Shown here: positions 1 to 64,000 of the stretch, piece after piece
How the letters are laid out: the number at the start of each line of letters is the position of its first letter
Numbering within the stretch: the first letter of the stretch is position 1
Assembly (NCBI RefSeq): GCF_001282685.1
Contig: NZ_LN875033.1
Span: forward strand, 2,501-66,500
Direction: 5' to 3'
DNA: 64,000 nucleotides
From: Niameybacter massiliensis
Lineage (GTDB): Bacteria; Bacillota; Clostridia; Lachnospirales; Cellulosilyticaceae
The notes under the pieces: generated by a model
Told to the model about the DNA's origin: nothing
What the model saw: the letters and a program-made list of their open reading frames with translations, nothing else
Databases searched by the model: none
Made by a program: the position numbers and the translations under genes

Positions 1-104
1 TTTTTGGTTTTACATTTAATCTTTAAAGTCAATCCTTTTCTTGTTACCTCTTTTATATGTTGTATTCTTTGTCTACTTAGTAATATTTATTTTATTTACA
101 TACA

Positions 105-140
105 AAAATAGAAGACAAACCTACCTTTGTCTTCTATTTC
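105..140 (-). terminator. Rho-independent terminator, probably bidirectional
   Basis: A perfect 14-bp inverted repeat (106-119 with 126-139) with a 6-nt loop and A/T tracts on both sides. It lies downstream of the minus-strand peptidase-like gene. Positions 1-104 and 141-212 show nothing else that I recognise. Confidence 0.75.
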
Positions 141-212
141 CATTTAGTTAATTTTAATTTTTTATGATTTCACTTTAATTCTTTAAAATTAAAATAACTA
201 AAAATATGAATT

Positions 213-1060
213 TTACTCTGCCATCATATACTCTTCTAGTTCATACAACATACTTTTCATATCCATATGGCAACTTTCTACGATACTATATTTAGCAATA
301 AGCCACTTTACAAATTCACATCCTATGTAATAACCTATATCAGAATGCCCTTTATAGCTATGCCAATCTCCGAAAAACTCCTGTGTACTCTCATTCTTAT
401 CAAGTCTTAACTTATATTCTTTTATTAATTGTTTTTTATTTTCTTTGCACCATATAAGCCATCCATTAGTATCTTGATGATAAAATGAATGATCGTTATA
501 TAGTAATTGCTCACAATACATCGCCATTCCTTCTCTATAGAGTTGCCATAATGAATGTTCCCACTGGGTATCTAGTTGAGGACTATTTTCTAATATGTGA
601 TCATGCCATATATGTCCAATTTCATGATAGATTAATGCAATCATACTTTTTGTATTATACCACTTAAGTTCTATTATCTTTTCAATGCCTAATAGAATAA
701 CTTTTCTGTTTCCTATATTAGTTGCCAACCTGCTCCATTACATAGTCCTAAATAAAAGATAATATCTATATCCAACTGGTATTTTAAATTATTTTCTACC
801 TTTTTAGATAAATCTTTAGTTACCTCTAAAAAAATTTCATGAACTTGTCTTAAAATATCCTCCTCACTAAAAGCTTGTTCAATAACAGGTATTACTTCCT
901 TTTTTAGATTATAATTATTACTATCTTGAATCAGCTTTTCTACTAATAACGGAGATATATTTGCTATATATCTTTTCCATTCTTCTAAAAATGCCGTAGT
1001 ATTTAATCGCATGCTTGATTCTAACTTTTTTATTTCTTCATATGTATCAATTATTTTCAT
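213..1060 (-). pseudogene. Putative zinc metallopeptidase, split by a frameshift
   Basis: Two overlapping minus-strand frames look like halves of one protein of about 282 aa. The upstream half (713-1060, 115 aa) ends ...YLGLCNGAGW then QLI-stop; the downstream half (213-728) opens only at a TTG codon inside that overlap and continues ATNIGNRKVILLGIEKI, then a HEIGHIWHDH motif (HExxH zinc site, with further histidines). Joining them at GAGW/ATNIG needs one extra base near 727 and restores a layout typical of predicted Zn-dependent proteases of the DUF2268 kind: a GxxN-type strand, an ILLGLEKI-type segment, then HExxH. No signal peptide is visible, so the intact protein would be cytoplasmic. 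The break is not in a long homopolymer, so it may be a real mutation or a sequencing error. The exact family is inference. Confidence 0.6.
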
Positions 1061-1082
1061 TGTTCTACCTCATCTATTAATT

Positions 1083-2456
1083 TCAACTTTTATCTATATG
1101 ATAAGCCTCATATGCTTCTTCTATTTCAAACCCTATCCCATAGTATAGTTTTAAAGCATTCTCATTTTCTACTTCTACACATAAACAAACCTTCTCAACT
1201 TCTGCATCTTGCATAGACCATTTAATAGCATACTGTAAAAGTGCTCTTCCTATGCCTTTCCCTCTATAAGCTTCTTTAACTGCTAGAAAATGTATATACC
1301 CTCTTTTACCTGAAAGCTGCTGCTCAATAAACGTATATCCTACTATTTCTTTTCCTTGCTTTACAATAAAGACTTGATGTCCTTCATCTAACATTGTGAC
1401 TATTTCTTCTCCACTATAATACACCCCTGGCCACGTTAGATCATGAAGTGCTTTTACCTCTTCATATTCTTCAACCGATGGTACTTCTACTAAGTATTCT
1501 TCTTCTAATGCACCTATGTTACTAGGATAAATTCTCAAAGTATATTCATCCCCCATAAAATGCGTATGCATTGAACGAAGTAATGATTTACACCACTCAT
1601 GCTCTTTATGAATAAAAAACTTATAGGTATAGGCATTCCCTAGTTCTTTTAACACAAAACTTATAAGCTGTTCACTAAGTTCTAGCCACATTTGTTTTTC
1701 CTTCCCCTCTACAAAAGGACCTACCATTTCTACTACTTGCTTGGCCTCATCAATCTCTAGACCAATTACTGCTACAAGTTTTGAATCCTGCAAAATACCT
1801 ACAGTTTTATTCTCAGGATCAGCAAAAGATTCTTTGACATCCGCTCTAATACTCTCCGGTTTTACTGAACAATACCCTATCCTATATTGAAGTAACTTAT
1901 TGTACTTACTCATAAGTTGTACAATTTCCTCAGTATATTCTTCACCTAAATAACAACATTTCATTTCTTCACTCCCCCTTTTCATTATCAAATCATATCT
2001 ATAACTAAATCCATCTACAGTTGACTTATCTTTTATAAAACCTACGTTTTCAAATAATCTTATTGAAGCATTATTATAATTATAAATTTCTCTTACGCCT
2101 AGAGTAGTGTACCCCAACTCTCGTGCCCTTTCTTTTAAAACTTCTATAACTTGCTTACCTATTCCTTTTCCACGATATTTACTTTCCCCTATTACGATAG
2201 GCAAATCATCTTTGCATAATGTAACATCACCTATAGGCTTAAATTCATCTTCTTCCTGTATTTCTATAAAATAAAGTTCTCCTTGTTCATTTAAATAGTT
2301 ATACATTCTTGCAAGCTTTAATGCATCATATACGCTTGCATCTTTTCCATCTACTAGACGTAACATTTCTTCATCTTGATACCAGCTTAATGCAAAATCA
2401 TAGTTACCATCATATCTTCTCAATCTTAATCCCTTTGTAATATCAATCAATTGCAT
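1083..2456 (-). CDS. Double GNAT acetyltransferase (fusion)
   Basis: A 457-aa protein with a RimJ/RimL-like GNAT domain at about residues 1-160 (acetyl-CoA loop around YRGKGIGKQV) and a second GNAT domain at about 320-455 (loop YRGKGIGRALLQ, followed by VENENALKLYYGIGF). The stretch between them (about 165-310) resembles a degenerate GNAT fold. Such proteins transfer acetyl groups from acetyl-CoA to amines; the substrate cannot be read from sequence. Inside the frame, at Met165 (1962-1964), an ATG is preceded by a strong GGGGAG ribosome site, so the gene looks like an in-frame fusion of two genes or has a second translation start. It lies 22 bp downstream-to-upstream from the broken peptidase gene on the same strand. 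Confidence 0.8.
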   Translation of the reverse strand: MQLIDITKGLRLRRYDGNYDFALSWYQDEEMLRLVDGKDASVYDALKLARMYNYLNEQGELYFIEIQEEDEFKPIGDVTLCKDDLPIVIGESKYRGKGIGKQVIEVLKERARELGYTTLGVREIYNYNNASIRLFENVGFIKDKSTVDGFSYRYDLIMKRGSEEMKCCYLGEEYTEEIVQLMSKYNKLLQYRIGYCSVKPESIRADVKESFADPENKTVGILQDSKLVAVIGLEIDEAKQVVEMVGPFVEGKEKQMWLELSEQLISFVLKELGNAYTYKFFIHKEHEWCKSLLRSMHTHFMGDEYTLRIYPSNIGALEEEYLVEVPSVEEYEEVKALHDLTWPGVYYSGEEIVTMLDEGHQVFIVKQGKEIVGYTFIEQQLSGKRGYIHFLAVKEAYRGKGIGRALLQYAIKWSMQDAEVEKVCLCVEVENENALKLYYGIGFEIEEAYEAYHIDKS

Positions 2457-2566
2457 TTTCTTCTCTCCTTTATTCTGTCCTAAAGAAAAAACAGTAGAGC
2501 CATTACTTTTATCATAATGACTCTACTGTCTATAATGCAATCTATAAAATGTCTATCATGTATTTT

Positions 2567-2833
2567 TTATTTACTACCATATACAATCTTTCTAATACTT
2601 GCTAAGCTCAGATGATAAGAACTTGCTAAAGTTTCACAACTTTCTCCACTTGCATATGCTTCCTTAATCGCAGCATTGCGCATAGCTAAATAACTTCTTC
2701 CCCCTGAGCATTCTCCCCATTTCTTTTTATGTCCCTTTTTATTGGGTATATAAAGTATTTCACCCTGTATATAGTATTGTATTTGTTCTAATAATTCTTG
2801 TGGTAATATATCTTCTGCTTTTCTATATTTCAT
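2567..2833 (-). CDS. CD3324-family small DNA-binding-like protein
   Basis: An 88-aa protein beginning MKYRKAEDILP. The N-terminal half has a YIQGEILYIPNKKG segment, the C-terminal half a helix-turn-helix-like stretch (AIKEAYASGESCETLASSYHLSLASIRKIVYG), matching my memory of the CD3324 family seen in Clostridia, probably a transcription regulator. A longer frame exists to a TTG at 2872, but an AGGGAG site (2842-2847) sits 8 nt before the ATG at 2833, so I chose 2833. A 17-codon leader reading frame with a perfect AGGAGG lies upstream. The role is unknown. Confidence 0.7.
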   Translation of the reverse strand: MKYRKAEDILPQELLEQIQYYIQGEILYIPNKKGHKKKWGECSGGRSYLAMRNAAIKEAYASGESCETLASSYHLSLASIRKIVYGSK

Positions 2834-2934
2834 AATATCGCTCTCCCTAGAAAGTATGTTGTCATTCTCCAAGGTGCAGTATCTATGAAATAGAGCAGGC
2901 GACTTTAAACTAAGCTCAGTTCAGGCAATCGCCT

Positions 2935-2988
2935 TTATCTATTAATAGATCCTGCTGAGCAACTACTAACTCTTGTTGTACAAATCAT
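2935..2988 (-). CDS. Possible 17-aa leader peptide
   Basis: The frame MICTTRVSSCSAGSINR starts with ATG at 2988, preceded by a perfect AGGAGG (2997-3002) at ideal distance. It is followed by GC-richer DNA (2885-2934) that can form two mutually exclusive hairpins (a short AGGC/GCCT stem, or AGGCGA with the distal TCGCCT) ahead of the CD3324-like gene. The ribosome site is directly visible; the attenuation role is inference. Confidence 0.4.
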   Translation of the reverse strand: MICTTRVSSCSAGSINR

Positions 2989-3093
2989 ACTTCTTCCTCC
3001 TCGCTTTAAAATTTATTAATATGTTCTTATCATATTATATCATCTTCATACTTTTCAATATCTTTTTAGGTCTATTGCATAATCCCATAAACA

Positions 3094-3145
3094 AATAAAG
3101 GTCTATGAAACTAGAAAATTATAACTCGTTCCATAGACCTTTATT
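3094..3145 (-). terminator. Terminator downstream of chitinase
   Basis: A perfect 14-bp inverted repeat (3094-3107 with 3132-3145), A/T-rich at both ends and able to act in both directions. It follows the chitinase stop on the minus strand and separates it from the CD3324-like gene. Confidence 0.8.
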
Positions 3146-3191
3146 GATAATTTAATTATTCATTCTATATAGCATTTCTATATCTTAGCTA

Positions 3192-6100
3192 TTATAGTTT
3201 TTCCCAACTTTCATCACTGCCTGGAGTTGATGTTGTCCACCATTTCGCTTTATATGTTTCTCCATTGTAAGTTACAATATCGCCCCCTACATATGTTCCA
3301 CCTTGTACATAATTATTATCATTTGATTGATCTTCATCACTGTTACCAGCACCTTCTAACTCCCAACTACTATCACTACCTGGAGTTGAATTTGTCCACC
3401 ATTTTGCTTTATATACTTGTCCATTGTAGTTTACGCGGTCCCCTTCTACATAAGCTTTACCTGGAATATAAACTTGTGTACCATCTTCATTAACTTGAGG
3501 TGCTTTCTCCCATGCACTACTGTTATCTGGCGCTTCACCTTGTACCCACCATTTTGCAGTATACTCTTCACCTTTGTAGATAACCTTATCTCCAGTATTA
3601 TAAATTCTTTCTGGATTATATGTATCACCTGGTTCTGGTGTTGTTGGTACTTCTTTAACTGTGATATTTCTTACAACAATCGTTGTTAAACCTTCACTAT
3701 CTGTTACTGTATACATGACTTCATAGCTACCTGGTACATTTACATCTACAAAACCATCTAGTTTGATTGCATGTGTTAAATCACCATCTTCTTTATCATA
3801 GGCACTTACATTAGCCATTACATCAAAAGCATCCCCTACTTCAAGTACAATATCTTCTGCTCCGCGAATAACAGGTGCTGTATTTGGTACTTTAGTTACC
3901 ACTATACGACGCTCTAGTGATGTGAGTGCACCATCTTTATCTTCTACAGTATAGATTAAAATATATGTTCCTTCTTTACTTGTATCTACTTGACCTGTTA
4001 CTTGAATTGCTCCTGTTAAGTTACCATCTTCTTTGTCATATGCACTAATACCATGCATTACACCAAAGTCTTCACCTACATTAATTTCTACATCTACTAC
4101 ACCACTGATAACAGGTGCTGTATTTGGTAATTTTGTAACGACTACTTGACGCTCTACTTCTGTTACTAAGCCTTTTGAATCTACAACTTTATAAGTTAGT
4201 ACATAAGTACCTTCTTTGTTTGTATCTACATTTCCTACTACTTGAATTGCTGTTGTTAAGTCACCATCTTCCTCATCATGTGCTCTTACACCAGCCATCT
4301 TATCAAAATCTTGTCCTATATTAATTTCAATATTGTCTGCCCCTGTAATAACTGGAGCTGTATTTTCTTTTACAACAACATTACGTACTACTGTTGTTGT
4401 AACTTCCTGGCTATCTGACACTGTATAAGTTAATGTATATTGACCTACAGTTGTTGTATCTACTGCACCTTCTACTGTAATTGTTTCTGTTAAATCTCCA
4501 TCTTCTTTATCTGTTGCTACTACATTTGCCATAGGATCAAATGTATCCCCTACTGTTAAAATTACATCTTCTATGCCTATAAATACTGGAGCTTGATTAA
4601 CATTTGCATCTTTTCCTGCTGGTATCATACCATTAAACGTAATATTTCTTACACCACTAAAGCATAAACCGATCATTCCTTGAAGATTAGTTGTTGCACC
4701 TGCTGCTAAGTTTTGCCATCCTGAAGATTGAATAGTTATTCTTGTGAATTCACCATTATCTTGTTTTGTTACTGTTCCACCCCAAGTAGATTTGAATTCA
4801 GCTGACTTTGGTAAATCAAAAGCAATTTCCCATCCACCTTTAATTTCTTCATCTGTATGGTTTGTAATAATAAATTCATATGTATAGTTTGGATGATCAT
4901 AGTTACCTTTTAGCTCTACTTCAACACCAATTTCTGATGTTCCTTTTAAACTCTCATCTGTTTTGTTAGCTGGCCCCATTACTTCAAGACCATCACTTAA
5001 TCTCTTAGTAAGTGTATTTCCATAGGTGTACTTACCTTCATTAATATCTGTTGAACCTGGTACATAGTTTGGATTTAAACCATAATCACCATCCATAACC
5101 CAGATTAATGCACCACCTAAGTTTTTCTCTTCAATATATTTTAAGCGTTCATCTATTGACCTTTCATTTTCATAGCTTAAGAATACACGTTCATCTGGTT
5201 GCCATAAATGTGGTACCTTACCAACATTATCCCAATATACTTGTAAATTTGGATCTTCTTCCATTAAGTTAAGTACATGCCATAATGGGTTTGCACCTGC
5301 TGGTATCTGATAGCCTGTTGTATCATAATCTCCCCAGATATTGTACTTACCTGTTGCTGGTGTTTTACTGCTACCATGTAAACCTGTACCATCTCCGCCT
5401 TGTACATTCTCCCAACCTCTTGTGTAGTAAGGAATCCCCATAAGAATTTTTTCCGGAGGTAGTACACCACGATAGTAATTGTATGACCAATCCATACCTA
5501 ATACTGGCATAATCATTCCTTTTGTTTCTGTATCTGCTGGATCTGGATAAATATTAGCTTGGTTTTCAACATATTGATTCCATCCACCATGATAGTCATA
5601 AGACATAATGCTTAAGAAATCTAAGTAGTTAGCATATTCATTAGACTCAACACCACCTAACACCCATGAAGATGCTGACACAGCAGCTGTTAGCATATAG
5701 TATTTTCCATCTTCTCTACCAGCTTTATCAAGTCCTTCTCTTAATTTCTTCATCATCACATTGTAACGTTTATTAATTGTTTGACGACGTGGCTCAGATA
5801 CATCAAAATCATCTGGATTCCCTGATTGGCTTGTTGATGATGGGAATTCAAAGTCAATATCAATACCATCAAATCCATATGTTCTAATAAAGTCAACACA
5901 TGATTGTACAAATGTATCAATACCTTGGTCTGTATCCATCATTGTGTAGAATCCACGTGAACCAGCCCATCCACCTACTGACATTAATAATGTTACATCT
6001 GGAAACTGCTTTTTCATTTGTTGAAGAATATTAAAATGTCCTTGATAAGGTAAGTTTGGATCAAGTGTTACAGGTTTTCCATTATAACTTAAATCCATGC

Positions 6101-6419
6101 CTTCAAATGTTTCCTCTATCGCTGCTTCACGATCAGAGAAAGTAATTTGATTTGTTTTTTCATCTACAAATGCAAAAGAATACTGAATATGTGTTAGTTC
6201 TTCCCATTGTAAATCTGTTACATTAAAATAATTATGCTCTGCTGACTTATATGCCCATTCTGGAAAATAACCTACAATTTTTCTTTCTAAATCTTCCGGT
6301 CTACTTGCTACTCTATCTTGTTCAACTGCCAATACTGTCCCAAAAGTTGGGATAGCACCATATACCATAGTCATACCAAGAACAACTGCCATAAGTTTTC
6401 TTATCTTACCTAATTTCAT
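3192..6419 (-). CDS. Secreted multidomain GH18 chitinase
   Basis: A 1075-aa secreted enzyme that hydrolyses beta-1,4-GlcNAc bonds in chitin. An N-terminal signal peptide (residues 1-32, KIRKLMAVVLGM core, likely cleavage near VLA) is followed by a GH18 barrel (about 45-460) with SVGGW and the catalytic DGIDIDFE (Asp187, Asp189, Glu191). Residues about 495-600 form a CBM2-like carbohydrate-binding module (WEIAFDLPK, aromatic-rich). Four tandem DUF5011/Ig-like repeats of about 80 aa (about 606-920, each with VGDxFDxMxxVxAxDKEDGDLT) act as a spacer. Three CBM5/12 chitin-binding modules (AKWW motifs) occupy about 930-1075. No SLH or sortase signal, so the enzyme should be released. It probably supplies chito-oligosaccharides to the GlcNAc genes at 37-50 kb. 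A plausible promoter with phased repeats lies upstream. Confidence 0.93.
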   Translation of the reverse strand: MKLGKIRKLMAVVLGMTMVYGAIPTFGTVLAVEQDRVASRPEDLERKIVGYFPEWAYKSAEHNYFNVTDLQWEELTHIQYSFAFVDEKTNQITFSDREAAIEETFEGMDLSYNGKPVTLDPNLPYQGHFNILQQMKKQFPDVTLLMSVGGWAGSRGFYTMMDTDQGIDTFVQSCVDFIRTYGFDGIDIDFEFPSSTSQSGNPDDFDVSEPRRQTINKRYNVMMKKLREGLDKAGREDGKYYMLTAAVSASSWVLGGVESNEYANYLDFLSIMSYDYHGGWNQYVENQANIYPDPADTETKGMIMPVLGMDWSYNYYRGVLPPEKILMGIPYYTRGWENVQGGDGTGLHGSSKTPATGKYNIWGDYDTTGYQIPAGANPLWHVLNLMEEDPNLQVYWDNVGKVPHLWQPDERVFLSYENERSIDERLKYIEEKNLGGALIWVMDGDYGLNPNYVPGSTDINEGKYTYGNTLTKRLSDGLEVMGPANKTDESLKGTSEIGVEVELKGNYDHPNYTYEFIITNHTDEEIKGGWEIAFDLPKSAEFKSTWGGTVTKQDNGEFTRITIQSSGWQNLAAGATTNLQGMIGLCFSGVRNITFNGMIPAGKDANVNQAPVFIGIEDVILTVGDTFDPMANVVATDKEDGDLTETITVEGAVDTTTVGQYTLTYTVSDSQEVTTTVVRNVVVKENTAPVITGADNIEINIGQDFDKMAGVRAHDEEDGDLTTAIQVVGNVDTNKEGTYVLTYKVVDSKGLVTEVERQVVVTKLPNTAPVISGVVDVEINVGEDFGVMHGISAYDKEDGNLTGAIQVTGQVDTSKEGTYILIYTVEDKDGALTSLERRIVVTKVPNTAPVIRGAEDIVLEVGDAFDVMANVSAYDKEDGDLTHAIKLDGFVDVNVPGSYEVMYTVTDSEGLTTIVVRNITVKEVPTTPEPGDTYNPERIYNTGDKVIYKGEEYTAKWWVQGEAPDNSSAWEKAPQVNEDGTQVYIPGKAYVEGDRVNYNGQVYKAKWWTNSTPGSDSSWELEGAGNSDEDQSNDNNYVQGGTYVGGDIVTYNGETYKAKWWTTSTPGSDESWEKL

Positions 6420-6490
6420 ATTAAGCTCCTTCTTATATATTTAAATATTTTTATATTTATCTCCATTTATTACTTATATTGGTCATCTAC

Positions 6491-6520
6491 ATTATTTCGC
6501 AACTTATGTCCCTAGGTCAA
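6491..6520 (-). promoter_or_regulatory. Candidate promoter of the chitinase gene
   Basis: On the minus strand TTGACC (6515-6520) and AATAAT (6491-6496) are separated by 18 bp, about 70 bp upstream of the chitinase start. The match is moderate. Confidence 0.45.
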
Positions 6521-6556
6521 CATCCTACTTGTCCCTTATTTGTCCTCTTAATGTCC
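6507..6556 (-). repeat. Phased TGTCC direct repeats (possible operator)
   Basis: TGTCC (GGACA on the sense strand) occurs at 6507, 6530, 6541 and 6552. The last three are exactly 11 bp apart and lie just upstream of the candidate -35 box of the chitinase promoter, on one face of the helix. This is the geometry of an activator site; the protein is unknown. Confidence 0.45.
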
Positions 6557-6619
6557 TTACTTTACTTAAAACTTTCTACTATCCCTTACGTTCTATAAAA
6601 AATAGATTTTATATACCAA

Positions 6620-6655
6620 AAAAGGCCTAGGCATAATTGCCTAGACCTCTTTTTA
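6620..6655 (-). terminator. Terminator of infC-rpmI-rplT
   Basis: A CTAGGCA/TGCCTAG stem with extra pairs (arms about 6622-6633 and 6638-6650), followed on the minus strand by a T-run, just downstream of rplT. Confidence 0.8.
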
Positions 6656-6687
6656 TATTAACTTGAAATATTTTAAATTAGCTTAAA

Positions 6688-7044
6688 TTATTTTAAGTTA
6701 GCTTTAGCTGTTTCAACTAATGTTGTGAAAGCTGCTGCATCATTGATAGCCATATCAGCTAACATTTTTCTGTTGATTGTGATGTTAGCGTTTTTAAGAC
6801 CATTCATGAAACGGCTGTATGATAAACCGTTCATTCTGCTTGCTGCGTTAATACGAGCAATCCATAATGTTCTGAATTCACGTTTTCTTTGTTTTCTACC
6901 AGCATATGAGTAGCTTAATGATTTCATTACAGCTTGTTTAGCTGTTCTGAATTGTTTAGATTTCGCGCCTCTATAGCCTTTAGCTAATTTTAATACTCTG
7001 TTACGTCTTTTTTTAGTAGCCATGCCACCTTTTACTCTCGCCAT
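6688..7044 (-). CDS. rplT: Large ribosomal subunit protein bL20
   Basis: A 118-aa protein, normal length for bL20, with MARVKGG at the start, the basic [15 protein letters not shown] extension and the globular [19 protein letters not shown] part. It binds 23S rRNA early in 50S assembly and in Firmicutes represses its own operon through the infC leader. It is last in infC-rpmI-rplT, 25 bp after rpmI, with GGAGG upstream. Confidence 0.98.
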
Positions 7045-7069
7045 GTTCCTAACCTCCTACTGCTTTTTC

Positions 7070-7267
7070 TTATAAATGTGGTAATAAACGTTTCATTTGT
7101 TTTTCGTTTGTTGAATCAACAAGTCCAGCATGTCTTAAGTTACGTTTTCTCTTAGGAGATTTTTTTGTTAAGATGTGACTTGTGTATGCTTTTGATCTTT
7201 TAAGTTTTCCTGATCCTGTTACTTTGAAGCGTTTTGCTGCTGCTCTATTTGTTTTTAATTTAGCCAT
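7070..7267 (-). CDS. rpmI: Large ribosomal subunit protein bL35
   Basis: A 65-aa highly basic protein with the bL35 signatures [20 protein letters not shown] and [15 protein letters not shown]. Middle gene of the infC operon, with an AAGGAGG site directly upstream. Confidence 0.98.
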
Positions 7268-7312
7268 GAGTAGGATCCTCCTTTTAATAATTTAATTTTT
7301 ATCTTAAGGTAA

Positions 7313-7825
7313 CTATTTTGGTGCTACCACGATAGCCATGTTTCTACCTTCTAATTTAGGTCTGTTTTCAGCTACGCCATACTCTTCGAGAAGTGACATT
7401 GCTTGATCTAATATCTCAACACCTTTTTGTGTATGCATCATCTCACGTCCACGGAACATAACTGATACTTTAACTTTGTCCCCTGCTTTTAAGAATTTTT
7501 GAGCATTACGGACTTTAGTTTCGAAGTCATGTTTATCAATACTTGCTGAAAATCTAACTTCTTTAACACTAACTGTTTTTTGATTTTTACGAGCTTCTTT
7601 TTCTTTCTTAGCTGCATCAAATTTGTATTTACCGTAATCCATCACCTTACATACTGGTGGTTTTGCTTGTGGAGCAATTTTGACAAGATCAAGATTTTTT
7701 TCACTGGCCATTTGTTGAGCGTCTCTAATTGATACAATACCAATTTGCTCTCCATCTGCACCAATAAGTCTTACTTCTTTGTCACGAATTTGTTCGTTAA
7801 TCATTAATTCGTTAATAATGGGCAC
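7313..7825 (-). CDS. infC: Translation initiation factor IF-3
   Basis: A 170-aa IF-3 with the N-domain starting INELMINEQIRDKEVRLIGADG, the linker (KKEKEARKNQKTVSVKEVRF) and the C-domain (KVRNAQKFLKAGDKVKVSVMFRGREM). IF-3 keeps the 30S subunit free and checks the start codon and initiator tRNA. The frame opens close to an AGGAGG; the first Met codes for MPIINELMINEQ. First gene of infC-rpmI-rplT, under the leader at 7835-8060. Confidence 0.97.
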   Translation of the reverse strand: MPIINELMINEQIRDKEVRLIGADGEQIGIVSIRDAQQMASEKNLDLVKIAPQAKPPVCKVMDYGKYKFDAAKKEKEARKNQKTVSVKEVRFSASIDKHDFETKVRNAQKFLKAGDKVKVSVMFRGREMMHTQKGVEILDQAMSLLEEYGVAENRPKLEGRNMAIVVAPK

Positions 7826-7834
7826 CTCCTAAAT

Positions 7835-8060
7835 TTGTTTGCCTGTATGAATTTAAACATCTCTTTTTGCGTTGATGTGAACGCACTAAAATAAAGAAGT
7901 GGATAGATGCATTCAACCTACCCACTTCTTTTCTATATCATACTAAATCTGTCGATTTAAAATTCAATTAGTATGACCTTACGAACTTAAGTCGTTGTAA
8001 GGTGAGAAGAGATAGCTTCTACTTGCATCTGATAACATATGAAATCTTACCATAGACAAT
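7835..8060 (-). promoter_or_regulatory. L20-type autoregulatory leader of infC
   Basis: About 225 nt lie between thrS and infC on the minus strand. The leader contains TCTTCTCACCTTACAACGAC, a GTTCGTAAGGTCATACTA segment and, at its 3' end, a terminator (AAAGAAGTGG 7893-7902 with CCACTTCTTT 7922-7931, T-tract). Position, pairing and terminator agree with the Firmicutes L20 leader, in which bL20 binding leads to early termination. I identify it from memory of the family, not by a covariance search. Confidence 0.7.
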
Positions 8061-8072
8061 TAGGTTTGTCAA

Positions 8073-10046
8073 CTAGTTGTTCTCGTTTTGATCCTTCATT
8101 TCTAGATGGTAATTATATCTAGTTTTAATTTCGTTTGAAACACGGCTTACAAATATGTCTAGTGCTACAGCACCTTCATCACCATTTTGTCTGCTTCTTA
8201 CAGATACAGTTCTATTCGCTTCTTCATCCATACCTACAACTAAGATGTATGGTACACGTTCCATACGTGCTTCACGGATTTTGTAACCGATTTTTTCTGT
8301 TCTGTAATCTGCTTCAACTTTTACGCCGTTATCTTTAAGTGCTTTAGTAACTTCTGCTGCATAATCAGCATATTTATCTGAAATAGGAAGTACTTTAACT
8401 GCTGTTGGTGCAAGCCATGCTGGGAACGCCCCTGCATATTTTTCAATAAGCATAGCAAGTGTTCTTTCATAACATCCAATTGATGAACGATGGATAATGT
8501 ATGGACGTTTCTTCTCTCCATTTGAATCTACATAAGTCATACCAAAACGTTCTGCTAATGCAAAGTCAATTTGGATTGTGATAATTGTATCTTCTTTACC
8601 ATGTACATTTTTAAATTGAATATCAAGTTTTGGGCCATAGAATGCAGCTTCACCCTCTGCTTCTGTATAGTCAATATCAAGATGATCTAAGATATTTTTC
8701 ATGATAACTTGAGTTTCTTCCCAAGCTGCTGGGTTATCAATATATTTCTCTGTATTTGATGGATCCCATTTAGAGAATCTGTAAGAAATATCTTTATCAA
8801 TACCAAGTGTATTCATAATGTATTTGATAAGGTCAAGACATCCTTTAAATTCATCTTCAAGTTGCTCTGGTGTACATACAATATGTCCATCTGCAAGTGT
8901 AAATTGTCTTACACGAATAAGTCCATGCATTTCTCCTGAAGATTCATTTCTTGCAAGGGTAGCTGTTTCAGCATAACGGATAGGAAGATCACGATAGCTG
9001 TGTTGCTCTGAGTTATAGATACAGAATTGGAATGGGCATGTCATTGGACGAAGTGCAATAATTTCATTATCTGTTTCTTCTTCTCCCATTACAAACATAC
9101 CATCTTTGTAGTGATCCCAGTGACCTGAAATTTTGTAAAGGTCATTTTTAGCCATGCTTGGTGTTTTTGTAAGTACATAGCCACGTCTTTCTTCCTCATC
9201 TTCTACCCATCTTTGAAGTGTTTGGATAACACGTGCACCTTTTGGCATCATAAGTGGAAGCCCTTGTCCTACTGCTTCATCTGTTGTGAAGAGTTTAAGT
9301 TCACGACCAAGTTTATTATGATCACGTTTTTTAGCTTCTTCAAGTTTTTCTAAATGCTCATTAAGCTCAGCTTTTTTAGGGAATGCTGTTGCATAGATAC
9401 GAGCAAGCATTTTGTTTTTCTCATTACCTTTCCAGTACGCACCTGCAGCATAAAGAATTTTAAAAGCATCTACTGGTTTTGTACTCATAAGGTGAGGACC
9501 TGCACAAAGGTCTACAAATTCGCCTTGTTTATAGAAAGAAATAATTTCACCTTCTGGAAGGTCACGAATAAGTTCTACTTTATATGGTTCACCTGCTTCT
9601 TCCATCATTTTAATAGCTTCTTCACGAGGAAGTTCAAATCTTTCAATAGGAAGTTTTGCTTTTACAATTTTTTTCATTTCAGCTTCAATGGCTTTAAATT
9701 CTTCCTCTGTAAATGCTGTTTCACGATCAAAATCATAGTAGAAACCATCTTCTATAGCTGGTCCAATAGCAAGTTTTACATCTGGATAGAGATTCTTAAC
9801 TGCTTGAGCTAAAATATGAGCTGCTGTATGGCGGAATGCCCATTTCCCTTCTTTATCATTGAATGTAAGAATTTCAATACTCGCATCTTCTGTAACTGGT
9901 GTTCTAAGGTCTACCATTTCACCGTTTAATTTACCTGCACAAGCAGCACGTGCTAAACCTTCACTAAGGTCTTTAGCAATATCTAAAATAGTGATACCTG
10001 CTTCATACTGCTTCTTAGTACCATCTTTTAAAGTAATATTAATCAT
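8073..10046 (-). CDS. thrS: Second threonyl-tRNA synthetase (divergent core)
   Basis: A 657-aa ThrRS that charges tRNA-Thr. Domains in order: TGS (1-62), editing domain (about 70-230; HTAAH and FVDLCAGPH zinc-site motifs intact), class II catalytic core (about 245-540) and anticodon-binding domain (about 545-645). The zinc-ligand positions are kept (Cys in RPMTCPFQF, His in ADGHIVC, His in IIHRSS), as is the motif 2 Arg (LARNESSG). The N- and C-terminal domains are very close to the neighbouring synthetase, while the catalytic core is of a different type. It follows the first thrS by 114 bp with GAGGTG before the ATG, so it is probably in the same T-box-controlled transcript. Confidence 0.92.
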   Translation of the reverse strand: MINITLKDGTKKQYEAGITILDIAKDLSEGLARAACAGKLNGEMVDLRTPVTEDASIEILTFNDKEGKWAFRHTAAHILAQAVKNLYPDVKLAIGPAIEDGFYYDFDRETAFTEEEFKAIEAEMKKIVKAKLPIERFELPREEAIKMMEEAGEPYKVELIRDLPEGEIISFYKQGEFVDLCAGPHLMSTKPVDAFKILYAAGAYWKGNEKNKMLARIYATAFPKKAELNEHLEKLEEAKKRDHNKLGRELKLFTTDEAVGQGLPLMMPKGARVIQTLQRWVEDEEERRGYVLTKTPSMAKNDLYKISGHWDHYKDGMFVMGEEETDNEIIALRPMTCPFQFCIYNSEQHSYRDLPIRYAETATLARNESSGEMHGLIRVRQFTLADGHIVCTPEQLEDEFKGCLDLIKYIMNTLGIDKDISYRFSKWDPSNTEKYIDNPAAWEETQVIMKNILDHLDIDYTEAEGEAAFYGPKLDIQFKNVHGKEDTIITIQIDFALAERFGMTYVDSNGEKKRPYIIHRSSIGCYERTLAMLIEKYAGAFPAWLAPTAVKVLPISDKYADYAAEVTKALKDNGVKVEADYRTEKIGYKIREARMERVPYILVVGMDEEANRTVSVRSRQNGDEGAVALDIFVSRVSNEIKTRYNYHLEMKDQNENN

Positions 10047-10080
10047 TTTTCACCTCTATATATTGTATAGTTTCTTTATA

Positions 10081-10130
10081 TTAAGAAGAGCTAAAGTTTA
10101 TATTACAAATAAACTTCAGCCCTTACTTAG
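10081..10130 (-). other. Intercistronic hairpin between the two thrS genes
   Basis: An imperfect inverted repeat pairs AGGGCTGAAGTTTAT with ATAAACTTTAGCTCT on the minus strand around a short loop. No strong T-tract follows, so it is more likely an mRNA stability or partial-termination element than a full terminator. Confidence 0.4.
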
Positions 10131-10160
10131 ATACTGTTTTAGTCTTCTAAACTTTTAAGT

Positions 10161-12110
10161 TTATTCTTCTGTAGTTTCTTCTGTTTTATTGCCTGAAACT
10201 AGGTAGTTATACTTAGTTTTAATTTCTTCTGTAATTTTGCCAATGAAATCTTGAAGTGGCATCTTGCCTTCTTCACCATTTTCACGACTTCTAACAGCTA
10301 CCTTATCTTCTGCTTCTTCTTCAGCACCTACAACTAAGATGTATGGTACACGTTCCATACGTGCTTCACGAATCTTGTAACCAATCTTCTCTGCACGTTC
10401 ATCAATTTCAACTTTTACACCTGCATCTAATAAGCTTGCTTGAACTTTTTCAGCATACTCATGGTATTTTTCTGAGATAGGAAGTACTTTTACTTGTACT
10501 GGAGCAAGCCATGTTGGGAATGCACCTGCAAAGTGTTCTGTAATAACCCCAATGAAACGTTCAATACTTCCTAAGATAACACGGTGAATCATAACTGGTC
10601 TGTGTTTTTCACCATCTGCTCCAACATATTCAAGTTCGAAGCGTTCTGGAAGTTGGAAGTCTAATTGGATTGTACCACATTGCCATGTTCTACCTAAGCA
10701 GTCTTCAAGTTTGAAGTCAATCTTTGGACCATAGAATGCGCCATCACCTTCGTTGATTTTGTAATCATAGCCTAAATCTGTTAAAGCTTCTTTTAAAGCT
10801 TCTGTTGCTGTTTCCCAAGCTTCATCACTACCCATACTATCTTCTGGTCTTGTAGAAACTTCTACTTTATATTTGAAACCAAATGCTTTATAAACTTCAT
10901 CAATAAGTGTTACAACACCTTTGATCTCACTCTTAATTTGTTCTGGAAGCATAAAGATATGTGCATCATCTTGAGTAAAGTTACGTACACGCATAAGACC
11001 ATGTAACGCACCTGAAAGCTCATGTCTGTGTACAAGTCCTAATTCACCCATACGAAGTGGAAGGTCACGATAAGAACGCATCTTTGTCTTATACACTAAC
11101 ATACCGCCTGGACAGTTCATAGGCTTGATCGCATAATCCATTTCATCAATGACTGTTGTGTACATGTTTTCACGGTAGTGATCCCAGTGTCCACTTGTAA
11201 GCCATAAATCTTTATTTAAAATAATTGGAGTAGAGATTTCTTGATAACCCGCTTTTTTGTGAATTTCTCTCCAATAATTAATAAGTGTGTTTCTAAGTTC
11301 CATTCCTTTTGGTAAGAAGAATGGGAAACCAGGACCTTCATCAAGGATTGTGAATAATTCAAGTTCACGCCCTAATTTACGATGATCACGTTTTTTAGCT
11401 TCTTCGATTTTAGCTAAGTGATCTGCTAACTCTGATTTTTTTGCAAATGCTGTTGCATAAATACGAGAAAGCATTTTATTCTTTTCACTACCTCTCCAGT
11501 ATGCACCTGCAACAGAAAGAAGTTTAATAGCTTCTACTGGTTTTGTAGTCATAAGGTGAGGGCCTGCACAAAGGTCTACAAATTCACCTTGTTTATAGAA
11601 GGAAATCACTTCACCTTCTGGAAGATCTTGAATTAACTCTACCTTATAAGGTTCACCTGCTTCTTCCATCATTTTAATAGCTTCTTCACGAGGAAGCTCA
11701 AATCTTTCAATAGCAAGTTTTTCTTTTACGATTTTTTTCATTTCAGCTTCAATGGCTACAAAATCTTCTTCTGTGAAAGGTCTTGCGCTATCAAAGTCAT
11801 AATAGAAACCATCTTCTATAGCTGGTCCAATTGCAAGTTTTGTATCTGGATAAAGTCTTTTAACTGCTTGAGCTAAAATATGAGCACCTGTATGACGGAA
11901 TGCCCATCTACCATCTGCATCTTTGAAAGTTACAATTTCTAACTCACAATCTTGATCTAAAGTATCTCTAAGATCTACTCTTTCACCATTTACTAGACCA
12001 CAACAAGCCATTCTTGCTAAGCCTTCGCTTAAGTCTTTTGCTACATCTAGTACACTAATACCTGCTTCGTATTGTTTTACAACACCATCTTTTAAAGTAA
12101 TGTTAATCAT
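10161..12110 (-). CDS. thrS: Threonyl-tRNA synthetase (canonical)
   Basis: A 649-aa ThrRS with TGS domain, editing domain (HTGAH, FVDLCAGPH), class II core with canonical motifs (KPMNCPGGM, LVHRHELSGALHG, TQDDAHIF, VMIHRVILGS) and an anticodon-binding domain at about 540-635. The zinc ligands Cys/His/His are present. A clear AAGGGAGGG precedes the ATG. Its transcript begins with a threonine T-box. This copy has the usual core, so it is probably the housekeeping enzyme; the second copy lies directly downstream. Confidence 0.97.
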   Translation of the reverse strand: MINITLKDGVVKQYEAGISVLDVAKDLSEGLARMACCGLVNGERVDLRDTLDQDCELEIVTFKDADGRWAFRHTGAHILAQAVKRLYPDTKLAIGPAIEDGFYYDFDSARPFTEEDFVAIEAEMKKIVKEKLAIERFELPREEAIKMMEEAGEPYKVELIQDLPEGEVISFYKQGEFVDLCAGPHLMTTKPVEAIKLLSVAGAYWRGSEKNKMLSRIYATAFAKKSELADHLAKIEEAKKRDHRKLGRELELFTILDEGPGFPFFLPKGMELRNTLINYWREIHKKAGYQEISTPIILNKDLWLTSGHWDHYRENMYTTVIDEMDYAIKPMNCPGGMLVYKTKMRSYRDLPLRMGELGLVHRHELSGALHGLMRVRNFTQDDAHIFMLPEQIKSEIKGVVTLIDEVYKAFGFKYKVEVSTRPEDSMGSDEAWETATEALKEALTDLGYDYKINEGDGAFYGPKIDFKLEDCLGRTWQCGTIQLDFQLPERFELEYVGADGEKHRPVMIHRVILGSIERFIGVITEHFAGAFPTWLAPVQVKVLPISEKYHEYAEKVQASLLDAGVKVEIDERAEKIGYKIREARMERVPYILVVGAEEEAEDKVAVRSRENGEEGKMPLQDFIGKITEEIKTKYNYLVSGNKTEETTEE

Positions 12111-12159
12111 AACATTCCCTCCCTTTTCAATATAGTGTGTACTATTTCTAGAATTTGGG

Positions 12160-12415
12160 CATCAAAAAACTCTCGTCCTTTTCTAGCCACAAAAACTAGA
12201 AAAGGGACGAGAGTACATTTCCCGCGGTTCCACCCTTATTGTTTCTTTTAGAAACCTCTTGTTTCGACTATAACGTAGTCAACGGATTGGTTCTCAATCA
12301 CTCAGAGTTGGTCTTCACCTATATTGCTTTAAAAATGCTCCCACCAACGCATCTTCTCTCTGAAAAAGTTCTATAAGCTACTTGTCTCTTCAACGTTTTT
12401 AAATATTCTATACTC
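12160..12415 (-). promoter_or_regulatory. Threonine T-box leader
   Basis: On the minus strand the T-box core AGGGTGGAACCGCGGG is clear near 12215-12230. It is followed by a long terminator (ACTCTCGTCC... with GGACGAGAGT, 12163-12213) and a T-run. Stem I has the usual AGAGA-rich start, and an ACC triplet (12310-12312) sits where the specifier should be, matching threonine. Uncharged tRNA-Thr stabilises the antiterminator and lets thrS be transcribed. Confidence 0.93.
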
Positions 12416-12444
12416 ATTCTATTCAAATTCCCCATCACTGTCAA
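12416..12444 (-). promoter_or_regulatory. Promoter of the thrS T-box transcript
   Basis: TTGACA (12439-12444) and TAGAAT (12416-12421) on the minus strand with a 17-bp spacer, just upstream of the T-box. Confidence 0.8.
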
Positions 12445-12468
12445 CACCATTCTTAACATAGTAGTTTT

Positions 12469-13314
12469 TTACAGCTGTTTTTGACAAAACTCACAGCCTT
12501 TACAACATATAAGTTGATCTCTAAAAAGAGTCTTGAGTGTTTCTAAAAATGGTTTATTTAATTTTTCATAGAAATCATGTAATACAATCTCTTTTGGAGA
12601 TAAAGTGATAAGCATATGCAACACGCGGTCTTCTATAGTAAGTGCTTCATCTTCCAAGTCTTCACAATACAGTTTGGTCCAATAATCCGTTTGATCTTTT
12701 TCTTCTTCATCAAACAATAAAATAGTACCATCCTGTCTAGGCACTAAATGAACAAGCTCTATTTGTTCTTCCTGTAATCCCTTCATTTGTAGCAAAAAAT
12801 TTATAAATTGTATATAGTCTTTTTGCATCTCATAGTCATATATGGTCTGTTCTATTACATCTTCAAGGATTACTTTATATTTTTCACTTCTAAAAGTAAT
12901 CCAGCCATCTATGTTAATTTCCTTATATTTCTCTAATTCTTTATATATAGGAGTATAAATTACATAATAAGAAATATAAGATACACCATCTTCCTTAGCT
13001 ATATAGTTATTATGGATAAATAATTTTTCTATTTCTCTTTTCTCCATTTTATCTAAGTCTTTACGAGCCCTTAAATAAGTTTTTGCAAATCCCTTTAAAA
13101 GTTCCTCTTGAATAAAATCTCCTATTAAAGTTACCATATTATTCAAGCTTTGCTCTTTATCTTTTTTATTCGGAGTAAATTTAAAACTATCTATATGCGC
13201 AAAGTGCTCTTCTTCCCATTTCTCTCCTTGAAACTTTTGCTCTATTAAAGCACTCTCTAGTTTCGTCTTAAAAGGTTCTCCATACTTTTGTGTCCAGACT
13301 TTATATTGAATCAT
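12469..13314 (-). CDS. ytxC: YtxC-like sporulation-associated protein
   Basis: A 281-aa protein without signal peptide or clear enzymatic motif. Size, charged helical character, the VIEQTIYDYEMQKDYIQFI region and position directly upstream of thrS (as in Bacillus subtilis, where ytxC sits by thrS) fit the YtxC family, linked to sporulation but of unknown biochemical role. The C-terminus ends in a CCKGCEFCQ cysteine cluster that could bind a metal. The assignment rests on synteny plus general resemblance. Confidence 0.7.
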   Translation of the reverse strand: MIQYKVWTQKYGEPFKTKLESALIEQKFQGEKWEEEHFAHIDSFKFTPNKKDKEQSLNNMVTLIGDFIQEELLKGFAKTYLRARKDLDKMEKREIEKLFIHNNYIAKEDGVSYISYYVIYTPIYKELEKYKEINIDGWITFRSEKYKVILEDVIEQTIYDYEMQKDYIQFINFLLQMKGLQEEQIELVHLVPRQDGTILLFDEEEKDQTDYWTKLYCEDLEDEALTIEDRVLHMLITLSPKEIVLHDFYEKLNKPFLETLKTLFRDQLICCKGCEFCQKQL

Positions 13315-13391
13315 TGTATGCCTCCTCTGACTCCTCTAATTCAATATATGAGTGACCACTTGTTCACTTTCCCCAATATTAAATGTTCTTT

Positions 13392-13419
13392 TTGAATATT
13401 TTTAGTATGAGGATAAAAT
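13392..13419 (+). promoter_or_regulatory. Promoter for the large structured RNA
   Basis: TTGAAT (13392-13397) and TAAAAT (13414-13419) are spaced by 16 bp and would start transcription near 13426-13428, just before the 5' strand of the closing stem. Confidence 0.6.
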
Positions 13420-13426
13420 AAATATT

Positions 13427-14340
13427 TGGTTAAGTGTGAGGGCATGTAGGCAAGCTTATTATACTCCAACTTTTAGTCCTCAACCTTTAAGAGAGGCTAA
13501 GTTCATTTCATCAAACTAACGGTCAAAACTCAGAAAACAAGTTCACTTTTCTTCAAACATTTCCCTAAAACCAGTTTGATTCCATTCACTAAGCCTCTCT
13601 AAAAAGTCTGCGGAGGAAGTTTCCATACAATAACTTACCTTACAGCCCATCACATAATAGCCCCTTCCGATAGAAAAATAGCTAAACTACTGATGTATTT
13701 TCTAAACATCTTTCATGTGAAAATGCTTAATCATTTAGAAGTTTAAATCAAAAGCACTATCAATTCTACAAAGCGTGTCTTACTTAACCCAGTAGCAAAA
13801 GGCATTGATACCTGCAAGATTTTGCCTTCCGAAGAAGAAACATTTACTCCTATCTCTTCACCACGGGGTGTCACTGGAAGTGAAAACTTACCTTCGTGAG
13901 TAGAAAAGGGCAGTAATACGTGGGTAACCTCACTGGAGCTTTTTTCGAGGATGGACTTAGAATATAAGCTACATGCAGTTTAGTAATCTCTCCGCCGGCA
14001 CAGTCCACAAAGTGAGGGAGGCATATTCGTAGACTTGATTCAGTGAGCTGGATAGGTGCGTTCTCCGGAATCTGCCTACGTAGCTTTCAGATAAGAAATG
14101 TACGAAATAAAAAAATAATGGTTTTAGGTGTGCTGTTTGAGCGTAGCGAGTTCACACCGTTATTATTTTGAATGAGTTACATTTCTCTGAAAGCTGAGTG
14201 TAGCAGGTGGAGGAGAATCCACCTAGCTAACTCACGCAAGTAGACTAAATATAAGCACACCCTCACTCTATAAAATATTTATTCTATAATTCAACGTATA
14301 AGAAGGGCTACTACGCATTTTGCGTAGTAGCCCTTCTATA
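13427..14340 (+). ncRNA. Large structured non-coding RNA, class unknown
   Basis: About 900 bp without a credible coding frame, visibly richer in G+C than nearby intergenic DNA. The ends pair: 13436-13442 with 14260-14266, 13445-13447 with 14257-14259, and 13454-13459 with 14251-14256. Internal helices: 13491-13498 with 13592-13599, continued by 13500-13502/13588-13590 and 13510-13517/13573-13580; 13952-13957 with 14002-14007; 14082-14091 with 14186-14195 plus 14095-14102 with 14178-14185, enclosing 14112-14119/14162-14169 and 14127-14132/14153-14158; and a three-part hairpin at 14196-14234. A promoter lies upstream and a perfect 17-bp terminator stem (14301-14317/14321-14337) downstream, so it is an independent gene, divergent from ytxC and convergent with the PTS gene. 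Size and architecture resemble the large ornate bacterial RNAs (OLE, GOLLD, ROOL, HEARO), but I cannot assign it to any of them. Confidence 0.75.
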
Positions 14341-14345
14341 TAGTC
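14301..14345 (+). terminator. Bidirectional terminator between RNA gene and PTS gene
   Basis: A perfect 17-bp inverted repeat (14301-14317, 14321-14337) with a TTT loop. The T-rich tail (TATATAGTCTTTTTT) is on the + side, favouring the RNA transcript; it can also end the PTS message. Confidence 0.85.
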
Positions 14346-14349
14346 TTTT

Positions 14350-15789
14350 TTATTTACAAAGTTTTGCTAATTCATCAGCAACAAATTGTACTTGTGTTCC
14401 AATAATAATTTGGATACTTGTTTTGCTTGGTCTCATAACACCACGAGCACCTGATGATTTAATTTTCTTTTCATCAATTAATGTGTAATCTTTGATTTCA
14501 AGTCTTAAACGTGTGATACAGTTATCAATAGATGCAACGTTACCTTTTCCACCAAGACCTTCTAAGATTGTTTTAGCTACTGCTGTGTAGTCATTATTTG
14601 CAAGAGTTACTTGTGTTTCATCTCCATCAACATCATCGTCTTCCCTACCTGGTGTTTTAAGATTGAATTTAGTAATAACAAATCTAAATACTGCATAGTA
14701 AACTACACTAAAACCTAAGCCAATTGGAACTAACCATAATGGGTTAAGTGCCATTGGTGCTTTTAAACTAAGTACTAAGTCAACAAGACCTGCACTAAAG
14801 TTGAAACCAGCTCTTACTGGTAATAAAGCTACAATAAATGCTGAAATACCTGTTAAGATAGCATGGATTAAGTATAATACTGGAGCTAAGAACATGAATG
14901 CAAATTCAAGTGGTTCTGTAACCCCTGTAAAGAATGAACAAAGTGCTGCAGCACTTAATAAACCAAATGCTACTTTTTTCTTGTTATCTTTAGCTGTATG
15001 ATACATAGCTAAAGCTGCTGCTGGTAAACCAAACATCATAACTGGGAAGAATCCTGACATGTACATACCTGTTTGACCAAGTGTACCTGTACCTGCCCAG
15101 AAGTTACCTAAGTCATTGATTCCTGCAACGTCAAACCAGAATACTGAGTTAAGTGCATGGTGAAGACCAACTGGGATAAGTAAACGGTTAAGGAATGCAT
15201 AGATACCTGCCCCAACTGCACCTGTACTAATAATTGCTTTACCAATAGCCACAAGTCCTGTATAAAGAATAGGCCATACAAAGAATAAGATTAATACTGC
15301 AATAAGGCTGACTGTTGCTGTAACAATTGCTACACAACGCTTACCACTAAAGAATGATAAGAAATCTGGTAACTTAGTATTTTTGAATTTGTTGTAACAT
15401 GTAGCACCTATAATACCTGCAAGAATACCAATGAATTGGTTTTCTATTTTTCCAAATGCCATATTAGCTTCTGCACCTGTTAATGCCGCAACTGTTCCTG
15501 TTGATAATAATTTAGTAATCATTAACCATGATACTAATGCTGCAAGTCCGGATGTTCCATCTTTATCATCAGACATACCAACACCAACACCAATTGCAAA
15601 TAAAATAGCCATGTTATCAATTAAAGCACCACCTGCTTTAACCAAGAATGTTGCTACAACATTTGCATCTCCTGTAATCATAATGTTTGGGTCAATCCAG
15701 TATCCTATTCCCATAAGGATACCTGCAACTGGTAAACATGCTACCGGGAGCATTAATGATTTACCGAGTTTTTGAAGATACTTCATCAT
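14350..15789 (-). CDS. PTS sugar permease IIBC, GlcNAc/glucose type
   Basis: A 479-aa membrane permease of the glucose/maltose/N-acetylglucosamine PTS family. The IIC domain (about 1-375, around ten membrane segments) begins MMKYLQKLGKSLMLPVACLP; after a linker, the IIB domain (about 400-479) carries the phospho-cysteine in NCITRLRL. It imports and phosphorylates its sugar with phosphate from HPr and EIIA. There is no IIA domain; the separate EIIA at 33.5 kb could serve it. The frame is open to 15876, but GGGGGA lies just before the ATG pair at 15789, so I chose that start. Nearby nagA/nagB make GlcNAc the likely substrate. A LicT-type RAT/terminator controls it. Confidence 0.88.
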   Translation of the reverse strand: MMKYLQKLGKSLMLPVACLPVAGILMGIGYWIDPNIMITGDANVVATFLVKAGGALIDNMAILFAIGVGVGMSDDKDGTSGLAALVSWLMITKLLSTGTVAALTGAEANMAFGKIENQFIGILAGIIGATCYNKFKNTKLPDFLSFFSGKRCVAIVTATVSLIAVLILFFVWPILYTGLVAIGKAIISTGAVGAGIYAFLNRLLIPVGLHHALNSVFWFDVAGINDLGNFWAGTGTLGQTGMYMSGFFPVMMFGLPAAALAMYHTAKDNKKKVAFGLLSAAALCSFFTGVTEPLEFAFMFLAPVLYLIHAILTGISAFIVALLPVRAGFNFSAGLVDLVLSLKAPMALNPLWLVPIGLGFSVVYYAVFRFVITKFNLKTPGREDDDVDGDETQVTLANNDYTAVAKTILEGLGGKGNVASIDNCITRLRLEIKDYTLIDEKKIKSSGARGVMRPSKTSIQIIIGTQVQFVADELAKLCK

Positions 15790-15904
15790 AATTATTTCCC
15801 CCTTATTTTGTATTTGTTCATTTTTAAAGGTGATATGTTTTAATAAGTATAATATGTACAGTTTATCCACCTTCACCGCTTAATATCGTACGTTTCCTAG
15901 AAAA

Positions 15905-15990
15905 CAAAAAAACCAAATTTTGGGACACACAAAAAATATATATTTTAAATTACTAAAATATGTATTTTTATGTCCGCAAAATTTGGTTTT
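15905..15990 (-). terminator. Attenuator terminator of the PTS leader
   Basis: A long stem pairs 15911-15927 with 15971-15989 around an A/T-rich loop and ends in a T-run on the minus strand. It overlaps the RAT, so antiterminator and terminator are mutually exclusive. Confidence 0.85.
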
Positions 15991-16012
15991 GCCTGCTTTA
16001 CCAGTAACACCC
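15985..16012 (-). promoter_or_regulatory. LicT-type RAT antiterminator site
   Basis: The minus strand reads GGTGTTACTGG, then AAAGCAGGCAAAACC: the ribonucleic antiterminator bound by BglG/LicT-family proteins (compare GGxTTGTTACTG...CAGGCAAAACC). Its 3' end overlaps the terminator. A BglG-family protein is encoded at 34.0-34.9 kb. Confidence 0.85.
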
Positions 16013-16033
16013 CGTTCGATATTTGCTAAAATT

Positions 16034-16062
16034 AGTTTAGCAAATCCCAACATGGTTGTCAA
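16034..16062 (-). promoter_or_regulatory. Promoter of the PTS IIBC gene
   Basis: TTGACA (16057-16062) and TAAACT (16034-16039) on the minus strand with a 17-bp spacer, directly before the RAT. Confidence 0.8.
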
Positions 16063-16162
16063 CAATTCAAAACATTTTTTTGTGCATTTAGTCTGTTTTA
16101 TACTAAAACACCAATTTTCATTTGTGCATTTATTATTGTTTAAATGTTTTATTTAAATTTTT

Positions 16163-17041
16163 TTAAAGTTCATCTAAAATTTCTTTTAAATCTTTTTTAT
16201 CAAACTCATATTTTGTACTACAGAAATGGCATACAAGTTCTAGATCTTCTTGATCATCATTTACGATATCTGTAAGTTCTTGTTTTCCTAAGCTAATAAG
16301 AGCACGTTCCATTTGTTCTTTTGAGCAATCACATTTGAATCTAGCTTCCATCGTATCCATGATGTCAATATCATCTCCAAGAAGCATTTTAATTATATCC
16401 TCAATAGATTTACCTTCATCCATATAACTTGTAAGAGATGTAAAAGTCTTAAGTCTTTCTTCTATTTGTGTGATTGCCTCATCTGTAGCATCTGGAAGTA
16501 CTTGAATAATAATTCCACCAGCTTGTTTAATACTATAGTCACGGTCAATAAGTACACCAAGAATAACTGCTGTATTCGTTTGTTCTGAGTCTGCAAAGTA
16601 AAGGCTAAAGTCTTCTGCAATTTCACCTGAAAGCATAGGTACTTGTCCTGTATATGGTTCTCTCATACCAATATCTTTAATTACTGTCATGACAGCATTT
16701 CCTATTGCACCACTTACGTCTAACTTACCATTTTCCTTTTTAGGAATATCTACAATCGCTTGATGAGGGTAACCTTTAACATTACCTTTTGCATCAGCCT
16801 CTACTGTAATACCTTGGATAGGGCCATCCCCTTTAATCATAACACATACTCTATCAGAGTCATTTTTAAACATAGCACCCATCATAAGTGTACCTGTCAT
16901 TGTACGTCCAAGTGCTGCTGATACTACTGGTGATGTACCATGATGTGCCGTTGCAACATTCACAAGTTCTGTTGTATTCGCACCAAAAAATCTAAATTGT
17001 CTACTACTATCTGTTCCTCTTACAATATAGTTTTTCATCAT
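16163..17041 (-). CDS. hslO: Redox-regulated chaperone Hsp33
   Basis: A 292-aa Hsp33. The N-terminal domain begins IVRGTDSSRQFRFFGANTTELV; the C-terminal zinc switch has CDCSKEQ and CHFCSTKY, giving the CxC...CxxC ligands. Oxidation releases zinc and turns the protein into a holdase chaperone for unfolding proteins. It follows the methyltransferase gene by 7 bp (same operon), with AGGAGG upstream. Confidence 0.96.
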   Translation of the reverse strand: MMKNYIVRGTDSSRQFRFFGANTTELVNVATAHHGTSPVVSAALGRTMTGTLMMGAMFKNDSDRVCVMIKGDGPIQGITVEADAKGNVKGYPHQAIVDIPKKENGKLDVSGAIGNAVMTVIKDIGMREPYTGQVPMLSGEIAEDFSLYFADSEQTNTAVILGVLIDRDYSIKQAGGIIIQVLPDATDEAITQIEERLKTFTSLTSYMDEGKSIEDIIKMLLGDDIDIMDTMEARFKCDCSKEQMERALISLGKQELTDIVNDDQEDLELVCHFCSTKYEFDKKDLKEILDEL

Positions 17042-17048
17042 ATCCTCC

Positions 17049-17831
17049 TTAGTCCACGTAAACTTTTCCGTCTACTTGTTTTTCTCTTGCTACAAAAGTA
17101 GCACGAAGTGTCTCTTCATTATAAGATTTATGTGTATAATCATCATAAATTGCAACAAGTTCTAAGCCTGCTTTTTCGATGATTTGTTTAATACATTCTA
17201 TTGAATAAGCTTTTTGATAATGGACTTCTTCAAAACGATCATAACGTCCATCTTCATCTTGTACAAAGAAGCTTACATAGAACTCATTGATTTGTTGTTT
17301 TTCATCATAAAAGTTCTCCCAAATATATGCGGCCTCTTCTGTCTGCTCTGCAAATACTTTATCCCCTAGAAGGGTTTTATATTTATGTGGTAAATTCACA
17401 TCAAAGATAAATAATCCGTCTTTTTCAAGATAATTATTTACCCATTTAAACATAGATAGTACTTTTTCTTCTTCCATAAGATAATTAATACTATCGCAGC
17501 TACTATAAATAACATCAACTGTTCCATAAAGCTCAAACTCTGTCATATCTTGCATAAGGTATAAGATGCCACGCCCAGCTTCTAATTCCTTTTCCCTAGC
17601 AATCATCAACATTTCTTCTGACCCATCTATCCCAATAACGTCTAAACCACGATCAGCAAAGAGTTCACACATTGTTCCTGTGCCACAACCTAAATCACAA
17701 ATAAGTTTAGGTTCAATACCGTGTTCTTTAATCACACTTTGTATAAAGTCTACCCATTGTACATAAGGTGTATCTTCCATAAAAGTATCATAAATCATTG
17801 CAAAATCATTATAAATGTCCAATTTTTCCAC
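17049..17831 (-). CDS. SAM-dependent class I methyltransferase
   Basis: A 260-aa Rossmann-fold methyltransferase: motif I LICDLGCGTGTMCELF (about residues 42-57), motif II VIGIDGSEEML, then a VDVIYSSCDSINYL segment and a C-terminal beta-rich part. The order resembles uncharacterised YqeM-like enzymes; the substrate is unknown. It forms a two-gene unit with hslO. Confidence 0.85.
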   Translation of the reverse strand: MEKLDIYNDFAMIYDTFMEDTPYVQWVDFIQSVIKEHGIEPKLICDLGCGTGTMCELFADRGLDVIGIDGSEEMLMIAREKELEAGRGILYLMQDMTEFELYGTVDVIYSSCDSINYLMEEEKVLSMFKWVNNYLEKDGLFIFDVNLPHKYKTLLGDKVFAEQTEEAAYIWENFYDEKQQINEFYVSFFVQDEDGRYDRFEEVHYQKAYSIECIKQIIEKAGLELVAIYDDYTHKSYNEETLRATFVAREKQVDGKVYVD

Positions 17832-18007
17832 CTCTTTATCTGACGACTAAACTTTATTGTACACTAGCAGTTTTTTCTATGCAAATGTAATTTAAAATTT
17901 ACATATTAATTCCTTCTAATAAAATATTCTTTTGGTTTCTATCATAAATTATACTTGATTTGGTTATATTAATGATAGACATAAATTTTTCTCCCTTCAA
18001 TCCACTA

Positions 18008-18045
18008 AATAGACCATGAGAAACTCGTTCTCATGGTCTATTTTT
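18008..18045 (-). terminator. Terminator of dinB
   Basis: AATAGACCATGAGAA (from 18008) pairs with TTCTCATGGTCTATT (ending 18043), with short T-runs at both ends; immediately after the dinB stop. Confidence 0.85.
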
Positions 18046-19133
18046 CATTTCAAACTATCCATATATTCAAATAATGAAATATTTTCATGCTTACGTTCAT
18101 CTTCAGTCATAAGATGAGATAATGTAATCCCCAATAATCTTACCTTTTCATCTAAGTTATCCACTTTATGCATCAATTGTTCCACATAATTCATAATTTC
18201 TTGCGGCTCAATAATAGAAGAACTGGTCATCATACTTCTTGTAATTTGATTAAAGTCACTAAACTTAACTTTTAAGGTTACATTTTTTCCCCATACACCT
18301 CGACGTTTTACTCTTAAACTTACTTCTTCCGCCAGTGCTTCTAAAGCCTCTTTAGCTTCTATACTACTTAAACGTATATCTTCATTAAAAGTTGTCTCTG
18401 CTCCTATTGACTTGCGTACCCTGCTACATTCCACTTCTCTCTCATCAATTCCTCTTGCAAAGTCATATAAAAGATAACCTCGTTTTTTAAATACACTTAC
18501 TAAGTAACTCAGCTCTAAGTTCCTTAAATCTCTTCCGTAATGTACTCCTATTTTCTTCAATTCCTCTGCAGTCACTCTACCTACTAAAAAAAACTTATTA
18601 ATAGGTAGATTATCTAAAAGTTCTTGTGCCTTATCGGGCGTAATAACTGTCAAACCATTAGGTTTTTCATAATCTGATGCAATCTTAGCTAAAAATTTAT
18701 TATAAGATACCCCTGCCGAACCCGTTAAATGCAGTTCATTCCATATAGCTGCTTTAATTTCCTTAGCAATCTGTGTAGCAGAGGACATTTGCTTCTTATT
18801 TTCTGTTACATCTAGGTAGGCTTCATCTAATGATAAAAACTCTACTTTATCTGTATAACGCCTAAAAATCTCACCTATTTGAGCTGATACAGCTTTATAT
18901 ACTTCAAAACGCGGTCTAACAAAAATAGCATGGGGACAAAGTACCTTTGCTGTTTTTCCTGGCATTGCAGAATGAATCCCATACTTTCTCGCTTCATAAG
19001 AACACGTTGCTACAACACCACGTTCATTAGGATCACCACCTACAATAAGTGGCTTACCTTTTAGGCGTGGATTATCACGCATTTCTACTTGTGCAAAAAA
19101 AGCATCCATATCAACGTGTATAATCTTGCGCAT
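18045..19133 (-). CDS. dinB: DNA polymerase IV (Y-family)
   Basis: A 362-aa translesion polymerase. Palm/fingers signatures are HVDMDAFFAQVE (first metal-binding Asp) and SLDEAYLDVT (catalytic Asp-Glu), with AGVSYNKFLAKIASDYEKPNGLTVI following; the little-finger domain occupies about 240-350. The end lacks an obvious QxxLF-type clamp motif. It copies across damaged templates. Transcribed alone with its own terminator. Confidence 0.95.
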   Translation of the reverse strand: MRKIIHVDMDAFFAQVEMRDNPRLKGKPLIVGGDPNERGVVATCSYEARKYGIHSAMPGKTAKVLCPHAIFVRPRFEVYKAVSAQIGEIFRRYTDKVEFLSLDEAYLDVTENKKQMSSATQIAKEIKAAIWNELHLTGSAGVSYNKFLAKIASDYEKPNGLTVITPDKAQELLDNLPINKFFLVGRVTAEELKKIGVHYGRDLRNLELSYLVSVFKKRGYLLYDFARGIDEREVECSRVRKSIGAETTFNEDIRLSSIEAKEALEALAEEVSLRVKRRGVWGKNVTLKVKFSDFNQITRSMMTSSSIIEPQEIMNYVEQLMHKVDNLDEKVRLLGITLSHLMTEDERKHENISLFEYMDSLK

Positions 19134-19194
19134 ACTCCACTCCCCTTTGTTCCTAGTTTAACCGTATTAGTGTATCATTTTTTCCTCAAATGTT

Positions 19195-20469
19195 CTATAA
19201 AGATTCTAACTCTCCCTCTATGTAATTAACAAATTGTTTAGCTGTACGTCCTGATTTTCCGTTATTCCACATTTCCCATTTCAATGCTTCTCTTTCTAAA
19301 ACCTGCTCATCTATTTGAATATTTCTCTGGGCTACAATTCCCTTTACAATATCTAAATACTCCTTTTTATTAGGACTACTAAAACCAATTCGCATACCAA
19401 ATCTATCAGAAAGAGAAAGTTTTTCTTCTACTGTATCGTTTCCATGTAACTCATTTTCACTCATCTGTTCTTGAATAAGATGTCTACGATTAGACGTTGC
19501 ATAAATAACCATATGTTTTAGCTTTTCTTCTAATCCACCTTCTAAAATGGTTTTAAGCGCTGTATAAGTTTCTTCTTTATCTTCAAAGGCCAAATCATCT
19601 ATAAAAATAATAAAATAGTAAGGTTTATTTTGAATTAACCCCATTAACTCTTTTAAATGCATTAACTGGTCTTTTCTTATCTCTATCATTCTTAACTTTG
19701 TTGTACTTGCAAAATGATTAAGTATAGCTTTTACCATAGAAGATTTACCTGTTCCCCTAGCTCCATATAAAAGCAGGTTATTGGCTGGATATCCTTTTAA
19801 AAAGGTATGAGTATTTTTTAATATATCTTGTTTTTGTAACTCATAGCCAATTAAATCATTAAGCCCTATTGAGTCAGGTTTCTTAATACCTACAATCTCC
19901 TTATATCCTTTACTATCATCCCATTTAAATGCATAGTATCTAGCAAAATTACCACAACCTCTCTGATGATAAAACTCAAGTAAAGTTTCTGCTTTATCCC
20001 CCCATCCCTCTCTTCCTAATACTTCGACACAACGCTCTTCCTCATTTCCCCAATCTAAAAGTCCTTCTATTGCTCCTTGCATACAAACTGCATCTTTATG
20101 TTCTAATAAAATTTGTTTAAATATCCTAGAGTTTATACCACTTATTTGTTCTAAAAGATTTAATTCTACTTCTAAACTTTGCTTAATAGTTTGAGGGATT
20201 AATTTTTCTTGCTCCAAATAATATGTTATAAGATTTTCTCCATATAAAAGCTTATTTTCTATATAACCTTTTAAAGATTGATAAGGCTGTATAGTATAAA
20301 ATTTATAAGTAAAGCTATTATAGGCTTCAATTAATATTTCTAAGTCCTTCTCTTCTAAAAAATGTTCAATGACCTCTTCTAATTGACTTATTAACTCACT
20401 TTGTCTTAAATTTCTAAGTACGCACAATCTTACAAACCAGGACTTCATCAATTTTAAATTTGCTTTCAT
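19195..20469 (-). CDS. AAA+ ATPase, DUF815 family
   Basis: A 424-aa protein with a helical N-terminal half (about 1-190) and a C-terminal AAA+ domain: Walker A GARGTGKSSMVK (about 235), Walker B IIFIDDLAFE, sensor-like IYATSNRRHLI and an arginine-containing LSDRFGMRIGF. This is the DUF815 layout, similar to YcaO-unrelated stand-alone ATPases of unknown role in Firmicutes. No partner gene is adjacent. The N-terminal sequence is weakly conserved and the start is the first Met after the upstream spacer. Confidence 0.85.
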   Translation of the reverse strand: MKANLKLMKSWFVRLCVLRNLRQSELISQLEEVIEHFLEEKDLEILIEAYNSFTYKFYTIQPYQSLKGYIENKLLYGENLITYYLEQEKLIPQTIKQSLEVELNLLEQISGINSRIFKQILLEHKDAVCMQGAIEGLLDWGNEEERCVEVLGREGWGDKAETLLEFYHQRGCGNFARYYAFKWDDSKGYKEIVGIKKPDSIGLNDLIGYELQKQDILKNTHTFLKGYPANNLLLYGARGTGKSSMVKAILNHFASTTKLRMIEIRKDQLMHLKELMGLIQNKPYYFIIFIDDLAFEDKEETYTALKTILEGGLEEKLKHMVIYATSNRRHLIQEQMSENELHGNDTVEEKLSLSDRFGMRIGFSSPNKKEYLDIVKGIVAQRNIQIDEQVLEREALKWEMWNNGKSGRTAKQFVNYIEGELESL

Positions 20470-20551
20470 ACAATCACATCATTTCTCTTTCAAATTTTCT
20501 TATGCCTATCCTATCACAATATTTCTTTCAATTCAAAATTCTTTTTTCGCA

Positions 20552-20598
20552 TAAAAAAATAGACATTGAATCAGTTTCCTGTTTTCAATGTCTATTTC
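20552..20598 (-). terminator. Terminator of the SASP-like gene
   Basis: AAATAGACATTGAA pairs with TTCAATGTCTATTT (about 20557-20570 with 20584-20597), followed by T-rich DNA on the minus strand. Confidence 0.8.
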
Positions 20599-20612
20599 CT
20601 TTCAACTATTCT

Positions 20613-20825
20613 TTACATATTTTCATTTTCTTTATTTTTAAGTTCACGTTTCTTCTTAGTCATAAGTCCACCAATGCGTCCTGTTTCTTTAGGTGATAAG
20701 CTTTTCCATCCATCTTTTTGTACTTTTTCTAAAAGTCCAAGTTCTTCTGCAATCTCTAATTTCATTTTTTGATCTGGTGAAAGTGCATCAAATAACTTTT
20801 CTTTTGAATTTCCATTATTGTTCAT
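20613..20825 (-). CDS. Divergent alpha/beta-type SASP
   Basis: A 70-aa protein with the alpha/beta small acid-soluble spore protein pattern in weakened form: EIAEELGLLEKVQKDGW, then SLSPKETGRIGGLMTKKK (compare xxxSVGGxMVKxM). These proteins coat spore DNA. The frame opens at 20852, but AAGGAAGGG overlaps that beginning and sits 7 nt before the ATG at 20825, so I start there. The C-terminal tail (KRELKNKENENM) is unusual. A classical SASP occurs at 51.5 kb. Confidence 0.75.
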   Translation of the reverse strand: MNNNGNSKEKLFDALSPDQKMKLEIAEELGLLEKVQKDGWKSLSPKETGRIGGLMTKKKRELKNKENENM

Positions 20826-20998
20826 AATATACCCTTCCTTTTTTGTATTCATGTTCTAAAGTATGGATAGTTTATCCTTAAAATATACACCCTTACCCTA
20901 CTTTTTTATTTTTCTTACACCTTTTCTCAAATCATGCATATAATATTGTTTATATGGTTATATATAATTGTTTGTAATTATTTTTAATTTTTATAACC

Positions 20999-21027
20999 TT
21001 GACACATCTTTTAACCCATGCTATCAT
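20999..21027 (+). promoter_or_regulatory. Promoter of the lysine operon
   Basis: TTGACA (20999-21004) and TATCAT (21022-21027) with a 17-bp spacer, about 25 bp before the riboswitch. Confidence 0.8.
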
Positions 21028-21054
21028 TAGACACAATTAAATACGCATTTTTCC

Positions 21055-21240
21055 AATCACGTAGAGGCGCGATGCTTATCAGTACTTTTTATGATCTTTG
21101 CAAGAAGAAATGACTAAATAGGAAAGGACGTATCGCCGAAGGAGTAAAACGCTTGCACACTTTGTTCCTGGGGGTATAGTTAATAACTATACAACTGTCA
21201 CCTTTTGCTATACAATAGGTGGTGTGCTACTGTGTTTAAA
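21055..21240 (+). promoter_or_regulatory. Lysine riboswitch (L-box)
   Basis: Contains the conserved blocks GTAGAGGCGCG, ATCAGTA, AGGAAAGGACGTATCGCCGAAGGAG and the later CTGGGGGTATAG...ACTGTCACC, ending in a helix with GGTGGTGTGCTACTGTG. It precedes asd-dapA-dapB, the lysine/diaminopimelate pathway. Lysine binding favours the downstream terminator. Confidence 0.95.
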
Positions 21241-21288
21241 TGATTTTCGTAAATGATTTTTATAAATGACTTTACATCATTTGGATTC

Positions 21289-21328
21289 ACAGCCAGCTTA
21301 CCCACTAAGCTGGCTTTTATTATTTTAA
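21289..21328 (+). terminator. Riboswitch expression-platform terminator
   Basis: AGCCAGCTTA (21291-21300) pairs with TAAGCTGGCT (21306-21315), followed by TTTTATTATTTT; 25 bp before asd. Confidence 0.88.
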
Positions 21329-21350
21329 CAATTTTAGGGAGGATTTAATT

Positions 21351-22349
21351 ATGAAAAAAATTAATTTAGCTGTTGTTGGCGCAACAGGCATGGTAGGGCG
21401 TACATTCTTAAAGGTGTTAGAAGAAAAGAACTTACCTATTGAAAACTTCTATGTATTTGCATCTGCTCGTTCAGCAGGTTCAACACTTACTTTCATGGGT
21501 AAAGAATACACTGTTCTTGAACTTACTGAAACAAGTTTCAAAGAACACCAAATTGATATTGCTCTTTTCTCTGCCGGTGGTGGCACAAGCTTAAAATTCG
21601 CTCCAATTGCTGCCGAAAGCGGTTGTATTGTTATTGATAATAGTTCTGCTTGGCGTATGGATCCAAATGTTCCTCTAGTTGTACCTGAAGTTAATCCAGA
21701 AGCAATTAGATCACATAAAGGTATTATTGCAAATCCTAACTGCTCAACTATCCAGGCAGTTGTTGCACTTAAACCACTCAATGAATACTATGGTATTAAG
21801 AGAATAGTTTACACTACTTTCCAAGCTGTATCAGGCGCTGGTATGGGGGGCTGGAGTGATCTTGAAGAAGGACTTAAAGGTAATGCACCTAAAAAATTCC
21901 CTCATCAAATCGCAAATAACTGCTTACCTCACATTGATGTATTCTTAGAAAATGGTTATACAAAAGAAGAAATGAAAATGGTAGAAGAAACACGTAAGAT
22001 TTTTGATAATCAGTCTCTTCGTATCACTTCTACAACTGTACGTGTACCTGTTTTCAACAGCCACAGCGAAAGTATAAATGTTGAACTTAATAAACCATTT
22101 GAGATAAATGAACTTAAAGATGTAATTTCAAAAGGTGAAGGCATTATTATTCAAGATGATGTTGCTAATAATGTTTATCCACTTGCAATAAACGCTACTG
22201 GTCATGATGAAGTCTTTGTAGGACGTATTCGTCGTGATGAAAGTGTTGATAACGGTGTGAACTTATGGGTTGTAGCAGACAACATTCGTAAAGGTGCTGC
22301 TAGCAATGCGGTTCAGATCGCTGAATGGATTATCCAACATATGATGTAA
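21351..22349 (+). CDS. asd: Aspartate-semialdehyde dehydrogenase
   Basis: A 332-aa enzyme reducing aspartyl phosphate to aspartate semialdehyde with NADPH. Seen: nucleotide loop VGATGMVGRTFLKVL, the catalytic Cys in ANPNCSTIQ (about residue 126), and substrate-binding TTFQAVSGAGMGGW and TTVRVPVFNSHSESI with catalytic His. AGGGAGG lies before the ATG. First gene of the riboswitch-controlled operon. Confidence 0.97.
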   Translation: MKKINLAVVGATGMVGRTFLKVLEEKNLPIENFYVFASARSAGSTLTFMGKEYTVLELTETSFKEHQIDIALFSAGGGTSLKFAPIAAESGCIVIDNSSAWRMDPNVPLVVPEVNPEAIRSHKGIIANPNCSTIQAVVALKPLNEYYGIKRIVYTTFQAVSGAGMGGWSDLEEGLKGNAPKKFPHQIANNCLPHIDVFLENGYTKEEMKMVEETRKIFDNQSLRITSTTVRVPVFNSHSESINVELNKPFEINELKDVISKGEGIIIQDDVANNVYPLAINATGHDEVFVGRIRRDESVDNGVNLWVVADNIRKGAASNAVQIAEWIIQHMM

Positions 22350-22369
22350 ATCGAAAGGACTGATGATAA

Positions 22370-23254
22370 ATGGCAATTTTTGAAGGTGCAGGTGTAGCTA
22401 TCGTTACACCTTTCCACGAAGACGGAAGTATTAACTTTGGTAAGTTAGAAGAATTAATTGATTTTCAAATAAATAATCATACAGATGCTATTATAATTTG
22501 TGGTACAACTGGTGAAGCTTCTACTATGACAGATGAAGAACAACTAGAATGTATTAAAATAGCTGTAGATCGCACAAATGGTCGCGTTCCTGTTATTGCT
22601 GGAACTGGTAGCAATGATACACGCCATGGTATTACTCTTACTAAACGTGCTGCAGCTCTCGGTGTAGATGGAGTACTCCAAGTAACACCTTACTACAACA
22701 AAGCAACTCAAAAAGGACTTATTGAACATTTTGATGCTATTGGTAAAGCTTGCGATGTTCCTATGATCCTTTATAGTGTGGCTTCTAGAACAGGTGTTAA
22801 CATTGCTCCTGAAACAGCTTATGAGCTTTCAAAACGTGATTATGTAGTTGGTATCAAAGAAGCTAGCGGCAATATCTCACAAGTAGCACAAATTGCTCGT
22901 TTATGCGGACCTGATTTTGCTATCTACTCTGGTAACGATGATCAGATTATTCCTGTACTTGCACTTGGTGGTAAAGGTGTTATTTCTGTACTTTCAAACG
23001 TTGCTCCTAAAGAGACTCATGATATCGTTAATTTATACCTTCAAGGTCAGACTCGTGAGGCTCTTAACCTTCAATTAGATTATCTTCCTCTTGTAGATTC
23101 ACTTTTCTGTGAAGTTAATCCAATTCCGGTTAAAGCTGCACTTAATTATATGGGATTTGAAGTTGGTCCATGTAGATTACCTCTAACAAACTTAGAGCCA
23201 ACTAACGAAGAAAAAGTTAAAGCTGCCCTTCGTGCAGTTTCACTTATTGACTAA
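22370..23254 (+). CDS. dapA: 4-hydroxy-tetrahydrodipicolinate synthase
   Basis: A 294-aa TIM-barrel aldolase: GVAIVTPFHEDGSIN at the start, CGTTGEASTM, TPYYNKATQKG (Tyr about 134), YSVASRTGVNI and the Schiff-base Lys in VVGIKEASGN (about 162). It condenses pyruvate with aspartate semialdehyde. Starts 20 bp after asd with AAAGGACTG before the ATG. Confidence 0.97.
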   Translation: MAIFEGAGVAIVTPFHEDGSINFGKLEELIDFQINNHTDAIIICGTTGEASTMTDEEQLECIKIAVDRTNGRVPVIAGTGSNDTRHGITLTKRAAALGVDGVLQVTPYYNKATQKGLIEHFDAIGKACDVPMILYSVASRTGVNIAPETAYELSKRDYVVGIKEASGNISQVAQIARLCGPDFAIYSGNDDQIIPVLALGGKGVISVLSNVAPKETHDIVNLYLQGQTREALNLQLDYLPLVDSLFCEVNPIPVKAALNYMGFEVGPCRLPLTNLEPTNEEKVKAALRAVSLID

Positions 23255-23278
23255 TACTTTATAGAAAGGGTGACACAC

Positions 23279-24037
23279 ATGACCAATATATTATTACATG
23301 GTTGTAATGGAAGAATCGGGCAAGCCATATCACGTATCGTTAAAGACCATCAAAACTTAAACATCGTAGCTGGTGTAGACCCTAATCTTTCTGTACCAAA
23401 TGCTTTTCCTGTATTCGATCGTATCGAAAACTGTACTATGCCTGTAGATGTTATTATCGACTTTTCTACTGCTAGTGCTGTTAGACCTCTTCTTGAGCAT
23501 GCTATTTCAAAGAAAATTCCTGTTGTTGTTTGTACAACCGGACTTTCTCCTGAAGATATAGACTTCTTACATGAGGCTAGTAAAGAGATTCCTATCTTCT
23601 TTTCTGCTAACATGTCTCTTGGTGTCAATCTTCTTATTACATTAGCAAAACGTGCAACAGAAGTACTCGCTGATTGCGGATTTGACATTGAAATTATTGA
23701 AAAACATCATAATCAAAAAGTTGATGCTCCAAGCGGTACTGCACTTGCTATTGCAAATGCAATTACAGATACTCTTGATCAAAATTATGAATTAAGATAT
23801 GACCGTTCAGGTGTACGTGAAAAACGTCCTAAAAACGAAATAGGTATTCACGCAGTACGTGGTGGTACTATTGTAGGCGAACATGACATCTTATTTGCTG
23901 GAAATGATGAAGTGATTACTTTATCTCATTCTGCAGCATCTAAAGAAGTCTTTGCAGTAGGTTCTCTTAAAGCTGCTGCTTTCTTAGCTCCTAAAACACC
24001 TGGACTATATAATATGGAACATCTTTTAAATCAATAA
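23279..24037 (+). CDS. dapB: 4-hydroxy-tetrahydrodipicolinate reductase
   Basis: A 252-aa reductase with an NAD(P) loop (LHGCNGRIGQAISRI), catalytic EIIEKHHNQKVDAPSGTAL and HAVRGGTIVGEHDI. A GTG at 23270 is in frame, but GAAAGGG lies 9 nt before the ATG at 23279, which I prefer. Last gene of asd-dapA-dapB, ending in a terminator. Confidence 0.96.
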   Translation: MTNILLHGCNGRIGQAISRIVKDHQNLNIVAGVDPNLSVPNAFPVFDRIENCTMPVDVIIDFSTASAVRPLLEHAISKKIPVVVCTTGLSPEDIDFLHEASKEIPIFFSANMSLGVNLLITLAKRATEVLADCGFDIEIIEKHHNQKVDAPSGTALAIANAITDTLDQNYELRYDRSGVREKRPKNEIGIHAVRGGTIVGEHDILFAGNDEVITLSHSAASKEVFAVGSLKAAAFLAPKTPGLYNMEHLLNQ

Positions 24038-24075
24038 AGACTGTCATATAATTAATAATTATTGTCTTAACAAAT

Positions 24076-24125
24076 AAATGAGCTATAAAACTAAACTTCT
24101 AATTAGTTTTATAGCTCATTTTCAT
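24076..24125 (+). terminator. Bidirectional terminator after dapB
   Basis: A 19-bp inverted repeat pairs AAATGAGCTATAAAACTAA with its complement around an 8-nt loop, with a T-run on the + side. It also serves the convergent minus-strand genes. Confidence 0.85.
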
Positions 24126-24173
24126 ATATCAAAACTTTTTATACGCTATTTACGTCTTTTGCAACAGCCTCTT

Positions 24174-25124
24174 CTATTCTATTATTATTTCTTTTAAAAC
24201 TTCTACTTCTTCAGTCTTTGTTTTATCTAAAGAAGAGAATTTACCAGCTATAATAAGTAAAGTAGGTGCTAAAATCATAAGACTACTTGCGACTACTCCA
24301 TATTGACTAATCACTTGAGCCTTGGCTCCAAGTACTACACCAAGTGACCTGCACAATGTACCTATATATGAAGTTGCAACAGGTAACATATAGCGTTCAT
24401 AGATTCCTATATCCCATATTAAAAATACGCCTAACCCATATAACACAAATAACATAACTGTTATACCACAGCTAGATAAGCATTGTAACACTCTACTTTG
24501 TAGTGTACGACAAAGCTTACCTAAGAAGAAACATGTTACAAAAATGACTATTGTCATGATGGCTCCAAAAATCATCTTTTGTTTCGAATCGTTTATTAGT
24601 GTCGGGAAGGACATTACTATAATGTGAGTTATCATAAAGAGATAGAAGTAACCTGTTCCTGTGAGTATCAAATTATAGCATACACCCCAAGCTTGACCTT
24701 TGCTCCCTCTAATGATTCTACCTAATTCTAACATTCCTAATGCTACAATTAAGAATACAGCAAGCCCAATAGCTACATCTACATCTCTTGAAATTTCTAC
24801 CCCTATCGCTCCACCTAGTTTACCGATAGAATGATATACTTGAGGTACCATTCTTCTAAATACAGTAATAAGTTCTGTACTTTGGATCCCTCTTCCTACT
24901 GCATAAATAATACCTGCTCCTATATAGGTTAAGAAGATAGCTATTCTACTTCCCCATATTCCTTTTTTATCTAATAGATACCCTAATAACAAATAGGTTC
25001 CACATGTCCCTAGCACAATAAGGATTGGTGCAAACTTAAATAGTTCAAAGTTAAAATAAGCTAGTAAAATAAGTAATAAATACGTCACAGCCCCAATACC
25101 GAAACTTAATAAATTATTTTTCAT
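24174..25124 (-). CDS. Multi-pass membrane protein of unknown function
   Basis: About 316 aa with around nine hydrophobic segments, among them SFGIGAVTYLLLILLAYF at the N-terminus, and a short charged tail (SSLDKTKTEEVEVLKEII). I see no motif that I recognise. The frame is open to 25160, but GAGGGGATTAGG precedes the ATG at 25124. It immediately follows cobO on the same strand, so the two are probably cotranscribed; a link to corrinoid handling is only a guess from position. Confidence 0.7.
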   Translation of the reverse strand: MKNNLLSFGIGAVTYLLLILLAYFNFELFKFAPILIVLGTCGTYLLLGYLLDKKGIWGSRIAIFLTYIGAGIIYAVGRGIQSTELITVFRRMVPQVYHSIGKLGGAIGVEISRDVDVAIGLAVFLIVALGMLELGRIIRGSKGQAWGVCYNLILTGTGYFYLFMITHIIVMSFPTLINDSKQKMIFGAIMTIVIFVTCFFLGKLCRTLQSRVLQCLSSCGITVMLFVLYGLGVFLIWDIGIYERYMLPVATSYIGTLCRSLGVVLGAKAQVISQYGVVASSLMILAPTLLIIAGKFSSLDKTKTEEVEVLKEIIIE

Positions 25125-25160
25125 CCTAATCCCCTCTTTAACCTTCTCTTTGGTATACAT

Positions 25161-25700
25161 TTAAAATTCAATACCAGCCCTTGCTTGAATCCCTTTTTCC
25201 ATTGGATGTTTTACTGCATCAATATAACTTACATAATCAGCTTTTTCTTTTAGCTCATCTGGTAATTGACGCCCTGTAAGTACAAGTTCCATAAATTCTG
25301 GCTTATCATCTACAAGCTGTAAAACTTCTTTTAAATCTGCAAATCCAAGTTGAAGTACGCCTAAAATTTCATCTAAAATGAGGATATCGCACTCTCCTGT
25401 ATCCATTACTTTTTTAGCAAATTTAAGTGCCATGTGAATCTCTTGAGCAAGCTCTGCTTTTTCCTCCTCTGATAAGGTCCAAGTAAATCCTCTTTCCTTT
25501 TCAAAGTGAAAAACTTTAAATCCAGGTTCTAATGACTTTAATGTCTTGCATTCACCTGTATTGTCATTTTTAAGGAATTGAATCATAATGACTTTTAGGT
25601 TATTGCCTAGTGCACGTATTCCTAGCCCAATAGCTGCTGTACTCTTACCTTTACCTGGTCCACAATAAACCTGCGTAAGTCCTTGTTTCATCTTTGTCAC
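25161..25700 (-). CDS. cobO: Corrinoid adenosyltransferase (CobO/BtuR type)
   Basis: A 179-aa ATP:cob(I)alamin/cob(I)yrinate adenosyltransferase. The P-loop YCGPGKGKSTAAIGLG is near residue 12, followed by VIMIQFLKND, ILDEILGVLQLG (Walker B-like) and VLTGRQLPDELKEKADYV. It makes adenosylcobalamin, the cofactor of the class II ribonucleotide reductase encoded 2.4 kb away. Good length for the family. Confidence 0.94.
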   Translation of the reverse strand: MTKMKQGLTQVYCGPGKGKSTAAIGLGIRALGNNLKVIMIQFLKNDNTGECKTLKSLEPGFKVFHFEKERGFTWTLSEEEKAELAQEIHMALKFAKKVMDTGECDILILDEILGVLQLGFADLKEVLQLVDDKPEFMELVLTGRQLPDELKEKADYVSYIDAVKHPMEKGIQARAGIEF

Positions 25701-25709
25701 CTCTTCAAT

Positions 25710-26378
25710 TTATATGTTTAAAATATTTGCGTTTTCTTTTAAATAATTTTGCCTTAACTTATAGTCTGGCATAATTTGTTCTATAGTATGCCAAAAGGCC
25801 TTACTATGATCAAAATGAATTAAATGTACAACTTCATGTAAAGCTACATATCGAATAACTTCTATTGGCGCACCTATTAGTCTTACGTTATACGATAATG
25901 TTCCTCTTGCAGAACAACTTCCCCATCTTGTCTTTTGTTTTCTGATGGTTATTCTTTCATATTTACACCCTAATAAGTCACAATACTCTTGTGTAAACTG
26001 TGTCAGTAACTTTAGTGTTTGTTTCTTCATGTACATTTCAACCTGTTTTTTTATAAGAAAGAGGTCATTTTTATTCGGAGTAATAATAATAAAGTGCTTA
26101 TCACTTGTTGTAATAGTTGATTTTAATGTTAAACTTTCTTCTATCTCAACTGCTAATTTATCCCCTAAATATAAAATTTCTCTTTTTGCAAGCCAGTCCT
26201 TTGCTTGTAATCGTTGCTGTTTCTCTTCTACTGTTTTATTAATCCACTCTTGATGTTTAGCTACAAATTCATCTATCATCTTACTGTTTATTGTATATGG
26301 AGCTTTTACTAAAACTGTTAAATCATCTTGTATATAAATGGCAAGTGTTTTTCTCTTTTGTCTAACAAGCTTATACAT
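25710..26378 (-). CDS. YgjP-like zinc metallopeptidase (DUF45/M48-related)
   Basis: A 222-aa protein with the YgjP pattern: RKTLAIYIQDDLTVLVKAP, a KTRWGSCSARGTLSYNVRL block, the zinc motif HEVVHLIHFDHSKAFW (HExxH plus a third His) and QIMPDYKLRQNYL. Cytoplasmic; the substrate is not known. A longer frame starts at 26450, but AAAGGGAG sits just before the ATG at 26378. Head-to-tail with cobO (10 bp). Confidence 0.88.
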   Translation of the reverse strand: MYKLVRQKRKTLAIYIQDDLTVLVKAPYTINSKMIDEFVAKHQEWINKTVEEKQQRLQAKDWLAKREILYLGDKLAVEIEESLTLKSTITTSDKHFIIITPNKNDLFLIKKQVEMYMKKQTLKLLTQFTQEYCDLLGCKYERITIRKQKTRWGSCSARGTLSYNVRLIGAPIEVIRYVALHEVVHLIHFDHSKAFWHTIEQIMPDYKLRQNYLKENANILNI

Positions 26379-26432
26379 ATTTTCTCCCTTTCTTATCCCT
26401 AGATTATACTCTAAAATAAAGAATTTTTCCAC

Positions 26433-26473
26433 TAAAAAAGGAATCGTCACTAAGGTTCTGTGCCGATTCCTTC
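26433..26473 (-). terminator. Terminator after the SSB-like gene
   Basis: AAGGAATCG (26438-26446) pairs with CGATTCCTT (26464-26472), followed on the minus strand by a T-run. Confidence 0.8.
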
Positions 26474-26487
26474 ACCTATACTTTCTT

Positions 26488-27147
26488 TTAGGATTCTCCT
26501 CCCTCAATTGGAGTTGTTTCCTCTTCTAATATCTCCATTTTAGAGATAGAAACTTCATAAGCTACCTTACTCATAGCTTCTCCTGTCTCTAATTTCTTTT
26601 GGTAAGATCTACTTTGAATTCTACCCCATAATTCAATATGAGCACCTGTTTTAAGATTTTGCGCATACCTTGCATTTCTTCCCCACGTAATACATGGTAT
26701 GTAGTCAGATTTATGATATGAACGATTTACTGCAAGTAATAAATCTGTAATCTCTCTACCGAAAGGTGTTGTACGATAAACAGGATCTTTACATACAAAG
26801 CCACTTAAATAAATAGTATTTTTATTTTTTTTCATTTCTTCTTCTGATACTTCTTTTACTTCTAATGCAAATATAGTTAAAATTAAGCGATTCTTTCCTT
26901 CTTCATACTGATTATAAGATCTAAATTGTCCTGTTATATCTAATACTTTACCTTGAATATTTCCAAGTGGAGCTAGAAGCCTTTCAGAAACTGTCACTGG
27001 TAAAATATCTGCGGAATCACTTAATCTAGGAACCTCTAAATTAAAACTATAAAATCCTTCTCCATATACTTTATGGCTATACGTGAGTTCACTTACCGCT
27101 TTTCCTATTATAAGTACTTCATTATTTTCTAAAATGTGTTCTATCAT
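26488..27147 (-). CDS. Single-stranded DNA-binding protein with two OB folds
   Basis: A 219-aa protein with two OB-fold-like halves: an N-terminal one (about 1-103, GKAVSELTYSHKVYGEGFYSFNLEV) and a C-terminal SSB-like one (about 108-205, IYLSGFVCKDPVYRTTPFGREITDLLLAVNR, then YIPCITWGRNARYAQNLKTG). This architecture is common in Clostridia beside a conventional SSB. The acidic amphipathic tip of classical SSB is missing: the end is PIEGGES. Probably has a role in DNA protection or repair. Confidence 0.85.
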   Translation of the reverse strand: MIEHILENNEVLIIGKAVSELTYSHKVYGEGFYSFNLEVPRLSDSADILPVTVSERLLAPLGNIQGKVLDITGQFRSYNQYEEGKNRLILTIFALEVKEVSEEEMKKNKNTIYLSGFVCKDPVYRTTPFGREITDLLLAVNRSYHKSDYIPCITWGRNARYAQNLKTGAHIELWGRIQSRSYQKKLETGEAMSKVAYEVSISKMEILEEETTPIEGGES

Positions 27148-27255
27148 CTTACACCTCTCCCTTATCCTCTTATTGTTCTGTATTGATTTGATTCTTTTGT
27201 CACTATCATTTATATTAACAATGGTACAAGTTTATTACAGTTTTTAACATTTATC

Positions 27256-27873
27256 CTAATTAATTTCTATTCCATAAATCATCATTGTTGCAATACCCGC
27301 TAGAGCTGCCTCTACGTTGTTAAAAGGTACCTCTACTGTAAATTCTCGCAGTACATCTAATGTACCTTCTGGTATTACCTCACTTGGATTAACACAACAC
27401 TGTAAGCTTAAAGAACCATCAACTTGTAATTCTGCACTAGAAGCAGATATATTCGCTGCTTCACTCCATCCATAGGTAATATATTTTTGATTCTTATGAT
27501 GATAGGTTTCAGGAATGATATAATAGGTTGCTTGAATAAGCTTAAAAAGTCTCGTATAAATGCCATTTTTACTTAAGATATGCTTGGTAAGAGGTTTATC
27601 AAAGAAAAGTGCTACATTAAATTTAATTTTTTCATAAATTGCTTTTTCAATTCCCTCTTTAGTAAGTTCAACGACTAATAAGTCTGGTGCTTCTTTATCC
27701 TGTAATGTATTAATATAATTCCTTAAAGGAATTCTTTTATTATTAAAATATACAGACGTATCTTGAGGTTTTATATGCAAGAGCTTTAATCCTTTTTGCA
27801 TACTTTGATCATAAATAAGTTGTAAAGCCTTTTTACTACTTTCCGCGCAACTGTTTACAGCTAATGTAATCAT
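27256..27873 (-). CDS. Hypothetical protein
   Basis: A 205-aa soluble protein that I do not recognise. It starts MITLAVNSCAESSKKAL and has a central TYGWSEAANISASSAEL segment and a C-terminal VEVPFNNVEAALAGIATMMIYGI helix. The TYGWS / SAEL / AALA pattern is faintly like the substrate-binding end of Mur-type ligases (VPG..NV.NALAAIA), but there is no ATP-binding region, so any relation would be to a ligase fragment. Divergent from nrdJ. Confidence 0.6.
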   Translation of the reverse strand: MITLAVNSCAESSKKALQLIYDQSMQKGLKLLHIKPQDTSVYFNNKRIPLRNYINTLQDKEAPDLLVVELTKEGIEKAIYEKIKFNVALFFDKPLTKHILSKNGIYTRLFKLIQATYYIIPETYHHKNQKYITYGWSEAANISASSAELQVDGSLSLQCCVNPSEVIPEGTLDVLREFTVEVPFNNVEAALAGIATMMIYGIEIN

Positions 27874-27975
27874 AAGTAACCTCCTCTTATGTAAAAAATG
27901 ATAATTTCATGTTGTAATTTTAGTGTTTACTAAGCATTCTATTTTATGTTCTATAAACTTTGGCAATCTTGACAC

Positions 27976-28023
27976 AGTGTATATATATTGATTTTTTTTA
28001 TTTCTAGATACTATATATGTCAC
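27976..28023 (+). promoter_or_regulatory. Candidate NrdR box pair upstream of nrdJ
   Basis: Two AT-rich partial palindromes (27976-27991 with GTATATATATTG, and 28008-28023 with TACTATATATGT) lie 32 bp apart, the three-helical-turn spacing of NrdR boxes. Each matches acaCwAtATaTwGtgt only partly; nrdR itself is not in the window. Confidence 0.4.
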
Positions 28024-28113
28024 TTTTTTCTCCTTGTTAATTTCTTCTTTTTGTGTTAGATTAGGAGTTAATTAATAATCATTCTTTTAAGATAAAATTA
28101 TTGGAGGTTTAAA

Positions 28114-31080
28114 ATGATGTTAAAAAATTTATTAAAACCCCACTTCACAGTCCAACTCAAAGATAACCAATCTGTTTATGACTTAGTTAAATGGAAAAAA
28201 GTAAATGTCCACCTCACAGATCATATGACTGGTAAAGTGCTCGTACATATGACAGACTTAGATTTTCCTGAACACTTTTCGCAATCTGCTTGTGACATCA
28301 TTGTAAGCAAATATTTTCGTAAAAGTGGTATTCCAACTGATTTGGGATACGAGACCTCCTTTAAACAACTTGTCCATCGTATGGTTAACTTCTGGGTAAA
28401 TGCTGCTTTAGATGAAGGCCTTATTGACCATTCAAATAAAAATACTTTTTATAATGAGCTAGCCTATATGATGCTTATGCAAATGTGGGCACCCAACAGT
28501 CCACAATGGTTTAATACCGGTTTAGCTCTTTCCTACGGTATTAAAGGTAAAGGCCAAGGCCACTACTTCTTTGACCAAACACAAAAATGTGTCGTTAAAG
28601 CATCTGACACCTATACACGTACACAAGGCTCTGCCTGCTTTATTGTAAGTATCAAGGATTCTCTACTTGGTCCTAAATCCCTTACAGATCAACTTACTAC
28701 TGAAACACGACTATTCAAATATGGCTCTGGAGTAGGTACCAATTGGTCATCTATTCGTGCTGAAGGCGAACTTCTTTCTGGCGGTGGCAAATCTTCTGGT
28801 CTTATGAGTTTCTTAAAAGTCTTTGACCGCAATGCCGGTGCTATCAAATCTGGTGGGACAACAAGACGTGCCGCTAAAATGAATGTTCTAGACTTAGAAC
28901 ATCCTGACTCCCTCGAATTTATCAATTGGAAATCAAAAGAAGAAGATAAAGTGATTGCATTAGGTAAGATGGGATATGATACACACTTCGATGGAGAAGC
29001 CTACGCTACTGTATCTGGCCAAAATGCTAACAACTCCATCCGTGTTAGTGATAGTTTTATGAATTCTTTAAATGATCCTGAAGCTACATTCTCACAAATT
29101 AATCGTGTAGACCACACTATTCATCAAACACTTCCTGCAAAAGATATATGGCAACAAATCATTCATGCTGCTTGGCGTTGTGGTGACCCCGGTATTCAGT
29201 TTGATGATACAATTAATGCTTGGCATACTTGTCCTGCTGGCGAAAATGGCAATGCCGATGATCCTAAGAATCGTATACATGCAAGTAATCCATGTTCTGA
29301 GTATATGTTCTTAGATGATACAGCTTGTAATCTAGCAAGTATCAACATCCTAAAATTCTATGATATTGATACAGATACTTTTGATATTGAAAGCTACCTT
29401 CACTGCATCATGCTTATTCAGCTAGTATTAGAGGCTACTATCCATCATGGTCAGTTCCCAACTCCTGAAATTGCTGAACGTTCTTATCACTTTAGAACAA
29501 CTGGTTTAGGGCTAACTAATCTAGGTGCACTCTTTATGCTTATGGGACTTCCATATGATAGTGAAGCCGCTCGTACTATTGGCGCTAGCCTTATGAGCTT
29601 ACTTACAGGTCAGGCTTATTATATTTCTAGCTTAATGGCTCAAGAAATAGGCCCCTTTACCTACTTTGAGCAAAACAAGCCTTATATGATGCGTGTACTA
29701 CGCAATCATGCACGTTGCAGTGGATTACAACTTATACAACCTCAATTTGAAGGATTGGGCTATCTCCCACCTACTATCTCTCATTCAGCTTTAGCGAACT
29801 TACATCAAAGTACACTTAGCCATGCCTTAAAAGAGGTATGGAATAAAGCCCTTGAATCTGGAGAGACCAATGGATATAGAAATGCCCAGGTATCTGTTTT
29901 AGCACCAACGGGTACAATTGCCTTTGCTATGGACTGTGCTACAACTTCATCGGAACCTTTCTTTAGTCATGTAACTTATAAGAAATTAGTAGGTGGAGGC
30001 TTTATGGAAATTGTTAATCCCATTCTTCCTCTTACGCTAAAAAAATTAGGTTATAACCAACAAGAAGCTCAAGCAATTATTGACTATATTATGAGAAAAG
30101 AAGAACGTGATGGCTATAGCATATTAGTTGATGGAAAAATTGAAGGCGCCCCACACCTTAAGCAAGAACATTATGCAATCTTTGATACCGCTAATAAATG
30201 TGGTTCAGGCGTTCGTTATATCTCACCTGAGGCCCATGTTAAAATGATGGCTGCCCTTACACCACATGTATCAGGTGCCATTTCTAAAACAGTAAACTTA
30301 CCACATGATGCTACTGAACAAGATGTTTCGAATATTTATAGGCTCTCTTTTGAATTAGGTGTGAAGGCTATCGCTCTATATCGAGATGGCTGTAAAGCCT
30401 CTCAACCTCTTAGCACAAGTCTTAATACTACTGGTATCAAAAAGTTAGAAGATTTATCATACAATGAGCTTCTAGACTATGTTAAACATCCTGAAAAGCA
30501 TTACACACCTATTCGCACCAAGCCTACAGGCATTCGTAATGCACATGTACATGAAGCTGAAATTAATGGATTAAAGCTATATATTACAGTATCCTTCTTT
30601 GATAATGGAAAACTTGGTGAAATTTATGTATCCGCAGGTAGACAAGGTTCTCTTGTAAAAGGGCTTTTAGATAGTATTTCTACAACTATTTCAGAAATGC
30701 TCCAGTATGGTGTACCCGCTCAAGATATTGCTAAAATGTATCGAGGACAAAAGTTCGAGCCTAGTGGCTTTGTAGGAGGACACCCTTATATTAAACGTGT
30801 AGATTCTATTTCTGATCTTATTAGCAAGATTATCGATATTGAATTAGGAGACTTTACTTACTGCCAAGTTAAACCAGACTCACAATCAATCTCTACACGT
30901 TCCTGCTTATCTGCTAATATAGCTTTCCCTCCTACTGCTGAGACTATCAGAACGTCTACTAGCCATTCTGATTTTTCACTAGAAGGTGAGCTTTGCCCAA
31001 ACTGTGGTAGTACCAAACTCATTAAAAATGGCACATGTAAAGTATGTGCCGAATGTGGTACAACAACTGGATGTAGTTAA
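28114..31080 (+). CDS. nrdJ: Class II (B12-dependent) ribonucleotide reductase
   Basis: A 988-aa enzyme reducing ribonucleotides with an adenosylcobalamin radical. Seen: PNSPQWFNTG near residue 127, GSGVGTNWSSIRAEGE, the active-site Asn-Cys-Glu region SNPCSEYMFLDDTACNLASIN, LAPTGTIAFAMDC, and a C-terminal zinc-ribbon CPNCGSTKLIKNGTCKVCAECG ending in TTGCS. Large size and the zinc tail fit the NrdJ-Z type. No ATP-cone is evident. CobO, which makes its cofactor, lies 2.4 kb away on the opposite strand. TGGAGG lies before the ATG. Confidence 0.97.
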   Translation: MMLKNLLKPHFTVQLKDNQSVYDLVKWKKVNVHLTDHMTGKVLVHMTDLDFPEHFSQSACDIIVSKYFRKSGIPTDLGYETSFKQLVHRMVNFWVNAALDEGLIDHSNKNTFYNELAYMMLMQMWAPNSPQWFNTGLALSYGIKGKGQGHYFFDQTQKCVVKASDTYTRTQGSACFIVSIKDSLLGPKSLTDQLTTETRLFKYGSGVGTNWSSIRAEGELLSGGGKSSGLMSFLKVFDRNAGAIKSGGTTRRAAKMNVLDLEHPDSLEFINWKSKEEDKVIALGKMGYDTHFDGEAYATVSGQNANNSIRVSDSFMNSLNDPEATFSQINRVDHTIHQTLPAKDIWQQIIHAAWRCGDPGIQFDDTINAWHTCPAGENGNADDPKNRIHASNPCSEYMFLDDTACNLASINILKFYDIDTDTFDIESYLHCIMLIQLVLEATIHHGQFPTPEIAERSYHFRTTGLGLTNLGALFMLMGLPYDSEAARTIGASLMSLLTGQAYYISSLMAQEIGPFTYFEQNKPYMMRVLRNHARCSGLQLIQPQFEGLGYLPPTISHSALANLHQSTLSHALKEVWNKALESGETNGYRNAQVSVLAPTGTIAFAMDCATTSSEPFFSHVTYKKLVGGGFMEIVNPILPLTLKKLGYNQQEAQAIIDYIMRKEERDGYSILVDGKIEGAPHLKQEHYAIFDTANKCGSGVRYISPEAHVKMMAALTPHVSGAISKTVNLPHDATEQDVSNIYRLSFELGVKAIALYRDGCKASQPLSTSLNTTGIKKLEDLSYNELLDYVKHPEKHYTPIRTKPTGIRNAHVHEAEINGLKLYITVSFFDNGKLGEIYVSAGRQGSLVKGLLDSISTTISEMLQYGVPAQDIAKMYRGQKFEPSGFVGGHPYIKRVDSISDLISKIIDIELGDFTYCQVKPDSQSISTRSCLSANIAFPPTAETIRTSTSHSDFSLEGELCPNCGSTKLIKNGTCKVCAECGTTTGCS

Positions 31081-31173
31081 TAGTAACATTCTTACAGTTT
31101 TTGCATATTTTATATAGTAGGCAGCTTAAGTGACATCATGTTAACATACTTTGTGAAATGGGGCGAAAATAGC

Positions 31174-31380
31174 ATGCGTAATAGAATGCTAGACCAAGAA
31201 TCTATCCTTGAAACAAAAAAACAACTTGTGCAAGCTATCATTGACGGACAGTATAATTTACAATCAGAAGAAGTGCTATCACTTAGTAGACATTTAGATG
31301 AACTTATGCTTCCAGCATTTCAAACGCAACTTGACTTTTATAATGAATATTTAAATTTCTCTCATCCTTTTACGACATAA
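31174..31380 (+). CDS. Spo0E-like aspartyl-phosphate phosphatase
   Basis: A 68-aa protein with the Spo0E signature SLSRHLDELMLPAF (SxxLDxL). Members dephosphorylate Spo0A~P and hold back sporulation. The frame is open from 31138, but ATGGGGCG lies about 8 nt before the ATG at 31174, which I prefer. Short helical protein; follows nrdJ by about 90 bp. Confidence 0.8.
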   Translation: MRNRMLDQESILETKKQLVQAIIDGQYNLQSEEVLSLSRHLDELMLPAFQTQLDFYNEYLNFSHPFTT

Positions 31381-31411
31381 ACTTATACCCCCTTAGGTAT
31401 AAAATAAATTT

Positions 31412-31441
31412 AGCCTGCTACTTTTGTAGCAGGCCTTTTTT
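31412..31441 (+). terminator. Bidirectional terminator
   Basis: GCCTGCTAC (31413-31421) pairs with GTAGCAGGC (31426-31434), followed by TTTTTT; lies between the convergent Spo0E-like and deacetylase genes. Confidence 0.9.
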
Positions 31442-32156
31442 ATTGTTTATATTGTCTTCCTGTATGATCAATTGTATAACCATCTTTTATAATCAACTCA
31501 GAAATAGGTACAATCTCATACCCTTTCGCCTTAAGTCCTTTAATAATTTCAGGTAGCGCATCTTTTGTATACTTTGTAGCATTGTGTAATAGCACAATAG
31601 AACCAGGTGCTAAGTTCTTATGTTTCAATACACGATCTATCATCTCTTGCTTGCCGTAGTTCTTCCAATCTAAAGAATCTACATCCCATTGAATCGTATA
31701 ATAACCACATTCTGTAGCTGCTTCTACTACTGTATCATTATATTCTCCATAAGGTGCACGATATAGTATACAGTCTTGTCCTGTTAATTCCTTAATCGTA
31801 TTATGAGCAAATCGGATATCCTTCTTAATATCCTCTTTAGACATATTGGTCACATGAGGATGTCTATCTGAATGGTTAGCTACATCATGACCTGATTCTG
31901 CTATTTTTTTTACTGCTTCAGGATTACTTCTCATCCAATCTCCTACCATAAAAAATGTAGCCTTAACCCCCTCTTGATTTAATGTGGCTAGTATATCATC
32001 AATATCATCTGCTCCCCATGCACAATCAAATGTTAGTGATACCTTTTTATCATTTGTCGAAACAGAATAAATAGGAAGTAACCTGGCCTGTACTATCACT
32101 TGGCTCAATATCATTACGCTAATAAGTATAAAAGTTATAATATGCTTGCGTTTCAC
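31440..32156 (-). CDS. PdaB-like polysaccharide deacetylase
   Basis: A 238-aa secreted or membrane-anchored NodB-type deacetylase. An N-terminal hydrophobic segment (about 6-23) precedes LPIYSVSTNDKKVSLTFDCAWGADD (catalytic Asp), ANHSDRHPH (metal-binding His pair), YRAPYGEYN and LLHN. The YSVST...AWG start matches PdaB, a sporulation protein needed for spore cortex stability, more than general chitin deacetylases. Given the chitinase, action on chito-oligomers cannot be excluded. Confidence 0.85.
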   Translation of the reverse strand: MKRKHIITFILISVMILSQVIVQARLLPIYSVSTNDKKVSLTFDCAWGADDIDDILATLNQEGVKATFFMVGDWMRSNPEAVKKIAESGHDVANHSDRHPHVTNMSKEDIKKDIRFAHNTIKELTGQDCILYRAPYGEYNDTVVEAATECGYYTIQWDVDSLDWKNYGKQEMIDRVLKHKNLAPGSIVLLHNATKYTKDALPEIIKGLKAKGYEIVPISELIIKDGYTIDHTGRQYKQ

Positions 32157-32302
32157 TATTCAACCTCCACTCATTTTATATTTTCTTTTTCTTTCCTAGT
32201 TTTTTCTATTCTTATAAAATTATTCACATTCTTAAATGCAAGTCCTCTTAATTCTCCACAAATTATCTATTTTACTCCCAAAATCTCAATAACTATATAT
32301 AC

Positions 32303-32336
32303 AAAAAAGAGACCATATTTCCATGATCTCTTCTAC
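32303..32336 (-). terminator. Terminator of the NlpC/P60 gene
   Basis: AAGAGATCAT pairs with ATGGTCTCTT around a short loop on the minus strand (about 32307-32333), followed by a T-run. Confidence 0.75.
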
Positions 32337-32345
32337 TCTCACTTA

Positions 32346-33179
32346 TTAAATTACTCGTTTAATTCCGATGATTGGTTTTCCATAATTTAATTCACCCATT
32401 GTAATACCTGTTTTAGGAGTACTTGCATGGATGATTGATCCATTACCTGCATAAATTGCTACGTGATCAATATTTCCATTATAACCATAGAATATAAGAT
32501 CTCCTGGTAATAAATCATTTTTGCTTACTTTTGTACCGTTACTTGCAAATTGTGATCTTGAGCTACGTTGTAAGCTAATATCAAAGTTTTTATATACTTG
32601 TTGTACGAATCCTGAGCAATCTGCTCCTTTAGTAAGACTATTACCACCATATACATATGGATTTCCTAAAAATTGCTTTGCATAAGCAATAACTTCTTCA
32701 CCTAAATATGTTTCTGCTTGTTCTGGCTCTTCTACTGCTGTCTTTGTATAAGGAATTAAACCAAGAGTATCTTCATTGAGCTGATCCTTATATATGTAAC
32801 CATCAATACCTTCAATTTGGATATGGTACCAATTATCAATTCTTTTTGTTACAAATACTGGTACATCTTTTGCAATAAAGTTAATAATATCTGAATCTGG
32901 ACTTGGTTCTCTTCTTACTGTTGCCTCATCAACAACAACACATGATACAAGGCCTTCTTTTTTATCTACATTAGTAATTATATTTTCTTCTATGATTTGA
33001 GTTCCTAAAACAGCCGATACATTTGACATACTATTAATTGCTGTATTCTTTGTTAATACGAACCCCTCTTCTGTAATAACTTGCTGAGGTGCTACATTTT
33101 CTACCGTATTTGCATAAGTACTACTTCCTAATCCGACAATTGATAACATCGTAATACCCATAAATTGTTTGATAGTCAT
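32346..33179 (-). CDS. Secreted SH3/NlpC-P60 peptidoglycan hydrolase
   Basis: A 277-aa cell-wall hydrolase. A signal peptide (about 1-23, ends STYANT) is followed by a bacterial SH3 domain (about 80-135, VRREPSPDSDIINFI...WYHIQIEGIDGYI) and a C-terminal NlpC/P60 domain (about 157-277): catalytic Cys in NSLTKGADCSGFVQ, His in NIDHVAIYAG and a polar HAS. Probably a gamma-D-Glu-meso-DAP-type endopeptidase at the cell surface. Perfect promoter upstream. Confidence 0.92.
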   Translation of the reverse strand: MTIKQFMGITMLSIVGLGSSTYANTVENVAPQQVITEEGFVLTKNTAINSMSNVSAVLGTQIIEENIITNVDKKEGLVSCVVVDEATVRREPSPDSDIINFIAKDVPVFVTKRIDNWYHIQIEGIDGYIYKDQLNEDTLGLIPYTKTAVEEPEQAETYLGEEVIAYAKQFLGNPYVYGGNSLTKGADCSGFVQQVYKNFDISLQRSSRSQFASNGTKVSKNDLLPGDLIFYGYNGNIDHVAIYAGNGSIIHASTPKTGITMGELNYGKPIIGIKRVI

Positions 33180-33248
33180 TTGTTACCCCCTATAATTTAT
33201 ATTTATCTATTTAAGTCGTTATATTTATTAAGTAATTGTTACATAATT

Positions 33249-33277
33249 ATTATATGTGTATTATTTATTTTTGTCAA
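33249..33277 (-). promoter_or_regulatory. Promoter of the NlpC/P60 gene
   Basis: TTGACA (33272-33277) and TATAAT (33249-33254), 17-bp spacer, both perfect matches on the minus strand. The rest of 33180-33505 shows only AT-rich sequence and the terminator at 33461. Confidence 0.9.
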
Positions 33278-33460
33278 GCTATTGTGGCTACTTTATCCAC
33301 ACTTTTTTTACTCTTAATTGTAAGTTAGTTACTATTTTACAATGTGTTTATATGTTTTATTGTGCATTTACACAACACTTCCATATTTTTTCAATTATTT
33401 CTTTCTATCTCACCTCTAAATATCCACATTAAACGACTTGTCCTCTCTATAAAAATAAAT

Positions 33461-33495
33461 AAAAAAACAGTAAATTTTCATTTACTGTTTTCTTA
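33461..33495 (-). terminator. Terminator of the pts operon
   Basis: AAACAGTAAA (33465-33474) pairs with TTTACTGTTT (33481-33490), with a T-run on the minus strand, directly after the EIIA gene. Confidence 0.85.
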
Positions 33496-33505
33496 TTTAT
33501 TACGA

Positions 33506-33991
33506 TTATTTATTTTTCTTTAAAGTCATTACAGAAGTTTTTCCAGCTTCTACTTTTCCTGTTGTACGGTTTTTAAACTCAACTTCATCAGTATTTGTAA
33601 TAACAAATGGAGATGTAAGTGGTTTACCAAGTTCTTTAACACGTTCAATATCAACCTCTAAAATAGGATCACCTTGTTTAACTGTATCTCCTTCTTCTAC
33701 AAGTCGTTTGAAACCTTCACCTTTTAAATCAACTGTGTCTATACCAATATGAATAAGTAAATCTAATCCTGATGTGCTTTCAATACCAATGGCATGATTT
33801 GTTGGGAAGATTTGTACTACTTTACCATCACATGGTGCTACTACAACTTTTTCTGTTGGAATAATAGCAATACCGTCTCCTACCATTTTTTCTGAGAAAA
33901 CTGGATCTGGTACTTGTGATAAATCTATTGCTTCACCTGTCATTGGAGAACATAATTCAATACCTTTAAACTTACTGAAGAAACCAAACAT
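33506..33991 (-). CDS. crr: PTS EIIA, glucose family
   Basis: A 161-aa glucose-type IIA. The phospho-acceptor His81 is in LLIHIGIDTVDL, the supporting His66 in PTNHAIGI, with the GEGF and PILEVD motifs. It takes phosphate from HPr and passes it to IIB domains. It is the last gene of ptsH-ptsI-antiterminator-EIIA and can serve the IIBC permease at 14.4 kb, which has no IIA domain of its own. Confidence 0.93.
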   Translation of the reverse strand: MFGFFSKFKGIELCSPMTGEAIDLSQVPDPVFSEKMVGDGIAIIPTEKVVVAPCDGKVVQIFPTNHAIGIESTSGLDLLIHIGIDTVDLKGEGFKRLVEEGDTVKQGDPILEVDIERVKELGKPLTSPFVITNTDEVEFKNRTTGKVEAGKTSVMTLKKNK

Positions 33992-34020
33992 AGTAGCCTC
34001 CTTAAATTAATCCATTATTT

Positions 34021-34854
34021 TTATTTAATCTTACTTAAAGAAATAAGCTTTTGAATATCAACAGCCATATAAGCTATTAATCCTTCCTTAAACTGTACTT
34101 TTCTCTCTTTCTCTAGATATACAGTTACCATCTGTGCTGCTTTATATGCACCCTTAAGATGTTTTGCTACTTCTTTCTTAATAAGCATTTCTATATCATT
34201 ATATTTATTTCCATTATCTATATAAAACTTAAGCATAGTATGAAATTCTTTTTTTACACCTTCATGATTTATATCAACATTACATTGTTGGCCTACAATG
34301 TGTAAACATTCTTTATAAATTCGTGTCATTTTCATAATTTCAGTAACAGGTTTATTTCTTGTTGCTGAACGTAAATGGAGTGCAATAAAACCTTGTTCTT
34401 CTTCACCTAAGTCTATTCCTATTGTTTCATTTATATAATCTCTTGCAATTCCAGCAATCTCAAATTCTTTCTTATATAAATCAATAATCTCTTCTATAAA
34501 AGGATTCTCTATAGTAAGGCCCATCCCTAAACGTTCAATCGCAAATTCTATATGCTCTTTAAGCATCTTTTCACTATTCTCATTTAAGGAACCTAGATTT
34601 TCTTCTGCAATTTGAATAATTTTATGTGTAACTTGTTTAATCTTACGTGTTAATGCATTCATCTCTTTCAAATCGAGATGTTCTGCATCTGTTGGAAGTT
34701 CATGGAATACTTTTTCAATATTAGCATTTTCTTTTATGGTGTCACCTGTCTTCTTGCCAAAACCAATACCTTTACTGACCAAAATAACTTGATCTTGCTC
34801 CTGACTTGCCAACACCACATTATTATTAAACACTTTTATGATCTGGTACTCCAT
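34021..34854 (-). CDS. BglG/LicT/GlcT-family transcription antiterminator
   Basis: A 277-aa antiterminator: N-terminal CAT RNA-binding domain (about 1-58, IIKVFNNNVVLASQEQDQVILVSKGIGFGKK) and two PRD domains (about 70-165 and 170-277), with conserved histidines in the TEHLDLKEMN-like and LHLRSATRN segments. It binds RAT sites when not restrained by PTS phosphorylation. It sits inside the pts operon, whose own leader carries a GlcT-type RAT, and a LicT-type RAT precedes the IIBC gene, so it may act on one or both. Confidence 0.92.
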   Translation of the reverse strand: MEYQIIKVFNNNVVLASQEQDQVILVSKGIGFGKKTGDTIKENANIEKVFHELPTDAEHLDLKEMNALTRKIKQVTHKIIQIAEENLGSLNENSEKMLKEHIEFAIERLGMGLTIENPFIEEIIDLYKKEFEIAGIARDYINETIGIDLGEEEQGFIALHLRSATRNKPVTEIMKMTRIYKECLHIVGQQCNVDINHEGVKKEFHTMLKFYIDNGNKYNDIEMLIKKEVAKHLKGAYKAAQMVTVYLEKERKVQFKEGLIAYMAVDIQKLISLSKIK

Positions 34855-34865
34855 CTCTTTACCTC

Positions 34866-36524
34866 CTACAGATTTAATGATGCCTTAGCTTTCTGTGTAT
34901 CAACTTGTTGTATTTTCTTTCTTACTTCAAGTACAGAAGGTGCACTTACAGAAAGTTCATCAATTCCCATAGCTAGATATGTTTCTGTTAATGTAGTATC
35001 TGCTGCTGATTCTCCACAAATTCCAACCCAAATACCTGCTTTATGAGCATTATCTGCAACCATTTTAATACTTCTTAAAATTGCTAAGTTATGTGTATCA
35101 TATAAATGAGCAATTTTTGCATTCATACGGTCTACAGCCATTGTATATTGTGTAAGGTCATTTGTTCCAATACTAAAGAAGTCTACCTCTTTTGCTAGTA
35201 AGTCTGATACAAGTGCTGCTGCTGGTGTTTCAATCATCATACCTACTTCGATATCTTCACTTACTGCAATACCTTCTGCAAGAAGTTCTTGTTTTGTTTC
35301 TTCAAGTACTTTTCTTGCTGCTTTAATTTCATCAACAGTAGCAATCATTGGGAACATAATACCTAATTTACCATGTACACTTGCTCTTAAAAGGGCACGT
35401 AATTGTGTTTTGAAAAGTTCTGGTTGATCTAAACATACACGAATTGCACGATATCCTAAGAATGGATTTTCTTCTTTAGGAATATTTAAGTAAGGAAGTT
35501 CTTTATCCCCACCTACGTCTAATGTTCTAATAATAACGCGATCTTCCATTGCTTCTAAAACTTTTTTGTAAGCTTCATATTGCATCTCTTCTGTTGGTAA
35601 TGCTTTACCATCCATGTAAAGGAATTCACTTCTAAATAACCCAACACCTTTTGCATCATTTGCAAGTACGTTCTCTATGTCATCTGGGCTACCAATATTT
35701 GCATTAACTTCAATATGAACACCATCAATTGTTACATTTGGAGTTCCAATAAGTTTTTGTAACTCTTCTTTATAGTTTCTGTATTTTTCTTGTTCTAAAG
35801 TCCACTCAGCTACCATCTCCTCAGTTGGTTCTGTGTATACTTTACCGTTTTTACCGTCAAGAATAATTATATCATCATTATTGAATTTTGTTAATGCATT
35901 TTCCAAACCTACTACCGCTGGAATTTGCATTGTTCTTGCTAGAATAGCAGAATGAGACATCTTTCCACCATCTTCTGTTATAAATCCTAAAACAAATTTT
36001 TTGTTCATTTGAATGGTATCAGATGGGAATAAATCTTTTGCTACTAAGATGACAGGTTCTTGAAGGTCTGCTAAAGATACTTCTTTTTCTCCTGTTAAAA
36101 TCCCAATAAGTCGTTTTGAGATATCGCGAATATCTGCTGCACGTTCTTGTAGGTAAGGATCATCCATGCTTTCAAACATTGCTGCAATAATTACTGCTGC
36201 TTCAGATACTGCATAAGCTGCATTATATTTATCTTCAGTAATAAAGTTTACAACTTGATCATTTAAATCTAAGTCTTGTACAAGCATTTGATGTACATCA
36301 AAAATACCTGCGTGTTCTTCACCAACTTCTTCAACTGCTTTTGTATATAATACTTGAAGCTCTTTTAACGCTTCTTCTTTTGCTTCTTCAAAACGCTTGA
36401 TTTCGGCTTCAACATTCTCAATTTTTGTATTTGGAACTTTTGATGTGCCTTGTTTTTTTATGAATACTTTGCCTATAGCTACACCGCTAGAAGCCCCAAT
36501 TCCATCTAATATCATCTTGTCCAC
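34866..36524 (-). CDS. ptsI: PTS enzyme I
   Basis: A 552-aa phosphoenolpyruvate-protein phosphotransferase. Seen: GIGASSGVAIGKVF at the start, active-site His191 in DGGKMSHSAILAR, GLFRSEFLYMD, LDVGGDKELPYL and the PEP-binding EVGMMIETPAA. It moves phosphate from PEP to HPr. Slightly shorter than the usual 570 or so. It follows ptsH by 28 bp. Confidence 0.97.
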   Translation of the reverse strand: MDKMILDGIGASSGVAIGKVFIKKQGTSKVPNTKIENVEAEIKRFEEAKEEALKELQVLYTKAVEEVGEEHAGIFDVHQMLVQDLDLNDQVVNFITEDKYNAAYAVSEAAVIIAAMFESMDDPYLQERAADIRDISKRLIGILTGEKEVSLADLQEPVILVAKDLFPSDTIQMNKKFVLGFITEDGGKMSHSAILARTMQIPAVVGLENALTKFNNDDIIILDGKNGKVYTEPTEEMVAEWTLEQEKYRNYKEELQKLIGTPNVTIDGVHIEVNANIGSPDDIENVLANDAKGVGLFRSEFLYMDGKALPTEEMQYEAYKKVLEAMEDRVIIRTLDVGGDKELPYLNIPKEENPFLGYRAIRVCLDQPELFKTQLRALLRASVHGKLGIMFPMIATVDEIKAARKVLEETKQELLAEGIAVSEDIEVGMMIETPAAALVSDLLAKEVDFFSIGTNDLTQYTMAVDRMNAKIAHLYDTHNLAILRSIKMVADNAHKAGIWVGICGESAADTTLTETYLAMGIDELSVSAPSVLEVRKKIQQVDTQKAKASLNL

Positions 36525-36552
36525 TCCTATATTCTAGTGATTTATTCGAATT

Positions 36553-36810
36553 CTAGTGATTTGTTTCGATTGTTTCTTTAACTGCTACTGCTGCTGCTTC
36601 TTCATCTGCACCTTCTGCTGTGATTGTAAGTTCATCACCTTGTTTTGCTCCTAAAGAAAGAACTGCTAATAATCTTTTAGCATCTACTGATTTACCATCT
36701 TTTTCGATTGTAATTTTAGACGCAAATTCACCTGCTTTTTTAACTACTGCTCCTGCTGGTCTTGCGTGTAATCCTGCTTCACCTTGAATTGTTACAACTA
36801 ATTGTTTCAT
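36553..36810 (-). CDS. ptsH: HPr phosphocarrier without Ser46
   Basis: An 85-aa HPr. The active His15 sits in GEAGLHARPAGAVV. The regulatory site, normally NAKSIMGVMSLG with Ser46, reads DAKRLLAVLSLG, so residue 46 is Arg and cannot be phosphorylated by HPr kinase. The ATG at 36810 is preceded by GAAGGAGG; an earlier in-frame Met at 36828 lies before this site and is not the start. First gene of the pts operon. Confidence 0.95.
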   Translation of the reverse strand: MKQLVVTIQGEAGLHARPAGAVVKKAGEFASKITIEKDGKSVDAKRLLAVLSLGAKQGDELTITAEGADEEAAAVAVKETIETNH

Positions 36811-36887
36811 AATATATTCCTCCTTCAAATTTTAGACTTACTATCTATATATTTTGCTATGTTTTACCGAGATTTATTACTGAAATT

Positions 36888-36948
36888 AAAAAAAGGCATA
36901 AACAGTATTTTCCCTTATTTAAAAGGAAAAGATAAAGTTTATGCCTGA
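36888..36948 (-). terminator. Attenuator terminator before ptsH
   Basis: CAGGCATAAAC...pairs with GTTTATGCCTTTTTTT (about 36888-36904 with 36937-36948), with an internal TTTTCC/GGAAAA stem. It overlaps the RAT, giving a terminator/antiterminator switch. Confidence 0.88.
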
Positions 36949-36963
36949 TCGAGTCAGTAACAC
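36937..36963 (-). promoter_or_regulatory. GlcT-type RAT of the pts operon
   Basis: The minus strand reads GTGTTACTGACTCGATCAGG then CATAAAC, close to the ptsG RAT bound by GlcT in Bacillus. Its 3' arm is shared with the terminator. Confidence 0.88.
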
Positions 36964-36993
36964 ACTTGTAAACTATATTAATTATCTATAGAG

Positions 36994-37022
36994 ATTATAT
37001 CTAACATTTTTTTATCTGTCAA
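36994..37022 (-). promoter_or_regulatory. Promoter of the pts operon
   Basis: TTGACA (37017-37022) and TATAAT (36994-36999), 17-bp spacer, perfect matches, directly upstream of the RAT. Confidence 0.9.
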
Positions 37023-37057
37023 CATCTACTATATACCATAATTAAAGTATTGCTTTT

Positions 37058-37822
37058 TTATTTAATTTCACTTAAAAGTTCTGCTGCTGCTTCCTCATCT
37101 AAAACAACTTTAACATCTTTGTGGAATTGTAAAATTGAAGCTGGTACACGTGGGTCAACTTTACCTAAAAGCATTTCTCTAAGAATTGTAGCTTTTCCAC
37201 TACCACTTGCTAAAAGTAAGATACTTTTAGCTGTCATAATTGTACCAATTCCCATTGTAATAGCTTGTGTTGGAACTTCATCAATTGAGTTAAAGAATCT
37301 AGCATTATCTTGAATTGTTCTTTCATCTAATGTTACTTGGTGTGTAATTGGTTCAAATATATCACTTGGTTCATTAAAACCAATATGACCATTTCCGCCA
37401 ATACCTAATACTTGAATATCTACACCACCTGTAGCACGTACAAGCTCATCATAAGCTTTACCTTCTGCTTCACAGTTAGCTGCCATTCCATTTGGAATAT
37501 GAGTATTATTGATATTGATATCTACATGATTGAATAAATTATCTTTCATGAAGTAATCATAACTTTGGTCATTTGTTTTTTCAATTGGATAGTACTCATC
37601 TAAGTTATAAGCTGAAACTTCTTTGAAACTAATTTCGCCTTTTTTGTTCATTTCAATAAGCTCTTTATACATCCCAACTGGTGTACCACCTGTAGCAAGA
37701 CCTAAGTTAGCTGCTGGTTTTACTTTTAAAAATTCTGCAATAATCTCAGCACCTTTTTTACTCATTTCATCATAGTTTTTAGTAACATAGATTGTCATGT
37801 TGTTGATCTTAATTGTTTTCAT
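37058..37822 (-). CDS. nagB: Glucosamine-6-phosphate deaminase
   Basis: A 254-aa enzyme converting GlcN-6-P to fructose-6-P and ammonia. Seen: NLGLATGGTPVGMYKEL (phosphate loop), NLDEYYPI (catalytic Asp), GIGGNGHIGFNEP and TMGIGTIMTAKSILLLASG. Its start overlaps nagA by 14 bp, so the two are translationally linked. End of the GlcNAc route. Confidence 0.97.
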   Translation of the reverse strand: MKTIKINNMTIYVTKNYDEMSKKGAEIIAEFLKVKPAANLGLATGGTPVGMYKELIEMNKKGEISFKEVSAYNLDEYYPIEKTNDQSYDYFMKDNLFNHVDININNTHIPNGMAANCEAEGKAYDELVRATGGVDIQVLGIGGNGHIGFNEPSDIFEPITHQVTLDERTIQDNARFFNSIDEVPTQAITMGIGTIMTAKSILLLASGSGKATILREMLLGKVDPRVPASILQFHKDVKVVLDEEAAAELLSEIK

Positions 37823-38960
37823 AGATTGTTTTCCCCCTATTGATTACATGGTAAATGTTAATTTCATCATCAAAAAGAATAATATCTGCATCTTTTCCTG
37901 TATCAAGCGTACCTTTAAAAGTATCTACACCTATTGTTTTCGCTGGATTAATTGTTGCAAATTCAATAGCTTTTTCAACACCATATTCTGTATGTTCGAT
38001 TACATTTTTAAGTGCTACATTAAGACGAAGAATACTACCTGCTAATGTACCATCTTCAAGACGTGCACTGCCATCTTTTACAAATACAGCTTGTCCACCT
38101 AAAGCGTACTGTCCTTCTTTGCAACCACCTGCACACATACAATCTGTAACAAGTACAAATTTATCTGGAGCTTTAGCCTTGATTACAAGTGGGTATAACC
38201 CTTTATTGACATGGATTGTGTCACAAATCATCTCACAGCTTACTTTTTCAGATGCTAATGCTGCACCTACTACCCCTGGATTACGATGGTGTAATGGTGT
38301 CATTGCGTTGAAAAGATGTGTTGTATGTGTAATACCTGCATCAATTCCTTCCATTGCTTGATCAAAATCTGCCATTGTATGTCCCATAGATAAAGTAATA
38401 CCTGTATTCTTAGAAATTTCTTCAATAAATGCTTTTGCTCCTTCTACCTCTGGTGCAACTGTAATAAGTCTTACAATATCTTGATAGCTTTTTACAAACT
38501 CAATTGCTTCTGTGTTAGGTTGTTGAATATACTTGCCATTTTGGGCTCCTTTAAAAGCTTCATTAATATAAGGACCTTCCATGTGTACACCTAATACTTC
38601 AGCACCTTCACTACCTTCTGCTTTTACTACTCTACATGCTTCTAGCGCTGTTGCAATTTCTTCTCTTGACATTGTCATGGTTGTAGGTAAAAAACTGGTT
38701 ACACCATTTTTAGCAATTCCTTTTGCGATTGTACGTATAGCATCTTCTGTACCATCCATAGTATCTTTTGTATCATAACCATGGATATGAACATCAATAA
38801 AACCAGGTGCAATAAATCTACCTTCTGCATCAATTTGTTCTGCATCTGCTGGGATTTCATTTAGATCAACTATACCTACTATTTTTTGTTCAAATAACAG
38901 TGCCTTCCCTTCTATTATTTGTCCATCAAATAGAATTTTTCCATTTACTATAGCTTTCAT
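37809..38960 (-). CDS. nagA: N-acetylglucosamine-6-phosphate deacetylase
   Basis: A 383-aa amidohydrolase: FIDVHIHGYDTKDTMDG metal site, GVHMEGPYIN, LSMGHTMADFDQAMEG, THLFNAMTPLHHRNPG and VLVTDCMCAGG (catalytic Asp). It removes acetate from GlcNAc-6-P. Downstream of the GH94 gene behind a long palindrome; AGAAGGAGGGG lies before the ATG. Confidence 0.97.
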   Translation of the reverse strand: MKAIVNGKILFDGQIIEGKALLFEQKIVGIVDLNEIPADAEQIDAEGRFIAPGFIDVHIHGYDTKDTMDGTEDAIRTIAKGIAKNGVTSFLPTTMTMSREEIATALEACRVVKAEGSEGAEVLGVHMEGPYINEAFKGAQNGKYIQQPNTEAIEFVKSYQDIVRLITVAPEVEGAKAFIEEISKNTGITLSMGHTMADFDQAMEGIDAGITHTTHLFNAMTPLHHRNPGVVGAALASEKVSCEMICDTIHVNKGLYPLVIKAKAPDKFVLVTDCMCAGGCKEGQYALGGQAVFVKDGSARLEDGTLAGSILRLNVALKNVIEHTEYGVEKAIEFATINPAKTIGVDTFKGTLDTGKDADIILFDDEINIYHVINRGKTIYENN

Positions 38961-38980
38961 TGTACCCCTCCTTCTACATA

Positions 38981-39012
38981 CTTTTAGGCACTTATTAATA
39001 AGTGCCTAAAAG
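38981..39012 (-). other. 32-bp perfect palindrome between GH94 gene and nagA
   Basis: Positions 38981-39012 read the same on both strands. As RNA this forms a tight hairpin; only four T follow on the minus strand, so it is a weak terminator or an mRNA-protecting stem, probably lowering or separating nagA-nagB expression. Confidence 0.6.
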
Positions 39013-39046
39013 TAACTATAACATTATTGTTACTCTAACTATCAAA

Positions 39047-41686
39047 TTAGTCAAGAACTTCTACAATAATTTCTTTGTTATTTGTAATAAAGTCATTAGA
39101 TAACCATAATTTATTAAGCTTCATCACATCATCATAAATTCCCTGTTGCACTTCTCCATTAACTTTAAAGACACGTCCAGCTGCCTTATTATCAGCGTTT
39201 TGATTATTAGAGTACTTAATTGTTAAGTAACTTTCCCTAACTTTAATAGTGAACTCTGTTGTTTCAAATGGTATATTTTTCGATGGTTGAATCCAAATAC
39301 CTTTGTACTGTGGCTCTATACCAAAAACAAATCTAATGAATGTTTTAAGAACAACGTTTGAACTGCCTGTTTGCCAATCTTGCATAGATTCACCATCAAT
39401 TTGTTTCTCTTCATTGAAACCGTATGAATTAGGCATAACGTATGGCGATACAGACACTGTTTCATGTGTAAATGGTAAGCATTTTGAAAGTTCTTCCCAA
39501 GCACGATCTGTTTCACCCATTCTAAAGAGTGACATAACCCCAAATGTACTTGCATGGATGTACGCTGCACCATTTTCTGCTGTACCTTTTGGTAAGTTTG
39601 GAATACGTCCTACACCTGGTGTACCTTTTTCAAAGTGTGGTTCAAATGTTTTAAGACCATATTTAGAGCCTAAACGATCATATGCAGAAAGTATAGTATC
39701 TTTAATACTCATATCTTTATCATACATTCCCGCAAGTACCCAGAATGCATTTGATGTAATACCATCACGTGATTGATGATCAGGGTCATCAAAGCTTCCT
39801 ACAAAGTAGCTTCTTTCATCTCCCCATCCATGCACTAGACGGGTTTCGCCTGCTTCATTTTGAATAATTGCATATTTAACAAGACCTTCTTCAATCTCTG
39901 CCATTGCTTGTTTGTATTCAGCAATTTTATCTGCATACTTATCTGCTCCTAAGATTTCAAGAAGCTCAATCATCTCATGACAGTTTTGGTAAACTTGAAG
40001 TGTAGCCATGACAGATACACCTGTACCATATTCACGGTCCTTACGTTTACTTACACCAAGTCCATCAAGAGCATCATTCCAATCACCATAAAGGGCACAT
40101 ACACATTTTGTGTATTCATGATCACGATTTGTAAGAAGGTAGTCCATAATATCAAATAAATGATCTAAGACTGAACTTGTCTTATCTGATTTTTTAGCTA
40201 GATGTGCTTTGTCATTTACAAAGTCATAATACCCACATGTTTCATCTAAGAAGTTGAAATCTTGTGTAAAGCGAAGATAAGTTGCAATCGTTGAAATCAC
40301 CCATACACCTTGATCAATGAATGGTCTAAGGTCCATATTAGGTGTATCCCCTTCAAATCTGGGAAGAGAATATTGTCTTGGGCAACGTCCATCTGGTTGT
40401 ACAAAGTTAAGTGCTTCTAACATCTTTGCTCTTGCTACTTCTGGTTCATAGAATACTAGACCTTCAAGGGCTTGGAATACATCACGAATCCCAATAAGTG
40501 AGAAGCTAGAAAGTTGGATATAACCTTTAATAACTGAGCAGAACTCAACTTGTTTTTTGAGATGTTCAAAGAATGCGTTAAATACTTCTTCTTTGATTTC
40601 ACCATGAAGACGTTTACCAAACTCAGCTTTCATCGTTTCTCCGTGTTTTGCCTCGGCATCAATAATTGTAGCTTCAGCATTGTCAATCACTTCTGGTGTT
40701 GGTACTTCTTTAATAGCTACTTCCATATCCTCATCTTCAAAACAGTATGTCATAACTATATCTTCACGTATATGCGCTTTTCCCTCTAACTCTAAATGCA
40801 GCATATCAGCAGCTACTGATACTTCTGTAAATGTTGCAACTTTCTTAGTGTTCTCACCAAATGTTCCTCTGTAAAGTGATGCTGGTGTATGAAGTGAACT
40901 TCTCACACCCCCTACATAATCATTACGTGATGCTGTTTCTTCAGTTTTTACAAGTGCTGCCCCTTCACTTAATGTAAGGTTTCTTGTAAATACACCATAG
41001 TTTGGAGCCATTGCCCCTCTATCTCTCTCTTCATAAACTTCAATCAAGAAGTTATCAAGGTTTTGTCCTTCGTTTGCAGGAAGTACTGTACATTGTCTAA
41101 ACCAACGGTTTTCTGCACCCTCCATCACTGCATTCTTCAAGAATGGATTAAAGTATGATGATATAAAGAATTCTTTTTTCTCATCTGTATTATTTGTTGC
41201 TGATATTGTATAGTACATCTTTTTATCAGCATCTACAAAAGTACGGATAGCAAAAGTAATCCCTTCTGCCTCTGTTACATAATAGGCACTTGCTTTTGTG
41301 AAGACAGTATATCTTTCTGTTTGGACTTGTTCATCCATAACTGGTACTGAAAGAATAGGAATAACTTTATACCCTTCCTCTCCTTTAAATCCTGCAAAGA
41401 AAGCAATTTTGGGTTCTTGCCCCTCAGATGCTCTTAAATAAGGTGAGAAAAGCCCTTCATTACAATGAAGATAGCCTGATGCATATACCCAATAGTTAAA
41501 TCCATTTTGTCCAAATGGATATCTACAATCTCCATCCTCTCTTGGAATAGCTAAAATATTGTTATCTTCAATAAAGTAAGCCTTCCCTGGCATCGCTTTT
41601 TCCTTTGCCACAATAGGATTATTTTGCAAAGTATGATATTCTGCTACATATTTATTAACATTATTAAAAAAGCTCATTTTATTCAC
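39047..41686 (-). CDS. GH94 glycoside phosphorylase (likely chitobiose)
   Basis: An 879-aa GH94-family (former GT36) enzyme: N-terminal beta-sandwich (about 1-300), linker, then an alpha6/alpha6 barrel with the catalytic Asp in YGDWNDALDGLG and ...QDWQTGSSNVVLKTFIRF at the end. Members split disaccharides with phosphate. No signal peptide, so it acts inside the cell. Neighbouring nagA/nagB, a NagZ-like GH3 and a phosphohexomutase favour N,N'-diacetylchitobiose phosphorylase, which yields GlcNAc-1-P; cellobiose or another disaccharide remains possible. Start Met at 41686 has a GAGGTG site. Confidence 0.85.
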   Translation of the reverse strand: MNKMSFFNNVNKYVAEYHTLQNNPIVAKEKAMPGKAYFIEDNNILAIPREDGDCRYPFGQNGFNYWVYASGYLHCNEGLFSPYLRASEGQEPKIAFFAGFKGEEGYKVIPILSVPVMDEQVQTERYTVFTKASAYYVTEAEGITFAIRTFVDADKKMYYTISATNNTDEKKEFFISSYFNPFLKNAVMEGAENRWFRQCTVLPANEGQNLDNFLIEVYEERDRGAMAPNYGVFTRNLTLSEGAALVKTEETASRNDYVGGVRSSLHTPASLYRGTFGENTKKVATFTEVSVAADMLHLELEGKAHIREDIVMTYCFEDEDMEVAIKEVPTPEVIDNAEATIIDAEAKHGETMKAEFGKRLHGEIKEEVFNAFFEHLKKQVEFCSVIKGYIQLSSFSLIGIRDVFQALEGLVFYEPEVARAKMLEALNFVQPDGRCPRQYSLPRFEGDTPNMDLRPFIDQGVWVISTIATYLRFTQDFNFLDETCGYYDFVNDKAHLAKKSDKTSSVLDHLFDIMDYLLTNRDHEYTKCVCALYGDWNDALDGLGVSKRKDREYGTGVSVMATLQVYQNCHEMIELLEILGADKYADKIAEYKQAMAEIEEGLVKYAIIQNEAGETRLVHGWGDERSYFVGSFDDPDHQSRDGITSNAFWVLAGMYDKDMSIKDTILSAYDRLGSKYGLKTFEPHFEKGTPGVGRIPNLPKGTAENGAAYIHASTFGVMSLFRMGETDRAWEELSKCLPFTHETVSVSPYVMPNSYGFNEEKQIDGESMQDWQTGSSNVVLKTFIRFVFGIEPQYKGIWIQPSKNIPFETTEFTIKVRESYLTIKYSNNQNADNKAAGRVFKVNGEVQQGIYDDVMKLNKLWLSNDFITNNKEIIVEVLD

Positions 41687-41710
41687 CTCTCGTCTATTTT
41701 TTATACATAC

Positions 41711-41747
41711 AAGTAGCCACTTGTAAACCCTGTTTACAAAGTGGCCC
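41711..41747 (-). other. Intercistronic hairpin between GH3 and GH94 genes
   Basis: GCCACTTTGTAAAC pairs with GTTTACAAGTGGC, with one bulge, on the minus strand. No T-run follows; an mRNA-processing or stability element is likely. Confidence 0.55.
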
Positions 41748-41758
41748 CTGTCAGAAGT

Positions 41759-43369
41759 TTATTCAAATAATTGTTTTGCTGGATTAAATTCAAAGTCTCC
41801 ATCACCGAAGACTGCTTCTACTAATGCATCAAGTGTAACTTGTGTTAACCCACCGGTAACAATAACATAGTCACAATACTCTGCTAAAGGTTTTGCATCT
41901 TCTGGACTTCTTGTTGCTACTCCAATAATTTTCTTTGTTGGGCAGAAGTCACGGATATATTTAATTGTTTCAATTTGTTCTTCAAAGCAATAAGCATTTA
42001 CTGTTGTAAAGATGACAAAGTCAGAAATAATTGCAATATCACCTACAGATACCATTTCCATGTGTGTTGGTCTCCATGGCATAATTACTTCTTTTGTATT
42101 ATTATGGTAACCATGTTTCTTAACTGTTTCTTCAATAGAGAGTTTATCATAAAGGTTAATCGCATCACTCATAACAAGACGTGCTGGATTTCCAAAGATA
42201 ATCCCTAACTTTTGCTTTTCATCTAATTTCACTGGGAAGTCAGCTTTTTCTCCTTTATAAAGAATAAGAGACTTCTTAGCAATCTCATAAGCGATTTCAT
42301 CACCTTTTGCTTTATCAAATTCTTTTTCTTCTGGGAATGTTCCACAGTTATATGTTGCTTTATATTCTAGTACTTTAAGACATGCTTCATTAATACGTTC
42401 TTCTGAGATTGTACCATTTTGTACACATTCTTCCATGAAATCAACATACCATTCACCTGCACATGTAGACATGAGAAGATCACAACCAGCATTCATAGCT
42501 TCTACTAATGGCTGTCTTTCTCCATATGCATCAAGTACTGCTTTCATAATAAGGTCATCTGTAACGATAAGCCCTTTAAATCCAAGGTCATTTCTTAAGT
42601 AATCCACTACCTTTTTAGACATTGAAGCTGGTTTCTCCCCATCAAGTGGTGGGAAAATACCATGGTGCATCATGACACAACCAAGGCCATTAGCAATTGC
42701 TTTTTTGTATGGTGCAAGTTCTACTTCCTCAAGACGTTTCATATCTCCTGGATGTACGTCCATCTTAAAGTGTGTATCTTCTTGTGTTAAACGCATACCT
42801 GGGAAGTGTTTACCACATGCAGCAATGCCATTTTCTTCAAGACCTTTAATAAATCCTGTTCCCATATCTGCAACAACATTTGGTTTACTTGAATACATAC
42901 GATTATCTACTACTGGTACACCATTTACTCTATCATAGCTTACATCTAATACTGGTGCATAACATACATCGATACCCGCATATTGTAACTCTTTCGCAAC
43001 ATGTGCACCTTGTTTATAAGCCATCTCTTCATCATTTGCAAACCCCATTGCCATGTTACCTGGGAACATGGTTGTTCCTTGATGAATAGCTGTAAGTTGT
43101 CCACCTTCTTGGTCAATAGTAAGAAGGATTGGTATACCAAAACGATTTTCTTGTGCATGAGCTTGAATACGTTTGTTCATTTCACGGAATTGTTCAAGGC
43201 TTCTTACGTTATTTCCGGAGAAAAAGATGATTCCACCTAATTCTGTACGTTTATTCATTTCAATAAGAGACTCTGGAAGATCCTCATACCCTTGATAATA
43301 TTGAAGAAATGTTTGTCCGATTTTTTCACGGAGTGTCATTTGACTAAAGACTTCTTGTACGTTAAACAT
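41759..43369 (-). CDS. GH3 beta-N-acetylglucosaminidase/phosphorylase (NagZ-like)
   Basis: A 536-aa GH3 enzyme. The TIM-barrel part has LLTIDQEGGQLTAI, a CGKHFPGMRLTQEDTHFKMDV segment where the Asp-Thr-His stands for the NagZ Asp/His dyad, and the nucleophile region GLIVTDDLIM (Asp about 270). A C-terminal domain (about 355-530) follows. The usual KHFPGHG is changed to KHFPGMR. No signal peptide. Some GH3 enzymes of this branch work as phosphorylases, which would fit the adjacent mutase; alternatively it removes GlcNAc from muropeptides or chito-oligomers. Confidence 0.87.
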   Translation of the reverse strand: MFNVQEVFSQMTLREKIGQTFLQYYQGYEDLPESLIEMNKRTELGGIIFFSGNNVRSLEQFREMNKRIQAHAQENRFGIPILLTIDQEGGQLTAIHQGTTMFPGNMAMGFANDEEMAYKQGAHVAKELQYAGIDVCYAPVLDVSYDRVNGVPVVDNRMYSSKPNVVADMGTGFIKGLEENGIAACGKHFPGMRLTQEDTHFKMDVHPGDMKRLEEVELAPYKKAIANGLGCVMMHHGIFPPLDGEKPASMSKKVVDYLRNDLGFKGLIVTDDLIMKAVLDAYGERQPLVEAMNAGCDLLMSTCAGEWYVDFMEECVQNGTISEERINEACLKVLEYKATYNCGTFPEEKEFDKAKGDEIAYEIAKKSLILYKGEKADFPVKLDEKQKLGIIFGNPARLVMSDAINLYDKLSIEETVKKHGYHNNTKEVIMPWRPTHMEMVSVGDIAIISDFVIFTTVNAYCFEEQIETIKYIRDFCPTKKIIGVATRSPEDAKPLAEYCDYVIVTGGLTQVTLDALVEAVFGDGDFEFNPAKQLFE

Positions 43370-43470
43370 GTTTTCCTCCTAAATAGATAAAATATATTCT
43401 ATTTTACCACTATATCTATCAAAATTACTATATATATTTCTTTTTATTACCTAACATTACTTAACAAGTT

Positions 43471-43510
43471 TAAGACAATCCCCCTGGGGGTAATAGGGGA
43501 TTGCCTTAAA
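43471..43510 (-). other. Intercistronic hairpin between mutase and GH3 genes
   Basis: TAAGGCAATCCCC pairs with GGGGGATTGTCTTA on the minus strand (one mismatch-type wobble) around a short loop; no T-run. Confidence 0.55.
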
Positions 43511-43512
43511 AC

Positions 43513-44925
43513 TTATAATCCTAAGAAATCAAGCATTGTTTTACTAATTGCTTCTGCTTCTGCTTTAGTTGACATTTCTGCAAATACACGAATAAGAGGT
43601 TCTGTACCTGAGAAACGTGCAATAATCCATCCTCCATTTTCAAAGTAAACCTTACATCCATCTTCATAGCTTACTTTTGCAACTGGAGTATTGAATGTAG
43701 GAAGTTTCTTTTCATGGAATAATAATTCTACTAACTCATCTTTCTTAGCATGTGAGAAGCGACAATCTGCTTCTGTCATAACAAAGTCACCAAATTCATG
43801 ATGAATTTCATCAAGCATCTCTCCAAGACGTTTACCTGTTACACACATCATTTCTACAAGTAAGCCAGCCGCAAAGATACCATCCTTACCTTTAATATGA
43901 CCACGAATTGTAAGACCACCACTACTTTCTCCGCCAATTACTGCATCTGTTTCATCCATTTTAGCTGAAATATGTTTAAATCCTACTGGAACCTCATAAC
44001 ATTTCTCACCAAAGCGCTCAGCAATAGCATCTAAGAGATGTGTTGTAGCAATATTTCTTACTACCCCACCTTGCCATCCTTTGTACTTAAGAAGATAGTA
44101 GTATAATAATGCCATAATATCATTTGGATGTATGTAATCACCCTTTTCATCAATAATACCAAGTCTATCAGCATCACCATCTGTACCAATACCAATGTCA
44201 TATTTCTTTTCAACAACCATATTTGCAAGTCTACTAAGTGTTACTGCACTTGGTGAAGGAAGTCTTCCTCCAAATGTTGTATCATGACGATCATGGATAA
44301 CATCTACTTCACAACGACAACTAATAAGAAGTGCCTGAAGAGAATTCTTAGATACTCCAAACATTGGGTCTACAAGTACCTTAAGTTCTTTTTCACGAAT
44401 TGCTTCTACATTCAGCATGCCTAAAATAGTATCAATATACTCATTGAAAGGATTTACTTCTTTGATAATACCTTTTTCTTTAGCCTCATCATAATCCATA
44501 TGTTGTACATCTTCTTTTGTAAGAGTAGCAATGATTGCTTCAACTTTTTCTGTTACTTCTTCTGTTGCGTCACGCCCACCAAGTGTAAAGATTTTAATTC
44601 CATTATAATCAGCTGGGTTATGGCTAGCGGTAATAGCCATACCATAATGATTGCCACGAGTTTTTGCATAGTACATAATTAGAGGAGTAGGAGAAATTTT
44701 ATTAATAATTTGAACCGGTATATTGTTTCCTGCCATAACTTCACTTACCCATATTGCAGATCTTTCTGATAGGAAACGTCTATCATATCCCACTACTAAT
44801 CCTTTTTCAGTTACATTTTCTGACTTCATAATATTAGCTACAGCTTGCGCTACAAGTAAAACATTATCTTTAATAAAATCCTCACCGATGATAGCTCTCC
44901 AGCCACCTGTACCAAATTTAATCAT
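43513..44925 (-). CDS. Phosphohexomutase (phosphoglucomutase/phosphomannomutase family)
   Basis: A 470-aa alpha-D-phosphohexomutase: phospho-Ser in TASHNPADYNGIKI, metal loop GTDGDADRLGI, sugar loop GGESSGGLTIRG and phosphate loop RFSGTEPLIRVF. It interconverts sugar-1-P and sugar-6-P. In this cluster the natural job would be GlcNAc-1-P to GlcNAc-6-P, linking GH94/GH3 phosphorolysis to NagA. GAGAGG precedes the ATG. Confidence 0.93.
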   Translation of the reverse strand: MIKFGTGGWRAIIGEDFIKDNVLLVAQAVANIMKSENVTEKGLVVGYDRRFLSERSAIWVSEVMAGNNIPVQIINKISPTPLIMYYAKTRGNHYGMAITASHNPADYNGIKIFTLGGRDATEEVTEKVEAIIATLTKEDVQHMDYDEAKEKGIIKEVNPFNEYIDTILGMLNVEAIREKELKVLVDPMFGVSKNSLQALLISCRCEVDVIHDRHDTTFGGRLPSPSAVTLSRLANMVVEKKYDIGIGTDGDADRLGIIDEKGDYIHPNDIMALLYYYLLKYKGWQGGVVRNIATTHLLDAIAERFGEKCYEVPVGFKHISAKMDETDAVIGGESSGGLTIRGHIKGKDGIFAAGLLVEMMCVTGKRLGEMLDEIHHEFGDFVMTEADCRFSHAKKDELVELLFHEKKLPTFNTPVAKVSYEDGCKVYFENGGWIIARFSGTEPLIRVFAEMSTKAEAEAISKTMLDFLGL

Positions 44926-44982
44926 TATGTTTCTCTCCTTTTTGGTTACTTAATATTGCGTAACACTTCCCCAAGTTTTACA

Positions 44983-45873
44983 TCATCCTTTTACAGCACC
45001 AGCTGTAAGCCCTTTGATAATGTACTTTTGTAAGAATAAGTATACTATAAGTACCGGTACTACTACTAGTATTACTGAAGCACACATTAAGCCATAATCT
45101 GTACCATATTGTGATCTAATTGTATCAAGTAATGCACAGATTGGACGTACTTGTGTTTTACGAATAATAACTTTTTGCATAAATAAGTCATTGTATGACC
45201 ATAGGAATGTAAAGATTGCAACTGTTGCAAATGAAGGTTTTGAAATTGGAACAACAATTTTCCAGAAGATTTGCCATGCTCCACAGCCTTCTACTACTGC
45301 TGCTTCTTCAAGTTCCATAGGTATAGTAGACATGAATCCTACCATAATCGTAATGGCAAATGCTAAGTTACCTGCTATTTGAGGTAAGATAACACCAAGA
45401 TGAGTATTTGTAAGACCTGCATTATAAAGCATTGTAAATACTGGAACGATTGTTGCAAATGCAGGGAATAATAATGCTGCCATTACCATTGAATGAATAA
45501 CTAACTTACCTTTAAAATTGTACCTCGCTAAAATATATGACGCAAGACCACCAAATAGCATTACTCCAACTACTACTGTACCTGAAATAATTAAACTATT
45601 CATATACGCTCTTCCAATATTCATACGTTCAAAAGCTGTTATATAGTTTGTAATGACTGGTTCTTTTACAAGACTAAATGAGTCAATTAAGATTGTTCCT
45701 TTTAATTTAAAAGAGTTATTAAGAACCCAAACTAATGGGAAAATTGTCGTACTCGCCCAAAGTAAAAGTATAATATGAATAAATACTTTTCCTATTGAGA
45801 ACTGTTCTATTGGCCCAGAGCTCTTTTTGAGTTTAAGATCCTTTGCCTTAACGGTAGCTAAATCTTTGGCCAT
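44983..45873 (-). CDS. ABC sugar transporter permease (MalG type)
   Basis: A 296-aa permease with six hydrophobic segments and the EAA loop (MELEEAAVVEGCGAWQIFWKIVVPIS), the contact site for the ATPase. The frame is open to 45903, but AAAGGAGAGGGGTGTGG precedes the ATG at 45873. Paired with the MalF-type permease immediately upstream. No solute-binding protein or ATPase in the window. Confidence 0.93.
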   Translation of the reverse strand: MAKDLATVKAKDLKLKKSSGPIEQFSIGKVFIHIILLLWASTTIFPLVWVLNNSFKLKGTILIDSFSLVKEPVITNYITAFERMNIGRAYMNSLIISGTVVVGVMLFGGLASYILARYNFKGKLVIHSMVMAALLFPAFATIVPVFTMLYNAGLTNTHLGVILPQIAGNLAFAITIMVGFMSTIPMELEEAAVVEGCGAWQIFWKIVVPISKPSFATVAIFTFLWSYNDLFMQKVIIRKTQVRPICALLDTIRSQYGTDYGLMCASVILVVVPVLIVYLFLQKYIIKGLTAGAVKG

Positions 45874-45906
45874 AACCACACCCCTCTCCTTTATCATTTT
45901 CATTTT

Positions 45907-46776
45907 CTATAATTCTTCTTCTTTTAAGAACTTATTAACTAAAAGAGATATACCAAGACCAAGTACTACAATCAGTACAGCAATAGCACATCCGTAACCA
46001 ACTCGGTACGCTTCATAAACCATATTGTATTGATAAGTACCTAACAAGTAACTTTTCCCACTAGGTACCCCTTTAGGTGCTATAGTCCATGCCAAGTCGA
46101 AGATCTTTAGTGCACCTGTTATAACAAGAATCAAACTTGATTTAAGTACTCCTTTAATAAGAGGAATCGTAATGTAAATTGTCTTTTTAATACCTGTAAT
46201 ACCATCAAGGTAAGCAGATTCATAAATATCTTCTGGAATTGCTGAAATACCTGTTAACACAAGAACAAAATAGAAGCCTACATATTGCCAAATTGTTGGA
46301 ATTGCAATCATATAGATTGCTGAAGCTTCTGTCATCCAAAGTACTTTATCTCCGCCAAATTTCATGATTAGTTGATTGAATAACCCAATATTATAATCAT
46401 AGAAAAGTACGAACATAAGACCAATTGCTGTTGCAGGGATAACTACTGGGAAGAAGAATACAGTTCTATAGAATTTTGCACCTCTTCTAATACCATCTAC
46501 AAATAGTGCAAACAATGCACCTAAACCTAATTCAAACACTACACAAAGTATCATCATGATGAAGGTATTCTTAATAGCTGTGTGAATATTAACATCACGT
46601 ATTAACTCAGCATAATTCCCCCACCCAATGAATGTTTTGTTGATTCCTGCCAAGTCAGTGATATTGTAGGCACTATTTGCTACACTCATTAAAAATGGAA
46701 TGTATAAGAAACCTACTAAGAATAAGATTGCTGGAAATAAAAATAATACTATAATTTTCTTGTCCTTATAAATCAC
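45907..46776 (-). CDS. ABC sugar transporter permease (MalF type)
   Basis: A 289-aa permease with about six membrane segments and an EAA-like loop (IYESAYLDGITGIKKTIYITIPL). It starts at a GTG with GGGGG before it. Likely imports an oligosaccharide such as chitobiose together with its partner and an ATPase (MsmX-like) encoded elsewhere. Confidence 0.92.
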   Translation of the reverse strand: MIYKDKKIIVLFLFPAILFLVGFLYIPFLMSVANSAYNITDLAGINKTFIGWGNYAELIRDVNIHTAIKNTFIMMILCVVFELGLGALFALFVDGIRRGAKFYRTVFFFPVVIPATAIGLMFVLFYDYNIGLFNQLIMKFGGDKVLWMTEASAIYMIAIPTIWQYVGFYFVLVLTGISAIPEDIYESAYLDGITGIKKTIYITIPLIKGVLKSSLILVITGALKIFDLAWTIAPKGVPSGKSYLLGTYQYNMVYEAYRVGYGCAIAVLIVVLGLGISLLVNKFLKEEEL

Positions 46777-46872
46777 TTAAAAGCCCCCTTTCTTATTTTG
46801 CATATATCTTGTTACTTACTTATCCTTTAGTACAAAATGTACGAAATGCCAGTAAGTTTTTAACTTGATTTA

Positions 46873-46901
46873 ATTATATCACTATAAATATACAGTTTGA
46901 A
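46873..46901 (-). promoter_or_regulatory. Promoter of the sugar cluster
   Basis: TTCAAA (46896-46901) and TATAAT (46873-46878), 17-bp spacer, upstream of the permease genes. A GTACAAAATGTAC palindrome (46831-46843) lies in the leader and could be an operator. Nothing else is seen in 46777-47028. Confidence 0.6.
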
Positions 46902-47028
46902 TATGCCTATCTTGCTGTTTATTGTTTAAATTTGCTCATACTTTTGTGTTTTATTTATTCTTATAATTTTATCTAAGGATAAGCTAGATAAATTGCATCA
47001 TATCTTAACTAGAATACTTCACAAAATA

Positions 47029-47084
47029 TAAAAAAGGCTAAATTCAACTTATCTATTAGATAGTGCCTTTAGCCTTTTCTTTTT
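47029..47084 (-). terminator. Terminator of the two-component genes
   Basis: AAAAGGCTAAA pairs with TTTAGCCTTTT (47032-47042 with 47068-47078), plus an inner AT stem and T-run on the minus strand. Confidence 0.85.
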
Positions 47085-47104
47085 CCCTATTTTATTAATT
47101 CTTA

Positions 47105-47902
47105 CTAATACATTTTGTTACGATATTCATTAGGTGTAACTTGTGTAATTTTCTTAAAGATCTTAGAAAAATATGCTGTATCTGTATATCCTACATACTC
47201 TGCAATCTCATAAATTTTCATATTGCTTTCCACCAAAAGTTTTTTGGCATTTTCAACACGTGCACTATTTAATAAATCTACAAAATTAGTTCCTGTTTGT
47301 TTCTTAATCACTTTGCTTAGATGCCATGTACTTACAAAGAGTTCATCTGCTATTGTTTGTAAATCTAGCTTTTGATTATAATATTTATTAATATATTCTA
47401 TTGCCTGTTTCACTAGATATTGTGGTTTATCTAGCTCTTCATTTTCATTATTTATTTCAGCCACTTCTGTTGCTGCTACCTCTTCTATTACTGCTTCTAT
47501 TTCAGTTCTATCTCTTTTATGTGGATTTTGCTTAATTTGGGTTACTGCTGCTGTAATTGCTTCTTTAATCTCATCTAACTTAGAAGGTTTAAGTAAAAAT
47601 CTTAATACACCTAAGCGAATAGCTTGTTGTGCATACTCAAATTCACGAAATCCTGTTAAAATAATAATCTGTACCTCCTGATTAATACTCTTCATCTCAT
47701 CTATCATTTCTAACCCATTTTTCTTCGGCATACGTATGTCTGATATAATAATATCTGGATTATATTGAATAAGTTTTTCTATGCCCTCCTCACCATTTTG
47801 GGCTTCACCTATTAATTCACACCCTAGTTCTTTCCACGGAATAACCTGTCTCATACCTTCTCTAATAAATACTTCATCATCAATAATCAATACTTTATAC
47901 AA
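47105..47902 (-). CDS. AraC-type response regulator (YesN-like)
   Basis: A 265-aa regulator: receiver domain (about 1-120, phospho-Asp in NPDIIISDIRMPKKNG, Lys in LLKPSKLDE) and a C-terminal AraC DNA-binding domain (about 165-265, two helix-turn-helix units, ETADELFVST-like, YFSKIFKKITQVTPNEYR). A GTG at 47929 is in frame, but GGGGGAAGG lies just before a TTG at 47902, which I take as the start. Pairs with the sensor kinase upstream; likely target is the sugar cluster. Confidence 0.9.
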   Translation of the reverse strand: MYKVLIIDDEVFIREGMRQVIPWKELGCELIGEAQNGEEGIEKLIQYNPDIIISDIRMPKKNGLEMIDEMKSINQEVQIIILTGFREFEYAQQAIRLGVLRFLLKPSKLDEIKEAITAAVTQIKQNPHKRDRTEIEAVIEEVAATEVAEINNENEELDKPQYLVKQAIEYINKYYNQKLDLQTIADELFVSTWHLSKVIKKQTGTNFVDLLNSARVENAKKLLVESNMKIYEIAEYVGYTDTAYFSKIFKKITQVTPNEYRNKMY

Positions 47903-47915
47903 TTTCCTTCCCCCT

Positions 47916-49811
47916 TTAAAGTGTTTCACTTGATGTTTTTGGCAATTTCATAATAATGGCTGTGCCTTTTCCTTCTTCACTTTCTATATTAATCCCATAT
48001 CCTTCTCCATATAAAAGCTTAATACGTTTTTGCACATTAATAACACCAATATGATTTCTTCCTTTTCCCTTCTCTTCTGATTCACTTTCAATAAAGACTT
48101 TTTGTGAATTATTAAGTTCATGTTGTAAATACGCTAGTCTAGTTGCTTCAATACCAGCGCCTGTATCTTTAATAAAGATTGTAAGTTCTTCTTCATTATC
48201 TACCACCTCAATACTAATAATGCCTTCCCCTACTGGCTCAATACCATGTGAAATAGCATTTTCAATGAGTGGTTGTAGTACTAGCCTTGGTATATTGTAA
48301 TCTAATAGATGTTCTGGTACCTTCGTTTCAAACTGTATACGTTCTCCAAAACGTTTTTGAATCAAAAAAATATAGTTTTTCAAGTACTCTATTTCTTCTT
48401 GAAGTGTTAAATAATGACTATCCCGTCTATCTATATTTACTTCCATAATCCCTGATAATGCCTCTATCATTTGTGCTATATCATCATTTCCACTCATACG
48501 TGCTTTCCAGTTTATCATTTCTAATGTATTGTATAGAAAATGTGGATTAATCTGTGATTGTAATGCCTTCAACTCTGAGCTTTTTAATATAATCTGTTCT
48601 CTATATACGCAATTCACCAGATATTGAATCTGCTTACTCATTCTATTAAAAGACGAGTAAACATATCCAATCTCATCTTGATAATCTCCCTTGATTTGAA
48701 CACCCATTTCCCCCTTTTCAATCTGTTGCATCTTATCACTTAGCAGGTACACTGGATAAATCAACTCTTTATAAAGTTTATTGGCAACTAATAAGAAAAT
48801 AGGTAATGTACTAATACAAAGCATAAACATAAATCTTGATAAGGCTCTTATCTCTTCTAGTAGTATGTCTGTTGATATATAGACTGCTGTTCCTACTGTT
48901 AGGTTTTGTGTAGAAAATAAATTATAGATAATCGCCTCTTTTTTATTTTCTTCTTTATAGACAATATCTTTTTCTGGCTGCATCTCCATAAAATCATTTA
49001 ACTTAAACTTCTTCTTCTCCGTTAAATTTCCGATAGCTACAAGCTCTGAACCTTTATTAGCTTGTATATAAATAGCTTCTTTTGCCCCTTCAAGTAGCTC
49101 TTCATACTTGTGCATGAGTTGTTTTTTATCTAGCTTAATAACGATTGTACCTGTATGTTCATAAGTATCCCTATAAAAAAGTTTTTGAGCAAAATAAATA
49201 TTATTTAACTCATCTATGTAGTAAGTTTTATTCAAATCCTCATCTTCAAGCTTTTGATTAATTTTATTAAAGACATTATACTTATTAAATTGATCACGCT
49301 CATAATTGGCTTTAGATCGGTCCCTAAACTCATCTCTAAACTCCATATAACTGAATTGATTTTGTTCCCTAAACTGATAAGCTGCTAACGTAATATCTTG
49401 CCTTGATAAAACTAATGACTTTAAGTACTTCCCTACCTTTTCTTCTTTCATATTATAGTCATTCATTAACATCTTATCTATTTTCTCAATATTCTCAGGC
49501 GTATGATCTTTTGGATCTATCCCTGCCATTTTCAGACGGCCATAATAATATTGCATAAAATCATAAATAGCTTCATCATATTGAGTATCTGTAAGAAACT
49601 TTTCTATATCATGCAACTTCTCTTCAAACCAATCTGATGTTACGAGCACATCCTTTTGCACCGAATTAATAAAATGCTTTGTAATGACTTCTTCATAGTT
49701 TTTATAACCTACATACCCAATTAAAATCGTTGGATAAATTACTAATATTAAAACAAAAATAGTCCACTTTGTTTTAATAGAGGTCTTCATTCTATATTTC
49801 GCCAAATTCAT
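47916..49811 (-). CDS. Sensor histidine kinase (YesM family)
   Basis: A 631-aa membrane kinase. First membrane segment about 17-36, a large extracytoplasmic sensing domain (about 40-335), second segment near 340-360 (LSRFMFMLCISTLPIFLLV), a HAMP domain (about 362-415), then His_kinase (LQSQINPHFLYNTLEMINW, phospho-His) and HATPase (IENAISHGIEPVGEGI, DTGAGI, GIGVIN-like). GGGGGAAAGGG precedes the ATG. Senses an external, perhaps sugar-derived, signal and phosphorylates the adjacent regulator. Confidence 0.92.
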   Translation of the reverse strand: MNLAKYRMKTSIKTKWTIFVLILVIYPTILIGYVGYKNYEEVITKHFINSVQKDVLVTSDWFEEKLHDIEKFLTDTQYDEAIYDFMQYYYGRLKMAGIDPKDHTPENIEKIDKMLMNDYNMKEEKVGKYLKSLVLSRQDITLAAYQFREQNQFSYMEFRDEFRDRSKANYERDQFNKYNVFNKINQKLEDEDLNKTYYIDELNNIYFAQKLFYRDTYEHTGTIVIKLDKKQLMHKYEELLEGAKEAIYIQANKGSELVAIGNLTEKKKFKLNDFMEMQPEKDIVYKEENKKEAIIYNLFSTQNLTVGTAVYISTDILLEEIRALSRFMFMLCISTLPIFLLVANKLYKELIYPVYLLSDKMQQIEKGEMGVQIKGDYQDEIGYVYSSFNRMSKQIQYLVNCVYREQIILKSSELKALQSQINPHFLYNTLEMINWKARMSGNDDIAQMIEALSGIMEVNIDRRDSHYLTLQEEIEYLKNYIFLIQKRFGERIQFETKVPEHLLDYNIPRLVLQPLIENAISHGIEPVGEGIISIEVVDNEEELTIFIKDTGAGIEATRLAYLQHELNNSQKVFIESESEEKGKGRNHIGVINVQKRIKLLYGEGYGINIESEEGKGTAIIMKLPKTSSETL

Positions 49812-50025
49812 CCCTTTCCCCCTATTTTAAGCCGTAACTCTATTGTATCATAATATAAATTTTTATTAAACATTCATAAAAGTTCTATCTTTATTTTCAT
49901 TTTTTGTCTTTTTATACTTTTCTCCTATTTTAAGTTAGTTTAGTTGACTTCAATCTTATGCTATACTGTATAAGATTAAATCCGTTAGTTAACACTTAAA
50001 ATAGAAATCCTAAAAGGAGTTTATT

Positions 50026-50766
50026 ATGTATAATTATAAAATTTCTCTTGCCTATGACGGCAGCAAATATTTAGGTTGGCAAGTTCAAAGTAATCAACCA
50101 CTTAAAACCATTCAAGGAAAACTTGAAAATGTCCTTGGAAAACTTTTTGATGAACCTATTCAAGTTATTGCATCTGGACGTACTGATGCAGGTGTTCATG
50201 CACGTATGCAAGTTGCTAACTTCCATACAACAACTTATAAAAATCCAGAAGAGATTCTGCATTATTTACGTCAATACCTTCCACAAGATATTGCCATTAC
50301 TAGTCTTAAAGACGCTTCTGAACGTTTCCATGCACGTTACAACTGTCTTACAAAACGTTATGGTTACTATATTGATACAAACTTCTTTGCTGACCCTTTC
50401 TCAGTACGCTTTGCTTATCATGTACCTGAATCACTTCATTTAGAAAAAATGGAACAAGCAGCTTCCCATCTTCTTGGTACCCATGATTTTAAAAGCTTTA
50501 CATCAATGAAAAATAAAAAGAAGAGTACGATCAAACATATTCACAGTATTGACATTCAGCCTACATCTTGTGGTATTGTTATCTATTATCATGGTAATGG
50601 CTTCTTGCAACATCAAGTTCGTATTATGACAGGCACTTTATTAGAAGTAGGACTAGGTCATATGGAACCAGAAGCTATTCTTACCATTTTAGAAGGCAAA
50701 TCTCGTGCTTTAGCTGGCCCTACTGCACCAAGCCATGGACTTTTCCTTGAAGAAGTGCTTTACTAA
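50026..50766 (+). CDS. truA: tRNA pseudouridine(38-40) synthase
   Basis: A 246-aa TruA: ISLAYDGSKYLGWQVQ, catalytic Asp in ASGRTDAGVHARMQV (about residue 53), RYNCLTKRYGYYI and GNGFLQHQVRIMTGTLLEVG. It modifies U38-40 in tRNA anticodon arms. AAAAGGAG before the ATG. First gene of a + strand block. Confidence 0.97.
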   Translation: MYNYKISLAYDGSKYLGWQVQSNQPLKTIQGKLENVLGKLFDEPIQVIASGRTDAGVHARMQVANFHTTTYKNPEEILHYLRQYLPQDIAITSLKDASERFHARYNCLTKRYGYYIDTNFFADPFSVRFAYHVPESLHLEKMEQAASHLLGTHDFKSFTSMKNKKKSTIKHIHSIDIQPTSCGIVIYYHGNGFLQHQVRIMTGTLLEVGLGHMEPEAILTILEGKSRALAGPTAPSHGLFLEEVLY

Positions 50767-50797
50767 GATTATATAAAGTGTATAAGGAGGGATTTTT

Positions 50798-51250
50798 ATA
50801 GAAGCTTATATTATTGCTCATAAAAAAGAATTCATGAACAAACTTATCAAATCAGATCTCTTTGATAGTTTCCAATTACGCGAAGCAGTCATTCATACTG
50901 CATTCAAATCCGTATTAGATGGACATAGAAATATAGATTTCTACAATACAGATGAGCGCGAAGGTCTTAGTGACTATCTCACTTGGGGAGAAATGCGACC
51001 TTATATTTATCAATTTATTACTGGAAGTAAATCTCCTTCTTATTTTAAAATTATTTTATGTACCAATAAACAAAAAACAGAAGCCATATCCGATCAAGTA
51101 GATACTTTCTTTGTTAATATCACCTTTAAAGCTTCTGAGATTACAGTTAGTACTGGAGTAGCCTATAAAACTTTCACACTTGATAAATCACCAGAAAATA
51201 TTTGGGATACTAAGATTAAAAACTTTCTTTTTAAATATGAATTTTTATAG
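50798..51250 (+). CDS. DUF5721-like protein with apparent ATA start
   Basis: The ATG at 50834 has no ribosome site, whereas AAGGAGGG (50784-50791) stands six bases before an in-frame ATA at 50798 that would add 12 residues (EAYIIAHKKEF, then MNKLIKSDLFDSF). That extended start fits the DUF5721 pattern I remember (conserved KxFMxKLLxSDxFDSF preceded by a short strand). Product about 150 aa, soluble, function unknown. The ATG-initiated version would be 138 aa. The ATA assignment is inference. Confidence 0.65.
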   Translation: MEAYIIAHKKEFMNKLIKSDLFDSFQLREAVIHTAFKSVLDGHRNIDFYNTDEREGLSDYLTWGEMRPYIYQFITGSKSPSYFKIILCTNKQKTEAISDQVDTFFVNITFKASEITVSTGVAYKTFTLDKSPENIWDTKIKNFLFKYEFL

Positions 51251-51259
51251 GGGGATCTT

Positions 51260-51442
51260 ATGGATTACAGTAAATTAAAAACCAGCTTTCTACTCCTTTT
51301 ACTTATGACAATTATCCAATTGCTAGTAGCTATTTTTATTTTGCATCATACACTCATTACTTTACTTTCCATAGGTGCAATGCTCTTATGTATTGGTGGA
51401 TTATTTTACACAAATAAGCATATAAACGATAAAAAGGAGTAA
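51260..51442 (+). CDS. Small two-helix membrane protein
   Basis: 60 aa with two hydrophobic segments (about 9-28 and 31-49) and a charged C-terminus (NKHINDKKE). GGGGGATC precedes the ATG. Follows the DUF5721-like gene by 9 bp; no known family recognised. Confidence 0.6.
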   Translation: MDYSKLKTSFLLLLLMTIIQLLVAIFILHHTLITLLSIGAMLLCIGGLFYTNKHINDKKE

Positions 51443-51463
51443 TCATAAGATTACTCCTTTTTA
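51431..51463 (+). terminator. Terminator of the truA block
   Basis: AAAAAGGAGTAATC (51431-51444) pairs perfectly with GATTACTCCTTTTT (51449-51462). Confidence 0.9.
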
Positions 51464-51531
51464 CTACCTATATCCTTTGCTTATGTTTCGTACTACTACA
51501 TAAGTCGTTAAGATACCGCGTTATTTAATTG

Positions 51532-51708
51532 TTATTTTGATTGTCCGCCCATTTGAGCTTCTTGAGCAGCGATCATACGTTTAACCATTTCTCCACCAAC
51601 AGAACCAGCTTGTTTAGCTGTGATATCTCCGTTGTAACCTTGTTTTAATGGTACACCTAATTCTGATGCTACTTCTTGTTTCATTGCGTCTAATGCTTGG
51701 TTTTTCAT
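51532..51708 (-). CDS. Alpha/beta-type small acid-soluble spore protein
   Basis: A 58-aa protein, MKNQALDAMKQEVASELG then VPLKQGYNGDI, TAKQAGSVGGEMVKRMI, a textbook alpha/beta SASP that coats spore DNA and is cut by GPR at the EVASELG-type site. AAGGAGG (51716-51722) precedes the ATG. Too short to be obvious in a long-frame scan. Monocistronic, expected to be a forespore gene. Confidence 0.95.
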   Translation of the reverse strand: MKNQALDAMKQEVASELGVPLKQGYNGDITAKQAGSVGGEMVKRMIAAQEAQMGGQSK

Positions 51709-51982
51709 TTGAGTTGCCTCCTTGAAAATATGAATTAGATTTTATTAACCAGCGCTTTTGTTGCTGGTTATAGTCATACTTTACCCAAACATGCATTGTA
51801 TTATTACCAGCAAATTTTGGCAGTTTTGCATGTTTATTTCCAATTTTAAATATAAGTAGCATTACACTTTCGATTACTTGCTTATAGGTGGTTGACAATC
51901 AATTTTTGTTAATAGTATTATAGATATGTTTAAGGAGTTATATAATTACTTAATCAAATTTTATCTTTAGGAGGTTTTATAT

Positions 51983-53845
51983 ATGTCTAAACAAGGAAAT
52001 TTATCAATTCATAGTGAGAACATCTTCCCTATTATTAAAAAATGGCTCTATTCTGATCACGATATCTTTGTTCGTGAAATAATCTCCAACGCATGTGACG
52101 CCATTTTAAAATTCAAAAAACTTTGTGATATGGGTGAAACAACAGATACACTTAATCTTCCTTTTGAAGTAAAAGTAACTGTTAATGAAAAAGAAGGTAC
52201 GATTACTGTTTCTGATAACGGTATTGGTATGACAGAAGAAGAAGTTGAAAAATACATTACTCAAATCGCATTTTCTGGTGCTGAAGACTTCCTCAACAAA
52301 TACCAAGATAAAATGGATAAAGATCAAATCATCGGTCATTTCGGACTTGGTTTCTACTCAAGCTTCATGGTTGCTGATACAGTAGAAATTGATACCCTTT
52401 CCTATACGGGTGGTGAAGCGATTCACTGGAACTGCGATGGTGGTACAACTTATGAACTTTCAGAAGGTAAACGTACAACACGCGGTACAGATATCATCTT
52501 ACATGTAAACGAAGAAAGCAAAGAGTTCCTTAGCTACTACACACTCTCTTCTATAATTGAAAAATACTGCAACTTTATGCCAGTACCAATCTATGTGATT
52601 GATGCCAATAAAGAAGAAGAGCCAGCTCAAGAAGGTGAAACAAAAGAACCTACCGTACCAACTCCAGTAAATGATCCTGTTCCACTTTATACAAAGAAAC
52701 CATCTGAATGTACAGATGAAGAATACAAAGCATTCTATAGCAAAACTTTCATGGATTATAATGAACCACTATTCTGGATTCATTTAGATATGGATTATCC
52801 ATTTAATTTAAAAGGTATCCTCTACTTCCCTAAACTTCATAATGAATATGAAATGGTAGAAGGAAAAATCAAACTTTATAATAATCAAGTGTTTGTTGCA
52901 GATAATATCAAAGAAGTTATTCCAGAATTCCTCTTACTTCTTAAAGGTATTATTGATTGTCCAGATATTCCTCTTAACGTATCACGTAGTTTCTTACAAA
53001 ATGATGGCTTCGTTAAGAAAATCTCTGACTACATTACAAAGAAAGTGGCAGACAAGCTTATTTCTCTTTATAAAAAAGAACTTGAGCACTATGAAGCATG
53101 TTGGGATTCTATCTCACCATTCGTTAAATACGGTTGCTTAAGAGAAGAAAAATTTGCAGATAAAATGAACGACTATATCCTTTATAAAACAATAGATGAT
53201 ACGTATACTACACTTAAAGACTATCTTGAAAAAGTTAAAGATACCAATGAAAACAAAGTATTCTATGTATCAGACAAAGAAAAACAAGCGCAATATGTAA
53301 GTATGTTCAAAGAAAATGGTATGTCTGCTGTATACTTAAATCATCCTATTGACTCTTCATTTATCTCTCATGCTGAAATGAAGAACAAAGATGTTCACTT
53401 TATGCGTATTGACTCAGATATCTCTTCTGCTCTTAAACAAGATAACGCAGCAATTGATACAGCTAAAGAAGAAAAACTTGGTAAACTCTTTGGTGAGATC
53501 TTAAAACAAGATAAGCTGAAAGTAAAACTTGAAAGTCTTAAGAGTACTACTGTACCATCTATGTTACTTATTTCTGAAGAAAGCCGTCGTATGCAAGAAA
53601 TGATGAAACTCTATGGCATGGATACAGCAAACATGCCACCAAGTGAAGCAACATTAATACTTAATGAAAATCACCCACTCATCACAACACTTGCTGACAA
53701 AGACTTAGATGCGCATACAAAAGATTTAGTTTGTCATCACCTCTATGACTTAGCCCTTATTTCAAATCAAACCTTAAGTGCAGAGGCAATGCAAGCATTC
53801 TTACAACGCAACAACGAACTTTTAATGACATTACTTAACAAATAA
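51983..53845 (+). CDS. htpG: Molecular chaperone HtpG (Hsp90)
   Basis: A 620-aa Hsp90: N-terminal ATPase (ENIFPIIKKWLYSDHDIFVREIISNACDAI; DNGIGMT; FGLGFYSSFMVA), middle domain with LNVSRSFLQND, and C-terminal dimerisation domain (about 510-620). An unusual proline/glutamate-rich insert (about 205-235, EEEPAQEGETKEPTVPTPV) sits in the linker. AGGAGG before the ATG. Confidence 0.96.
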   Translation: MSKQGNLSIHSENIFPIIKKWLYSDHDIFVREIISNACDAILKFKKLCDMGETTDTLNLPFEVKVTVNEKEGTITVSDNGIGMTEEEVEKYITQIAFSGAEDFLNKYQDKMDKDQIIGHFGLGFYSSFMVADTVEIDTLSYTGGEAIHWNCDGGTTYELSEGKRTTRGTDIILHVNEESKEFLSYYTLSSIIEKYCNFMPVPIYVIDANKEEEPAQEGETKEPTVPTPVNDPVPLYTKKPSECTDEEYKAFYSKTFMDYNEPLFWIHLDMDYPFNLKGILYFPKLHNEYEMVEGKIKLYNNQVFVADNIKEVIPEFLLLLKGIIDCPDIPLNVSRSFLQNDGFVKKISDYITKKVADKLISLYKKELEHYEACWDSISPFVKYGCLREEKFADKMNDYILYKTIDDTYTTLKDYLEKVKDTNENKVFYVSDKEKQAQYVSMFKENGMSAVYLNHPIDSSFISHAEMKNKDVHFMRIDSDISSALKQDNAAIDTAKEEKLGKLFGEILKQDKLKVKLESLKSTTVPSMLLISEESRRMQEMMKLYGMDTANMPPSEATLILNENHPLITTLADKDLDAHTKDLVCHHLYDLALISNQTLSAEAMQAFLQRNNELLMTLLNK

Positions 53846-53870
53846 TTTAAACGCTAGGTGGTGACTACCC

Positions 53871-54296
53871 ATGTCATTTGAAAAAATGCAAGACAACGAT
53901 AGACCAGTTATACATGCTAGAACTTGTATTATGCTTTATGGTTTTACATCACAAGAACTTAAAACCCTTAAGAATATTGCAAGATTAACTGGACTTAGTG
54001 ATCAAATTCTAGTAAACAAAACAGCACTTACTACTACTGTACTTGATCTACTAGAGAATAATCCACTTCAACAATCTACTCCGGTAGAACTACCTCCTTA
54101 CAAGGCAATTGTCTTTAATAATGTGGCTTCTCCTAGAATCACTGCTTTCATTGAGAGCTTGAAAAAGTTCCGTATTGCGAGACCACTTATGGCTACTGTA
54201 ACAGATACCTCTATCCACTGGACATTTGAAGAACTGGTTCAAAACCTAGCTGCAGAACGCTATTCATTAAAAAATAATATGATTAATATTCATTAA
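53871..54296 (+). CDS. DUF3783 domain protein
   Basis: A 141-aa soluble protein with the DUF3783 pattern: YKAIVFNNVASPRITAFIESLKKFRIARPLMATVTDTSIHWTFEELVQNLAAE. Function unknown. Follows htpG by 25 bp with AGGTGGTG before the ATG, so likely cotranscribed. Confidence 0.8.
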   Translation: MSFEKMQDNDRPVIHARTCIMLYGFTSQELKTLKNIARLTGLSDQILVNKTALTTTVLDLLENNPLQQSTPVELPPYKAIVFNNVASPRITAFIESLKKFRIARPLMATVTDTSIHWTFEELVQNLAAERYSLKNNMINIH

Positions 54297-54350
54297 AGAA
54301 AAAGGCTAATTTACTTTTTAAGTAAATTAGCCTTTTTCTTTAATGAATAT
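54286..54350 (+). terminator. 31-bp perfect inverted repeat terminator
   Basis: 54286-54316 pairs perfectly with 54320-54350 around a TTT loop, including a GC core and TTTTTC. The left arm covers the last codons and stop of the DUF3783 gene. The core acts as a terminator; the extra length is unusual. Confidence 0.88.
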
Positions 54351-54396
54351 GCCCAGACTAAAAATCAATCACTTAGCAACATTGTATAATCAACTA

Positions 54397-55018
54397 CTTC
54401 ATACTTTATTAATTTTTACTAAATCAAATCTTTTTATAAAAATAGCGACGAATTCAGCTCCTCTGCGGCGTATGTATAGTTATAAGGCAAAACAAATCGC
54501 CTTATATAGTATCAGATGGGACAAGTCCTAGGCCCCTTTTCTCTATGATACCTTCCTAAGAAGTCTGAGTAGCTCTCAAGCCTCCTCCTCCCTCGACTTG
54601 CTGCTACTCCTCTTCTTAGACACCAGCCCTGTAGGTGGTGGCAACCACAGGTCACTGGCTCCTTATAACTTTACAATGGCTTCCGCCTTTATATGTATTT
54701 CTTACACATGGCAAACAACCTATGCCCACGGTCACGTATGAGGTAAATCCAGCGTACACAAGGTCAGCTTGGACACCTGGCATGATACATCCATTAGGGA
54801 TCCCTTTCACTGCAGGCACACCATCTAGACGCTCGTGTAACCTGGTAAGTCCAAGAGTACTACACCAACGGCTACCGTTATTCCCCATTTGTAATAACTA
54901 CACCCTTAGGAAGTCTAAAAAAGTTACAAACTTTGCCACACATACGAAAAGTCACCCTAAGTCTAGTCTTTGTGCACTGCACAGGGAGGAAAAGACTGTC
55001 TTAGGGTGACTTTTTGTG
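54397..55018. ncRNA. Candidate structured RNA region, strand unresolved
   Basis: About 600 bp without a credible coding frame and richer in G+C than nearby intergenic DNA. Helices: 54481-54488 with 54499-54506; 54509-54514 with 54546-54551; 54556-54563 with 54612-54619 continued by 54567-54573/54603-54609 and 54577-54580/54597-54600, whose 16-nt loop on the + strand is CCTCCTCCTCCCTCGA; a CCTG...CAGG hairpin at 54628-54651; CTTGGAC/GTCCAAG; AACGG/CCGTT. CTTCCTAAG (54552-54560) is complementary to CTTAGGAAG (about 54904-54912), a long-range pair. It ends at the stem 54947-55013. A TATAAT (54385-54390) could serve the + strand but its -35 is poor. Class unknown. Confidence 0.55.
54947..55018. 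terminator. Long bidirectional terminator
   Basis: AAAAGTCACCCTAAG (54947-54961) pairs with CTTAGGGTGACTTTT (55000-55014), then AGTCTT/AAGACT and a GTGCACTGCAC tip. It ends the minus-strand hydrogenase gene and, on the other side, the candidate RNA. Confidence 0.85.
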
Positions 55019-55020
55019 CT

Positions 55021-56487
55021 CTAATAGGGTTTATGCAAATCTAAATGTGTATAATCTATAACTCTTAGAGAGTCATTAATGCTTTTTTCAACTGCCTTCT
55101 TTGCGTATATTTCTACATTCTTGTTCTGGCGCGGATCATGTGTCAGACAAGCTGCTCCGCCAATACATCCTCCAACACAAGCCATTCCTTCTATAAAATT
55201 AAAGGTATTCTTCCTCATCTTGAGAATCTTCAACGCCTTATCTACCTCCTGTAGCCCATTACAAACTAGAGGTCTATAACTAGAAGGTGGCAAGTTTTTT
55301 GTCTCTATAATGGATGCAACTGCATCCGATACGCCTCCCGTCCTTGCAAAAGAACGCCCAAAGTATGAAGCATTATTCAAAACTTCTTCTGTGCACTCAC
55401 TCATGTTAATGCCATAGGCATCTATTAATGCTTCTAGTTCTTCAAATGTCATTGCATAAATTTTCTCTCCGGCTTTCTCATAACGTAGCTTTTCTTCTTT
55501 TTTTGCCATACATGGTCCTATAAATACTACCTCCGCCTTGTCATCAATTTGTTTAATCAATCTTCTCGTAGCAATCATGGGTGATACCATTGTAGAGATA
55601 TTCCCCACAAGCTCAGGATACTGTTTTTCTACATAGGATACAAATGCTGGGCAACAAGAGGTCAGCATACAAGATTCTTCTCCCTCTATGACACGTTCAA
55701 CAAATTCTTTTCCTTCATAATAAGCTACTAAATCTGCTCCTAAAGCTGCCTCTATTACATCAGTAAATCCTATTTGCTTGATAGCACCCACAATCTGACC
55801 AATATTAGCTGTATACTGAGTGACTATTGCTGGTGCAATAACTGCATATACATTAACATTTTTATCTTTTCTAGATTGCTCTATCAACTTGGTAATAGGT
55901 ATAATCTCACTTTGGTCACTTATTGCACCAAAAGGACATTGGTAAACACATGCACCACAGCTAATGCATTTTTCATCTTCTATTTTTACTTTATTATCAT
56001 CACAAATTTGAATGGCTTTCCCCTTACAAGCACGTATACATGGTTTTAAATTATCTACTATAGCATTGAATGGGCAGACCTCCTTACACTTCCCACAACT
56101 CACACATTTGCTATAATCAATGTGGGCTTTGCCATCAATTTTCTCAATGGCACCACATTTACATGCCTGCATACAGCGTTGTGCAAAACATCCTCTACAT
56201 GAATCTGTAATAGTATAATGTTCCCTTGAACATTCGTCACAAGCACTTTCGATAGTATGAATAATATTTTGTCCTGGTAGCATAAGATTAGAGGCTAAAT
56301 TAACCCTCTCTTCTATAATCGCTCTCTCATGATAGACACAACATCTTGAAATCGGCTTATTCCCTGGTAAAATTTCATTAGGAATTTGATATTTAGTTGT
56401 ATCGAAACTTTGATCTATTGTTTTTTGAATAACCTTTTTAAGTACCTCATATCTAATCCACTGCACATCTGTTTCAAAAGTTCTCAT
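55021..56487 (-). CDS. [FeFe] hydrogenase, group-B-like
   Basis: A 488-aa iron-only hydrogenase. An N-terminal cysteine-rich region (SCRGCFAQRC) is followed by ferredoxin-type cluster motifs (CVSCGKCKEVCPF, CIRACKG, CISCGACVYQCPF) and the H-cluster domain: TSCCPAF, PCMAKKEEK, ARTGGVSDAVAS and EGMACVGGCIGGA, so all H-cluster cysteines are present. TSCCPAF instead of TSCCPGW points to the group B enzymes rather than the classic HydA. Makes or oxidises H2 with ferredoxin. The small [2Fe-2S] gene lies just upstream. Confidence 0.9.
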   Translation of the reverse strand: MRTFETDVQWIRYEVLKKVIQKTIDQSFDTTKYQIPNEILPGNKPISRCCVYHERAIIEERVNLASNLMLPGQNIIHTIESACDECSREHYTITDSCRGCFAQRCMQACKCGAIEKIDGKAHIDYSKCVSCGKCKEVCPFNAIVDNLKPCIRACKGKAIQICDDNKVKIEDEKCISCGACVYQCPFGAISDQSEIIPITKLIEQSRKDKNVNVYAVIAPAIVTQYTANIGQIVGAIKQIGFTDVIEAALGADLVAYYEGKEFVERVIEGEESCMLTSCCPAFVSYVEKQYPELVGNISTMVSPMIATRRLIKQIDDKAEVVFIGPCMAKKEEKLRYEKAGEKIYAMTFEELEALIDAYGINMSECTEEVLNNASYFGRSFARTGGVSDAVASIIETKNLPPSSYRPLVCNGLQEVDKALKILKMRKNTFNFIEGMACVGGCIGGAACLTHDPRQNKNVEIYAKKAVEKSINDSLRVIDYTHLDLHKPY

Positions 56488-56504
56488 TATGTTTCTCCCC
56501 CTTA

Positions 56505-56750
56505 TTATAAATAAGCTACAATCTCATCTTGAAAGATCTGAGAAACATTCTCCCTGGATACAGATAAAACCTTACCATCCCAACGTTTGACTGATACTGC
56601 ATCTACACAATTTTTAAGACAAAAAGCTGCTGTAATCTCCAACTCACTTTGTAAGCTTTGCTCAACAATAAGTTTTTTTAACACCTCAATGACTTCATAA
56701 GAACCCTTAACATGGCACGCACTCCCTATACAAATACTAATTGTTTTCAT
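56505..56750 (-). CDS. Thioredoxin-like [2Fe-2S] ferredoxin
   Basis: An 81-aa NuoE-like ferredoxin fold: first cysteine pair in CIGSACHVKG and second in AAFCLKNCVDAVSV. The frame opens at 56783, but AAGGGGGGCAC precedes the ATG at 56750. It ends 18 bp before the hydrogenase start, so it probably provides an electron-transfer or sensory partner. Confidence 0.88.
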   Translation of the reverse strand: MKTISICIGSACHVKGSYEVIEVLKKLIVEQSLQSELEITAAFCLKNCVDAVSVKRWDGKVLSVSRENVSQIFQDEIVAYL

Positions 56751-56965
56751 TGTGCCCCCCTTATTATTTTTAAAATTTAACATAATATTATAATATATTC
56801 AATTCTACTTCAAATCAACAAGTTTGTTATATTTTTATCAAATAATTCTAAGATGAATTGAATTTTTCAATTAAACTTATGCTTATTTCAAATTTCTTAT
56901 TACATAATCCGTTCATAACTACAAATACTAAAAGAACATTTCAAACACAAAGCGAGGTTGATGAA

Positions 56966-57142
56966 ATGAACTCAAAAAATCGTAAAGTTTCATGTGATGA
57001 AACCCCTATCAAAGTTCCTTTAGCAGCTATGCTCTCTACCGAAAATCTTGGTGGAGGGGTAGAAATGAATACGGATAACCTAGGCGCAGGTCTTACTGAA
57101 TATATAGGCTGGCGTATGGTTGAGGAGGATTCTAAAAACTAA
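56966..57142 (+). CDS. Small hypothetical protein
   Basis: 58 aa, MNSKNRKVSCDETPIKV..., with repeated ENLGGGVEMN/DNLGAGLTEY elements. GAGGTTG stands before the ATG at 56966; the frame is open to 56858, but that part is AT-rich and looks like leader. No family recognised. Followed by a good terminator, which supports a real gene. Confidence 0.5.
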   Translation: MNSKNRKVSCDETPIKVPLAAMLSTENLGGGVEMNTDNLGAGLTEYIGWRMVEEDSKN

Positions 57143-57149
57143 GTATTAC

Positions 57150-57208
57150 AAAAATACCCCTAAGGTATTGTTGCTTCTATCTAAGCAATCTACCTTAGGG
57201 GTATTTTT
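57150..57208. terminator. Bidirectional terminator
   Basis: AAAAATACCCCTAAGGTA (57150-57167) pairs perfectly with TACCTTAGGGGTATTTTT (57191-57208), with an inner TTGCTT/AAGCAA stem; shared by the small + strand gene and the convergent minus-strand gene. Confidence 0.9.
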
Positions 57209-57216
57209 ATTTTTTA

Positions 57217-57831
57217 TTATTTTATTATAAACTCCTCTGCATATGGTAAAGTTTCTACCCATCTACAGAAAGTATGCCACTCTTCTAATTTATGATGTTT
57301 ACGCGCTGTATACATATTACGGATGTTCTCATAAGTCATTGAACATGTACGCATTTGATTATAGCTTGATGGTAACAATTGAATGATACTGTACCAAGTT
57401 GTTTTATCTTTTGTTTCGTTAAAATCTACACGAAGTGTCTCTAACTGTTTAATGATTAAATCCATTGTTGCAAGTGTTGCTTCATTCATATGATCTGTGC
57501 TGAAATCTTCTACTTCAAAAGCTTTACTATGAATCTTATGCATTGTACTTGTAGAGTTTGCAGTTGTACCTACTTTGTAAGTATCGTATTCTTTCCACCA
57601 GTAAAGAGGTGCTGTAATATCTACAGAAACAAAGATTTGACGTAAGAATTTGCGGTGATCACTTCCTGCTTTACAAAGTCTTGATCCTAAATCTAGATCA
57701 TTTTCTCCAAGGATATAGTTACCTTCTTCGTCATAATGACTGTCCATTCTATGCCAGCTATTCATTGGATTTCTTGCTCCGCGAATAGCATTTTCAATGT
57801 TCATAACATCTGTACGTTCTAATCTAATCAT
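57217..57831 (-). CDS. ThyX-like protein without the RHR motif
   Basis: A 204-aa protein. The C-terminal half (IIQLLPSSYNQMRTCSMT, ENIRNMYTARKHHKLEEWHTF) follows the ThyX pattern LPxxxxTxxxxTxNxRxLxxFxxxR; the DITAPLYWWKEYDTYKVGTTANSTSTMHKI stretch stands where flavin-dependent thymidylate synthases have RHRxxSxNExSxR, but this motif is gone. The fold may be kept with another function. GAGGGAG precedes the second of two close ATG codons (57831), which I prefer. It follows addA by 12 bp. Confidence 0.6.
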   Translation of the reverse strand: MIRLERTDVMNIENAIRGARNPMNSWHRMDSHYDEEGNYILGENDLDLGSRLCKAGSDHRKFLRQIFVSVDITAPLYWWKEYDTYKVGTTANSTSTMHKIHSKAFEVEDFSTDHMNEATLATMDLIIKQLETLRVDFNETKDKTTWYSIIQLLPSSYNQMRTCSMTYENIRNMYTARKHHKLEEWHTFCRWVETLPYAEEFIIK

Positions 57832-57848
57832 CTTCATTCTCCCTCATT

Positions 57849-60800
57849 TTAATCTAAAGTTACCCATGTATCGATATGATAAAGGTATAAACATTTCTCT
57901 TTAACAGGAAGCCCTGTAATTTCGCTTAAGGCTCTTGCATAGAGTTCAAGCTGTACACTATAGCGTTCTTTAATACGCTTAATGCCTTCTTCTATGCCAT
58001 GCTTATCAATATAATCTGTCTTATAATCAATAATGACTAAACCATCTTCTTCTATAAAGCATGTATCTACTACCCCTTGTAGTAAGATTTCTTCTTCTCT
58101 ATCATAGATTTCTTCTACTTCATCAGCTGGTAATAAATAAACAAATGCTTTTTCTTTCCAAATATGCTGACACTCTGCCATACGTTTTAACATTTCAGAA
58201 TGAGCCATACGCTCTAATCTTGCTAAGTCTACTAAACTTGCTGCTTCTTCATGAAGTTTACCCGTCTCTACAAGACGTGTGAGTTCTGACATAATAAGGT
58301 CAGCTGTTTTACATTGGAGGAGATCGAGTTGCTCAAATACACTGTGGATTAATGTTCCTCTTACAGTTGCCTGCATCGTTGTTTCTTGTTGCATAAACTT
58401 TGGAACAACCTTATCTTCAAACATTCCCCATCTTATATCATCACCAGATGTGGCAAGTACTTCATCTACTACATTCACACCCTGTTTTGTAGCTTGTTGA
58501 GTTTCTACACCTACACGCTTAGAGATATGATATGCCGTATTTTCTTCTTGATCTTGTCCATACATTTGGGTACTTAGTATAACAGACTCATCCCCCTCTT
58601 GTATACTCTCTCCTAATGCGTTCACTCTACTACTCTCACGCTGGATGCTTGGGCACTCTATACTTGTAGCCTTCATATTTTTTTGTTGAACATTTACTTC
58701 CTTAGCTTGATGTTCTAACATAGCTTGTTTTTTCAAATCTGATACAGTAACTTTGACTGGCATCGTTGTTGCCATTTCATGGGGGTAGACATAGTTCAAA
58801 TAGTTATAAAGGGCATCCTTATGCTCTGTATATGCCGTCTCTACATTCCAATCTTCTAATAGTGCTTCTCTTTGTTCTACTTTTTCTTCTAAAGTTTGAT
58901 GATTACTAAGAAGTGCCTCTTTAGGTATACAGCTCAGCTGCCATCTTCCTTTACCTTCAAAGAGATAAGTAGGTTCTACACCAAGTTTAGCACGCAAATC
59001 ATCAAAGTCTGCATGTGCGAATAAGCTCATTCCAATCCAGCTTAAATAAGTTGGTGACTTTCTAAGTCCTAGTGGTAGAATCCCTTCACTATTTCTAATG
59101 GCAAATGGACTCCATTTATTAACTTCTTTATCTATATCTTTAACTGTCCCTGTTATAAATAGCTTTTCTTTTGCTCTTGTAAGTGCTACATAAAGTACAC
59201 GCATCTCTTCTGAAATATTCTCAGAGATAATACGACGTTTAATGGCTTCAAACGGTAACGTTTCATAAAGAATATTGGTATCTTTATCCGTATACTTTGG
59301 TCCTAAACCGAGTTCATGATGCATAAGGACGTTTTTCATAATATCTTGATTGTTAAAAGTTTTGTTGGTATTACACACAAATACAATAGGGAATTCTAAC
59401 CCTTTACTTTTGTGTATGGTCATAATCTGAACAAGATTTTCACTTTCTCCTACTAGCTTCGCTTCTCCAATTTTTGCACCTGATGCTTTCAACTTATCCA
59501 TGTATTGTAAAAATGCAAAAAGTCCTACACCATTATTGGCTTCAAAATCCTCGGCATATTTCTTGAGCAGTTTCAAATTGGCTTTTTTCTTAGCCCCTGC
59601 TGGTAACATGCCTACATAGCTATAGTAACCTGTCTCTATAAAAAGTCTTGCCATCAATTCTTCTAATGGCATAAGTGGGGCTTCTTCTCTATAATGAGCC
59701 AGTAATTTTACAAATTCTTGTAATGCTATAGATGGCTCTCTTTCTTCTACATATTTACAAAGTGCTGTATAGAGGTCGACCTCTTCATCTAGCTTACGTA
59801 CTTGTAGAATCTCATCAAAATCTAAACCTACCATCGGTGAACGTAATACAGTCAGAAGAGGTATATCTTGTCTTGGGTTATCAATAACTTTTAGAAGGCT
59901 TATCATAATCTGAACTTCCATCGCCTCAAAGAAGTTACTACTTACATCAGCATAAGCATCTATCCCCTCACGCAACAGGGCTTCTTCAAATAAGTTAGCT
60001 TTTTCCTGTACAGAGCGGAGTAAGATTACAATATCCCTCGGCTCTACTTTACGATACTTCCCTTCTTCCTTATCATAGACAACCTTTGGATTAGCTTCAC
60101 CTCTTAGAATTGCACTAATCTTTTGTGCCACCATAAGTGCTTCAACCTCTATATTTTTAAGGTCTTGTGGTGTATCTTCTCCTGAAGCTTCCTCGTTCTC
60201 TTCCTTATCTGTATCTTGTGTCTCTACTAAGCATACCTCCACATGGTCTGCCACTTCTTCCTGATAGGCCTCGTAGTCACCTTCTGTATAATGGTTACCT
60301 ACTTTAAGCTTGGCATCTTCGTCATAGCAAAGCTCTCCTACACGCTTACTCATAATTTGTTTGAATAAATCATTGGTCGCTTCTAAGATATTGGCACGAC
60401 TTCTAAAGTTTTGTGAAAGGTCAATACAGATTTCAGGTTGTATAGCACCCTCTTCAAACTTCTCATAGCGTTCATACTTATCTGCAAAAATAAGTGGGTT
60501 AGCAAGTCTAAAGCGATAAATACTCTGTTTCATATCCCCTACCATAAAACGAGTTGGCCCATTCTCTTTAGCTAAGGCAATAGCACCTAGGAGCGTCTCT
60601 TGCACGGCGTTACTATCTTGGTACTCATCTATATAAATTTCCTCATAGAAATCTGCTAATTCCTTAGCAACTTCTGTATAAATCAGCTCGGTATATCCAT
60701 CTTCCGTTTCACCATGTGTTACAAAAAGCTTTAAGGCTAAATGTTCTAAGTCATTATAATCTACAAGTCCTTTATCTCTCTTCGCCTCACTAAAACGTGC

Positions 60801-61874
60801 ATCAAAAGCTTTGACCCATTTTACAAGTGTCTGCATAAGTTCACCTGCTTTATATGTCTTGCTGCTTAGATAAGGGTCACGTAGAAGCTTGGTTACTGTT
60901 TGAGCTTTCTTCACAATATCCTTAGCAAGTTCTCTATAGCCTTTGACACGCTCTTTAAGAATATCACTACAATCTTGCTTCTTACTGGATAATCGTCCAA
61001 AACTTATACCATCTATACAAGCTAAAAGCATCTCTACATCTGATACTGGCACTTCTAATAGGCACTCAATTTGTTCAAAATCTTTAACCAACGTTTCTTC
61101 ATAGGCTGCTGGCCCATCTGGTCTACGAGTAAGTTTAAGTGCCTCATCATAGACTAGCTTCAAATCTTTAAAGTCTTCTAAAATCTCTGCTATAAGTTCC
61201 CTTTCCCAGATTGATTCACCAATCCCTTCATGTGGCTCACAAAGTTTGTTGCTCATCTCATCTAACCACTCATTGGGGAATATGGTACTCTTAGAAAAAG
61301 TATAAAGATCTAAGATAAGATCCATTAATGGCTCTAATCCGCGAATGCTTCCATAAGTCTCTGCAAGTTCTAAGAAGTCTTCGTTATCTTCTTCCTCAAA
61401 GGCTTCTTCTAGCATTTCTTCTAGGATATCTAATTTCATAACCTGTAACTCAGATTCATTGCCTACTTTAATGTTAGGATCAATCTCTAAGTAGGTGAAA
61501 TAGTTCTTAATGGCTTTAAGACAGAAGGAGTGAATGGTAGAAATAGATGCCTTCGGTAAAAGAGCAAGTTGTCTTTCTAAATAGGCAACTTTCTCCATAG
61601 CCTTTTCACTTTCCTCTTCTTGTTGCAATGTTTCTATCGCCTTGCTCATTTTATCAGCGATACGTTCTTTCATCTCATGGGCAGCTGCACTTGTAAAGGT
61701 TACAATCAAGAATCTATCAATATCTATACCTACTTCTTCTTCATTTCCCATAATCCTTTTAAATACACGTTCTGTAAGGACTGCTGTCTTACCAGAACCA
61801 GCTGCTGCTGATACAAGTATGGTTGCACCACGTTTATCAATCGCAGCTTGTTGCATCGGTGTCCATGCCATCAT
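57849..61874 (-). CDS. addA: ATP-dependent helicase/nuclease subunit A
   Basis: A 1341-aa AddA: UvrD-like helicase with Walker A AAAGSGKTAVLTERV, YIDEYQDSN (Walker B), MVGDMKQSIYRFRLANP, QNFRSRANIL, TIHKSKGLEFPIVFV and VLYVALTRAKEKLFI, then a C-terminal RecB-like nuclease with VIIDYKTDYID (catalytic Asp-x-Lys). With AddB it resects double-strand breaks up to Chi-like sites. About 100 aa longer than common AddA because of a Gln/Glu-rich insert near 1050-1110. AAGGAGG before the ATG; overlaps addB by 38 bp. Confidence 0.97.
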   Translation of the reverse strand: MMAWTPMQQAAIDKRGATILVSAAAGSGKTAVLTERVFKRIMGNEEEVGIDIDRFLIVTFTSAAAHEMKERIADKMSKAIETLQQEEESEKAMEKVAYLERQLALLPKASISTIHSFCLKAIKNYFTYLEIDPNIKVGNESELQVMKLDILEEMLEEAFEEEDNEDFLELAETYGSIRGLEPLMDLILDLYTFSKSTIFPNEWLDEMSNKLCEPHEGIGESIWERELIAEILEDFKDLKLVYDEALKLTRRPDGPAAYEETLVKDFEQIECLLEVPVSDVEMLLACIDGISFGRLSSKKQDCSDILKERVKGYRELAKDIVKKAQTVTKLLRDPYLSSKTYKAGELMQTLVKWVKAFDARFSEAKRDKGLVDYNDLEHLALKLFVTHGETEDGYTELIYTEVAKELADFYEEIYIDEYQDSNAVQETLLGAIALAKENGPTRFMVGDMKQSIYRFRLANPLIFADKYERYEKFEEGAIQPEICIDLSQNFRSRANILEATNDLFKQIMSKRVGELCYDEDAKLKVGNHYTEGDYEAYQEEVADHVEVCLVETQDTDKEENEEASGEDTPQDLKNIEVEALMVAQKISAILRGEANPKVVYDKEEGKYRKVEPRDIVILLRSVQEKANLFEEALLREGIDAYADVSSNFFEAMEVQIMISLLKVIDNPRQDIPLLTVLRSPMVGLDFDEILQVRKLDEEVDLYTALCKYVEEREPSIALQEFVKLLAHYREEAPLMPLEELMARLFIETGYYSYVGMLPAGAKKKANLKLLKKYAEDFEANNGVGLFAFLQYMDKLKASGAKIGEAKLVGESENLVQIMTIHKSKGLEFPIVFVCNTNKTFNNQDIMKNVLMHHELGLGPKYTDKDTNILYETLPFEAIKRRIISENISEEMRVLYVALTRAKEKLFITGTVKDIDKEVNKWSPFAIRNSEGILPLGLRKSPTYLSWIGMSLFAHADFDDLRAKLGVEPTYLFEGKGRWQLSCIPKEALLSNHQTLEEKVEQREALLEDWNVETAYTEHKDALYNYLNYVYPHEMATTMPVKVTVSDLKKQAMLEHQAKEVNVQQKNMKATSIECPSIQRESSRVNALGESIQEGDESVILSTQMYGQDQEENTAYHISKRVGVETQQATKQGVNVVDEVLATSGDDIRWGMFEDKVVPKFMQQETTMQATVRGTLIHSVFEQLDLLQCKTADLIMSELTRLVETGKLHEEAASLVDLARLERMAHSEMLKRMAECQHIWKEKAFVYLLPADEVEEIYDREEEILLQGVVDTCFIEEDGLVIIDYKTDYIDKHGIEEGIKRIKERYSVQLELYARALSEITGLPVKEKCLYLYHIDTWVTLD

Positions 61875-64000
61875 TCATCCCTCCTTTTGCAAGCCTTTCC
61901 CATATTTCCTTATTGCCTAATGGCTCTAATTGATTGTAATGATTGTCTTTTGTAGCAGGATCAAACTGACAAATCGTATGATATTTACAAAATGCACAAG
62001 CATCCTTTTCTTTGAGTTTACAAGGTCTTGCACTGATTTTCCCAGCTAACATATCTTTACCTAAACTACGAATCAAATCATGCATATAGCCAATCAATGC
62101 TTTAAACTGATTTTCGCTAGCAACTTGAGATGTACTACCTAGTGTACCGTCTTTTTTCACTTTAGCTGGTACAATTTCTCCTTTAATGCCTGATTCCATT
62201 TTTTCTAAAATATCTAGGTTATCAATACTAAGTCCTGATAATTTGTATTGTTTAAGTTGCTTAGTGAGTGCTTCACTAAGCGCCATCCCTGTCTCGTACT
62301 TGATGGTACGTGTATCTATATGGAAGTAGAACATACCCGCAGCTTTATTGCGCTCATTAAGACGTAGATAAGCATCTAAATAAAGTAAAAGTTGAAGCTG
62401 AAGACCATGATACAGTTCTAGGAGACTAAAGTTTTTGTTACCTGACTTATAGTCTAGTACCTTAACATAACGTTCTTCTTCATCTTTCATATAGACATCC
62501 ACACGGTCAATCTGCCCACGTAGATAAATGGTATGTTCATCATCTAATACAATTTCAATAGGTGGCATCTCTTCACTACCAAAGCTTACTTCATAGGCTT
62601 CTGGTACAAATTCTCCAGCCTTTAACTGATACGTCATAGCACCTATTGCACGTTTTGTCATCTTCTTCGCCTTTTTTAAAGTGTAGGCAAATCTACCATC
62701 TTGCTTCGCATTTTGACTAAGCTTAGCCGCACTATAGCGAAGTGCTTCTTCAATAGACTCATCTTGTTGTTCTTCCGTAGCAGTCGTCCAGGTTACCTGA
62801 CGCTTTTTAAGCTCTTTTGGATAACGTTCTAATGTCTGGTGGAAAAGTGTTCCAAGATCTGCTGCATTCCACTGAAGTACTTTACGCTCTGAAGCTCTAA
62901 GCCCATACCGGATAAAGTAACAACATGGACAGTTACGATAAAGTTCTAACTGAGATATATTAGTCACTAGGCCTTCACTATAAAGGAGCTTCGCATTTTC
63001 TTCTTTGAGCTGGTCTTGCTGATTACTATAAGCCATATAGGTTGTCAGATGTTTAAACTTATCTTGCCACTGTGGTGAAGTCATAAACCAACTTACGGCA
63101 TCTTGCCATGGTCCCTCTTCTCCTTGCCCATCTAAGTAGCGTCTCATCTCCCAGCCTACATACCCTAGTGCTGGACGTGGTAATTGAAGTGGGTCTAAGG
63201 TATCTTTGTTCATCTCTTCCATTCCAAAGATCTTCTTCATTTTATAGAATACAATAGATGGTCTTAGGGCTTTCCCTGTTTCATCTGCTTGTATGGTACT
63301 TACATAAAGTTTTTCTCTTGCTCTTGTGAAAGCATAGTACACTAAAAACTGCCCCATATAGAGTGGGTTATTCACCATAACATCGTATAGCCTAGAACGC
63401 TTCTCATCTCCAGTTTCACAAAGTTGCATCAAGGTCAGCTTATCCATATCTGAAAAGAGTGGCATACCTTCATCTACTTTTGGTATAACCCCTTCATTAA
63501 CGCCTAATATAAATAGCGCTTTCACTTGTGGAATACGACTTCTATCAATATTTCCTACAATGACTTGATCTTTCGAAGGTGGAATAATCCCCATCTCTAT
63601 ATAGCCAAAGCTGGTCTTAAGAATATTCTTATAAGCTTTTAAAGCTACTTTTTCATCCCCAAGTAGGTCTACTAAACGTTCTAATGTATCCACAACTTGT
63701 CCCCATATCTGGGTATTTTCTAATTCAAGCGCAAGTTCTCCATTCTGCTTATAATATGCAATACGTGCTTGAATGGTTTCATAAGCATGAATTTCTTCAA
63801 GGAATAGATAGATTGCTTTACTCGCTTCACTAATAGGTATTCTTCCACTGGTATCTTTGGCTTGTTGTAATATTTCTTCCAGATGAATGAGTGGATTCAT
63901 TACACGTTCTTTAATGCCTTGAATAATTTCTAAATCCATACCTTTACTTTCTCTTGTCCACTCTGCCTGCCACTTTCTCTTATTTTGTATACCATGCTCT
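61837..64000 (-). CDS. addB: ATP-dependent nuclease subunit B, C-terminal part
   Basis: Only the C-terminal 720 or so residues are in the window; the frame runs without stop through position 64000, so the gene continues beyond the edge. Seen: HLEEILQQAK, LFILGVNEGVIPK, YAFTRAREKLYVST, the first cluster cysteine in YRNCPCCYFIRYGLRA, the RecB-type nuclease DYKSGNK and the C-terminal ACAFCKYHTICQFDP giving the other [4Fe-4S] ligands. Subunit of the AddAB break-resection complex. AddB is normally about 1150 aa. Confidence 0.95.
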   Translation of the reverse strand, partial: EHGIQNKRKWQAEWTRESKGMDLEIIQGIKERVMNPLIHLEEILQQAKDTSGRIPISEASKAIYLFLEEIHAYETIQARIAYYKQNGELALELENTQIWGQVVDTLERLVDLLGDEKVALKAYKNILKTSFGYIEMGIIPPSKDQVIVGNIDRSRIPQVKALFILGVNEGVIPKVDEGMPLFSDMDKLTLMQLCETGDEKRSRLYDVMVNNPLYMGQFLVYYAFTRAREKLYVSTIQADETGKALRPSIVFYKMKKIFGMEEMNKDTLDPLQLPRPALGYVGWEMRRYLDGQGEEGPWQDAVSWFMTSPQWQDKFKHLTTYMAYSNQQDQLKEENAKLLYSEGLVTNISQLELYRNCPCCYFIRYGLRASERKVLQWNAADLGTLFHQTLERYPKELKKRQVTWTTATEEQQDESIEEALRYSAAKLSQNAKQDGRFAYTLKKAKKMTKRAIGAMTYQLKAGEFVPEAYEVSFGSEEMPPIEIVLDDEHTIYLRGQIDRVDVYMKDEEERYVKVLDYKSGNKNFSLLELYHGLQLQLLLYLDAYLRLNERNKAAGMFYFHIDTRTIKYETGMALSEALTKQLKQYKLSGLSIDNLDILEKMESGIKGEIVPAKVKKDGTLGSTSQVASENQFKALIGYMHDLIRSLGKDMLAGKISARPCKLKEKDACAFCKYHTICQFDPATKDNHYNQLEPLGNKEIWERLAKGGMNDGMDTDATSCD

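What the first reader, a model, noticed from the sequence alone, without database searches (positions are those of the whole stretch)
13392..14345. Large ornate non-coding RNA gene of unassigned class
About 900 bp of non-coding sequence carry all the marks of an independent structured RNA gene on the + strand: a TTGAAT/TAAAAT promoter, a closing stem joining both ends over 800 nt (13436-13459 with 14251-14266), long multi-part helices with internal loops in matching positions (13491-13517/13573-13599; 14082-14102/14178-14195; 14196-14234), and a 17-bp terminator. Very few bacterial RNA classes are this large. It is not a leader of a neighbouring gene: it diverges from ytxC and converges on the PTS gene. 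I cannot place it in OLE, GOLLD, ROOL, HEARO, RNase P, tmRNA or group II introns by motif.
Basis: partly seen in the sequence, partly recalled or inferred. Interest (0 to 1): 0.88.

Follow-up and report, generated by a model that had tools for sequence, protein, structure and literature searches.

The report
Dispersed repeat of two inverted hairpins
The supposed giant RNA gene is one copy of a dispersed, non-coding, probably mobile DNA repeat made of two mirror-image copies of a folded hairpin whose core also turns up in distantly related bacteria and matches no described RNA family.

Summary
The helices are real, but this is not a single-copy RNA gene. Window 13417-14283 is one of 17 full-length copies (616-954 bp) of a dispersed repeat in its own genome; 16 further fetched loci are partial or weak matches. 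Full copies share imperfect ~26-bp terminal inverted repeats and have unrelated flanks. The two arms are homologous long hairpins in opposite orientation: a covariance model built only from relatives hits 13488-13600 on minus (E 2e-12) and 14092-14190 on plus (E 8e-11), next hit E 0.98. The fold covaries, occurs in 9 of 24 genomes of the family, in one of them with at least 14 minus/plus pairs, and its core recurs in contigs labelled as other phyla. No Rfam family fits. The 16 resolved full copies lie between convergent (8) or tandem (8) genes, as REPINs do, but no RAYT tag and no cognate transposase was found. Best reading: non-autonomous REPIN/MITE-like mobile DNA whose fold is selected as a single strand; mobiliser unknown.

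The parts
13417..14283 (.). whole element, one of 17 full-length copies in this genome
13417..13442 (.). left terminal inverted repeat AATAAATATTTGGTTAAGTGTGAGGG
14258..14283 (.). right terminal inverted repeat (imperfect complement of the left one)
13436..13653 (-). left hairpin unit; its 3' tail runs into the left terminal repeat
   Evidence: ends read from the sequence; consensus fold favours the minus strand
13488..13600 (-). conserved core of the left hairpin (model R1, E 2.1e-12)
13876..13963 (+). stretch shared with the 5' arm of the type-A right module of other copies (inferred truncated remnant)
   Evidence: the remnant reading is inference
14011..14266 (+). right hairpin unit (type B); its 3' tail runs into the right terminal repeat
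   Evidence: ends read from the sequence; consensus fold favours the plus strand
14092..14190 (+). conserved core of the right hairpin (model R1, E 7.6e-11)
14301..14337 (.).

Best explanation
The region is a non-autonomous, non-coding interspersed element, REPIN/MITE-like: imperfect ~26-bp terminal inverted repeats around two homologous ~220-255-nt imperfect hairpins in inverted orientation (3' tails outward), separated by a variable mosaic middle. SHOWN: multicopy, shared ends, unrelated flanks, no coding capacity, inverted homologous units, covarying fold, wobble asymmetry in unit orientation, location between convergent or tandem genes. INFERRED: it spread by transposition catalysed in trans by an enzyme that recognises the terminal repeats and/or the folded hairpin when one strand is single (replication or a transposition intermediate). 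Selection on that single-strand fold would explain covariation and the excess of G-T/G-U over A-C; random orientation of units relative to neighbouring genes argues against a cis role in mRNA. The enzyme is unknown.
For: 17 full copies with common ends. Relatives-only model hits both arms on opposite strands. 29 of 30 pairs with double changes against 12-16 when slid; 18 of 29 against 0-7 in relatives only. G-T against A-C events, intersection structures, in unit orientation: 13:8, 9:2, 9:5, 10:4, sum 41:19, binomial p 0.006 if independent, which they are not fully. At least 14 minus/plus pairs in G002 (my reading of a capped list). Context 8 convergent, 8 tandem, 0 divergent, 1 unresolved of 17. 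No orientation bias of units in relatives: 10 sense and 12 antisense tandem.
Against: No target-site duplication of 3-10 bp, no empty site seen, no transposase sharing the ends. Terminal-repeat matches that were followed up lie in copies or fragments beside ordinary genes; one more was a chance match in an ORF. In one search one measure (further pair types) does not exceed shuffles (56 against 57.3; 377 of 500 reach it). Two of 35 units in relatives lie between divergent genes. ssDNA and RNA cannot be told apart by the wobble test.
Confidence: 0.7

Rival explanations
1. The hairpin unit is a structured RNA (selfish or regulatory) transcribed from each arm, and the repeat is its carrier.
For: Strong covariation, G-U excess in unit orientation, conserved unpaired stretches, location downstream of genes.
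Against: No promoter above chance and no terminator called; no orientation preference relative to neighbouring genes; ssDNA folding predicts the same pair counts; no Rfam match.
Confidence: 0.2
2. It is a REPIN proper: mobilised by the genome's single Y1 (RAYT/TIRYT-type) transposase.
For: Inverted doublets and placement as described for REPINs/REPs (abstracts); one Y1_Tnp protein of 297 aa here. Y1 frames of 296-322 aa in 7 of 9 family genomes with the hairpin against 2 of 15 without.
Against: The Y1 gene is flanked by its own GGGACGGTTC inverted repeats, not by this element. G012 and single-contig G212 have the hairpin but no Y1_Tnp match. In the class sample, Y1 occurs in 5 of 7 genomes with the hairpin and 8 of 18 without. 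The association follows genera, so kinship may explain it.
Confidence: 0.07
3. One large + strand ornate RNA of ~0.85 kb.
For: Fold z -7.9; non-coding; no Rfam hit.
Against: Multicopy mosaic with variable middle; closing stem does not covary; arms in opposite orientation; minus strand folds better still; promoter at chance level, no terminator called.
Confidence: 0.03

Closest known systems
REPINs / BIMEs (inverted REP doublets)
   Same: Non-coding, high copy, inverted hairpin doublets, intergenic, between tandem or convergent genes
   Different: Units ~220-255 nt instead of 20-40 bp REPs; no GTAG/CGTC tag seen at the hairpin feet; no flanking RAYT; hairpin present in genomes without Y1_Tnp
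Bacterial MITEs
   Same: No ORF, terminal inverted repeats, dispersed copies with unrelated flanks
   Different: No target-site duplication of 3-10 bp, no autonomous partner found; carries a covarying hairpin core that also sits in elements with other ends
GOLLD, ROOL, OLE, HEARO large RNAs
   Same: Large, non-coding, strongly folded
   Different: No Rfam match; multicopy with terminal repeats; two homologous arms folded in opposite orientation

Membership tests
REPIN (RAYT-mobilised) | inverted doublet of homologous palindromic units | tested here: met
REPIN (RAYT-mobilised) | small REP units (20-40 bp) with an unpaired GTAG or CGTC tag | tested here: not met
   units ~220-255 nt; neither tag seen by eye at the feet of the two hairpins; definition from the abstract of PMC3733652
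REPIN (RAYT-mobilised) | cognate RAYT flanked by the same repeats | tested here: not met
   the only Y1_Tnp of this genome has other flanking repeats; G212 has none
MITE | terminal inverted repeats, no ORF, dispersed copies | tested here: met
MITE | target-site duplication | tested here: not met
   3-10 bp tested on 17 copies, best z 1.8; 2 bp not tested
MITE | autonomous relative with the same ends | tested here: inconclusive
   none found by end patterns in this one assembly; other strains not searched
Known large RNAs of Rfam (GOLLD, ROOL, OLE, HEARO and others) | match to the family's covariance model | tested here: not met
   window; relatives
Independent RNA gene | own transcript | not testable with these tools
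   no expression data; promoter scan at chance level

The most novel reading that the evidence does not exclude
The hairpin core (TTAG-stem-TGTYTGA-apical stem-GAGTT-stem) defines an undescribed class of folded single-strand module that recurs in elements with unrelated ends in Clostridia and, by model score, in contigs labelled Spongiibacteraceae, Nitrospirae, Bacilli and Cyanobacteria. It would be recognised by a conserved but unknown bacterial factor and multiplied in several genomes as inverted pairs.
Probability: 0.3. Interest if true: 0.75.

Novelty: new variant of a known kind. Interest (0 to 1): 0.5.

Why it matters
Bacterial interspersed hairpins are usually small and, where studied, tied to RAYT transposases. 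Here a large one, with a core shared across genera and apparently phyla, covaries like a structured RNA yet is laid out like mobile DNA and lacks an evident transposase. It shows how a folding score alone can turn a repeat into a 'giant RNA', and it poses a testable question: which enzyme or binding factor keeps this fold conserved.

Tried and rejected
Rfam with weak hits listed: nothing credible. Y1/RAYT as mobiliser: its flanks differ and G012 and G212 lack it; not favoured, not excluded. Insertion into palindromes or terminators: a first inverted-flank signal (best z 3.7 of many settings) failed a duplex-energy test in which the true flank pairs were no more complementary than shuffled pairs (z 0.15 to 2.4 towards less); rejected. 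Autonomous partner near hairpins in other lineages: comparison of 556 ORFs from 43 loci gave between-lineage similarities that look like ordinary cellular genes by eye. Ten ORFs beside one-ended fragments: Pfam gave no transposase family. Plasmid and phage collections: no match for the element; hairpins of two other lineages searched in plasmids only, no match. The left-module core string gave 0 stretches in genome contigs (records of this genome or very near ones may be left out). Viral contigs: 3 matches of the core pattern, none of them a model hit. A protein lying between two hairpins of one contig was also sought in viral contigs: nothing. Papers: none holds the six motif strings searched; the other searches listed mainly repeat, MITE and large-RNA literature and nothing that describes this element in the titles and abstracts shown. 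Many subscription journals are not held.

Rows dropped: four odd cores were set aside, two of them put back trimmed, near-identical ones removed (76 to 48), and one long-insert row then left out of A1 (47). Two rows were left out of the relatives' alignment. Ten of the 43 loci, judged Cellulosilyticum-type, were not given to the model. My chance estimate for the pattern is rough (a few expected, 43 found); L203 and L225 look like chance. The loci had been picked by the motif, so their E-values flatter, and several are MAG contigs that may be mis-binned; long hairpins from four Comamonadaceae, Brachymonas and Variovorax loci are not hit by the model.

Full report
OBSERVATION. The region 13392-14345 holds no ORF above 45 aa and folds far better than dinucleotide shuffles on both strands (z -7.9 plus; z -10.5 minus). 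Rfam release 15 gives no match there at gathering score and nothing credible below it. Promoter-like pairs are at chance level (3 found, 2.9 in shuffles) and no terminator-like site was called in 13300-14400. The 17-bp hairpin at 14301-14337 lies outside the element and has no match in the genome but itself.

IT IS A REPEAT. blastn of the region against its own genome gave 76 matching pieces at E <= 10, which I group into 31 separate places with a piece at E <= 1.6e-4. I fetched 33 loci. Seventeen of 33, the window's included, hold a full-length element of 616-954 bp measured from TAAATATTT to the last TATTTATT-like end; the other 16 are partial or weak. The ends are imperfect inverted repeats of about 26 bp (left AATAAATATTTGGTTAAGTGTGAGGG; right in variants such as CCCTCACTTAACCAATTATTTATT or TTTTCACTCCATAAAATATTTATT). 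Patterns for the two ends gave 23 and 26 matches, with 0 for the reversed control patterns. Flanks are unrelated between copies. The window copy spans 13417-14283. Apart from full copies I looked at the one-ended fragments: ten neighbouring ORFs have ordinary Pfam domains and no transposase. One isolated right-end-like match is a chance hit inside a 375-aa ORF without element or model hit.

ANATOMY. The left ~290 bp is conserved, the middle is variable, and there are two alternative right modules: 8 copies with type A, 8 with type B including the window, and one shortened copy. Before its type-B module the window has a stretch (13876-13963) shared with the 5' arm of the type-A module; that it is a truncated remnant is inference. 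Consensus folding of the left arm (23 sequences) favours the minus strand (-51.6 against -32.3) and of the right type-B arm (9 sequences) the plus strand (-85.3 against -73.0). The reason is that both arms are copies of one hairpin in opposite orientation, as the model search shows.

RELATIVES. In 96 genomes searched (the own one included), the best match outside the own genome was a 45-bp piece of the right arm. Around such pieces, relatives in the same family carry hairpin repeats of roughly 200-400 bp with the same core. One of these genomes, G016, is Cellulosilyticum ruminicola JCM 14822, judged from equal contig length and position. A covariance model R1 was built from 25 cores of relatives, none from this genome. 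In the 64-kb window it hits 13600-13488 on minus (61.5 bits, E 2.1e-12) and 14092-14190 on plus (55.2 bits, E 7.6e-11); the next hit has E 0.98. In the 33 own-genome loci it finds 45 places. In the family 9 of 24 genomes (own included) have hits: G008 66, G002 47, G000 44, G015 32, G012 15, G016 13, G018 8, G021 5, G006 2; candidates scored were capped at 150 per genome. In G002 I read at least 14 minus/plus pairs 0.3-1.0 kb apart from the listing. In the class, 8 of 291 genomes (own included) have hits under stricter filters. E-values of R1 are rough because calibration was short. Isolated single hairpins also occur in this genome.

COVARIATION. On 47 cores including this genome's own, 29 of 30 pairs show changes on both sides; slid controls give 12-16; one of the five measures (further pair types) is not above shuffles. 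The outer helix is imperfectly aligned between module types there (81.7% of cells paired). On the 25 relatives' cores it is 18 of 29 against 0-7, with all five measures above all 500 shuffles. Conserved stretches outside the helices (TTAG; TGTYTGA and GAGTT) flank the varying stems. In structures common to both strands, G-T outnumbers A-C in each unit's own orientation: relatives 13:8, own right B 9:2, own right A 9:5, own left read on minus 10:4. The sum, 41:19, has binomial p 0.006 if events were independent. This points to selection on one single strand per unit, a different one for each arm.

BEYOND THE FAMILY. The core pattern gave 43 stretches in genome contigs and 3 in viral contigs. 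Most of the 43 lie in long imperfect hairpins. Of 36 loci outside the Cellulosilyticum-type records (33 genome, 3 viral) given to R1, 20 have a hit at E <= 0.001, among them contigs labelled Spongiibacteraceae, Nitrospirae, Bacilli and Cyanobacteria besides several Clostridia. They were selected by the motif and many are MAGs, so this is suggestive only. In G212 (class level, one contig) the element is, by my reading, a single hairpin of about 270 bp with other ends, and that end pattern matches 224 places with up to 3 mismatches. The core thus rides in elements with different ends. The apical loop is GNA in 35 of 45 matches, its G being fixed by the pattern. That GNA loops make unusually stable DNA mini-hairpins is recalled, not read here.

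CONTEXT AND MOBILITY. By simple ORF calls, 8 of the 17 full copies lie between convergent and 8 between tandem genes, 0 between divergent ones, 1 unresolved; in seven (L038, L041, L042, L044, L046, L049, L053) a flanking ORF ends within 8 bp of the element end. No target-site duplication of 3-10 bp was found. In relatives, of 35 units 10 are sense tandem, 12 antisense tandem, 5 convergent, 2 divergent, 6 unresolved, so there is no orientation preference.

WHICH ENZYME. The genome has one Y1_Tnp protein of 297 aa, flanked by GGGACGGTTC inverted repeats of its own, which recall the TIR-associated tyrosine transposases described in PMC3733652 (abstract, one section and passages seen). Y1 frames of 296-322 aa occur in 7 of 9 family genomes with the hairpin against 2 of 15 without. 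But G012 and G212 have the hairpin and no Y1_Tnp match, and in a class sample Y1 is present in 5 of 7 genomes with and 8 of 18 without the hairpin. I therefore do not file the element under REPINs, although it is laid out like them (PMC3116915, abstract). Large folded repeat families of unknown role are known in principle (PMC2267715, passages). GOLLD, ROOL and OLE are different objects (PMC12286853, abstract).

VERDICT. A real, strongly structured repeat family with a conserved hairpin core, for which my searches found no description: a new variant of the REPIN/MITE kind rather than a giant RNA gene. Whether the selected strand is ssDNA or RNA is open. I lean to DNA because of the inverted layout, the missing expression signals and the random orientation.

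Noticed in passing
window 8073-12402: Two adjacent threonyl-tRNA synthetase genes (8073-10046 and 10161-12110, both minus) lie downstream of a T-box leader (12200-12402 minus).
   Followed up: partly
window 21054-21237: Lysine riboswitch on the plus strand.
   Followed up: no
L193 793-1010 and 5263-5479: In a contig labelled Comamonadaceae, two inverted, nearly identical copies of a long hairpin flank a 1298-aa gene that PADLOC names PD-Lambda-4_A, a phage-defence protein.
   Followed up: partly
L157 2453-3602: Single-copy Y1_Tnp gene of this genome bounded by GGGACGGTTC inverted repeats, like TIR-associated tyrosine transposases.
   Followed up: partly
L132-L135 (G008): A second, separate ~105-nt hairpin repeat (GGTCCGC...GCTA) occurs alone and next to the core hairpin in inverted orientation in G008.
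   Followed up: partly
L254, L262, L244 (G212): Besides hairpin-bearing copies, G212 seems to hold much shorter elements with similar ends and no hairpin; the end pattern matches 224 places.
   Followed up: no
L234 about 1150-1490: A stretch of roughly 215 bp appears twice in tandem directly before an isolated core hairpin in the own genome (by eye).
   Followed up: no
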